Source: Chloroflexota bacterium (GTDB taxonomy: Bacteria; Chloroflexota; Dehalococcoidia; CAUJGQ01). From it: 33,010 bases of DNA. Where the stretch lies: contig CAUJGQ010000168.1 of NCBI GenBank assembly GCA_963170165.1, positions 1-33,010 of the forward strand, read 5' to 3'. Under the pieces are notes generated by a model, which had not been told where the DNA came from, ran no database searches, and saw only the letters and a list, made by a program, of their open reading frames with translations. Shown in pieces: positions 1-33,010 of this stretch; position 1 is the stretch's first letter; each line of letters begins with the position of its first letter. The translations under genes were made by a program, and so were the position numbers.

Positions 1-1386
1 GAAACGCTCGGATTCCGCGGCGAAGCGCTGCCCAGTATCGCCGCCATCAGCGAGGTGACGTTGGTGAGCGCCACGGCGGCAGACAGGCCCGGCGCCGCCA
101 TCACCATCCGCTACGGCGAAGTAATGCAGCAGGGAACGCGGGCCAGTGCGCCGGGGACGGCGGTCACCGTGCGCGGCCTGTTCGGCAACGTCCCTGCCCG
201 GCGTACCTTTCTCAAGATCCAGCGCGCCGAGTCCGCACGTATCGGCGAGGTCGTGCGCCGCTATGCGCTCGGCCGGCCGGACGTGGCCTTCACCCTACTG
301 TTCGATGGGCGCCATGCCTTCACCAGTCTGGGCGACGGCCGGGCGCTGGGCGTGCTGGCAGCGCTGTACGGAGCAGGGGTAGCGGAGACGCTGGCGCCGG
401 TGACAGCCGCGCTCCCTGACGGCGGTGCGCTGTCCGGCTATGCCGGGACAGGCGGCCCGTGGCACGCCGGACGGCACCATGTGACGCTGTTTATCAACGG
501 GCGCTGGGTGCGGGCGGGCGCCGTGGCGCAGGCGGTGGAAGCAGCATACCGGCCGTTTGCCCCCGCCGGCCGTCATCCGCCTGTGCTGCTGTGGTTCACA
601 CTGCCACCTTCCCGGCTGGACCCCAACGTCCACCCGGCGAAGCTGGAGGTGCGGGTAGCCGGACAGGAGACGCTGGCAGAGGGCGTGAAGGCAGCGGTGA
701 GCGCGGCCTTCGGGCGCATGCCCGCCGCCGCTGCCGCCAGCGCCGCGCTCCAATACCGGCTGCCGTTTGCCCGCCGGCGGGTGGCCGAGCAACCAGCCGC
801 CTATCTCGCGGAAGGCGGGGGCGGCGTGGTTGCGCCGTCCGCAGCGTATCGTTTCCTCGCGACGGCCCGCGACGGCGTAATCATCGCCGAGGGCAGCGAC
901 GGGCTGCTTCTTGTCGATCAGCATCGGGCGCACGAGCGGATTCTGTTTGAGGAGCTGCGGGCCGGCGCTGGTGTGAAACCGCAGGCGCTGCTGACGCCGG
1001 CGCTGCTGCGGCCATCGCGGGCGCAAACCAACCGCATCCAGCAGCGAACACCGGATCTGACGGCGATGGGGTTCGTGCTCGAGCCCTTCGGCGGCGGCGC
1101 GCTGGTGGCGCGCACGGTGCCGGCCGCGCTGCCAGGCATGGACAGTGATGCCCTGTCAGAACTGCTTGAGGCGGCCCTGAGCGACGCGGCAGACTGGCAG
1201 GAGCGGCTGCTTGCGACCGCCGCTTGCCGGGCAGCGATCAAGAAGGGCCAGCCCATCGACGCAGATACGGCGCGGTCGCTGCTGGAGCGGCTCAGCGCCA
1301 CGGAGTCACCGGCCGTCTGCCCGCACGGCTCGCCGGTCAGTGTGCGCATCGACGGCCGGCTGCTGGCGCGGCTATTTCGCTGGTAG
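1..1386 (+). CDS. mutL: DNA mismatch repair protein MutL (5' end outside window)
   Basis: The first codons read ETLGFRGEALPSIAAIS, the third ATP-binding motif of the GHKL ATPases in the MutL family, in frame from base 1, so the start lies upstream of the window. The visible 461 residues hold the rest of the ATPase module (the S5-like half with the conserved DPNVHPAKLEVR), a short linker and the C-terminal dimerisation domain. That domain has an endonuclease-type metal motif, DQHRAHERILFE, then ACRAAIKKG and CPHGSP. The usual motif is DQHAxxExxxxE; here the Ala after His is Arg, while the acidic residues remain. The presence of these motifs suggests a nicking MutL of the type found in bacteria without MutH. 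It ends 8 bases before the stop of the convergent enoyl-CoA hydratase gene. The family assignment is secure; endonuclease activity is inferred. Confidence 0.96.
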   Translation, partial: ETLGFRGEALPSIAAISEVTLVSATAADRPGAAITIRYGEVMQQGTRASAPGTAVTVRGLFGNVPARRTFLKIQRAESARIGEVVRRYALGRPDVAFTLLFDGRHAFTSLGDGRALGVLAALYGAGVAETLAPVTAALPDGGALSGYAGTGGPWHAGRHHVTLFINGRWVRAGAVAQAVEAAYRPFAPAGRHPPVLLWFTLPPSRLDPNVHPAKLEVRVAGQETLAEGVKAAVSAAFGRMPAAAAASAALQYRLPFARRRVAEQPAAYLAEGGGGVVAPSAAYRFLATARDGVIIAEGSDGLLLVDQHRAHERILFEELRAGAGVKPQALLTPALLRPSRAQTNRIQQRTPDLTAMGFVLEPFGGGALVARTVPAALPGMDSDALSELLEAALSDAADWQERLLATAACRAAIKKGQPIDADTARSLLERLSATESPAVCPHGSPVSVRIDGRLLARLFRW

Positions 1387-1394
1387 CGCGCAGA

Positions 1395-2198
1395 TTAGCG
1401 GCCCTTAAACACAGGGTCGCGCTTTTCTAAGAAGGCGTTGACGCCTTCCAGGTGATCTTCGGAGCGGCGCAGTGTAGTGAGAAAGAGCGCGGTTTGCTGC
1501 ATTGCCTGTTCGAATGGCATGTGCAGCTGCTCGTGCAGCATACGCTTAGCCAGTTGCACAGCCAGTGGCGCGTTAGCGGCGATCTGTCCGGCCAGATCGG
1601 CGGTGGCTGTGGCCAGGCCGGCGGCAGGCACGATGCGCGTCACGACGCCGATGCGTGCGGCTTCGGCCGCGTCAAACATCCGGCCGGTGAACACCAGATC
1701 GCAGGCACGGTCCAGCCCGACCGTGCGGGGCAGTGTCCAGGTACCGCCCCCGTCTGGAATGAGTCCGCGCCGGACAAACGCCTCGGCGAAACGCGCTTGG
1801 TCGGAGGCGATGCGGATATCACAGGCCAGCGCCAGGTCGAACCCCCAACCAGCCGCCACGCCGTTGATGGAGGCGATCACGGGCTTGGCGAGCTTCTTCA
1901 GCCGCAGTGGTACGGTGCGTCCGGGGTTGTCCAGCGACCGCACGATCGCGTAGGCGCCGCCCGCGACCTCTGCCGTGCCGCGCTCGCGCATCGTCTTGAT
2001 GTCCCCACCGGAGCAGAAGGCTCGGCCGGCGCCGGTGATCACGACCACCCGCACACCCTCATCCCGCTCTGCCACGGCCAGGCCATCCAGGAGGCCCTGC
2101 GCCATCTCACCACTGAGTGCGTTCATCACCTCCGGCCGGTTGAGCGTCAGCGTGGCGACGCCGCGCTCAACGGCGTACAGGAGATGCGGGTTATCCAT
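1395..2198 (-). CDS. Enoyl-CoA hydratase/isomerase family protein (PaaG-like)
   Basis: This 267-residue protein is a full-length crotonase-fold enzyme. The two oxyanion-hole segments are clear: AFCSGGDI near residue 60 and GVAAGWGFDLALACDIRIAS near residue 115. The second active-site region reads GLIPDGGGTWTLPR. The PDxGGTW form is typical of PaaG-type 2-(1,2-epoxyphenyl)acetyl-CoA isomerases and related isomerases, which use an Asp there; classical hydratases carry Glu. A CoA-ester isomerase or hydratase in fatty-acid or aromatic-acid breakdown is therefore likely, but the substrate cannot be read from sequence. The ATG has a GGAGC ribosome site six bases upstream. It lies downstream of the protease gene on the same strand, separated by 69 bases, and converges on mutL. 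Confidence 0.92.
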   Translation of the reverse strand: MDNPHLLYAVERGVATLTLNRPEVMNALSGEMAQGLLDGLAVAERDEGVRVVVITGAGRAFCSGGDIKTMRERGTAEVAGGAYAIVRSLDNPGRTVPLRLKKLAKPVIASINGVAAGWGFDLALACDIRIASDQARFAEAFVRRGLIPDGGGTWTLPRTVGLDRACDLVFTGRMFDAAEAARIGVVTRIVPAAGLATATADLAGQIAANAPLAVQLAKRMLHEQLHMPFEQAMQQTALFLTTLRRSEDHLEGVNAFLEKRDPVFKGR

Positions 2199-2267
2199 TC
2201 AGTGCTCCGATCCCATAGTGGGACAGCAGTCCGGCCGCTGCCCCTTCCACATCCTTCAGCCGTCCGG

Positions 2268-4187
2268 CTAGCTTGCCTGCAGCGCACGCAAGGTTGTGGC
2301 CAGCAGGTCGTTGAGCGCGCCGATCTCGGCGACGTCCAGGTTGCCGGCCAGCGGCACGATACCGGCGGCCTCCACCAGCGCGAGCAGCAGCGAGGCTGCC
2401 TGATCACCGGCGGACATGCCATCGAAGTCCGCGCCATTGACCCGAATCTGCAGCCCGGCCAGCCAGCAGGGGCCCGGCTCGCAGCTGCCACCGGCCTGAG
2501 CGACGGGTACGATGGTCACCAGCGGCGCCGACTCCTGGACCACGCGGGTAACGGTGATGCGGGGGCCGCTCTCGCTGCTGCAGAGATTGTCATCCTGCGC
2601 CAGCTCCCACGCCAGACCGCGGCTACGCGCTTCATTCCAGCGGTCGAGCGCGGCGGTGACGGCGGTCCGCAGCGGCTCCGTCTCAACGCTGGGGCAGACG
2701 GCCAGCGGAATCACCGGCGCGACCGTCCAGAACCGGCCGCTCCACGAGACGTCCATCCCCTCACCGGCCGGGGCCGGTACCTGGGCGGCGCGCGTCGCCT
2801 CCGACGGGACAAAGCCGGCGGGCAGGGCGGGTGGGATAGGGCGGCTGCCCGTTGTGGTCGGTGGCATCACGGGTGGCGTCGTGGCCGGTGGCGGGTCCGG
2901 CTGGACCGGCTGAGCAGGAAGCGTTGCCGGAATGGCAGCGGCGGGCGCCGCCGGGCTGGCAGGCAGCTTGGCCGGGTCGGTGCCCTTCATGGCCAGGTGG
3001 ACCGCCCGGTAGGCGTTGATCCGGCCGCCGCAGCGCGCGGAGACGGCGGCGACATCGCAGGTGCTCATGATCCAATCAACCACCTTTGCCTTGGTGGCGC
3101 CCGGCACCTGGAACAGCAGCCCAGCCAGCCCGGCGACATGGGGCGCGGCCATCGAGGTGCCGCTGTAGCTGGCGTAGCCGCCCAGCGCCATCGGGATGGT
3201 GGAGAGGATGCCGGCGCCGGGCGCAGCGACGGATACGTAGAGCCCGCGATCGGTGAAGGACGCCGACTGGTCTGCACGGTCAGTTGCAGCGACAGACAGC
3301 ACCCGCGGGTCGTTCTGCGGGTAGCGCCCGCCATAGCATCCACCGCTATTGCCGGCAGACATCACCAGCAGGACGCCGCGGCTCTCGGCGTAGTCGATGG
3401 CGGCGCGCTCTGCCGGGTCCACCTCGGCGCCACAGGCTGCGCCGAAGCTCATGTTGATCACCTGCGCCCCCTGGTCAACGGCGTACGTGATGGAGTTGAC
3501 GATGGTGGAGACCTTGACCACGCCACCACCGACAGACAGCACCTGGATCGGCAGAATGGTCACACGGCCGCCGGAGACGGAGGCGATGCCGATGCCGTTA
3601 TTGGTGTCTGCGCCGATGATCCCAGCGACATGCGTGCCATGGCCGTTGTTGTCCTGCGGTAGGCTGCCGTCGCGACTCATGCAACGGCCGGCGAACTCAT
3701 TACAGCCTGCGGGCGAGATGCGGGAGAACTCAGGATGACGGTAGTCGAGCCCTGTATCCAGCACCGCCACAATCGTGTTGCCGCCCGGCAGCATCAGGTC
3801 CCACGCTTCTGGGGCGCGGATCTTGTCGATGCTCCACTGGCCGCCGGCGCCGAAGTAGGGATCGTTAGGGATGGCGGCCATTTGGTAGCGATCGCGATCG
3901 GCGATGGCATACTCAACCGCGGCATGCCCGCGCAGCCGCGTGATCAGCGCATCCCGGCGGCCAGGGCGCGGCTCCAGCGTCAGCAGGCTGAGTTGGGGTG
4001 TGCGACCGGCAATGGTGGCGCCCTCGGCCGCGAGCACACGGGTGAGATCAGCTTCACTTGCACCGGCGCGCAAACCGGCCAGCACCGCGCCGCTGCCGCC
4101 CCACGGGGCAGGATCAGGTCTGCTGGCACCGGTCAGCGCGATGATCACCAGCAACAGCGGGAGTATCCGTCTCTGGGTCATGAGCAT
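2268..4187 (-). CDS. Secreted subtilisin-like (S8) serine protease with a Pro-rich linker and C-terminal metzincin-like domain
   Basis: The 639-residue product starts with MLMTQRRILPLLLVIIALTGA, a clear signal peptide. The open frame runs 34 codons further upstream, but that stretch does not resemble protein, so I use the ATG at 4187. An I9-like propeptide follows (about residues 35-105). The S8 domain has the full catalytic set: Asp144 (VAVLDTGLD), His183 (NNGHGTHVAG), oxyanion Asn280 (MSAGNSGG) and Ser345 (YSGTSMAAPHVAG). After about residue 400 comes a Pro/Ala-rich linker. A final domain (about 476-639) has a layout like a matrixin: a WN-containing helix, beta strands, then LLLALVEAAGIVP where a zinc-binding HExxHxxGxxH would be expected. 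No His is present, so this part cannot bind zinc that way. An extracellular, self-maturing protease is the confident call; the tail's role is unknown. Confidence 0.93.
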   Translation of the reverse strand: MLMTQRRILPLLLVIIALTGASRPDPAPWGGSGAVLAGLRAGASEADLTRVLAAEGATIAGRTPQLSLLTLEPRPGRRDALITRLRGHAAVEYAIADRDRYQMAAIPNDPYFGAGGQWSIDKIRAPEAWDLMLPGGNTIVAVLDTGLDYRHPEFSRISPAGCNEFAGRCMSRDGSLPQDNNGHGTHVAGIIGADTNNGIGIASVSGGRVTILPIQVLSVGGGVVKVSTIVNSITYAVDQGAQVINMSFGAACGAEVDPAERAAIDYAESRGVLLVMSAGNSGGCYGGRYPQNDPRVLSVAATDRADQSASFTDRGLYVSVAAPGAGILSTIPMALGGYASYSGTSMAAPHVAGLAGLLFQVPGATKAKVVDWIMSTCDVAAVSARCGGRINAYRAVHLAMKGTDPAKLPASPAAPAAAIPATLPAQPVQPDPPPATTPPVMPPTTTGSRPIPPALPAGFVPSEATRAAQVPAPAGEGMDVSWSGRFWTVAPVIPLAVCPSVETEPLRTAVTAALDRWNEARSRGLAWELAQDDNLCSSESGPRITVTRVVQESAPLVTIVPVAQAGGSCEPGPCWLAGLQIRVNGADFDGMSAGDQAASLLLALVEAAGIVPLAGNLDVAEIGALNDLLATTLRALQAS

Positions 4188-4226
4188 GCCTCGTTGCACC
4201 CGCCGAGGTGTGCGGGCTGATACTGC

Positions 4227-4254
4227 TGTCCCGGTACGTACGCGCGCCGGGACA
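4227..4254. repeat. Inverted repeat upstream of the protease gene
   Basis: Perfect 8-base arms, TGTCCCGG and CCGGGACA, flank a 12-base spacer (tacgtacgcgcg). The repeat lies 40 bases upstream of the chosen protease start. It could be an operator or a hairpin in the 5' leader. No protein is known to bind it. Confidence 0.5.
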
Positions 4255-4365
4255 CTACGCAGCGTACTGCCGCCCGATCCGCGGCACAAACCATGGGTGG
4301 GTGCGTTGTATCCCCTGACGTTCGCTAGAGGAGATGCCGAGGAAATCAGCAGAGCACGCGCGGTG

Positions 4366-6015
4366 TCATGCCACGAAGTGCCGCCGGTACAGCTCGTAAC
4401 AGCCCTTCTCGGCGGAGCGGCGCACCGCCCGCGCCAGGTACTTGGCCCAGCCGCGCAGGATGTCGTCCTTCCGGCTTGTGGAGTTGTACTGATACTCCTC
4501 CATGGAGGAGACGCACATTCGCGCCACGTGTGGGTCGTTCTGTACCTTGCTGCCGGCGTAGGCCAGCGTGGCGATCAATGTGGCGCGCTCACCCGTACGA
4601 GTGAGGTAGCCGTTTACGGCGGCCAGCGTCCGCGGCGCATCCTGCGCGTCAATGCTCTGCTCGATGGTGACGAGCAGCTCGGGCTCCGATTGCCGCTCCA
4701 TCTCGTGCGCGTGCTGCTTGGAGTTGTCGAGGCCAAAGGCAGGATCGCGCGGGAAGAGCATGTTGGCGCGCAGCACATCATTGACAAACAGTGCAGTGAA
4801 GTACAGCGCCTTCGCCTGGTGCGGGTTGTCGTACGTACGCAGCCAGTGATTGACAACGTTGCAGTAATCGAACGCATGACCAGGGGTAAAGAAGCTGACC
4901 GGATGCTCCATGACCTGCAGCTCGTTCCGCACGAAGGCGATGACCGTCGCATCTGCGATGGCGAGCAGCGCCCGGCCTCGGCGCAGCAGATCGGTGACAA
5001 GCGCCACCACATCCCCTGGCTTGCCCCAGCTCAACGTATCGATCACCTGGTCAAGCTCATACTCGGTGAGCGGGGCCTGATTGAGGTGCTTGAGCTGAGA
5101 GAGGTTGCCGCGAAACTCCATTGGCAGGATGGTGTTGAGCAGTGACCAGATCTCGTGAAAGCGTGGGGTGCAACCAAGGTCCGGCACGACGGTGTAGAAC
5201 ACGCCATGAGCGTTCCCCCAGCCAAGCTGTCCGGCCAGATCGACCAGCGCGCGGGCGCGCAGCGCCTTGTGGCCGATGTTCTGGTACGAGCCGCGCTGGA
5301 TGATCGTCTCCTGCAAATCAATGATGCCTGCCATCAGCACGGCGTCTTCCAGGCGCGTGCGGAAACCTGGCTCCTGCGCCAGGCCAAGAAACAGCCGGTA
5401 GCTCTCGACGCGGCTGCCCTCCATGATCGCAAACTGCAGGCGCTGCAGCCGCTCCTGCGGGCTACCTGCCGTCATCGGTGGATGGTCCTCGAAGTGCACA
5501 GCCGGCTTGTGCCATGCGGGGCCGTCGAACCGCCCGCCGTAGTTGAAGTTGGTGCCGGTTGGTCCCGGCTGGCCGGCCTCCCGTGCTGATTTGGCGGCGT
5601 CGATCTCCGCCTGATGGTCGCGATCATCGCAACGTTCCTGGTCGCGGGCGTAGTGACCGGGGAAGTCGCACAGCACCTGTGACCACACATCCAGCCCCTG
5701 GGGGGCGTACCACATCGCCTGTGCCATCGGCAGCATGGCGGCGCGTTCCGGCAGCGCCGCCGCCATCCGCCACGAAGCGCGCCAGCCGAGGATTGTATGG
5801 TCATAGTTCACGCCGCGCCAGGTGCCGTCGGGCCGGGGCATGACGTGCCCTGGCGCTTGCACGTACGGCGCCGCCGCCTCAATCGCCTCCTGAACCAGCA
5901 CCGGCAGCCGGTAGCCTTCCTTAATCAGTGCGCAGAAGGTGTCCGCGGCGCTGCGGTAATCCGCTGCTGTGATGTGCTCGCGCAGGGCTGGCAGGCTGAA
6001 GGCAGCGGCGGTCAT
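4366..6015 (-). CDS. Unrecognised 549-aa cytoplasmic protein, predicted all-helical
   Basis: I do not recognise this protein. It has no signal peptide, no long hydrophobic segment and no nucleotide-binding loop. It looks mostly helical and His-rich: His recurs in short helical contexts such as NYDHTILGW, NIGHKALRARAL, TPGHAFDYCNVVNHWLR and SKQHAHEMERQ. The spacing recalls all-alpha metal- or cofactor-binding proteins such as the questin-oxidase-like family, but this is too weak for an assignment. A Gly/Asn-rich loop (TGTNFNYGGRFDG) near residue 165 looks conserved in style. The ATG at 6015 has an excellent AGGGGGAG site five bases upstream, so the longer open frame (to 6246) is rejected. It follows the 121-aa gene by 23 bases and is surely co-transcribed with it. 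Confidence 0.8.
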   Translation of the reverse strand: MTAAAFSLPALREHITAADYRSAADTFCALIKEGYRLPVLVQEAIEAAAPYVQAPGHVMPRPDGTWRGVNYDHTILGWRASWRMAAALPERAAMLPMAQAMWYAPQGLDVWSQVLCDFPGHYARDQERCDDRDHQAEIDAAKSAREAGQPGPTGTNFNYGGRFDGPAWHKPAVHFEDHPPMTAGSPQERLQRLQFAIMEGSRVESYRLFLGLAQEPGFRTRLEDAVLMAGIIDLQETIIQRGSYQNIGHKALRARALVDLAGQLGWGNAHGVFYTVVPDLGCTPRFHEIWSLLNTILPMEFRGNLSQLKHLNQAPLTEYELDQVIDTLSWGKPGDVVALVTDLLRRGRALLAIADATVIAFVRNELQVMEHPVSFFTPGHAFDYCNVVNHWLRTYDNPHQAKALYFTALFVNDVLRANMLFPRDPAFGLDNSKQHAHEMERQSEPELLVTIEQSIDAQDAPRTLAAVNGYLTRTGERATLIATLAYAGSKVQNDPHVARMCVSSMEEYQYNSTSRKDDILRGWAKYLARAVRRSAEKGCYELYRRHFVA

Positions 6016-6038
6016 GGTGACTCCCCCTGGTGGGCGGG

Positions 6039-6404
6039 CTAGCGCAGCACCACGGCAGCCCGGCGGGCGCCGCTGGGACGCCAATCCCGTGCACGCAGCT
6101 GGTCGCCATGCTCGGGTGCAAAGGCATTGGCGATGGGTGCCCACACCGGACCGCGGGCACGGAAGGCAGCCTCCACTTGGGCGATGGTCTGCGGCACAAC
6201 ACACTCCCACACCTGCTCGACGAACCGGTCGAACGAGGCGATCCACTCCGGACTATCCGCGCGCCCTGGGTAGAAGCTGCCACAGAAGTCAACCAGCTCA
6301 TCCACCGTCGCCGCGGCGATCTCGCGGGCGGCATAGTCAATCGCCTGCTCCATCGCCTCGGCCAGGCTGGAACGCAGCTTCCACGCCGCCCGTAGCTCCG
6401 CCAT
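6039..6404 (-). CDS. Unrecognised 121-aa protein, first gene of the pair with the 549-aa protein
   Basis: This small, mostly helical protein has no signal peptide or membrane segment and I cannot assign it to a family. A conserved-looking core reads VDELVDFCGSFYPGR near residue 35, followed by a Trp-containing helix (FVEQVWECVVPQ). The C-terminus is basic. The ATG at 6404 is preceded by GGGGGAG at ideal spacing, the same ribosome-site style as the next gene 23 bases downstream. The 23-base gap argues that the two proteins act together, perhaps as small and large subunits. That partnership is an inference from spacing only. Confidence 0.75.
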   Translation of the reverse strand: MAELRAAWKLRSSLAEAMEQAIDYAAREIAAATVDELVDFCGSFYPGRADSPEWIASFDRFVEQVWECVVPQTIAQVEAAFRARGPVWAPIANAFAPEHGDQLRARDWRPSGARRAAVVLR

Positions 6405-6551
6405 GTCGCTCCCCCGTGCGTGGAGCGAGTGTAGGCGCGCCTCCGCGACCCGTCAACGAGCCGGTGGCTGTTCGTCATTGCCCGACGGCAACCAGTGGGC
6501 GGGCCGCGCCGACGATGGGAACGCGGCCCGTAGACTGGTGCGCCGGAGCGC

Positions 6552-7265
6552 CTACCGGCGACGGCGGACAGCGATCAGCGCCGGCGCGCCGAACGCGAGC
6601 GCCGCAGCCGCGATGCCGAGGAACAGCGCCGCCTGCCGTTCGACGGTGGCAGTTGCGCCCGCGCGCGGCAGCGTGGCGGGAGCTGCCGGCGGCGCCGCCG
6701 GACGCGCCGGTGCAGGCTGGCCGGCCGGGGCAGCCGCAGGACGTTGGGCCGCCGGCGCCGCGGGCTGACCGGCCGGGCGCTGTGGCTGCGGCGCCGCGCC
6801 TGCCGCCTGGGCGGCATAGCTGGCGGTGATGTTGGCGCAGATGATGCCCGGGCCGCCGTCTGGATTGGTGTGGACGTTGGCGTAGGCGTTGTTGGCGTTG
6901 ATCGGTTTGTCCGCCGTCAGCGTGACAGTGGTGACGCTGGTACCGCGCCCAGAGGCATCGGCACGTACCTGAGTGAGGGGGTAAGTCACGGGCGCGCCGG
7001 TGTCGCAGCGGGCGCCAGCGGCGGTGTGAATGTGGGCGGCGTGCTGCGCGTTCGGCCGCAGGCCAGTAAGCGTGATCTCTACCCGCAACTGGTTGCCACC
7101 CATGGGCGTGACGCTGGTGCTGCCCGCCACTCCTTGTACCCGGTTCTCCGTGATGGACATGGGGAATGTCTGGCTCTGCTGCGCCTGAACGACGCCGGCC
7201 CCCACCACCGCCGCCACCAGGCCTGCCGCGGCAGCCGCGCCGCTCACCCACCTGCTCACCCGCAT
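6552..7265 (-). CDS. Secreted CHRD/SodC-like domain protein with LPRAG C-terminal anchor signal
   Basis: The 237-residue product begins with a signal peptide (Arg-containing start, Ala/Val-rich core, VVQAQQ cleavage region near residue 28). Residues 30-150 resemble the CHRD domain or the related Cu/Zn superoxide dismutase sandwich: HAAHIHTAAGARCDTG (His78, His80) and YANVHTNPDGGPGIICANI (His132). A long Pro/Ala/Gln-rich stalk (about 155-197) follows. The tail is LPRAG (199-203), then a hydrophobic helix and a final RRRR. This is the layout of a sortase-sorted, cell-wall or surface-anchored protein, with Ala in place of the usual Thr. The start at 7265 is set by GGGGGAGGAG just upstream. The fold is a fair call, superoxide dismutase activity is not claimed, and no sortase gene is in view. 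Confidence 0.85.
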   Translation of the reverse strand: MRVSRWVSGAAAAAGLVAAVVGAGVVQAQQSQTFPMSITENRVQGVAGSTSVTPMGGNQLRVEITLTGLRPNAQHAAHIHTAAGARCDTGAPVTYPLTQVRADASGRGTSVTTVTLTADKPINANNAYANVHTNPDGGPGIICANITASYAAQAAGAAPQPQRPAGQPAAPAAQRPAAAPAGQPAPARPAAPPAAPATLPRAGATATVERQAALFLGIAAAALAFGAPALIAVRRRR

Positions 7266-7436
7266 CGAACGCTCCTCCCCCTGCTCGCCGTACGCCGCCG
7301 TCTTCCCCGGACGTTCTCCACATATACGACACCACGTCGCCAAAGGATCAGCCCGGGGGCAGCGTAGGTGCAGGGGACAGTGCGCCACATCACCCAATCG
7401 GTAGGACGGCTCGCCGTCTGCCAGGCAGCAGATAGG

Positions 7437-8594
7437 TCAGTTACCGCGGGGCAGGCCGAGCCCGCGATTGGCGATGATGTTGCGCTGAATCTCGCTGGTG
7501 CCCGCGAAGATGGTAGGAGCAACCTGCCACTGATACTTGAACTCCAGGTAGCCTCGCACCGGTGTCCAGGACGTGCCGCGCCGGAGCTGGCCGTGCAGAC
7601 CGAGCAGGTTGATGGCGGTGTTTGCCAGCCGTTGCTGCATCTCCGTGCCAAACACCTTCGCCATCGACGCCTCGTAGTTGGGCACCTGGCCGCTGGCTTG
7701 CATGAACGCTACGCGGTACGCCAGCCAGCGGGCGACATCGACTTCGATGGACAGCTCCGCCAGCGCAGTACGTACGGCCGGGCCGGCCTTCGCCTGGGGC
7801 TGCGTGGACACATACGCCAGTAACTCATCGAGCGTGCGGCGGCCCTCGGCCGGGTAGTTGATAGCCGAGCGCTCGAAGTCAAGCGTGGTGGTGGCGACAT
7901 ACCAGCCGCGATTCTCTTCGCCCACCAGGTTGCGTGCGGGGACACGCACATCTTCGAAGAACGTCTCGGCAAAGCCGGCGCCACCGGCCATATTGACGAT
8001 CGGGCGAAAGCTGACTCCGGGCGTCTTCATGTCCACCAGGAAGTAGCTAATGCCACGGTGCTTGGGCGCTTCCGGATCAGTGCGGGCGATGACGTGGATC
8101 CAGTCTGCCTTATGCGCGTTGGACGTCCAGGTCTTCTGGCCGTTGAGGACGTAGTCATCGCCGTCGCGGGTGGCCCGACACTGGAGCGAAGCGAGATCCG
8201 ATCCGGCGCCGGGCTCGGAGTAGCCCTGGCACCAGAATTGCTGTGCGCGGGCGATGGCCGGGAGAAACCGCGCCTTCTGCTCCTGGTTGCCGTGCAGGAT
8301 CAGCATAGGTCCGACCATGCGCGGCCCCTGGCCGCCGTCCGGAGCGCGGAAGTACGCGACCTCCTCACGGAAGATGGTCTGCTGGATGTAACCAGCGCCC
8401 ATGCCACCATACTCGCGCGGCCAGGCCATTGTCAGCCAGCCCTTGGCAGCTAGCTGCTCGGCAAAGCGCTGATGGTGAATCAGCCCCTCACGTTCGGCCT
8501 CTGCTTCCTCGGCAAACGGCGCCCACTCCTGCTCAAGGAACGCGCGCACTTCGCCCCGAAACTGCTCCTCCTGCGCCGTAAACCGAAAGTCCAT
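7437..8594 (-). CDS. Acyl-CoA dehydrogenase
   Basis: The 385-residue protein has the three parts of the flavin acyl-CoA dehydrogenase family. These are a helical N-domain starting MDFRFTAQEEQFRGEVRAFL, a central beta domain with the FAD-contact segments GYSEPGAGSDLASLQ and WTSNAHKADW, and a C-terminal four-helix bundle that ends with FAGTSEIQRNIIANRGLGLPR. It would oxidise an acyl-CoA to the 2,3-enoyl-CoA and pass electrons to electron-transfer flavoprotein. The sequence is close in style to the FadE-type enzymes of sterol and branched-acid breakdown, but the substrate cannot be told. The ATG at 8594 has GAGGAGAG upstream, so the longer open frame is rejected. It lies 50 bases downstream of the amidohydrolase gene on the same strand and is probably in the same transcript. 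Confidence 0.93.
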   Translation of the reverse strand: MDFRFTAQEEQFRGEVRAFLEQEWAPFAEEAEAEREGLIHHQRFAEQLAAKGWLTMAWPREYGGMGAGYIQQTIFREEVAYFRAPDGGQGPRMVGPMLILHGNQEQKARFLPAIARAQQFWCQGYSEPGAGSDLASLQCRATRDGDDYVLNGQKTWTSNAHKADWIHVIARTDPEAPKHRGISYFLVDMKTPGVSFRPIVNMAGGAGFAETFFEDVRVPARNLVGEENRGWYVATTTLDFERSAINYPAEGRRTLDELLAYVSTQPQAKAGPAVRTALAELSIEVDVARWLAYRVAFMQASGQVPNYEASMAKVFGTEMQQRLANTAINLLGLHGQLRRGTSWTPVRGYLEFKYQWQVAPTIFAGTSEIQRNIIANRGLGLPRGN

Positions 8595-8644
8595 GGCGTT
8601 GCTCTCCTCTTGACCGCTGGCCCAGCAGCGGTGGTAGCGGGCCG

Positions 8645-10240
8645 TCATGCAGTCTCGCGGCGGTATGCGATTTGCCCGTCCACCATCGTCAGCAGCGGCC
8701 GGATGTCTTTGATCTGCTCCTCGGGGCAGGTGAACACGTCCGCGTCGAGAACTACCAGGTCGGCGCGCTTGCCAGGTTCGAGCGTGCCAAAGTCCGCCTC
8801 CTGGTGGGAGGCGTAGGCGTTCCAAATCGTGAAGGAGCGCACCGCCTCCTCGCGCGTCATGCGCTGCTCCGGGTGCCAGCCGGGATGGTTGTGGCCGGAG
8901 CCGTCCAGCGGCCGGCGGGCGACCGAGGCGTACAGGCCAAAGAAGGGGTTGGCGTCCTCCACCGGGAAATCGGAGCCACCCGGGATCACCACCCCGCTGT
9001 CGATCAGCGCCCGCCAGGCATACGCACCTTCCAGCCGCTCCAGGCCCAGCCGCTCATTGGCCCAGCCCATATCTGACGTACAGTGCGTCGCCTGCATGCT
9101 GGGCAAGACACCGAGGAGCTTGAAGCGCGGGATGTCTGTGAGGCGCAAGTGCTGAGCATGCTCCACCCGGAAGCGGCCGTCCGGCCGGGGCACGTCGCGC
9201 AGCACGCGTTCAAAGGTATCGAGCGTCACCGTGTTAGCGCGATCACCGATGGCATGAACGCACACCTGAAAGCCGCGCTCGGCTGCCTCACGGGTCATCC
9301 GTTCCAGTTCGTCAGGAGGTAGCAGCAGCAGGCCGGTATTGTCCGGGTCATCAGCGTACGGCTCGTGTAGCGCCGCGCCGCGTGAGCCAAGGGCGCCGTC
9401 GGAGACAAGCTTCACGGCGCGCACCACCAACCGGCCGTCTCCGAGTTCCTCCCGGCCGTGCTCACGGTAGTAGCCCCAGGTTTCCGCGGAGCGGCCGGCA
9501 ACCGCGGCGTAGTTGCGAAAGGGAAACCGGCCGCGGGCGATCAAACGCTTGTACGCGGCGAAACCGTGCAGGTCCACGCCCATCTCGTGCAGGCCAGTGA
9601 GCCCCTTGGCCAGGCACTCGGCGATGGCATCCTCAACCGCGCGGTCGAACTGCTCCGCCGACGGCAACGGTTGGACCTCATGCACCATGCGCTGGGCGGT
9701 GTCGATGAGCAGGCCGGCCGGCTCGCCCTGCTCGTCCTTGACGACCAGGCCGCCGGTGGGGTCCGGCGTTTCACTATGGATTCCGGCCGCCTTGAGCGCA
9801 GCGGAGTTGACCCACGAGGCGTGGCCGTCCACCCGCGTGAGCGCCACCGGGTTTTCTGGTGCGGCGGCGTCCAGCGTGCGCTTGCTGGGAAAACGCTTGT
9901 TCGGCCAGAGGTTCTGGTCCCAGCCGCGCCCAACAACCCACTGCCCCGGGCCGGCCTTCGCCGCTGCCTCGGCCACGAGCGTGGCGATCTGCTCCTCGGA
10001 GCGCATGCCGGTGGCGTTGAGTGTCATCCGCGCCCGCGCCAGGTGCTGCAGGTGGGCATGCCCATCGACCAAGCCCGGCAGCACGGCGCGCCCTTCCAGA
10101 TCCAGCGCGGGCTCGGCATCCGGGAGGCTTGCATCTTCGCGCCGCCCGGCGAAGACAATCCGTCCATCACGGATAGCCAGGGTGTCTACGACCGTGTTGC
10201 GGGGATCCATCGTGTAGATGCGGCCGTTCGTCAGCAGCAT
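8645..10240 (-). CDS. Amidohydrolase family protein (YtcJ-like)
   Basis: The 531-residue protein begins MLLTNGRIYTMDP and carries the metal-dependent amidohydrolase signature. The first metal pair is His61 and His63 in LVDGHAHLQHL. Later come VKLVSDGALGSRGAAL, CVHAIGDRAN, EHAQHL and IPGGSDFPVE, the ordered landmarks of the YtcJ subgroup (amidohydrolase_3). A C-terminal composite beta-domain ends in GTLEPGKRADLVVLDADVF. Such enzymes hydrolyse amide or cyclic amide bonds; the natural substrate is unknown. An ATG at 10240 with GGAGG seven bases upstream fixes the start. It is the first gene of a leftward pair with the acyl-CoA dehydrogenase and is divergent from the small secreted protein gene at 10454. 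Confidence 0.93.
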   Translation of the reverse strand: MLLTNGRIYTMDPRNTVVDTLAIRDGRIVFAGRREDASLPDAEPALDLEGRAVLPGLVDGHAHLQHLARARMTLNATGMRSEEQIATLVAEAAAKAGPGQWVVGRGWDQNLWPNKRFPSKRTLDAAAPENPVALTRVDGHASWVNSAALKAAGIHSETPDPTGGLVVKDEQGEPAGLLIDTAQRMVHEVQPLPSAEQFDRAVEDAIAECLAKGLTGLHEMGVDLHGFAAYKRLIARGRFPFRNYAAVAGRSAETWGYYREHGREELGDGRLVVRAVKLVSDGALGSRGAALHEPYADDPDNTGLLLLPPDELERMTREAAERGFQVCVHAIGDRANTVTLDTFERVLRDVPRPDGRFRVEHAQHLRLTDIPRFKLLGVLPSMQATHCTSDMGWANERLGLERLEGAYAWRALIDSGVVIPGGSDFPVEDANPFFGLYASVARRPLDGSGHNHPGWHPEQRMTREEAVRSFTIWNAYASHQEADFGTLEPGKRADLVVLDADVFTCPEEQIKDIRPLLTMVDGQIAYRRETA

Positions 10241-10453
10241 GGACGCCTCCGGGGTGCCAAGCATGGCTGTGGCGAGTGTATCCCGACCGCCGTCAGCACG
10301 AAACGCGGGCCGGCACCCCGCAGGCATGTCAGCTTCCACCGCCACGCCATGCAGACAGTACCTGGCAGACCGCTGCTGCCCGGCAGCCCATGATCATGCT
10401 GGATGATCAGGCACATGTCAGAACCGGCGCCGGCGCGCAGCTGGGAGGGTGCG

Positions 10454-10816
10454 GTGCGACATCTACGATGGACCTACCTGCTTGGGCTGCTGCTGTTGTG
10501 CCTTTTTATCAACCCGTCGCGCGGCATCGCTGCCGATCCGGCGTGGCAGGTATCTGCCCCGCGTGACGGCGTCTGGCGCTACACCCAAGTGGAGCTGGGC
10601 CTGCGGAATAAGTGGGGTGCGTACGGCGAGTGCTACTGGGTTGACGTCGAGGTGTATGACCCGTGGGGCGACGTTGCCCAGGGAGGTAACGGTTGGGTCT
10701 GCAGCGATGACTGGAGCTATTGGACGTTCGAGCGGGCCTACTACCGCGGTTGGTACTGGGTGTACTACGCCATCGACGGCTGGGTGATCGCCGAAGACAA
10801 GTTCTGGGTGTATTGA
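10454..10816 (+). CDS. Small secreted aromatic-rich protein
   Basis: This 120-residue protein is not recognised. It starts at a GTG with GGGAGG five bases upstream and opens with a strong signal peptide (MRHLRWTYLLGLLLLCLFINP, cleaved near GIAADPAW). The mature part of about 90 residues is very rich in Trp and Tyr, for example WSYWTFERAYYRGWYWVYYAIDGWV, and has two Cys that could form a disulphide (ECYWV and GWVCSDDW). The composition suggests a small beta-sandwich that packs aromatic side chains or binds carbohydrate or another surface. An ATG 51 bases further upstream is possible but lacks a ribosome site and would lengthen the signal. It lies 12 bases before the next secreted-protein gene and is surely in the same operon. 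Confidence 0.8.
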   Translation: MRHLRWTYLLGLLLLCLFINPSRGIAADPAWQVSAPRDGVWRYTQVELGLRNKWGAYGECYWVDVEVYDPWGDVAQGGNGWVCSDDWSYWTFERAYYRGWYWVYYAIDGWVIAEDKFWVY

Positions 10817-10828
10817 GAGGTGCACGCC

Positions 10829-11419
10829 ATGAGCTTCCGTCTCACACTACTCGTCAGCGTACTGGTTGGGCTGGCGCTGGGCACGGCGCGTCCTGCCACT
10901 GCCAGCGACACGCAGGCGCTTCGCTATCTGCCTTCCATTCTGGACATGGAACAAGCGCTCACCGACCTGCCGTACGGCGTGTCCGCGCAAGACACCAACC
11001 TCGGCGACTGGGACTCCGCGCTCGCCTACCGCATCTGGTACGGCGACACACCGGTATACGACGTGTATGTCTCAGCCGCTGTGTTTGAGACCGCCCAGGA
11101 AGCAGAAGGATTCTACTACGGCCGGATCGCCTTCATGATGGCGGATAACGAATATGCCGCGGATTGGGACACGCAACCTGAGGAGATCATTGGCGAAGGG
11201 CACGACTTCCGCCTGATCTACTGGACCGATGAGTACGGCCGTGTCAGCAACTACGCGCGGTTGATGCGGGTAGCATGTGTGGTTGTGCTGGTAGAGGCGA
11301 CAGGAAGCCCGGCCTCAGACGACGAAGGCTACCCAGACAGCGACCGAGGAATGGTGATGAGCCGGGTGGCCTCCTGGTCAAATGCGCAGATGGCGCGCTT
11401 CCCCGCCCCCTGCCGGTAG
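10829..11419 (+). CDS. Secreted protein of unknown function, second in pair
   Basis: The 196-residue product begins with a signal peptide (MSFRLTLLVSVLVGLALG, likely cleaved after PATAS). The mature protein is acidic and contains an alpha/beta unit. Visible segments include an LPSILDMEQALTDLPYG helix, YDVYVSAAVFETAQEAEGFYYG, a strand-rich RLIYWTDEYGRVSNYARLMRVACVVVLVEATG and a final helix with a second Cys (APCR). The middle resembles the ferredoxin-like sensor-type fold used by extracytoplasmic proteins that check a helper subunit, but I cannot assign a family. The ATG has GAGAGG eight bases upstream; a GTG three codons earlier is less likely. With the preceding gene it forms a two-gene secreted-protein operon. 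Confidence 0.78.
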   Translation: MSFRLTLLVSVLVGLALGTARPATASDTQALRYLPSILDMEQALTDLPYGVSAQDTNLGDWDSALAYRIWYGDTPVYDVYVSAAVFETAQEAEGFYYGRIAFMMADNEYAADWDTQPEEIIGEGHDFRLIYWTDEYGRVSNYARLMRVACVVVLVEATGSPASDDEGYPDSDRGMVMSRVASWSNAQMARFPAPCR

Positions 11420-11499
11420 CAGCAATCCTGGCCACTGCGCTGGACGTCGCGCCCTCACCGCCGGGCTACCCATGTGACTGCTATAGCTGGTTCTTCGTG

Positions 11500-11545
11500 T
11501 TGCCTAAGGCAGTAACTAGTGTTAGCCTAACGTCACTGCGCAGTG
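11500..11545 (+). promoter_or_regulatory. Candidate bfd-bfr promoter region with DtxR/IdeR-like iron box (11517-11535)
   Basis: The 19 bases at 11517-11535 centre on a perfect GTTAG-C-CTAAC inverted repeat (11521-11531). This is the core of the DtxR/IdeR consensus TTAGGTTAGSCTAACCTAA; by my count 14 of 19 positions match. It lies 57 bases upstream of the ferredoxin start. A weak promoter can be placed around it: TTGCCT (11500-11505), 17-base spacer, TAGCCT (11523-11528), so a bound regulator would cover the -10 element. Two further palindromes flank it: TGCCTAAGGCA (11501-11511) and CACTGCGCAGTG (11534-11545). Confidence 0.5.
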
Positions 11546-11591
11546 GCGCCATGGGGCTCCGTGCGAGGCACCGTATGCCGGGGAATGCAAG

Positions 11592-11906
11592 ATGTATGCG
11601 TGCTTGTGCTGGAAGATCAGAGAGTCCGACGTGCGCCGGGCAGGGCGCAACGGGGTAACGGCGCCGGACGATCTCATCACGCTCTTCAGCCTGGACGAGC
11701 CATCCTGTTGCGGCGGCTGCCGTCGGGGTATCCAGCGATTCGTGAGCCTTGCAGCAGAGGGCGCGGCCGGCGCCGGAACCGGCATAGTACCGATGCGCGC
11801 TCGCCCGTCGGTCGCTGGAATGCTCGCAGGTGCTACCCGCGGATTCCGGCACGCCACACTGCATCCGTCCCCGCTTACGGTGGGGCTGCGTCCGGGGGAG
11901 GGATGA
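11592..11906 (+). CDS. bfd: Bacterioferritin-associated ferredoxin-like [2Fe-2S] protein
   Basis: The first 55 residues fit the BFD-like [2Fe-2S] domain: CLC at residues 4-6, the helix RESDVRRAGRNG, and then CCGGCRRGIQRF, giving the C-x-C ... C-x2-C ligand set. Bfd proteins pass electrons to bacterioferritin to release stored iron as Fe(II). The product has 104 residues, longer than the usual 60-75. The extra C-terminal half is Ala/Gly/Arg-rich and looks unstructured. Its stop (TGA, 11904-11906) overlaps the bacterioferritin start region, so the two are translationally coupled. A GGGGAA ribosome site precedes the ATG. The position directly before bfr strongly supports the call. Confidence 0.85.
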   Translation: MYACLCWKIRESDVRRAGRNGVTAPDDLITLFSLDEPSCCGGCRRGIQRFVSLAAEGAAGAGTGIVPMRARPSVAGMLAGATRGFRHATLHPSPLTVGLRPGEG

Positions 11907-12385
11907 TGGAAGCGATGGATGGCGTCGTCGAGCGGCTCAACCAGGCGCTCACGACTGAGTTGACGGCGATCAATCAGTATTTCCTCGCGGCGAAGCAGTG
12001 CGATCACTGGGGTGTACCCCGCCTGGGCCGCGCCTTTCGCGCCCTCAGTCTCGACGAGATGAAGGACACCGAAGGGCTGGTGGAGCGGATTCTGTTCCTC
12101 GAAGGGCTGCCGAACATGCAGCGCCTCAACCACGTGCGTGCCGGCGAGAACGTCCCGGAGATCCTCGAGGCCGGGCTCGACCTTGAGCTGGGCGCGGTGA
12201 CGTTTCTGCGCGAGGCGATTGCACACTGCGCCGGCGTCCACGACTTCGCCAGCCGCGCGCTGTTCGAAGAGATGCTGCGCGACGAGGAGCGCCACGTTGA
12301 TTGGTTCGAGACCCAGCTCGACAGCATCCGGCTGGTCGGCCTCGAGCGTTACCTGAGCCAGCACATCGCGGTCGACGCTCCGTAG
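11906..12385 (+). CDS. bfr: Bacterioferritin
   Basis: This 159-residue four-helix protein forms the 24-subunit iron-storage shell of bacterioferritin. With the ATG at 11906 its numbering matches the E. coli protein. Ferroxidase ligands Glu18 (TTELTAINQYF), Glu51, Glu94 (LDLELG), Glu127 and His130 (RDEERHVDWFETQ) are present, as is the haem ligand Met52 in DEMK. The sixth ligand, normally His54, is Asp (DEMKDTE). The stretch ERILFLEGLPNMQ is the family hallmark. A GGAGG core lies four bases before this ATG; another ATG at 11903 overlaps it but is too close to the ribosome site. The gene is coupled to bfd and probably shares its iron-responsive promoter. Confidence 0.95.
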   Translation: MEAMDGVVERLNQALTTELTAINQYFLAAKQCDHWGVPRLGRAFRALSLDEMKDTEGLVERILFLEGLPNMQRLNHVRAGENVPEILEAGLDLELGAVTFLREAIAHCAGVHDFASRALFEEMLRDEERHVDWFETQLDSIRLVGLERYLSQHIAVDAP

Positions 12386-12473
12386 CGCGCTGTCCTGCTG
12401 TTCCCCTGTCACCGTGCTGGTGGCGGATGCCGGGTTGGCGCAACGCACCGGCCATCTCGTAGCATGGCGCGCG

Positions 12474-13298
12474 ATGGATGGTACCAAGGCACTGATCTTG
12501 GGTGCGGCACAGGATGCCGGCGTGCCGCAGATGGGCTGCCACTGCGGACACTGCGAGCAGGCGCGCCGCGACCCGGCAGCCCTCCAATACGCGGCGGCGC
12601 TGGGGCTCCAGGCGGCGGATGGTCGCTGCTTCCTGCTGGACGCCACGCCGGACATTCGTGCCCAGGCGGGAATGCTGCCCCGGCTGGACGGCATTTTGCT
12701 CACCCACGGCCACATTGGCCACTACACCGGGCTGATGCACCTCGGCCGGGAGGCGATGGGCGCCTGCGGTGTGCCCGTGTGGGGCACCCCACAGATGCTG
12801 GAGTTCCTGCGCACACAGGCACCGTGGGAGCAGCTCGTCCGCCTGGGCAACATCGAGCTGGTTGAGGCGCGCCCCGGTGCGAGTATCCGCCTGGCCGACG
12901 GCCTGACCGTCGAGCCGTTCAGCGTCACGCACCGGGCCGAGTACACCGACACGGTTGGCTATCTGATCAGGGGCTCGGCGGCATCGGTGTTGTATGTGCC
13001 CGATGTGGACAGCTGGGACTTTGATCTGCGGCAAATGGTGTCAGCGGTGGATGTCGCGCTGCTGGACGGGACGTTTTCCGCAACCGATGACCTGCCACCA
13101 GAGATCATGCATGTCGTAGGTCACCCGCCGATGACAGAGACCCTGGCAACACTGGCGGCCGGCGGGCTGTCCGGCCGGTTGCGCTTCACCCACATCAACC
13201 ACTCCAGCCCGGCCTGGAATCCGGCTTCTGCGATTCGCGGGCGCATCGCAGAAGCCGGAGCGGCAATTGCCCGGCAGGGCGATGTCATCCCGCTTTGA
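12474..13298 (+). CDS. PqqB-like metallo-beta-lactamase-fold hydrolase
   Basis: The 274-residue product starts MDGTKALILGAAQDAGVPQ and continues GCHCGHCEQAR. The N-terminal C-x-C-x2-C cluster and the opening strand are shared with PqqB and PhnP. The core metal motif reads THGHIGHYTGL: the His residues of HxHxDH are there but the Asp is Gly. Later landmarks are SVTHRAEYTDTVGYLI, VLYVPDVDSW, ALLDGTFS and RFTHINHSSP. No other pqq genes are in the window, so a role in PQQ synthesis is not supported. It is better read as a PqqB-like hydrolase of unknown substrate. No clear ribosome site marks the start; the ATG is chosen by likeness to PqqB-type N-termini. Confidence 0.87.
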   Translation: MDGTKALILGAAQDAGVPQMGCHCGHCEQARRDPAALQYAAALGLQAADGRCFLLDATPDIRAQAGMLPRLDGILLTHGHIGHYTGLMHLGREAMGACGVPVWGTPQMLEFLRTQAPWEQLVRLGNIELVEARPGASIRLADGLTVEPFSVTHRAEYTDTVGYLIRGSAASVLYVPDVDSWDFDLRQMVSAVDVALLDGTFSATDDLPPEIMHVVGHPPMTETLATLAAGGLSGRLRFTHINHSSPAWNPASAIRGRIAEAGAAIARQGDVIPL

Positions 13299-13336
13299 AC
13301 CGGCGCGCGGGCAATCCCTGATATGCGCGCGCCGGT
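13299..13336 (+). terminator. Hairpin directly after the PqqB-like gene, possible terminator
   Basis: ACCGGCGCGCG (13299-13309) pairs perfectly with CGCGCGCCGGT (13326-13336) across a 16-base loop. The first arm begins the base after the stop codon. No T-run follows, so it may instead stabilise the mRNA end or work with Rho. Confidence 0.45.
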
Positions 13337-13394
13337 GTCCGGCGTACGTTGATCGTGTCCGGTGCACGGCGCGCCGGTGCTAGAGAGGTCCGCT

Positions 13395-14093
13395 ATGGAC
13401 ACACGACCAACCTACCCGGTGTCGTATGACATCTCCCCGCCCGAGCGGTACAACCGCTGGACGGTGGCCTTCCGCATCATCTTGGCGATTCCTCACCTGA
13501 TCCTCGTTGGCTCGGGTAGCTGGCAGCTGTTCTCGTGGAACGCTGGGCACGATGACAGCGGCCGCGAAGGCTTCAACTGGCTGTTTAACGGCGGTGTGCT
13601 GACCGGCGTGGCCGGCATCGTGGTGGTCATCGTCTGGTTCGCGATCCTGTTCACGAGGCGCTATCCCGCCTGGGCGCAGGAATTCGTGCTGATGGTGTAC
13701 CGCTGGACTCAGAACGTCCACGCCTACATGCTGCTGCTGGCAGCCCCCTACCCCCCGTTTGGCAAAGGAGAGTATCCGCTGCAGTTGGAGGTGCGCCCAG
13801 ACGTGGAGCACAAGCGGCTAACGGTGGCGTTCCGCGCGATCCTGATCATCCCGCATGCGATCGTGTTGCTGCTTCTTGGCATCGCCCAGGCATTCGTCAC
13901 GCTGTTTGCCTGGTTTGCGATCCTGTTCACCGGCCGCTACCCCGTCTCGCTATGGGACTTCAGCGTCGGTGTGGCGCGCTGGAACGCGCGAGTGGCTGCA
14001 TACATGTGGCTGTTCGTGGATGAGTATCCGCCGTTCTCACTGCACGCCGAGCCGCAGGCGCGCGGTGGCGGGATGCACGCGCAGCCGGCGTAG
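13395..14093 (+). CDS. DUF4389 domain membrane protein (tandem repeat)
   Basis: The 232-residue integral membrane protein contains two copies of the DUF4389 unit. Each has the order R-x-TVAFRxIL-x-IPH, a hydrophobic helix, WFAILFTxRYP, then a helix with RW and AYM, ending in YPPF. Copy 1 covers about residues 10-125 and copy 2 about 135-220. There are about four membrane segments. DUF4389 proteins are common in Chloroflexota and Actinobacteria and have no established function. A good AGAGAGG site precedes the ATG at 13395. It is a single-gene unit here, separated from the upstream hydrolase by a hairpin. Confidence 0.93.
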   Translation: MDTRPTYPVSYDISPPERYNRWTVAFRIILAIPHLILVGSGSWQLFSWNAGHDDSGREGFNWLFNGGVLTGVAGIVVVIVWFAILFTRRYPAWAQEFVLMVYRWTQNVHAYMLLLAAPYPPFGKGEYPLQLEVRPDVEHKRLTVAFRAILIIPHAIVLLLLGIAQAFVTLFAWFAILFTGRYPVSLWDFSVGVARWNARVAAYMWLFVDEYPPFSLHAEPQARGGGMHAQPA

Positions 14094-14136
14094 CCCCACG
14101 GCACGGACGGCCGCGAGCCGGGCGGTGGTGCACTGC

Positions 14137-14634
14137 TTAGCGCCACCGCCCGTAGCCGTCCTTGTAGAGCCGGCCCCAGATCTCCCCACTGTCCTGGTAG
14201 CGGCCCATCAGGAACGGGTAGACAGCGCGATCCTGAAACAGCGTCTCCATGCACTCCTGCGCCAGCCGCCGGTCGAACAGCCGTGGCGCCTGGTCGAAGT
14301 CGATCATATGGGGCGCCGGTGGCCGCACTACATCGGGATCAAGACTAAGCACCTCAACGGGCGCGGGCGTGCCGGCCGAGATGATGCCTCTGGCATCCAG
14401 CGCGTGCGCCGCTGCGTTGAGCGCCTGGTGAAAGGCAGCGGAGACCGCCGGGCCGCCCTGCTCCAGGTAGCTATCGCGGGGTTTCCCCTCCTGGATGGCG
14501 AGACAGACCGCTGTCAGGTAATCGGCGCGGAACGTGTCATCCTTCGCCAGCGACCCGGGGACGATACCGGTCGCCACCACGCCAAGATAGGTCCGCTCAA
14601 TAGCGGTCAAATCGGCCGGGGTGATGAGCGTCAT
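14137..14634 (-). CDS. Unrecognised 165-aa protein
   Basis: A soluble, mostly helical protein that I cannot assign. Notable segments are the opening ITPADLTAIERTYLGVVATG, a central ISAGTPAPVEVLSLDPD strand region and a C-terminal part rich in aromatic and charged residues (YPFLMGRYQDSGEIWGRLYKDGYG). No signal peptide or membrane segment is seen. The ATG overlaps the stop of the preceding gene by four bases (ATGA type), which shows translational coupling and supports both genes as real. Confidence 0.7.
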   Translation of the reverse strand: MTLITPADLTAIERTYLGVVATGIVPGSLAKDDTFRADYLTAVCLAIQEGKPRDSYLEQGGPAVSAAFHQALNAAAHALDARGIISAGTPAPVEVLSLDPDVVRPPAPHMIDFDQAPRLFDRRLAQECMETLFQDRAVYPFLMGRYQDSGEIWGRLYKDGYGRWR

Positions 14635-14927
14635 CCGGGATGCTCCCCACGCCCCAGCGACCGCAGAAACGCATCGACCGCATCCGCGGTAGCGGCCTCC
14701 TCTGCGCGCTGATCGGCCACGCGGGCCAGGCGGTCGGCCAGGCCGCGCAACTCCCCGGCCTGACGGGCACGAAACCGGGCGACGGCACGCAGGACGTCAT
14801 CGACGGTAGCGTGATGGCGGGCCAGCACCGCGCGCAGCGCCGCCTCTTGTGCAGCCCGGCCCGCCGGTGCGGCCGTGTCCAGCGCCTGCCGCAGATCGCG
14901 CAGCAGCGCCTGTTCGTCGATGTCCAT
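14631..14927 (-). CDS. Unrecognised small helical protein coupled to the 165-aa gene
   Basis: This 98-residue protein starts MDIDEQALLRDLRQALD and is built almost entirely of charged amphipathic helices with Arg, Ala and Glu heptads, so it probably forms a coiled coil. The start is uncertain: the ATG at 14927 has no strong ribosome site, and a GTG at 14960 would add 11 residues. Coupling with the next gene (four-base overlap) is the main evidence that it is expressed. It may be a small partner or regulator of the 165-aa protein. Confidence 0.6.
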   Translation of the reverse strand: MDIDEQALLRDLRQALDTAAPAGRAAQEAALRAVLARHHATVDDVLRAVARFRARQAGELRGLADRLARVADQRAEEAATADAVDAFLRSLGRGEHPG

Positions 14928-14983
14928 GTCATCAGCGTAGGCTGCGACCCGCCGGCTCACAAGCGCCGGTAGCTCCGGTCCGG

Positions 14984-15841
14984 TCAGCGGCGCGACGGGG
15001 CTTCGATGGTGAAGCTATCGCCATGACGAAGGTACGTGACGCGATCGGAGAGCCCTGCCCCCTCCACCGCCTGCTGAAACTCTGACAGTGGCGACGTGAA
15101 TACGTCGTAATCGTTGTAGTGAATCGGGATAGCGCGTGCAGGCTGCACCATGCGCAACAGCCGAACACCCTGCTCGCCATCCATGGTCACCATGATGCCC
15201 ATCACGCGCGTGCCTCCGAGGTGGAGCAGGGCAAGGTCGATCTCGGGATAGCGGCGCGGAATCGCCTGGAGATCATCGATCACCAAGGTGTCCCCGGTAA
15301 TGTACATCCGGTGATCGACGGATCCCGCGGCCGGCTCGAACTCCAGCAGGCTGCCCATCACATCTGGTAGCACCAGGTCCGCAAGCGGCGGCCCGTGTCT
15401 CCCCGGCATCGCCGTGATCCGCAGCCGGGCGCCACCCTTGGCGATGGTGACGTTCGACCATGTGTCGAGCGGATAGGTGTTGGTGAAGCCGCGCTCTCCG
15501 AGTCGCTCCGCCGATTCCGGCGTCGTGACGATTGGTAACGAGCGGTCTAGCTCGCGCTCCGCCACCTGGTCGAAGTGATCGCCGTGGAAGTGAGACAGCA
15601 GCACTACGTCAAGCTGGGGCAACCGGCTAATCTCCACTGCAGGGTTGGTCAGCCGTGTGGCGTGCAGGCCGTAACCGAGCGGCACCTGTTCATGCATGTG
15701 CACAAAGGTGGGATCCGTCAGGATCACGAAACCGGCATATCGGATCAGCACCGTGGCATTGCCGATGAAGAGGACCGAGCCGGGTTCGGGCGGCGCACCA
15801 GCGGAGCCTTGCGGAAGCACGATCATCGAAGTCTGTGACAC
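14984..15841 (-). CDS. UlaG-like metallo-beta-lactamase-fold hydrolase
   Basis: The 285-residue protein carries a complete zinc motif, LLSHFHGDHFDQ (His84, His86, Asp88, His89). Further family landmarks follow: the opening SVLFIGNATVLIRYAGFVILTDP, then AMPGRHGP, YITGDTL, LLHLGGT and IPIHYNDYDVF. This is the L-ascorbate-6-phosphate lactonase (UlaG)-like branch of the beta-lactamase fold. No sugar genes are nearby, so the substrate is open. I place the start at the GTG at 15841, which has GGAGAG seven bases upstream; the ATG five codons later has none. It is divergent from the mesaconyl-CoA hydratase gene, sharing a 180-base promoter region. Confidence 0.9.
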   Translation of the reverse strand: MSQTSMIVLPQGSAGAPPEPGSVLFIGNATVLIRYAGFVILTDPTFVHMHEQVPLGYGLHATRLTNPAVEISRLPQLDVVLLSHFHGDHFDQVAERELDRSLPIVTTPESAERLGERGFTNTYPLDTWSNVTIAKGGARLRITAMPGRHGPPLADLVLPDVMGSLLEFEPAAGSVDHRMYITGDTLVIDDLQAIPRRYPEIDLALLHLGGTRVMGIMVTMDGEQGVRLLRMVQPARAIPIHYNDYDVFTSPLSEFQQAVEGAGLSDRVTYLRHGDSFTIEAPSRR

Positions 15842-15950
15842 GCTGGATCTCTCCGGCACGGATTCATCATCAGCATCCGCCGTCCCTAGCCACCCCACAT
15901 CCCCCACCTGGATGAGGTCACCGGGCCCGGCGCCGCTGTGCACGGCGGCT

Positions 15951-15978
15951 TTGCCATAGGCGTACCCGCACGTAGAAT
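15951..15978 (+). promoter_or_regulatory. Promoter of the ethylmalonyl-CoA pathway operon
   Basis: TTGCCA (15951-15956), a 16-base spacer and TAGAAT (15973-15978) form a good housekeeping-type promoter. Transcription would begin near 15985. The -10 element overlaps an in-frame ATG at 15977, which rules that codon out as the start and supports the GTG at 16022. Confidence 0.6.
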
Positions 15979-16021
15979 GGCGGTATCTCCATCTGTGAAC
16001 TTCCACACAAAAGGTGCCGGC

Positions 16022-17104
16022 GTGAGCGACAAGACGAACCGCGGCAACTACTTTGAGGACTTCGCGCGCGGGCAGGTCCTCCGCCATGCCACGCCGCGCA
16101 CCGTGACCGATGGTGATCGTGCCCTGTACATCGCGCTGACGGGCGACCGCCAGCCGCTGTTCTGCTCCGACGCCTTTGCGCGCGATCTCGGGTATCCATC
16201 GGCCCCGCTGCACGACCTGGTGGTGTTCCACATCGTCTTCGGCAAGAGCGTGCCGGATATCTCACTCAACGCCGTCGCCAACCTTGGGTATGCGGACGTG
16301 CGCTTTCATCGTCCGGTGTTCGCGGGGGACACCCTGACGGCGCAGTCCGAAGTATTGGGGAAGCGCGAGACTAGCGCGGGCAACGCCGGTATCGTCTGGG
16401 TGCAGACCACCGGCAGCAACCAGCACGGCGAGTCGGTGCTGTCTTACTACCGCTGGGTGATGGTGAACAAGCGCGACTCGGGCACACCTACCGGTGCGGC
16501 GGACTCGCCCAAGCTGCCTGAGGCGGTAGCGGGGATGGAGTTGCGCGCACCAGACGGGCTGAACGCCGCGGCGCTCGACCGGGAGGTGACGGGCGGACGG
16601 TACTTCTTCGAGGACTACGCGGCAGGCGAACGCATCCACCATGCGGACGGGATGACCATCGAGGAGACGGAGCACGCACTCGCCACCCGCCTGTATCAGA
16701 ACACAGCCAAGGTGCACTTCAACCTGCACCAGATGGCGGCAGACCGGCGCTTTGGCCGGCGACTGATGTACGGCGGGCACGTGATTTCCGTGGCGCACGC
16801 GCTCTCGATCAACGGGCTGGAGAACGGATTGGGGATGCTCGCCTGGAACGGCGGCAGCCACGCCAATCCCACCTTCGCCGGTGATACGATCTACGCCTGG
16901 AGCGACGTGCTCGACAAGGCAGATGTGCCGAACAACCCGGACCTGGGCGCACTCCGGCTGCGGCTGGTCGCCGTTAAGAACGCCAACCCCATGGACGAAG
17001 ACGTACCCCTGCGCGTCACGGACGAAAAGACCGGCCGCGAGGGATATAACCCCCGTGTGGTGCTGGACCTGGATTACTGGATGGCGATGCCGAAGCGGGG
17101 ATAA
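16022..17104 (+). CDS. mch: Mesaconyl-CoA hydratase (2-methylfumaryl-CoA hydratase)
   Basis: This 360-residue double-hotdog (MaoC-type) enzyme hydrates mesaconyl-CoA to beta-methylmalyl-CoA. The sequence follows the characterised enzymes closely as I recall them. The opening TNRGNYFEDF and ATPRTVTDGDRALY, then LVVFHIVFGKSVPDISLNAVANLGYADVRF, the second-domain IEETEHALATRLYQNTAKVHFNLH and RRLMYGGHVIS, and SHANPTFAGDTIYAWS are all present. Hotdog 1 covers about residues 10-160 and hotdog 2 about 185-345. The start is a GTG with AGGTG upstream, set by homology and by the promoter position. It is the first gene of an operon with methylsuccinyl-CoA dehydrogenase, 117 bases downstream. The same enzyme also serves the 3-hydroxypropionate bicycle, but the neighbour points to the ethylmalonyl-CoA pathway. 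Confidence 0.95.
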   Translation: MSDKTNRGNYFEDFARGQVLRHATPRTVTDGDRALYIALTGDRQPLFCSDAFARDLGYPSAPLHDLVVFHIVFGKSVPDISLNAVANLGYADVRFHRPVFAGDTLTAQSEVLGKRETSAGNAGIVWVQTTGSNQHGESVLSYYRWVMVNKRDSGTPTGAADSPKLPEAVAGMELRAPDGLNAAALDREVTGGRYFFEDYAAGERIHHADGMTIEETEHALATRLYQNTAKVHFNLHQMAADRRFGRRLMYGGHVISVAHALSINGLENGLGMLAWNGGSHANPTFAGDTIYAWSDVLDKADVPNNPDLGALRLRLVAVKNANPMDEDVPLRVTDEKTGREGYNPRVVLDLDYWMAMPKRG

Positions 17105-17221
17105 GTCAGGCACTTCGTACCGCATGTTTCCTGAGGCCGTTCCGGACAGTCCCAGTCCGGGCATCGAGCGAGCGGCGGGGGAGGGAACTGGGGTACCGCG
17201 CGGTGAAGCGGAGGCGAACAA

Positions 17222-18883
17222 ATGAGCATGGCGACGATGCCCGTGGTGGAGCTTGAGGGCGGGCGGCAGATTCTGAACGCGGCTACCGCCGTGATGGCCG
17301 CCGTGATTGAAGCGACGAAGCGCACGACCGACGGCGGCAAGCGCATCGACGATTACCAGGTGCTGACCGAGCGGGTGGCCTACGCCGCCACGGAACTGCG
17401 GGCAGCAGGGGACCTGCTGGCGTACGCCGAGTCGCTGCGCCAGGCCGGCAAGGCTGACGGTATTGTTGAGATGCAGGCTGTCGCCTTTGCCGCCGAGATG
17501 GCGCACAAACTCCGCACCACCGTTGAAGGGGCGCTGGAGGAGTTCGGCATCTCCGAGGAGTTGTTGGGCAGCACGTTAGGCGCACCAGCCGTCCGGGCGC
17601 TGATCCGCGCCGGGATGGCCGAGGCCCGCTTCCGCGAGATCGGCCGGACAGTGATCGCCACCCGCGGCATCAACAATATCGCCTTGGGCGATGAGATGCT
17701 GGAACTGACGCGCAAGACCATGCGCGACTTCGCCCGGGCCGAGGTTGCCCCTCACGCCGAGCGCATCCACCGTCACGACGAGCTGGTGCCGGACGAGCTG
17801 CTGAACAAGATGGCGGAGTTGGGACTGTTCGCCCTTTCCATCCCAGAGCAGTACACCGGCTCCGGCATGGGCTACCCGGCGATGATCGTCACTACGGAGG
17901 AGCTATCCGCCGCCTCGCTGGGCGCCGCCGGCTCACTCGCCACCCGTCCCGAGATCCTGATCAATGCCTTGCTTGCCGGCGGCACCGAACGGCAGCGCGC
18001 ATCCTGGCTGCCCAAGATCGCCTCCGGCGAGGTGCTGGTCGGCATCGCGGTCACCGAGCCAGACACCGGCTCCGACGTCGCCAGCCTGTCCGTGCGGGCG
18101 GATCCGGGCAAGGTGGACGGCCGCCAGGGCTACATCATCAACGGCAACAAGGCCTGGAGCACCTTCTCTGGCCGGGCGAACGTGCTGGCACTGCTGGCGC
18201 GCACCGACCCGGATCGCGCCAAGGGCAATCGTGGCCTGTCGCTGTTCATCGTGGAGAAGGACGCTTTCTACGGCCACGAGTACGAGCAGGACGGCCCTGG
18301 CGGTGGCAAGCTCTCCGGCAAGGCGATCCCCACCCCCGGCTACCGTGGCATGCACTCCTTCATGGTGTCGCTCGACAACTGGTTCGTGCCGGCGGAGAAC
18401 CTGGTGGGTGAGGAGACGGGGCTCAACCGCGGCTTCTACCTGCAGATGGGCGGCTTTGCCGCCGGGCGGTTGCAGACCGGTGGCCGCGCCTGCGGGCTGG
18501 CCCAGGCGGCGCTGGAGAAGACGGCCCAGTACGTCACCGATCGCACCCAGTTCGGCAAGCCAATCGGCGAGTACGGTCTGACCCAATACAAGCTCGGGCG
18601 GATGGCGACGCACCTGGCTGCCTCCCGCCAGCTCACCTATGCCGCCGCCCGCGCGATGGAGGCGGACCCGACGGCCTCCGTTGAGGGAGCGATGTGCAAG
18701 CTGCTTGCCTCGGACATGGCCGTGTGGCTGTCGCAGGAAGGGCAACTGATCCACGGCGGCTGGGGCTACGCCGAGGAGACGGCCATCTCCCGCTACGTGG
18801 TAGACGCGCAGGTGCTGCCGATCTTCGAGGGCGTCAAGCCGATTCTGGAACTAGCGGTCATCGGCCGCACGCTCCTGCGATAA
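17222..18883 (+). CDS. mcd: (2S)-methylsuccinyl-CoA dehydrogenase
   Basis: The 553-residue protein is an acyl-CoA dehydrogenase with an N-terminal helical extension of about 150 residues. This is the length and layout typical of methylsuccinyl-CoA dehydrogenase, which oxidises (2S)-methylsuccinyl-CoA to mesaconyl-CoA in the ethylmalonyl-CoA pathway. The C-terminal half carries the specific signatures GYRGMHSFMVSLDNWFVPAENLVG, GGFAAGRLQTGGRACGLAQAALE, RTQFGKPIGEYGLTQYKLGRMATH and LIHGGWGYAEETAISRYVVDAQVLPIFEGVKPILEL. FAD-binding segments VTEPDTGSD and WSTFSGRANV are intact. The ATG has GGAGG eight bases upstream. Its product is the substrate of the enzyme encoded just before it, which strengthens both calls. 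Confidence 0.95.
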   Translation: MSMATMPVVELEGGRQILNAATAVMAAVIEATKRTTDGGKRIDDYQVLTERVAYAATELRAAGDLLAYAESLRQAGKADGIVEMQAVAFAAEMAHKLRTTVEGALEEFGISEELLGSTLGAPAVRALIRAGMAEARFREIGRTVIATRGINNIALGDEMLELTRKTMRDFARAEVAPHAERIHRHDELVPDELLNKMAELGLFALSIPEQYTGSGMGYPAMIVTTEELSAASLGAAGSLATRPEILINALLAGGTERQRASWLPKIASGEVLVGIAVTEPDTGSDVASLSVRADPGKVDGRQGYIINGNKAWSTFSGRANVLALLARTDPDRAKGNRGLSLFIVEKDAFYGHEYEQDGPGGGKLSGKAIPTPGYRGMHSFMVSLDNWFVPAENLVGEETGLNRGFYLQMGGFAAGRLQTGGRACGLAQAALEKTAQYVTDRTQFGKPIGEYGLTQYKLGRMATHLAASRQLTYAAARAMEADPTASVEGAMCKLLASDMAVWLSQEGQLIHGGWGYAEETAISRYVVDAQVLPIFEGVKPILELAVIGRTLLR

Positions 18884-18908
18884 ACTCCGTGCAGGCGGAG
18901 GCAACACC

Positions 18909-19478
18909 ATGGTCATCGCGCAGGCAGGCATGGCGCTCACCGAGGACCAGTACCGGCAGCTAGCGCTGGATGCTGATGATGTCCACTGGGAGCTACACCA
19001 CGGGCACCTGCGCGAGAAACCGCCGATGACATGGGAACACAACGAGACGACGCGCCTGCTGCGGCACGAACTGGAGCTGCAACTACCGTGGAGCACGTAT
19101 CGCGTGATCCAGGATCACGGCCGCGTGCGCCGCTCGTCGCGCAGCTACTACATCCCCGATCTGTACGTCGTGCCGGTGGCGATGGCGCGGCGGCTGTTCC
19201 ACACGCCGGGCATGCTGGAGGCGTACCCGGAACCGTTGCCGCTGGTGGTGGAGGTGTGGTCGCCCTCCACTGGCGCCTATGACGTTGAGCAGAAGCTGCA
19301 GGAGTACCAGGCACGGGGCGACGCCGAGATCTGGTTGGTCCACCCGTACGAGCACACGCTGACCACGTGGCGCCGGCAGGCGGACGGCTCCTACACACGA
19401 TCGTTTCTCACCGGGGGCACGATTGCGCCGGCCGCGCTCCCGGGTGTGACCGTGAACCTGGCTCGCATCTTTGTCTGA
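18909..19478 (+). CDS. Uma2 family (DUF820) restriction-endonuclease-fold protein
   Basis: The 189-residue protein fits the Uma2/DUF820 family of PD-(D/E)xK nucleases. It opens with LTEDQYRQLALDADDVHWELHHGHL, then has the core IPDLYVV (the PD), LPLVVEVWSPSTGAYDVEQKLQEYQ (the E and later K) and AEIWLVHPYEHTLTTWR. Such proteins are numerous in Chloroflexota and cyanobacteria and their biological role is poorly known. GGAGG seven bases before the ATG and a 25-base gap after mcd put it in the pathway operon, although it has no obvious metabolic link. It may be a mobile or passively inserted gene. Confidence 0.88.
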   Translation: MVIAQAGMALTEDQYRQLALDADDVHWELHHGHLREKPPMTWEHNETTRLLRHELELQLPWSTYRVIQDHGRVRRSSRSYYIPDLYVVPVAMARRLFHTPGMLEAYPEPLPLVVEVWSPSTGAYDVEQKLQEYQARGDAEIWLVHPYEHTLTTWRRQADGSYTRSFLTGGTIAPAALPGVTVNLARIFV

Positions 19479-19515
19479 TGGGCGCAACAGCGGGCAACAC
19501 AACGAGAGGGGTGAC

Positions 19516-20502
19516 ATGAGCAAGCAGATCACCGTCCGGCGCAGCGAAATGACGCTGCCCGGGCACCGGATGGATTTCCTGAAGAAGGCGGCGGCCTCCA
19601 TCGCCGATGAGATCATGGCCGACTGCGAGGACGCCTGTCCGCTGTCCGCCAAGGGCCCGCAGGTGCGCAACACCATCGTTGAGGCCTTCACCACGCTGGA
19701 TTGGGGCGACAAGTTCGTCACGTTCCGCCCCAACAACACCCAGTCTCCCTTCTTCGAGGGCGACCTAGAGGCGGTGGTCAAGGGCGCGGTGGACAAGTTC
19801 CACGGCGTGATCATCCCCAAGACCTTCAAGCCGGAGCAGATTGAGCGCGTCGACGAGCTGCTGACCAAGTTCGAGGCGCAGAGCGGCTGGACAACGAAGA
19901 TCCAGATTGAGGCGTTGATCGAGACAGCACAGGCCGTAGAGAACGCCTACCAGATCGCGACGGCATCGGACCGGATGGCCTCGCTGATCTTCGGCATCGC
20001 CGACTACGCCGCCGACATCGGGGTGGCCGACGCCTACAACACCCAGAACATCCGCTTCCTCTACGCCAAGCAGCGCGTGATCAATGCCGCGAAGGCCGCC
20101 GGTCTGGACGCGATTGACAACGTTCACCTCCAGATCGGCGACCTAGAGGCGCTGAAGGTCATGACTGCCGAGTCGGCCGGCTATGGCTTTGACGGCCGCT
20201 GGGCGCTCACCCCCCGCCACCTCGAGATCATCAATGCCACCTACACACCCACCGAAGAGCAGCTTGAGCACGCCAAGAAAGTCGTGGTGCTGTACGAGGA
20301 GGCGGACGAGCAGGGGCTAGGTGCGATCGTCGACCCGGACAATGGCGAGATGATCGACGAGGCGACGATCAAGATCGCCTTCAAGCAGTTGATGAAGGGC
20401 TTCAAGGCAGGCAAGGTCGAGGAGCAGTTCCTCATGAAGGCGGCGCGCAGCGCCGAGCACACGGGCTACAATTTCCTGGGTCACCATGCACTAAACGTGT
20501 AA
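19516..20502 (+). CDS. Malyl-CoA/beta-methylmalyl-CoA lyase-like protein (HpcH/HpaI, CitE family)
   Basis: This 328-residue TIM-barrel protein matches the malyl-CoA lyase branch of the CitE-like lyases. The order is VRRSEMTLPGHRMDFLKKAAASIADEIM, the acidic DCEDACPLSAKGPQVR, LDWGDKFVTFRPN (Arg for CoA or carboxylate), GVIIPKTFKPEQIERV, IEALIETAQAVENA (Glu metal ligand), FGIADYAADIG (Asp metal ligand), AIDNVHLQIGD and GFDGRWALTPRHLEIIN. In the pathway such a lyase splits beta-methylmalyl-CoA into glyoxylate and propionyl-CoA. Citramalyl- or citryl-type activity cannot be excluded from sequence alone. The operon context with mch and mcd supports malyl-CoA lyase. GAGAGGGG precedes the ATG at 19516. 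The C-terminal tail (GYNFLGHHALNV) is longer than usual. Confidence 0.87.
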   Translation: MSKQITVRRSEMTLPGHRMDFLKKAAASIADEIMADCEDACPLSAKGPQVRNTIVEAFTTLDWGDKFVTFRPNNTQSPFFEGDLEAVVKGAVDKFHGVIIPKTFKPEQIERVDELLTKFEAQSGWTTKIQIEALIETAQAVENAYQIATASDRMASLIFGIADYAADIGVADAYNTQNIRFLYAKQRVINAAKAAGLDAIDNVHLQIGDLEALKVMTAESAGYGFDGRWALTPRHLEIINATYTPTEEQLEHAKKVVVLYEEADEQGLGAIVDPDNGEMIDEATIKIAFKQLMKGFKAGKVEEQFLMKAARSAEHTGYNFLGHHALNV

Positions 20503-20532
20503 AGCGCCCGCACCAAGCAATGACAGAAAAAG

Positions 20533-20565
20533 GGCCCCCGATCCCATGCTGTGGGATCGGGGGCC
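20533..20565 (-). terminator. Strong hairpin terminator between the pathway operon and the small leftward gene
   Basis: A perfect 14-bp stem (GGCCCCCGATCCCA with TGGGATCGGGGGCC) closes on a 5-base loop. On the minus strand it is followed by CTTTTTCTG, a proper U-run, so it is a textbook intrinsic terminator for the 77-aa gene. For the plus-strand operon ending 30 bases earlier the hairpin is present without a U-run, so it may act in both directions. Confidence 0.88.
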
Positions 20566-20618
20566 TCTGAGTGCGGCCACACCCCTCGAAGCCGCGCCCA
20601 GCCTAGAGACTGCCCGAA

Positions 20619-20852
20619 CTACCCGGCGCGGGCGATGAGATAGTCGGTGACGGCGGCGGTGAGCGCCGGCGCCGGCAACGCACCGTCAATCAGCGCATAG
20701 CCGCTGACGTCGTCGCCCTCCCGCACACCCTCCGCCAGCATATCCGTGAAGATTTGGCGGCCTTCCGGGCTCAAATCCGCATAGAACGCCTCGAGCTTCT
20801 GGGCAAACCCCTGGACATCGCCTTCGGTCCACAGCGCGTCATTGCTCATCAT
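20619..20852 (-). CDS. Small acidic hypothetical protein
   Basis: A 77-residue acidic helical protein: LWTEGDVQGFAQKLEAFYADLSPEGRQIFTDMLAEG, then a short Gly/Asp turn and a final helix. There is no signal peptide, Cys or membrane segment. Its size and helical N-half are reminiscent of leader-like small proteins, but no Gly-Gly cleavage site or modifying enzyme lies nearby, so I do not call it a peptide precursor. The start ATG has GAGG five bases upstream; the next ATG, three bases further on, is equally possible. It is served by the terminator at 20533 and preceded by a perfect 15-base palindrome. Confidence 0.75.
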   Translation of the reverse strand: MMSNDALWTEGDVQGFAQKLEAFYADLSPEGRQIFTDMLAEGVREGDDVSGYALIDGALPAPALTAAVTDYLIARAG

Positions 20853-20877
20853 GGTCACCTCGCTCGCGGCGTGTCTG

Positions 20878-20892
20878 CCGTTGTTACAACGG
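20878..20892. promoter_or_regulatory. Perfect 15-base palindrome, candidate operator
   Basis: CCGTTGT-T-ACAACGG has 7-base arms around a single central base and lies 26 bases upstream of the 77-aa gene start, in the region between it and the divergent response regulator. The position suits an operator. The binding protein is unknown. Confidence 0.5.
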
Positions 20893-21071
20893 GACTGTAA
20901 TCCAGGATACACCTGCTGTCTGCCACATTGGCGACAGAGCGCGCAGGCAAGGATAGCAAGCAGGCAAGCGGCGGGATACCCCGTAGAGGCTATATGTCAC
21001 CCGCCTGTGACCGTGTAAAAGGTAGGGAAAGGCTGGCGCGCCCCTGTGCCTGCCAAGGAGGGACCCGCTCG

Positions 21072-21749
21072 ATGCCGATTCGTGTGCTGCTCGCCGATGA
21101 CAACGCGCTCTTCCGGGAGGGCATGGCTAGCCTGCTGGGCCGCTGCGCCGACGTTCAGGTGATTGGTCAGGCCAAAGACGCCGCTGAGGCGGTGCGCAAG
21201 ACCACCCTCATCCGCCCGGACGTCGTGCTGATGGACCTCTCCATGCCGCTCGGCGGTGGTGTGGAGGCAACCAAGCGGATCCTCGAAGAACGGCCCGAGC
21301 AGGCGATCTGTATGCTCACGGTCTCCGAGCAGGAGTCCGACCTGTACGCCACCATCCGCGCCGGCGCCCGTGGTTACCTGGTGAAGACCGTGGTGCTGGA
21401 GGATCTCTGCCAGAGCCTGCACATCCTGGCAGAAGGCGGATCAGTCGTAACTCCGCACCTCGCAGCCCGGCTGCTCGACGAGTTTGCCAAGCTGGCGCAG
21501 ACTCAGCGTGAGGGGCCAAGCGAAGCCGAGAAGCTCACCGCCCGCGAGCGAGAGGTGCTGGAGTTGGTGGCCCGGGGCGCCTCCAATAAGGAAATCGCCA
21601 ACCGGCTCGTCATCGCCGAAAACACCGTCAAGGTTCACCTGCGCAATATCCTTGACAAGCTCCAGCTGCGCAACCGCCAGCAGGCAGCCGCCTTCGCCGT
21701 GCAAGAAGGCTTGGTTCGTGAAGTGCGCGTAGACGAGTCGCTGGTCTAA
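21072..21749 (+). CDS. NarL/FixJ-type response regulator
   Basis: The 225-residue protein has an N-terminal receiver domain and a C-terminal LuxR-type helix-turn-helix. The receiver shows the acidic pair DD (residues 9-10), the phosphate-accepting Asp55 in VVLMDLSMP, the conserved Thr in MLTVSEQ and the Lys in GYLVKT. The output domain begins LTAREREVLELVARGASNKEIANRL and continues AENTVKVHLRNILDKLQLRNRQQA, the full GerE/LuxR signature. No histidine kinase is encoded nearby, so it is an orphan here. AGGAGG ten bases before the ATG sets the start. Its target is unknown; the divergent small gene and its palindrome are nearby candidates. Confidence 0.95.
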   Translation: MPIRVLLADDNALFREGMASLLGRCADVQVIGQAKDAAEAVRKTTLIRPDVVLMDLSMPLGGGVEATKRILEERPEQAICMLTVSEQESDLYATIRAGARGYLVKTVVLEDLCQSLHILAEGGSVVTPHLAARLLDEFAKLAQTQREGPSEAEKLTAREREVLELVARGASNKEIANRLVIAENTVKVHLRNILDKLQLRNRQQAAAFAVQEGLVREVRVDESLV

Positions 21750-21752
21750 CGA

Positions 21753-22187
21753 TCACGGCCCGCGGGCGCGCATCTGCACCAGTGCCCCCGCGGGCTCTGC
21801 CACCACGGTACGAAACGGCACAGCCCGAAGCGCGTCCGCCAGCGCGGTGGCAGCCGGCTCCGGAAGCACTGCAGCCAGCCACCCGCGGGGCGCCAGGATG
21901 CGGCGGCACTCCTCAGCCAGCAGTGCCAAGTCTAGCCTCTCCACACCGGACGGCAGTATCACTACATCGATCGCATGGGACAGGATGCCGGTGTTCACCG
22001 GCAGCGCCCGTACTGCCACGCCGCCGGCAAACTGCTGCACCCGCGGATGAGCGACCACCAGCAGCCCGGTTGAGCCCAGCACCGCAGCGAGCCGCTCCAG
22101 CGCATCATGCGGAAGCAACCCCAGCAAGGCCACGGTTTGACCGGCCGTCATCTGCCCGGCGAAGAAGCGGACAGCCGCGTCAGCCAC
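21753..22187 (-). CDS. Methyltransferase-like protein, probably degenerate
   Basis: The 144-residue product looks like the second half of a class I methyltransferase fold. It has alternating strands and helices (TVALLGLLP, GLLVVAHPR, IDVVILPSGVERLDLALLAEECRRILAPRGWLAAVLPEP). The segment RILAPRGWLAAVLP matches the common LKPGGRL-type strand. The glycine-rich SAM loop is missing or strongly altered (ALLGLLPHDALERLA). Either it is a non-catalytic remnant or it binds something else. Its start overlaps the end of the HIT gene by eight bases, so the two are translated together. Confidence 0.65.
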   Translation of the reverse strand: MADAAVRFFAGQMTAGQTVALLGLLPHDALERLAAVLGSTGLLVVAHPRVQQFAGGVAVRALPVNTGILSHAIDVVILPSGVERLDLALLAEECRRILAPRGWLAAVLPEPAATALADALRAVPFRTVVAEPAGALVQMRARGP

Positions 22188-22668
22188 CGGCGCGCAGGCG
22201 GGCAGCCAGCCGCGCGTACGTCTGGTCCAGCGTCTCCGGCATGACCTTCGTCTCGCCGGTGACGGTCATGAAGTTGGTGTCGCCGCCCCAACGCGGGACA
22301 ATGTGCATGTGCAGGTGATCCGGCAGCCCGGCGCCCGCCACCCGGCCGAGGTTCATACCGACGTTGAAGCCGTCGGGCCGGTACTCGGCGCCGAGGGCAC
22401 GCACCACGCGCTGCGTGAGCGCCGTCATTTCCATCGCCGGCTCGGCGTCCAGTGCGCCCAGATCACCGCCATGCGCGTACGGCGCCACCAGCACATGCCC
22501 GGTGTTATAGGGAAACAGGTTGAGTAACGCGAAGACCCGCACACCGCGCAGCAGGATCAGGTTCTCCGCGTCGCGGTTCTCCGCCTGTTTCACGCACAGG
22601 AAGCAGCCGGGCGTGCTGTCCGCCGCCGTCACGTACTGCAATCTCCAGGGGGCCCACAGCCGCTGCAT
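22180..22668 (-). CDS. HIT family hydrolase
   Basis: This 162-residue protein belongs to the histidine-triad superfamily. It opens MQRLWAPWRLQYVTAAD and has CFLC with a later His (likely a zinc site), then LNLFPYNTGHVLVAPYAHGGDL and NLGRVAGAGLPDHLHMHIVPRWGGDTNFMTV. The HLHMHIVP triad carries the catalytic His. This WAPWR-starting subgroup resembles AP4A phosphorylase-like nucleotidyl hydrolases acting on dinucleoside polyphosphates or adenylated compounds. The ATG at 22668 lies six bases after the stop of the membrane-protein gene and the protein overlaps the methyltransferase-like gene, so the three form an operon. Confidence 0.94.
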   Translation of the reverse strand: MQRLWAPWRLQYVTAADSTPGCFLCVKQAENRDAENLILLRGVRVFALLNLFPYNTGHVLVAPYAHGGDLGALDAEPAMEMTALTQRVVRALGAEYRPDGFNVGMNLGRVAGAGLPDHLHMHIVPRWGGDTNFMTVTGETKVMPETLDQTYARLAARLRAGG

Positions 22669-22673
22669 CAACG

Positions 22674-22895
22674 CTAGGAGACGACGATGTGCGTCACGGT
22701 GTAAAACACACCGAGCACGAAGCTCCCGGCCAGCACGGCCGCCGCGATGCTATTTTCCTCGAACACCTCGCGCATGATGTCATAGCGCTTGTTGAGGTAC
22801 TCGAAGACAGCCAGCACCAGCACCATGGCGATGGCCGACCACAGCAGCACCAGCCCAACATCTTCGAAGAACTCCCGAACGTCATCCCCGCTCAC
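22674..22895 (-). CDS. Small two-helix membrane protein (DUF350-like)
   Basis: The 73-residue protein has two hydrophobic helices (VGLVLLWSAIAMVLVLAVFEY and SIAAAVLAGSFVLGVFYTV) joined by a charged stretch, NKRYDIMREVFEENS. The loop and the EENSIAAAVLAGSFVLG segment resemble DUF350 membrane proteins, though only one repeat is present. The start is GTG with GAGGG five bases upstream. It is the first gene of the leftward operon with the HIT hydrolase. Confidence 0.78.
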   Translation of the reverse strand: MSGDDVREFFEDVGLVLLWSAIAMVLVLAVFEYLNKRYDIMREVFEENSIAAAVLAGSFVLGVFYTVTHIVVS

Positions 22896-22951
22896 GGCAA
22901 CCCTCGAGAAATGGCGGCGCGCCCGCGCCGGATTCGCCGGTGGCCGGCGCC

Positions 22952-23551
22952 CTACCGGCCGAGGTGGTGGTACTCGCGGTTGGGCAGCATGCCGGTGGCG
23001 GATGCCAGCCGGTTGGTGAAGTTGAACATCGCTGCCGTCTCCGCGATGTCGAAGATCGCCTGATCCGAGAAGCCCGCCGCGCGCAGCCGCTCGATGTCCG
23101 CCTCACTGCACTCCACCGGTGACTTCGTGATCTTGACGGCGTAGTCCAGCATGGCCGTATGCCGTTCGTCAAGTCCGGCGCGCCGGTAGTCCAGCGTGAT
23201 GCGGTCACCCTGCACCTCATCACCGAGCAGCTGGCGCAGCGTGGCCCCGTGCGACGTAAGGCAGTACAAGCAGTGGTTCTCAGCCGAGACCGCGACGGAG
23301 ATCATCTCCCGCTCGGCCGGCGTCAACTCGGACTCGCCAACGGTTACCTCGGTGAAATGCGCCCGCCAGCGGCGGAAGTGCTCCGGCCGGAACGCATAGA
23401 CACGGAAGACGTTTGGCACGAAGCCCAACCGCGCCTGCGCCTTGTCGAACAGCGCGCGGATGTCGTCATCCAACTCGCTCATGTCCGGCACCGGCAACCA
23501 GCCGATGCGCTCGGTCTCCGCCACCCGCGCGGGTTCTGCCGTCGATGTCAT
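22952..23551 (-). CDS. AhpD-like peroxidase-related protein (carboxymuconolactone decarboxylase fold)
   Basis: The 199-residue helical protein carries the AhpD core NHCLYCLTSHGATLRQL, with a CxxC pair and the following His of the thiol peroxidase site. It is preceded by LTPAEREMISVAVSAE, the usual helix carrying the proton-relay Glu. The N-terminal region (LPVPDMSELDDDIRALFDKAQARLGFVPNVFRVYAFRP) is characteristic of the uncharacterised peroxidase-related subfamily. It likely reduces organic or hydrogen peroxide with an outside thiol donor. The ATG at 23551 has GAGAGGAG upstream. It is separate from the next leftward gene by 56 bases and divergent from the SecA operon. Confidence 0.92.
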   Translation of the reverse strand: MTSTAEPARVAETERIGWLPVPDMSELDDDIRALFDKAQARLGFVPNVFRVYAFRPEHFRRWRAHFTEVTVGESELTPAEREMISVAVSAENHCLYCLTSHGATLRQLLGDEVQGDRITLDYRRAGLDERHTAMLDYAVKITKSPVECSEADIERLRAAGFSDQAIFDIAETAAMFNFTNRLASATGMLPNREYHHLGR

Positions 23552-23637
23552 CGCGGTCGCTCCTCTCGCCAAGTCTCTCTAGCCTACACGCAGCGTGCCC
23601 GCACCGGCAGCACCGCTCGCGTCATCAGTCCAGCCGG

Positions 23638-23643
23638 TACACT
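23638..23643 (+). promoter_or_regulatory. Possible -10 element for a leaderless SecA-operon transcript
   Basis: TACACT ends seven bases before the first ATG of the operon, and no ribosome site precedes that ATG. This spacing would put the transcript start on the ATG itself. No convincing -35 is seen. Confidence 0.35.
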
Positions 23644-23649
23644 GAACCT

Positions 23650-25068
23650 ATGATGCCGCTGTTCATCGTGGACCTGCGCGACCGCGCCACCGGCCGGGCG
23701 GCCGCAGTGCGGGTCACCCGTGAGGATGCGCTGTTGCCGCTGGGCGCACTGCTGGACCGTGTGCTGCGCACCGACACGGAGGCAGTGGTGCGCGCTGGCG
23801 GCCTCGCCCCCGAGCAGGAAAGCAGCCTCTTCCGGCTACAGGATCTCGCCTATCCGGTACGAGACAACGGCGATCTGGCGGACCGTCCCTATCGCGGCCT
23901 GCGCTGGCGGCATCAGCACGAAGGCTTCCCGTATGACCTGCGCCTCCCCGCCGCCTTTGAGCGCGTGCGGCGCGGGGATGCGCCCGATGTGCTGGTGCTG
24001 CCGCTGCAGATGGACCGGCATGATCTCAAGTACGAGCGCACCTGGCGTGGATTCCATGCGCGACGCTTCCACCGCTTCCGGCCGGCCTTTGCGCAGCTGC
24101 TGCCGCACGGCCGGCCGGACAGCCCAGATCGCGCCGCTGCATACATCGAGCAGACAGCGCGGTGCATCTGGCGCGCGGATTTCGAGAACTACTCCCGCTT
24201 TTTGCCGCATGGCATCCCGCTCAAGACAGGAGACGAGACCTTGGAGCGGATCGCCGCGGGCGGGGGCGGCGTCTGCACGGAAAAGGTGCTGGCGCTCAAG
24301 CTAATCACGGATGCTGCCGGGCTGGACAGTCGCGTTGTCTTCGCCGGGCCGCATACCGGCCGCGCGCCGCTGCCACTGAAAAAGCTGCGCGCCATGCTCA
24401 ACGAACTGGCGTCGTACGACTTCACATACGCCCGCCGCCATATGCGGTACTGGGATCACGTGGCATTGGAGTATCGGTTGGAGGACGGCCGCCGCCTGCT
24501 GGTGGATCCCTCAGGCGGCAACATTCCCTTCCTCTGCCACCCGGCCGGCCCGTTTCTCGACCGGCGGAGCGGACGGCGCGACGTGCCGGTGCGTATGCTG
24601 GCCGTGGCCGAGCCTGTCACCTATCACCGCGTGCCGGAGAAGCTCGGCCTGGACTTCCTGTTCGCCTGGGAGACCTGGATCACCGATGTCGAGCTCATGC
24701 AGGTCTTTGACAACCGCCTCGGGCTGCTCGTTTGCCGCGACATGTTCGTCACGCCGGTCGTCACCGGCTCGGCCACCAAGCGTGTGGTCGCCATCGAGAG
24801 CTGGCGGCGCTATGCGACGGAACATGGCCTGGGCATGGCGGTGGAGGGCGAGCCGGCCGGCCCCGCGGAGGCGGCGCGCTTCGCCGAACTGGAAGCGCTA
24901 CACCCACGTGCGATAGCGAGTTGCCGCGCCGCGCTACCGGGGTTGGAGGCGAAGTACCGCGCCTATATCCTCCGCCGTCACGGCATCGACAAGCCCTTTC
25001 ACGCCGACCTGATGGTGCTGGACCGCCGGCCACTCGGCTTGTCTGCGGAGGACGTCGGTGCCGCGTAG
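23650..25068 (+). CDS. Transglutaminase-fold protein with Cys-His-Asp triad, first gene of the SecA2-like operon
   Basis: This 472-residue cytoplasmic protein is not in a family I can name, but its middle part fits the transglutaminase-like cysteine fold. Cys209 sits at the start of a helix in GGGGVCTEKVLALKLI, His270 in YWDHVALEYRL and Asp286 in LLVDPSGGN, the order and spacing of the catalytic triad in transglutaminase-like proteases and arylamine N-acetyltransferases. The first 200 residues and the last 160 are unassigned and hold no membrane segment. It could cut, link or acyl-transfer a peptide. It starts at ATG 23650 (or 23653) without a ribosome site and overlaps the next gene by 11 bases. 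The context with adenylating enzymes and SecA suggests it handles an export substrate. Confidence 0.8.
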   Translation: MMPLFIVDLRDRATGRAAAVRVTREDALLPLGALLDRVLRTDTEAVVRAGGLAPEQESSLFRLQDLAYPVRDNGDLADRPYRGLRWRHQHEGFPYDLRLPAAFERVRRGDAPDVLVLPLQMDRHDLKYERTWRGFHARRFHRFRPAFAQLLPHGRPDSPDRAAAYIEQTARCIWRADFENYSRFLPHGIPLKTGDETLERIAAGGGGVCTEKVLALKLITDAAGLDSRVVFAGPHTGRAPLPLKKLRAMLNELASYDFTYARRHMRYWDHVALEYRLEDGRRLLVDPSGGNIPFLCHPAGPFLDRRSGRRDVPVRMLAVAEPVTYHRVPEKLGLDFLFAWETWITDVELMQVFDNRLGLLVCRDMFVTPVVTGSATKRVVAIESWRRYATEHGLGMAVEGEPAGPAEAARFAELEALHPRAIASCRAALPGLEAKYRAYILRRHGIDKPFHADLMVLDRRPLGLSAEDVGAA

Positions 25069-25828
25069 GCCCGCACTTCAGGTCGCGCAGTACGCCCGCG
25101 AACACGTGCCGCTCTATCGGGCGCGGTGGTGGTATGTGCCCTATCCCCTCACCTCAGCGACCTTCCGCACGGCGCCGCTGCTCACCTCCGAGCGGCTGCG
25201 CGCCACGCCGCTGGCGGAACAGGTAGACTCGCTCCGTGACACGCAGCGCAGCGTCACCCCCTACCGGCTGGCGACCCGCGCCACACCGGCCGCGCTGGTC
25301 ACCGATGCCGAGGACACCGACTCCTTCTACGATGAGGCGAAGGACGCCTTTCGCTTGCTCGGTGTGCAGCGGGGCGCCGTGCTGGCTCTGGTCAGCCCGC
25401 CGGAGCAACGGTACTTCGCCGCGGAGTTATCGGATCGCCTTGGCTACGCCGGCATCCGCGCGCACTTGGTGATCGACCGTAGCGCAACCAGCTCCAGCGA
25501 TGCACTGACGGCGCTGCGGCCAGACCTGGTCGTCGCCGCTGGTCCCGCATCAGCCGTCTCGGTCACCCCTGACATCACGATCCGTGATCCAGCCCGTGAA
25601 GGCGCCGATATCTACCTGGCGCCTGAGGTGGGGATGATCGCCGTGCGGCGTGCGGCCGGGGAACCGTACCGCCTGCTGCCCGGATACGTCCACATTGAGA
25701 CCAACCCGGATGGCCGCCTGATCGTCACATCGCTGCTGCGCCATCATCAACCGGTGATCCGTTACCTGACGGGAGACCGCGGCCGGCTGGTGCGCGGCCG
25801 GCTGTGGCTGAGTGAGGTCGCCCCGTGA
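25058..25828 (+). CDS. Truncated PaaK-like protein lacking the ATP-binding loop
   Basis: The 256-residue protein resembles phenylacetate-CoA ligase (PaaK) in compressed form. AREHVPLYRARW and APLLTSERLRA match the PaaK N-terminus, ALRPDLVVAAGPASAV matches the family's core helix, YLAPEVGMIAV sits where YGxTE is expected, and LIVTSLLRHHQPVIRYLTGDRGRL matches the TGD region. The P-loop TSGTTG found in active enzymes is absent, and so is the C-terminal lid. It should not be able to adenylate on its own. The GTG start has GGAGG six bases upstream and overlaps the previous gene. The next gene encodes an intact relative, so a dimer of active and inactive subunits is likely. Confidence 0.78.
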   Translation: MPRRPALQVAQYAREHVPLYRARWWYVPYPLTSATFRTAPLLTSERLRATPLAEQVDSLRDTQRSVTPYRLATRATPAALVTDAEDTDSFYDEAKDAFRLLGVQRGAVLALVSPPEQRYFAAELSDRLGYAGIRAHLVIDRSATSSSDALTALRPDLVVAAGPASAVSVTPDITIRDPAREGADIYLAPEVGMIAVRRAAGEPYRLLPGYVHIETNPDGRLIVTSLLRHHQPVIRYLTGDRGRLVRGRLWLSEVAP

Positions 25829-27027
25829 GCGACGCGCAACCGATCGCACCGCTTACCCCCGGCCAGCGCGACGCCCTGCGCGCCACACTGACGCTCGCCC
25901 GCAGCCTGCCGATCTATCGTGCGTCCCTCGCGATGGCGCACGTTGGCGCTTCCCCCGAGGACATGCTCGCAGAGCTGCCCGTCTTCGACCCGGGCAAAAT
26001 CGGCCGGCTGGCCCTGGAGGTGCTGGAGCAGCGCGCGCGCGACCTGGGCGGCATCGAGATGACCTCGGGCACCACCGGCGGGCAGCCAAAACGCCGCATC
26101 CTCAGCGACGAGGATGTCACCCTTGACGCTGCCCTGGTCGCCGAGCTGTTCCACGTGGCCGGGGTGCGCGCCGCGGACCGGGTGGTAGCGGTCGAACTGG
26201 CGGCTACCACGCTCTCTGCCGCCTTTCTGGAGGGCGCCGAACGGCTCGGTGTGCGCTTCGCGGTGGCGCTGGCGGCAGTGACCGCAGCGGACGCCGAGGC
26301 GCTCGTGCGGCTGCAGCCGGATGTCGTGGCCGGCCCGCCGAGTGTGCTGACGCGCCTCACCCCTGCCCTGTGTGCCCGCCCGCCCCGGCTCGTGATCTAC
26401 AACGGTGACCGGCTGCCACCGGCGACGCTTGACACCCTGCACGGGGCCGGCATCGGCGTACGCTCGCTGTACGGCCTAACGGAGACGTCTGCCCTGGGCG
26501 TCGAGTGCTGCGAGGGGACCGGCATCCATTTGTGCCCGCGCTATGCCCTGCACGAGACCCGATTGGTGGACGGCGCAGACGAGCTCCTGGTGACGACACT
26601 CGGCTACGCAATGCCGCTGCTGCGCTACCCCACCGGTGACCTGGTGCGTGTTGAGCCGGGCCGCTGTCCGTGCGGGCTGGACTGGCCCCGCGTCACACTG
26701 ACTGGCAGGCGTGGCGATCAGTTCTCGCTGTTCGATGTCAAGCTGACACCCGATGATATAGCCGGTGTGCTCCCTCCCTGCGATGATCCGTTTCTCCAGG
26801 TCGTGCTCAGCACCAACCCGGATGGTTCAGAACGGCTCACGCTGCGGCTGCCGCGGGCGCGGGCGGCACAGCGGGTGGCAATTCGCCAGGCATTACGCCA
26901 CCATCCGCTGCTCGACTACCTCATCACGACCCGCGCGGTGCGAGTACGTCCGGTCTTCATCACACCGCCGGCCGGACGCAAGCCACCACGGTTGATCGAC
27001 CGCCGCGGAGAACGGAGAAGCATGTGA
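25825..27027 (+). CDS. PaaK-like adenylate-forming enzyme
   Basis: The 400-residue protein is an ANL-type adenylating enzyme of the PaaK branch. It has the ATP loop TSGTTGGQPKRR (residues 80-91), the GPPSVLTRL helix, YGLTET (216-221), the TGDLVRVEPGRCPCGL segment and GRRGDQFSLFDVKLTP at the hinge to a C-terminal lid. It should activate a carboxylic acid as an acyl-adenylate and pass it to CoA or another nucleophile. The acid is unknown. The N-terminus is shorter than usual for PaaK. GTG at 25825 overlaps the previous stop (GTGA). Placed between a pseudo-ligase and a GNAT-like gene, it probably supplies an activated acyl group for modification. Confidence 0.85.
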   Translation: MSDAQPIAPLTPGQRDALRATLTLARSLPIYRASLAMAHVGASPEDMLAELPVFDPGKIGRLALEVLEQRARDLGGIEMTSGTTGGQPKRRILSDEDVTLDAALVAELFHVAGVRAADRVVAVELAATTLSAAFLEGAERLGVRFAVALAAVTAADAEALVRLQPDVVAGPPSVLTRLTPALCARPPRLVIYNGDRLPPATLDTLHGAGIGVRSLYGLTETSALGVECCEGTGIHLCPRYALHETRLVDGADELLVTTLGYAMPLLRYPTGDLVRVEPGRCPCGLDWPRVTLTGRRGDQFSLFDVKLTPDDIAGVLPPCDDPFLQVVLSTNPDGSERLTLRLPRARAAQRVAIRQALRHHPLLDYLITTRAVRVRPVFITPPAGRKPPRLIDRRGERRSM

Positions 27028-27665
27028 GTGCCGGCCCAGTAGTCCGGTTCAGCGACGCGCCTGCGGATGTGCGAGCGGCGCACGCCCTGTGCCTGCAGCG
27101 CATGGGCCCGGCGCTGGTAGAAGACGCTGCCGGCTTCGCGCGCTCCGCCACCGAGGCGACCGTCGATTGGGTTCCCGTACTGGCGCTGGCCGAGATTGAT
27201 GGCGAGCTGGCCGGCGTGCTGCTGGGCGGGCTGCTGCCGGCCGTGCGGCTGGTCTCCCTGCCGTATACCGCCATCGATGAGCGCTTCGAGCGGCGCGGGC
27301 TGTGGCGGGCGCTGAAGGCGGCGACCCTTGCGCGGCTGCACGAGATGGCGGCTGAGCGCGGACTGCCCGCCCCATTCGGTAACGTCTCCGAGGAGGAGGA
27401 AGGCGGCTATCACTACCAGCAGAAGCTGAAACAGGGAGCGACACCGTTGCCGGTGCCGTACCGCCAACCAGCCGAGCAAGGGCTTGAGGAGACGGCGCTC
27501 GCGCTGACCTTTGATCCGTTCCCGGGTGCACCCACCGGCTTCTCGCGAGATGAGCTGCTGGCGATCGTGGCGGCGCTGTACCGTGCGCTGTACCGCATCG
27601 CCGAGCCAGAGGCACACCCTGCCTACCAACGCATCCGCGCGGCATTCACGGAGCGCGAGACATGA
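27024..27665 (+). CDS. GNAT-like N-acyltransferase
   Basis: The 213-residue protein fits the GNAT fold. The strand pair PVLALAEIDGELAGVLLGGLLP is followed by the VRLVSLPYTAIDERFERRGLWRALKAATLARLHEMAAERG segment, where ERRGLWRAL stands for the R/QxxGxG/A acyl-CoA loop. Later parts (GNVSEEEEGGYHYQQKLKQG, FDPFPGAPTGFSRDELLAIVAALYRALY) are unusual and unassigned. It probably transfers an acyl group from CoA or a carrier to an amine, plausibly using the product of the PaaK-like enzyme encoded just before it. It starts at a GTG that overlaps the previous stop. The catalytic target is unknown. Confidence 0.72.
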   Translation: MSAGPVVRFSDAPADVRAAHALCLQRMGPALVEDAAGFARSATEATVDWVPVLALAEIDGELAGVLLGGLLPAVRLVSLPYTAIDERFERRGLWRALKAATLARLHEMAAERGLPAPFGNVSEEEEGGYHYQQKLKQGATPLPVPYRQPAEQGLEETALALTFDPFPGAPTGFSRDELLAIVAALYRALYRIAEPEAHPAYQRIRAAFTERET

Positions 27666-30322
27666 GCCGTCGCCCGCCGCGCGATGAAGACGCGACCATC
27701 GAGGCGGTGCGCGCGGCCATTGTCAAGCATCTGACCGTGCCCGGCACAGCCACGCCCCTGGAGCCCTACCCGGAGCAAATCGCGGGTGCCCGGTCCATGC
27801 TGCGCGGTGCTGTTGCGGAAATGGCCACGGGCGAGGGGAAGACCATTGCCGCCGCCTTCACCGCCGCGGTCTGGGCACGATCCGGGCCGGTGCACGTCGC
27901 CACCGCCAACGGCTACCTGGCGGCGCGCGATGCCGATCTGTTGCGTCCGGTGTATGCGGAACTGGGTTTCACCACCGGCGCGGTCACGCCGGAGATGCCG
28001 CCACGGACCCGCCGCGCCCACTACCGGCGAGATATCGTCTACAGCACGCTGTCGGAGCTCGGCTTTGACTACCTACGCGACCGGCTGGTGCTGCGACCGC
28101 TTGACCGCGTGCAGGTGCGTGGCCTCGGCTCACTGATTGTAGATGAGGCCGACTTGCTGCTGATTGACGAGGCGCGTACCCCGCTGATCATCGCTGATCC
28201 GACCGACGAACCGCCGGAGCCGCTGCTGATCCAGCTGGCGCCCATCATCGCAGCGCTGGTACAGGCACAAGCACAGCGTGTTGAGCAAAAGCGGGCACTG
28301 CTGGATGGCATCGCGGCGGACAGCTTTGACGCCGCAGTGCTGGCGGCACAACTCCGGCGGGGAGCACCCCGTCACCCCGCGGTGCTCGATTACTTCTCAC
28401 GCCGGCCGCAGGCGGCGCGCAACGCTGAGCAGGCCGAACGAGAACTGCGCGGGGGGCACGCCGCCACACTGGAAGAAGGCCTGCTGTTCCGCGTGGATGA
28501 ACAGGCGCGCACCGGCTACTTCACCGCCGAGGGACAGACCGTCATCGAGGCGCAGCTCGGCCCGCTCTTCGAACGGCCCGATGCACCGCCGGAGATGCTG
28601 GCAGCGCTGCATAACCTGCTGCTCGCCTTTGCCTTGTTTGAGCGTGACCATGACTACCTTGTACGGGACGATGCCGTTGTCCTGATTGAGCCCTCGACGG
28701 GGCGAGCCGCGGCCGGCCGGCGCTACATGCAGGGGCTGCACGCCGCTATCGAGACGAAGGAGCTGGGGGCGCCCGGGGAGCACAACCAGACTCGGGCTCA
28801 GATCAGCGTGCAGCAGTTTGCCCGTCAGTACACCCGACGCGCAGGCATGACCGGTACGGCCGCACCCGCAGCCAAAGAACTGGCCACCATCTATGGCATG
28901 GAGACCGCTGTCATTCCCCGCCACCGTCCAAACCGGCGCGTGGACCTCCCGGCGCGCCTGTTCCGCACTGCGGAAGAGGCCGATACGGCCGTCACCGCTG
29001 CCATCATCGCGGCGCACCGGCTGGGGCGGCCGGTGCTGGCAGGGGCGCAGGACCTGATGCGGGCCGAACGGCTCAGCGCGTTACTGACGCAGGCGGAGAT
29101 ACCGCACACGCTGCTCACCGCCCGCGACCATGCGCGCGAGGCCGAGGTCATCGCGGGCGCCGGGCGGTTCGCGGCGGTGACGGTCGCCACGACAATGGCT
29201 GGGCGGGGCACCGATATCCGGCTGGAGGACAACCTAGACACGCTGCTGGTCGAGCGGGCCGTGACCGTGGTCATGCAGCAAGCCGGGAGCGCGGTGTTTG
29301 ACTGTCTCTCCAACACTGCCCGGGACCTACTCGCGGCGGGGTTGCGCAACGCCGGCGTCTCGGTGCAGGCCGGTGGCCTGCGACTGGTGGCGGGCAGTGG
29401 TGATGCGGCGGCCGGCGGCCCGCAGCTGTTCGCGCTCGGGCTGGAGGTGATCGCCGCTGAGCCAGCCATGGATCGGCGGCTGGACGATCAGCTGCGGGGT
29501 CGCAGCGGACGCCAGGGCGATGATGGTATCACCCGGCTGTTCGGCTCGCTGGAGGATGAGGTTCTGCGGTTCCACGGCGCAGCGGGCATGCGCGCGCGCG
29601 CCCTGGCGGCGCTGGAGCGGCACCCCTTCCTAGAGGGACGCGGCGCTGAGCGCGTGCTTGCGGACGCGCAGAGAAGAGCCAGCCGCGTCCATGCCGGGCA
29701 ACGCAAGCGGCTATTTGAATTCGACCAGGTGCTGGAGGCACAGCGGCGGGCGATGCTGGCGGGGTATGAGGCTGTGCTGACGGCCCCCGATCCGGAACCA
29801 GCCATCCGCGCCTTTATCCCCGAGGTTGCCGCCGGCGTGGCATCGTGGCAGGAGGCCGCTGCCCTGTACGGCGCCGCCACCCCAGAGGGAATCGAAGCCG
29901 GACAGCCACCCGACCGGGCGGTGCTGAGCGCCATCATCGAGGAGCGCTACCTCCGGTCACGGGCCGAGGCGGGGCCGGCGTGGGGTGAGCTCGCCCGGGC
30001 GGCGCTGCTGCGGGCCACCACCGAGCTTAGGTCGGTACACGTAGACCGCACGGAGCACTTGCAGCGCCAGGCGCCAGCCGTGTACGGCTTCCTGCCGGGA
30101 CCGCCGGAGATCCCCTATGCCAAGGAGGCCAGCGCCCTCTACCAGGACTATCGCTGGTCCGTCAAAGCCGAGACCATCGTTACGCTCACCACGCTGCCCC
30201 AGCGCTACGAGCGTGCGCTCAACCCGGAGCGGGTGCCCGTGCTCAGCGACCCGGTGCGTGTCTTGCTGGCGAGCATCGAGCGTCACGCCGGCGACGATCA
30301 ACCGGACGCCGAAGGTGCATAA
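27662..30322 (+). CDS. secA2: SecA-like preprotein translocase ATPase (SecA2 type)
   Basis: The 886-residue protein has the SecA motor: Walker A MATGEGKT (Lys60), YSTLSELGFDYLRD, the Walker B region IVDEADLLLIDEARTPLIIA (residues 159-178), FARQYTRRAGMTGTAA, VATTMAGRGTDIRLEDN and DQLRGRSGRQGDDG. The lengths of the preprotein cross-linking and scaffold parts are near normal. It lacks the C-terminal zinc-binding Cys-rich tail of housekeeping SecA and has many differences in conserved segments (VDEVDS becomes VDEADL). This fits an accessory SecA with a dedicated substrate rather than the cell's main SecA. No SecY2 is present in the window. It overlaps the GNAT gene by four bases (ATGA), and the next reading frame begins at the TAATG of its own stop. 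Confidence 0.9.
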   Translation: MSRRPPRDEDATIEAVRAAIVKHLTVPGTATPLEPYPEQIAGARSMLRGAVAEMATGEGKTIAAAFTAAVWARSGPVHVATANGYLAARDADLLRPVYAELGFTTGAVTPEMPPRTRRAHYRRDIVYSTLSELGFDYLRDRLVLRPLDRVQVRGLGSLIVDEADLLLIDEARTPLIIADPTDEPPEPLLIQLAPIIAALVQAQAQRVEQKRALLDGIAADSFDAAVLAAQLRRGAPRHPAVLDYFSRRPQAARNAEQAERELRGGHAATLEEGLLFRVDEQARTGYFTAEGQTVIEAQLGPLFERPDAPPEMLAALHNLLLAFALFERDHDYLVRDDAVVLIEPSTGRAAAGRRYMQGLHAAIETKELGAPGEHNQTRAQISVQQFARQYTRRAGMTGTAAPAAKELATIYGMETAVIPRHRPNRRVDLPARLFRTAEEADTAVTAAIIAAHRLGRPVLAGAQDLMRAERLSALLTQAEIPHTLLTARDHAREAEVIAGAGRFAAVTVATTMAGRGTDIRLEDNLDTLLVERAVTVVMQQAGSAVFDCLSNTARDLLAAGLRNAGVSVQAGGLRLVAGSGDAAAGGPQLFALGLEVIAAEPAMDRRLDDQLRGRSGRQGDDGITRLFGSLEDEVLRFHGAAGMRARALAALERHPFLEGRGAERVLADAQRRASRVHAGQRKRLFEFDQVLEAQRRAMLAGYEAVLTAPDPEPAIRAFIPEVAAGVASWQEAAALYGAATPEGIEAGQPPDRAVLSAIIEERYLRSRAEAGPAWGELARAALLRATTELRSVHVDRTEHLQRQAPAVYGFLPGPPEIPYAKEASALYQDYRWSVKAETIVTLTTLPQRYERALNPERVPVLSDPVRVLLASIERHAGDDQPDAEGA

Positions 30323-30372
30323 TGGTAGAGGGCGCGTACACGAGGGGACGCGCGTCGCGAAAGGATGAGGGG

Positions 30373-31287
30373 ATGAATTCGCTGTGGCCAGTCGTACGGC
30401 GTTCGGCGGGCGTTGCGCCGCTGTACCGCCGCCCGAGCCCGTGGCGCCGTTGGGGTGTCCTGGCCATGACCGCCGCGGGCGGGCTAGGGGTGGTGGCGTG
30501 TGGTGGCGGTGACAAGGGCGCCAAAGCCAGTGACTGGGTCCAAACCGACGGCGCCAGCGGCCGCATCAACCTCGATGACGTCCATGAGGCCTACGGCAAG
30601 TCGTTTGAGGACGGGAAGTTCCAGATTGAAAAGTTCACCCAGCGGGTCAATGAGATCTACGAGGGTGATCACCTTGTGGTCATCGAAAGCAAGCTGGTAG
30701 GCGACCGTGCCGACGTCTCCGGCTGGGAAGACCTGGACGGCGACAAGCAGGTCAAAGAGGGTGTTGACGACCAGCTGTTCACGATTTCCCAGGAGATGAA
30801 GGACAACGGCGGCTATAGCTCCCGTGGGTACGGCGCCAACAGCTACTACCACCATGGTCCCAGCCTGGTGAACGGCTTCCTTACCGCCTGGCTGATCAGC
30901 TCCATGTTCAACGGCGGGCGTACGGTGTATTACACACCGCCGATCATGTACGACAGTGTGCACAACTACCGCAACGGCTACCGCAGCAGCCCGAGCTACA
31001 ACAGCCAGAAGGACCGCAACCGCACGTACGGCAGCAGCGTGTCTACCCGGTTCGGCTCCGACGCGACAGCGAAGCCCGTCAGCCCGGCGCGCAGTTCGTA
31101 CCAGTCGCGCCAGGTGAGCAGCGGTGGCTTCAAGTCCAGTGGCAGCACGGGCCGCAGCATCAGTAGCGGCGGGAAGTCCGCCCCGATCAGCGGTGGCAGC
31201 CGCTCCGGCGGCACCTCCTCGGGCGGCAAGTCCGGCGGCGCCTCCTCCGGTGGCGTCTCCGGCGGTGGCGGGCTGATGGCGCTGTAG
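30373..31287 (+). CDS. Ser/Gly-rich lipoprotein downstream of the SecA2-like gene
   Basis: The 304-residue product has a long basic N-region (RRPSPWRRW), a hydrophobic core and a lipobox LGVVAC at about residue 43, so it is a predicted lipoprotein. The mature part has an acidic helical section (residues 55-140), then a Tyr/His/Asn-rich stretch with a hydrophobic segment (LVNGFLTAWLISSMF). It ends with a Ser/Gly/Lys-rich tail of about 80 residues with repeated SSGG and SGGKS units. I do not recognise the family. An AAGGATGAGGGG site precedes the ATG at 30373; a TAATG at 30322 is an alternative that couples it to the SecA gene. Its low complexity and position make it a candidate substrate of the adjacent operon. 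Confidence 0.75.
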   Translation: MNSLWPVVRRSAGVAPLYRRPSPWRRWGVLAMTAAGGLGVVACGGGDKGAKASDWVQTDGASGRINLDDVHEAYGKSFEDGKFQIEKFTQRVNEIYEGDHLVVIESKLVGDRADVSGWEDLDGDKQVKEGVDDQLFTISQEMKDNGGYSSRGYGANSYYHHGPSLVNGFLTAWLISSMFNGGRTVYYTPPIMYDSVHNYRNGYRSSPSYNSQKDRNRTYGSSVSTRFGSDATAKPVSPARSSYQSRQVSSGGFKSSGSTGRSISSGGKSAPISGGSRSGGTSSGGKSGGASSGGVSGGGGLMAL

Positions 31288-31309
31288 CGGCGACGGGAGC
31301 ACACAGGCG

Positions 31310-32407
31310 ATGCAGCGGTTCGACAAAGACGTTGAGAGCGTGATGCTGGACTATATGCCCAGCGATATCCACGACTACGACGGCACGGACTTCGACCTGC
31401 GCATCACCTTTGGCGACGACCCGCTGGACGACGCCTTCTGGGTGACCATGCCCGGCGCGGCGGAGACACTGACGCTGGGCCAGATGATCGAGCTGCACCT
31501 GCTCGGCCGTAGCCGAGAGGAGCGCGCCGCGATCATGGAGCGGCTGGACACCGACGCCAATCCTGACCTGCCGGAGATGTACCTCGCCATCCGCCGCGCC
31601 TTCGACGACCAAACAAAGGGTGAGGCGGTGCTCCGCTTCCACATCAACAAGGGCCCGTCCGACATCAAGCTGGAGGAGCCGGTCAGCCGTCACTTCAGCC
31701 GGGCGTACTCACGCCGGTTCGACTTCGACTACCGGCTGATTGACCTGGTACTTGACGTCCAGGAGATCGCCGGCGCTTCAATCCCGCCGGAGAAGCAGGC
31801 GGAGCTCAAGCGTGGGTTACGCCTGCTGCTGCTGCTGTACCTGATGGATCGCTATCGCCAGGATTTCGTCTTTGAGGGACGAGCATTCGATACCGTCGGC
31901 GTGGAGCAGGTGGCTGACTGGGCCGTGATGCAGGGGTATCTCGACCTGTCGGCCAAGCAGGTGGGCAGAGACTACAAAGGCGTGTACGCGCGCACGGAGG
32001 CAGGTACCAAGCTCGTGCGCGGAGTGGTGCGTGAGACCGACGAGCTGATCCGCAAGTACGACCACTTCGCCGATGTGACGTTAGATGACGAGCCGCCGCT
32101 GTTTCGCACCGGCCGGGGTGATGATCTGCGCCTGTGGGTCTACCAGGCAGAAGGTCTCGAGCCGCTGCGCGGCGCGTTTCTGATGAACCTCGAAAACGGC
32201 TACTACGATAAGGACTGGCAGCGGGTGTTCCAGGACGACGCCTGGTTCCGGGAACTGCTGACCATTGCCGGGGCGCCGTGCCCCGTGCCGGCGCAAAAGC
32301 TGGAGCGCATCATCCGCGCCGGCCGGGCTTGGGCCGAGCACAATCGCGACAACCGCGCTCGCGCCACGCGCGCCGCCGAGCTGTGGGACATGCCCGACCG
32401 ATACTAG
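31310..32407 (+). CDS. Unrecognised 365-aa soluble protein
   Basis: The protein has no signal peptide and I cannot assign a family. It opens RFDKDVESVMLDYMPSDIHDYDGTDFDLRITF and is acidic. It then has ITFGDDPLDDAFWVTMPGAAETLTL and a helical middle (RLIDLVLDVQEIAGASIPPEKQAEL, then LRLLLLLYLMDRYRQDF). A winged-helix-like stretch (VEQVADWAVMQGYLDLSAKQVG, RTEAGTKLVRGVVRETDELI) follows around residues 195-250. It lies 22 bases after the lipoprotein gene and is probably in the same transcript. The winged-helix reading is only a fold impression. Confidence 0.78.
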   Translation: MQRFDKDVESVMLDYMPSDIHDYDGTDFDLRITFGDDPLDDAFWVTMPGAAETLTLGQMIELHLLGRSREERAAIMERLDTDANPDLPEMYLAIRRAFDDQTKGEAVLRFHINKGPSDIKLEEPVSRHFSRAYSRRFDFDYRLIDLVLDVQEIAGASIPPEKQAELKRGLRLLLLLYLMDRYRQDFVFEGRAFDTVGVEQVADWAVMQGYLDLSAKQVGRDYKGVYARTEAGTKLVRGVVRETDELIRKYDHFADVTLDDEPPLFRTGRGDDLRLWVYQAEGLEPLRGAFLMNLENGYYDKDWQRVFQDDAWFRELLTIAGAPCPVPAQKLERIIRAGRAWAEHNRDNRARATRAAELWDMPDRY

Positions 32408-32438
32408 TTGTGCATCTCTTTGCCCTTCTACGCGTCAG

Positions 32439-32467
32439 TTGACAGCAATTCAGCGCGATCCTAAGAT
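32439..32467 (+). promoter_or_regulatory. rRNA promoter P1
   Basis: TTGACA (32439-32444), a 17-base spacer and TAAGAT (32462-32467). The -35 matches the consensus fully. Transcription would start near 32475, about 420 bases before the 16S gene. Confidence 0.75.
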
Positions 32468-32632
32468 AGTGGAGCCGCCACGTGCGGCAGCGAGGGCAGC
32501 GGGGCTCGGTGGCTGCCATCACACCTGGTTTGACACAACACCGGGTAGTGGCTAGCCTAGGGAAGTCGGGAACACCCGCCCGAAGGGGCAGCGGAGCCCG
32601 ACGACCGGAGCCCTCCGGTAGTACCACTGGTG

Positions 32633-32662
32633 TTGACACAAGTACTTCACCAGCGGTAAGAT
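32633..32662 (+). promoter_or_regulatory. rRNA promoter P2
   Basis: TTGACA (32633-32638), an 18-base spacer and TAAGAT (32657-32662), the same two boxes as P1. A CGCCCC/GGGGCG hairpin (32671-32690) follows near the expected transcript start. The leader from here to the 16S gene is about 220 bases. Confidence 0.75.
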
Positions 32663-32891
32663 GACAAATGCGCCCCCAGCGAGCGGGGCGTAACCCGTGG
32701 ACAATCGGTCGCAAGAGGCCAACCGGCGCAAGCTGGTGGTTTTGTGGTGCCGGTGGGGCGGGGTTGGACCTTGCCAACTGAAGAGTGAACGGAACGCGCG
32801 AGCGGGACCCGCGCATGCTGGATGCTGCCCGGAAGGGGAGTGTTTGGGATGCGATGAATGGAACCGAAGATCCCGCAAGGGATAAGCCGGA

Positions 32892-33010
32892 TCTGATGAG
32901 AGTTTGATCCTGGCTCAGGATAAACGCTGGCGGCGTGCCTTACGCATGCAAGTCGCACGGGCACTTCGGTGTCAGTGGCGGACGGGTGAGGAACACGTAC
33001 GTGACCTACC
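32892..33010 (+). rRNA. rrs: 16S ribosomal RNA (5' end only)
   Basis: AGAGTTTGATCCTGGCTCAG at 32899 is the universal 16S 5' sequence; the mature 5' end should lie about seven bases earlier. GATAAACGCTGGCGGCGTGC, ATGCAAGTCGCACG and GTGGCGGACGGGTGAGGAACACG follow in the expected order. The V1 loop (GGGCACTTCGGTGTC) is very short. The gene continues beyond the window. Confidence 0.98.

Follow-up and report, generated by a model that had tools for sequence, protein, structure and literature searches.

A divergent second SecA encoded with a lipoprotein and probable amide-forming enzymes: what looks like an undescribed modification and export system in a rare set of Chloroflexota

Introduction

The stretch of Chloroflexota DNA analysed here (the window; 33,010 nucleotides) encodes a second, divergent SecA directly behind a row of overlapping enzyme genes, and raises the question of what this motor would export and what the enzymes would do to the cargo. 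To our knowledge, most accessory SecA motors have come from Gram-positive bacteria, with only a small number of cargoes identified. The core of the locus looks like an undescribed system, present in a rare set of Chloroflexota, that chemically alters an envelope protein of its own and exports it. One candidate cargo is encoded right after this second SecA and putative amide-forming enzymes before it, which makes a coupling of modification to export testable. In addition, the poorly understood operons that contain DUF350, DUF4178, K+ channel, and polyamine genes are now linked to protein export.

Organization and distribution of the locus

The features of the locus are as follows:

DUF350-like gene, 22674..22895, - strand: two-helix short membrane protein, divergent and upstream (PF03994 22.1 bits, cut-off 26)
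A, 23650..25068, + strand: predicted ubiquitin-like N-terminal domain (residues ~1-125), then an arylamine N-acetyltransferase (NAT)/transglutaminase-fold Cys-His-Asp enzyme domain
B, 25058..25828, + strand: PaaK-like protein without P-loop; probable pseudoenzyme partner of C
C, 25825..27027, + strand: PaaK-like enzyme of the adenylate-forming kind; TSGTTG intact, lysine motif at the C-terminus
D, 27024..27665, + strand: GNAT-like acyltransferase
secA, 27662..30322, + strand: second, divergent SecA that retains the motor motifs, lacks the zinc tail, and has a shorter N-terminus than its relatives
F, 30322..31287, + strand: secreted lipoprotein with a conserved Tyr/Ser/Gln-rich middle and a Gly-rich tail; candidate cargo
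G, 31310..32407, + strand: soluble conserved protein with no assigned fold

Genes A, B, C, D, and secA (23650-30322) overlap at the four junctions by 11, 4, 4, and 4 bases. An earlier reading, made from the letters of the window (the sequence-only reading), had described these as a five-gene operon, and its genes, coordinates, and overlaps stand. The operon is longer, however: F begins on the secA stop codon, with a 1-base overlap, and G lies 22 bases past F. Both were omitted from the earlier gene set, and both are conserved with that set in relatives. F is the sole predicted secreted product of the operon, and the overlapping genes leave no room between them for a separate small precursor peptide. 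Whether the DUF350-like gene is a member of the system is uncertain, and the contig ends 0.6 kb beyond G, which limits the view of downstream neighbours. A mobile-element or phage origin was considered and set aside, as A has no match in plasmids, phages, or IMG/VR; so was a defence system, the one PADLOC match being a weak, helicase-type match by SecA (E 0.0024).

A, the divergent SecA, F, and G are present together in 12 Chloroflexota genomes. Within a class sample of 392 genomes, A, G, and the second-SecA type (called at E < 1e-200, with the next best match at 1e-58) all occur in the same three genomes, and G is found only in genomes carrying A. The chance that two such three-genome sets coincide is ~1e-7 if genomes are taken as independent. 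All 12 of the checked genomes with A encode at least two SecAs; a genome of the window genome's own family that is without A (G025) encodes one. The idea that the original five genes form a recurring set holds in part: that exact set is seen in one other genome, G1035, but A with SecA is a conserved unit. The conserved core is A, SecA, F, and G, while the presence of B, C, and D varies (B in two genomes, C in 4 of the 12, D in four), and in related loci their place is taken by other enzymes that activate amines or acids. Poribacteria also have A, with no SecA, F, or G adjoining it in the stretches examined.

The second SecA

By Pfam, the second SecA has SecA_DEAD (221.9 bits) together with the SecA P-loop, preprotein cross-linking, and wing/scaffold domains. 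The window genome contains two SecA_DEAD matches (C52 and C168), one of them an ordinary housekeeping SecA; the possibility that the secA of the operon is the only one in its genome, which the sequence-only reading had set as a check, is thereby removed. The second SecY looked for on the same suggestion is not seen, as the genome (97 percent complete) has one SecY match only. The absence of a zinc tail, noted earlier, is real but does not distinguish this SecA, because it is shared with the genome's housekeeping SecA. In a tree, the SecAs belonging to this system group as a single clade (support 1.0). Comparison with the named SecA2 proteins of mycobacteria, Listeria, and streptococci is by family-model score: the NCBIfam SecA2 models TIGR03714, TIGR04221, TIGR04397, and NF012136 give 330 to 396 bits, against cut-offs of 725 to 1100. 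General SecA models outscore the SecA2 models, and every SecA equivalog cut-off is missed.

Streptococci couple the export of the cargo to its modification (PMC5578698). Like the accessory Sec (SecA2/SecY2/Asp) systems, the locus adds to the housekeeping SecA another one, whose gene lies with those of probable modifying enzymes; like the SecA2-only systems of mycobacteria and Listeria, it pairs that second SecA with a single SecY. Unlike the streptococcal systems, the window genome is without SecY2, and where those systems have glycosyltransferases and Asps, the motor here is accompanied by a lipoprotein, adenylating enzymes, and an enzyme of the NAT/transglutaminase fold. The SecA2/SecY2/Asp analogy drawn previously thus fails on SecY2, and also on the SecA2 family models, since the divergent SecA lies below all of their cut-offs.

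Lipoprotein F and protein G

F has a signal sequence with a lipobox-like cysteine, which is kept across 11 aligned sequences, and its gene lies immediately 3' of secA in every locus covering that stretch. This gene order is the one tie between F and the second SecA, and it makes F a candidate cargo. G is kept downstream of F in relatives, and no Pfam family matches it above cut-off. A ubiquitin-like N-terminus common to A and G, suspected by eye, was rejected when the profile comparison proved negative.

Enzyme A

Arylamine N-acetyltransferases and ansamycin amide synthases move acyl groups from activated donors onto amines. The predicted fold of A, its Cys-His-Asp triad, and the CxE following the nucleophilic cysteine, a motif that we take to be NAT-like, resemble those of the NATs and of the amide synthases GdmF and RifF. 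The putative catalytic triad (Cys209, His270, and Asp286) is invariant in 12 sequences, which bears out the Cys-His-Asp part of the earlier description of A as a transglutaminase-fold protein; by fold, the NATs match best, with transglutaminases close behind. Several features set A apart from NATs, GdmF, and RifF: additional regions at both ends (ubiquitin-like at the N-terminus, alpha/beta at the C-terminus), an operon context that includes SecA, and the lack of a PF00797 match in the window protein. Indeed, Pfam yields no match of any kind to the window A, the transglutaminase families included, and PF00797 matches A of the relative L024 weakly (0.15). A PDB sequence search with A and G returned nothing relevant.

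The structural assignment comes from predicted models. As the model of full-length A is weak (pTM 0.47), the catalytic domain was remodelled on its own from the relative L020 (pTM 0.78). This domain model matches arylamine N-acetyltransferases with a Foldseek probability of 1.00 (E 5.8e-4 to 8.7e-4; Z 10.4). For both models NATs top the match lists, with GdmF near, save for one low-probability talin match. However, transglutaminases and the peptidase LapG reach Z scores up to 9.2 against the catalytic-domain model, and since these are nearly as high as those of the NATs, A could be a hydrolase or a transglutaminase.

Genes B, C, and D

The earlier assignments of these genes are upheld. B, like D, has no Pfam match, but it aligns to PaaK-like proteins and scores 35.7 bits with NCBIfam DVU1553_fam_AMP. 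TRAT replaces TSGTTG in B, and the motif is likewise degenerate in its single relative in another genome; with both known copies lacking the P-loop, B is a probable pseudoenzyme partner of C. In C the P-loop is intact (TSGTTGGQPK) and PF00501 AMP-binding is above cut-off (38.4 bits against 29.9), as would be expected of an active enzyme. C is not phenylacetate-CoA ligase PaaK proper by TIGR02155 (32.5 bits, against an equivalog cut-off of 646.3). Relatives of C stand at linked positions in G596, G598, and G1035. A four-member profile of D matches the acetyltransferase YpeA (2pdo; E 5e-5) over profile positions 55-134, supporting a GNAT core, and relatives of D lie immediately ahead of secA in L015, L022, and L069.

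Neighbour genes and polyamine-type envelope operons

A K+ channel, DUF350, and DUF4178 are the usual neighbours of the core: DUF350 adjoins it in 10 of 12 genomes and the K+ channel in 9 of 12, and the window has the sub-threshold DUF350 only. At the G1035 locus no DUF350, DUF4178, or decarboxylase gene adjoins the core, yet A and the second SecA are kept. Loci in other genomes contain a glutamine-synthetase-like ligase, DUF3326, and an enzyme resembling carboxynorspermidine decarboxylase; the genes found repeatedly beside A encode a decarboxylase, an arginase fusion, or enzymes of the adenylating or glutamine-synthetase-like kind. A search of the window genome for DUF3326 did not find it, and among the genes scanned near the core neither an ATP-grasp gene nor PspA with a CesT/Tir chaperone was seen.

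Envelope operons with PspA, DUF350, and polyamine genes have been described (PMC11237479), and in E. coli the last gene of yjfIJKLMC encodes a peptide-spermidine ligase. The loci of most relatives share with these operons DUF350, DUF4178, a ligand-sensing K+ channel, a lipoprotein, and polyamine-type enzymes. In contrast, SecA and transglutaminase are absent from the text of PMC11237479. With regard to yjfIJKLMC, hhalign shows no relation of F to DUF1190/YjfM, the one lipoprotein family of these operons that was compared, and none of G to YjfK/DUF2491; both identifications were dropped. Literature searches on SecA with DUF350, and on SecA2 with Chloroflexi, turned up no account of this set, although an earlier mention in Iyer et al. 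2009 (amidoligases) is possible.

Proposed mechanism and alternatives

The account that we favour, tentatively and at somewhat less than even confidence, is an accessory-SecA envelope system in which amide formation by A goes together with export of the lipoprotein F, encoded in the same operon, by the second SecA. With Cys209, His270, and Asp286, A would pick up the acyl group of an activated donor and hand it to an amine. In the window genome, C would make this donor, B would be its partner without catalysing, and D would provide a second acyltransferase; for related genomes, the amine or its glutamyl amide may come from the carboxynorspermidine-decarboxylase-like enzyme, DUF3326, and the glutamine-synthetase-like ligase. 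Either a polyamine or an F side chain would act as acceptor. The second SecA would then drive F through the housekeeping SecYEG, in a manner coupled to the modification, and the exported F may act at the envelope with the K+ channel and DUF350 proteins. This account draws on the co-occurrence of the core genes, the fold matches of A to NATs and GdmF, the activating enzymes that recur beside A, and the place of F as the sole predicted secreted product, right behind secA. Against it stand the scores of transglutaminases and LapG, the presence of C in no more than 4 of the 12 genomes, and the Poribacteria, where the stretches examined show A with none of the other core genes adjoining it. The class of chemistry put forward in the sequence-only reading, in which an acid is activated, attached, and exported, is plausible but unproven. 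A bolder version, which we regard as doubtful, would make the locus a third kind of dedicated export route. In it, a NAT-fold enzyme carrying a ubiquitin-like domain, served by activating ligases that can replace one another, would amidate or polyaminate an envelope lipoprotein in the cytoplasm; an accessory SecA working with a single SecY would export this lipoprotein, and the route would be in contact with a K+ channel signal.

It is also conceivable, if rather unlikely, that the locus serves polyamine-linked envelope stress. A would then make or break a small amide, such as an acyl- or glutamyl-polyamine, that is sensed by the K+ channel, and the second SecA would merely export F, with no modification of protein. 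The usual neighbours, which include a ligand-sensing channel and polyamine-type enzymes as in PMC11237479, speak for this, as does the terminal peptide-spermidine ligase of yjfIJKLMC. However, the tight tie of A to the second SecA is left without a reason, and that pair persists both in G1035, where DUF350, DUF4178, and the decarboxylase are missing, and in the window, where DUF350 is sub-threshold at most. An A of the cysteine peptidase or transglutaminase type, which would trim, deamidate, or crosslink F or another envelope protein while C and D belong to an unrelated acyl pathway, is improbable: the Z scores of transglutaminases and LapG are what one would expect of it, but NATs, with GdmF near, lead for both models, the CxE is presumably NAT-like, and activating enzymes recur near A. 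Least probable by far is that the SecA-like protein, instead of being a translocase motor, works in the cytosol as an ATPase on complexes of nucleic acid or protein. The protein is indeed divergent, falls short of all SecA equivalog cut-offs, and has, in the window, a short N-terminus; nevertheless, its preprotein cross-linking and scaffold domains are present, and in the Chloroflexota loci it is the lipoprotein gene that follows.

The operon and its conserved core

The five overlapping genes singled out by the sequence-only reading are indeed an operon, and an unusual one; they overlap by 11, 4, 4 and 4 bases at the A/B, B/C, C/D and D/SecA junctions. The operon also includes two further genes, F and G.

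Genes of the operon (coordinates in the window)
23650-25068: A, NAT/transglutaminase-fold Cys-His-Asp protein
25058-25828: B, PaaK-like protein without a P-loop
25825-27027: C, AMP-binding, PaaK-like protein with an intact P-loop
27024-27665: D, GNAT-like protein (by profile comparison)
27662-30322: SecA
30322-31287: F, lipoprotein; start overlaps the secA stop by 1 base
31310-32407: G, conserved soluble protein with no fold assigned; begins 22 bases after F

The B protein of another genome is also degenerate at the P-loop. The window is the whole of contig C168, one of 213 contigs in a 4.4 Mb genome, and the contig ends 0.6 kb past G; thus, a downstream part of the locus may be missing. Just after G (32439-32662, plus strand), a promoter-like pair, TTGACA ... 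TAAGAT, occurs twice, about 195 bases apart, perhaps as part of a repeat. Upstream of the operon, between the CMD and HIT genes, lies a gene for a 73-residue, two-helix DUF350-like protein (22674-22895, minus strand) that falls below the Pfam DUF350 threshold.

A scan for A across 85,000 species genomes yielded 11 loci, 10 of them in Chloroflexota (Dehalococcoidia or SAR202 where named) and 1 in Poribacteria; whole-genome searches added G1035 and a further two genomes from the Poribacteria phylum. In the 12 Chloroflexota genomes, including that of the window and counting G594 although its locus is split over two contigs, the gene order places A ahead of the divergent SecA, with F and G behind it. 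Within a class sample, A was found in 3 of 392 genomes, and both G and the divergent SecA (E < 1e-200; next genome, 1e-58) are found in the same 3. The chance of two three-genome sets coinciding is 1e-7 if genomes are independent, a figure weakened by kinship, although the three SecAs are only ~40 percent identical. A, SecA, F, and G are firmly associated. As a recurring unit, the exact five-gene set first proposed is rare, and evolution instead keeps these four.

The divergent SecA

All four SecA Pfam domains are found in the operon SecA, and its motor motifs are intact, but it reaches none of the equivalog cut-offs for SecA or SecA2. In the tree, the system's SecAs group in a single clade (support 1.0). 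The prediction that this SecA is an additional one was right, since a canonical copy is present on another contig, C52. Each of 12 A-bearing genomes checked has at least two SecA matches; G025, which lacks A but belongs to the family of the window genome, has one. The zinc tail is absent from the operon SecA, as the earlier reading held, but the trait does not set it apart within its genome: the housekeeping SecA on C52 also lacks the CxCxnCH tail, in contrast to most relatives examined. In the Poribacteria genome G600, a second SecA (L051:43-2841) is not adjacent to the A gene but lies beside DUF6807 and GFO/IDH/MocA genes; its place in the tree is intermediate between the canonical SecAs and the clade of the system.

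A second SecY, sought as a possible partner, was not found in the window genome, which has one SecY match. Mycobacterial SecA2 works via the housekeeping SecYEG. Because there is a single SecY, the second SecA most likely does the same.

Enzyme A and its neighbours

No Pfam family matches A, and sequence comparison with the PDB gave nothing relevant. Residues Cys209, His270, and Asp286 are invariant in an alignment of 12 sequences. A catalytic-domain model built from a relative (L020; pTM 0.78) best matches arylamine N-acetyltransferases (Foldseek probability 1.00; Z 10.4), followed by the amide synthase GdmF (Z 9.6), transglutaminase 3 (Z 9.2), and LapG (Z 9.2). As these scores lie within ~1 Z unit, the modelled assignment is firm at the superfamily level only. 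In a weaker full-length model, residues ~1-127 match ubiquitin-like domains, e.g. ISG15 (Z 6.0).

In two Poribacteria genomes (L024:135-2453 and L064:2225-4543), a 772-residue protein carries the relative of A as its C-terminal half, behind an arginase-family domain (PF00491 for L024) that makes up the N-terminal half; at L064, a glutamine synthetase gene is close to the fusion gene. Elsewhere the neighbours vary. G1035 repeats the order A-B-C-D-SecA-F-G, interrupted after B by a K+ channel gene; at other loci, an RCK-domain K+ channel comes after A (nine genomes in all). D is directly ahead of SecA at L015 and L022, and DUF350 adjoins the core in ten genomes. Various loci continue with DUF4178, a carboxynorspermidine-decarboxylase-like enzyme (278 bits, below the cut-off of 409), and DUF3326, the last followed in three genomes by a glutamine-synthetase-like ligase and in two by a C relative. 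At L021 and L025, the decarboxylase and DUF3326 lie between A and SecA. DUF3326 is present in 11 of the 12 Chloroflexota genomes; a genome search did not find it in that of the window. Together with the arginase fusion, these neighbours indicate that A recurs beside enzymes making or activating amines and acids. Fold and neighbours suggest acyl transfer to an amine, in which A would pass on an activated acyl group.

Candidate cargo and relation to known systems

The window genes leave no gap that could hold a separate small precursor gene. F combines a lipobox-like cysteine with a conserved Tyr/Ser/Gln-rich middle and a Gly-rich tail. It is the likely cargo of the second SecA, since no other operon product is predicted to be secreted and the F gene comes immediately after secA. 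At L021:17455-19250, the F gene is masked by a long spurious frame in mechanical ORF calling; tblastn recovered it at 17455-18108 (88 percent identical to L025).

A literature search, which did not cover Iyer et al. 2009, found no published description of the A/SecA/F/G set. Among described loci, the closest are the PspA-CesT/Tir, DUF350, DUF4178, K+ channel, and polyamine operons (PMC11237479, section 19), a text in which SecA and transglutaminase are both absent, and E. coli yjfIJKLMC, whose last gene encodes a peptide-spermidine ligase. No kinship of F to YjfM or of G to YjfK was detectable. The set is best regarded as a form of accessory-SecA system, or possibly as something more distinct. 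Streptococcal GspB/Asp2, in which cargo modification is coupled to accessory export (PMC5578698), provides a precedent for the modification-export coupling proposed here.
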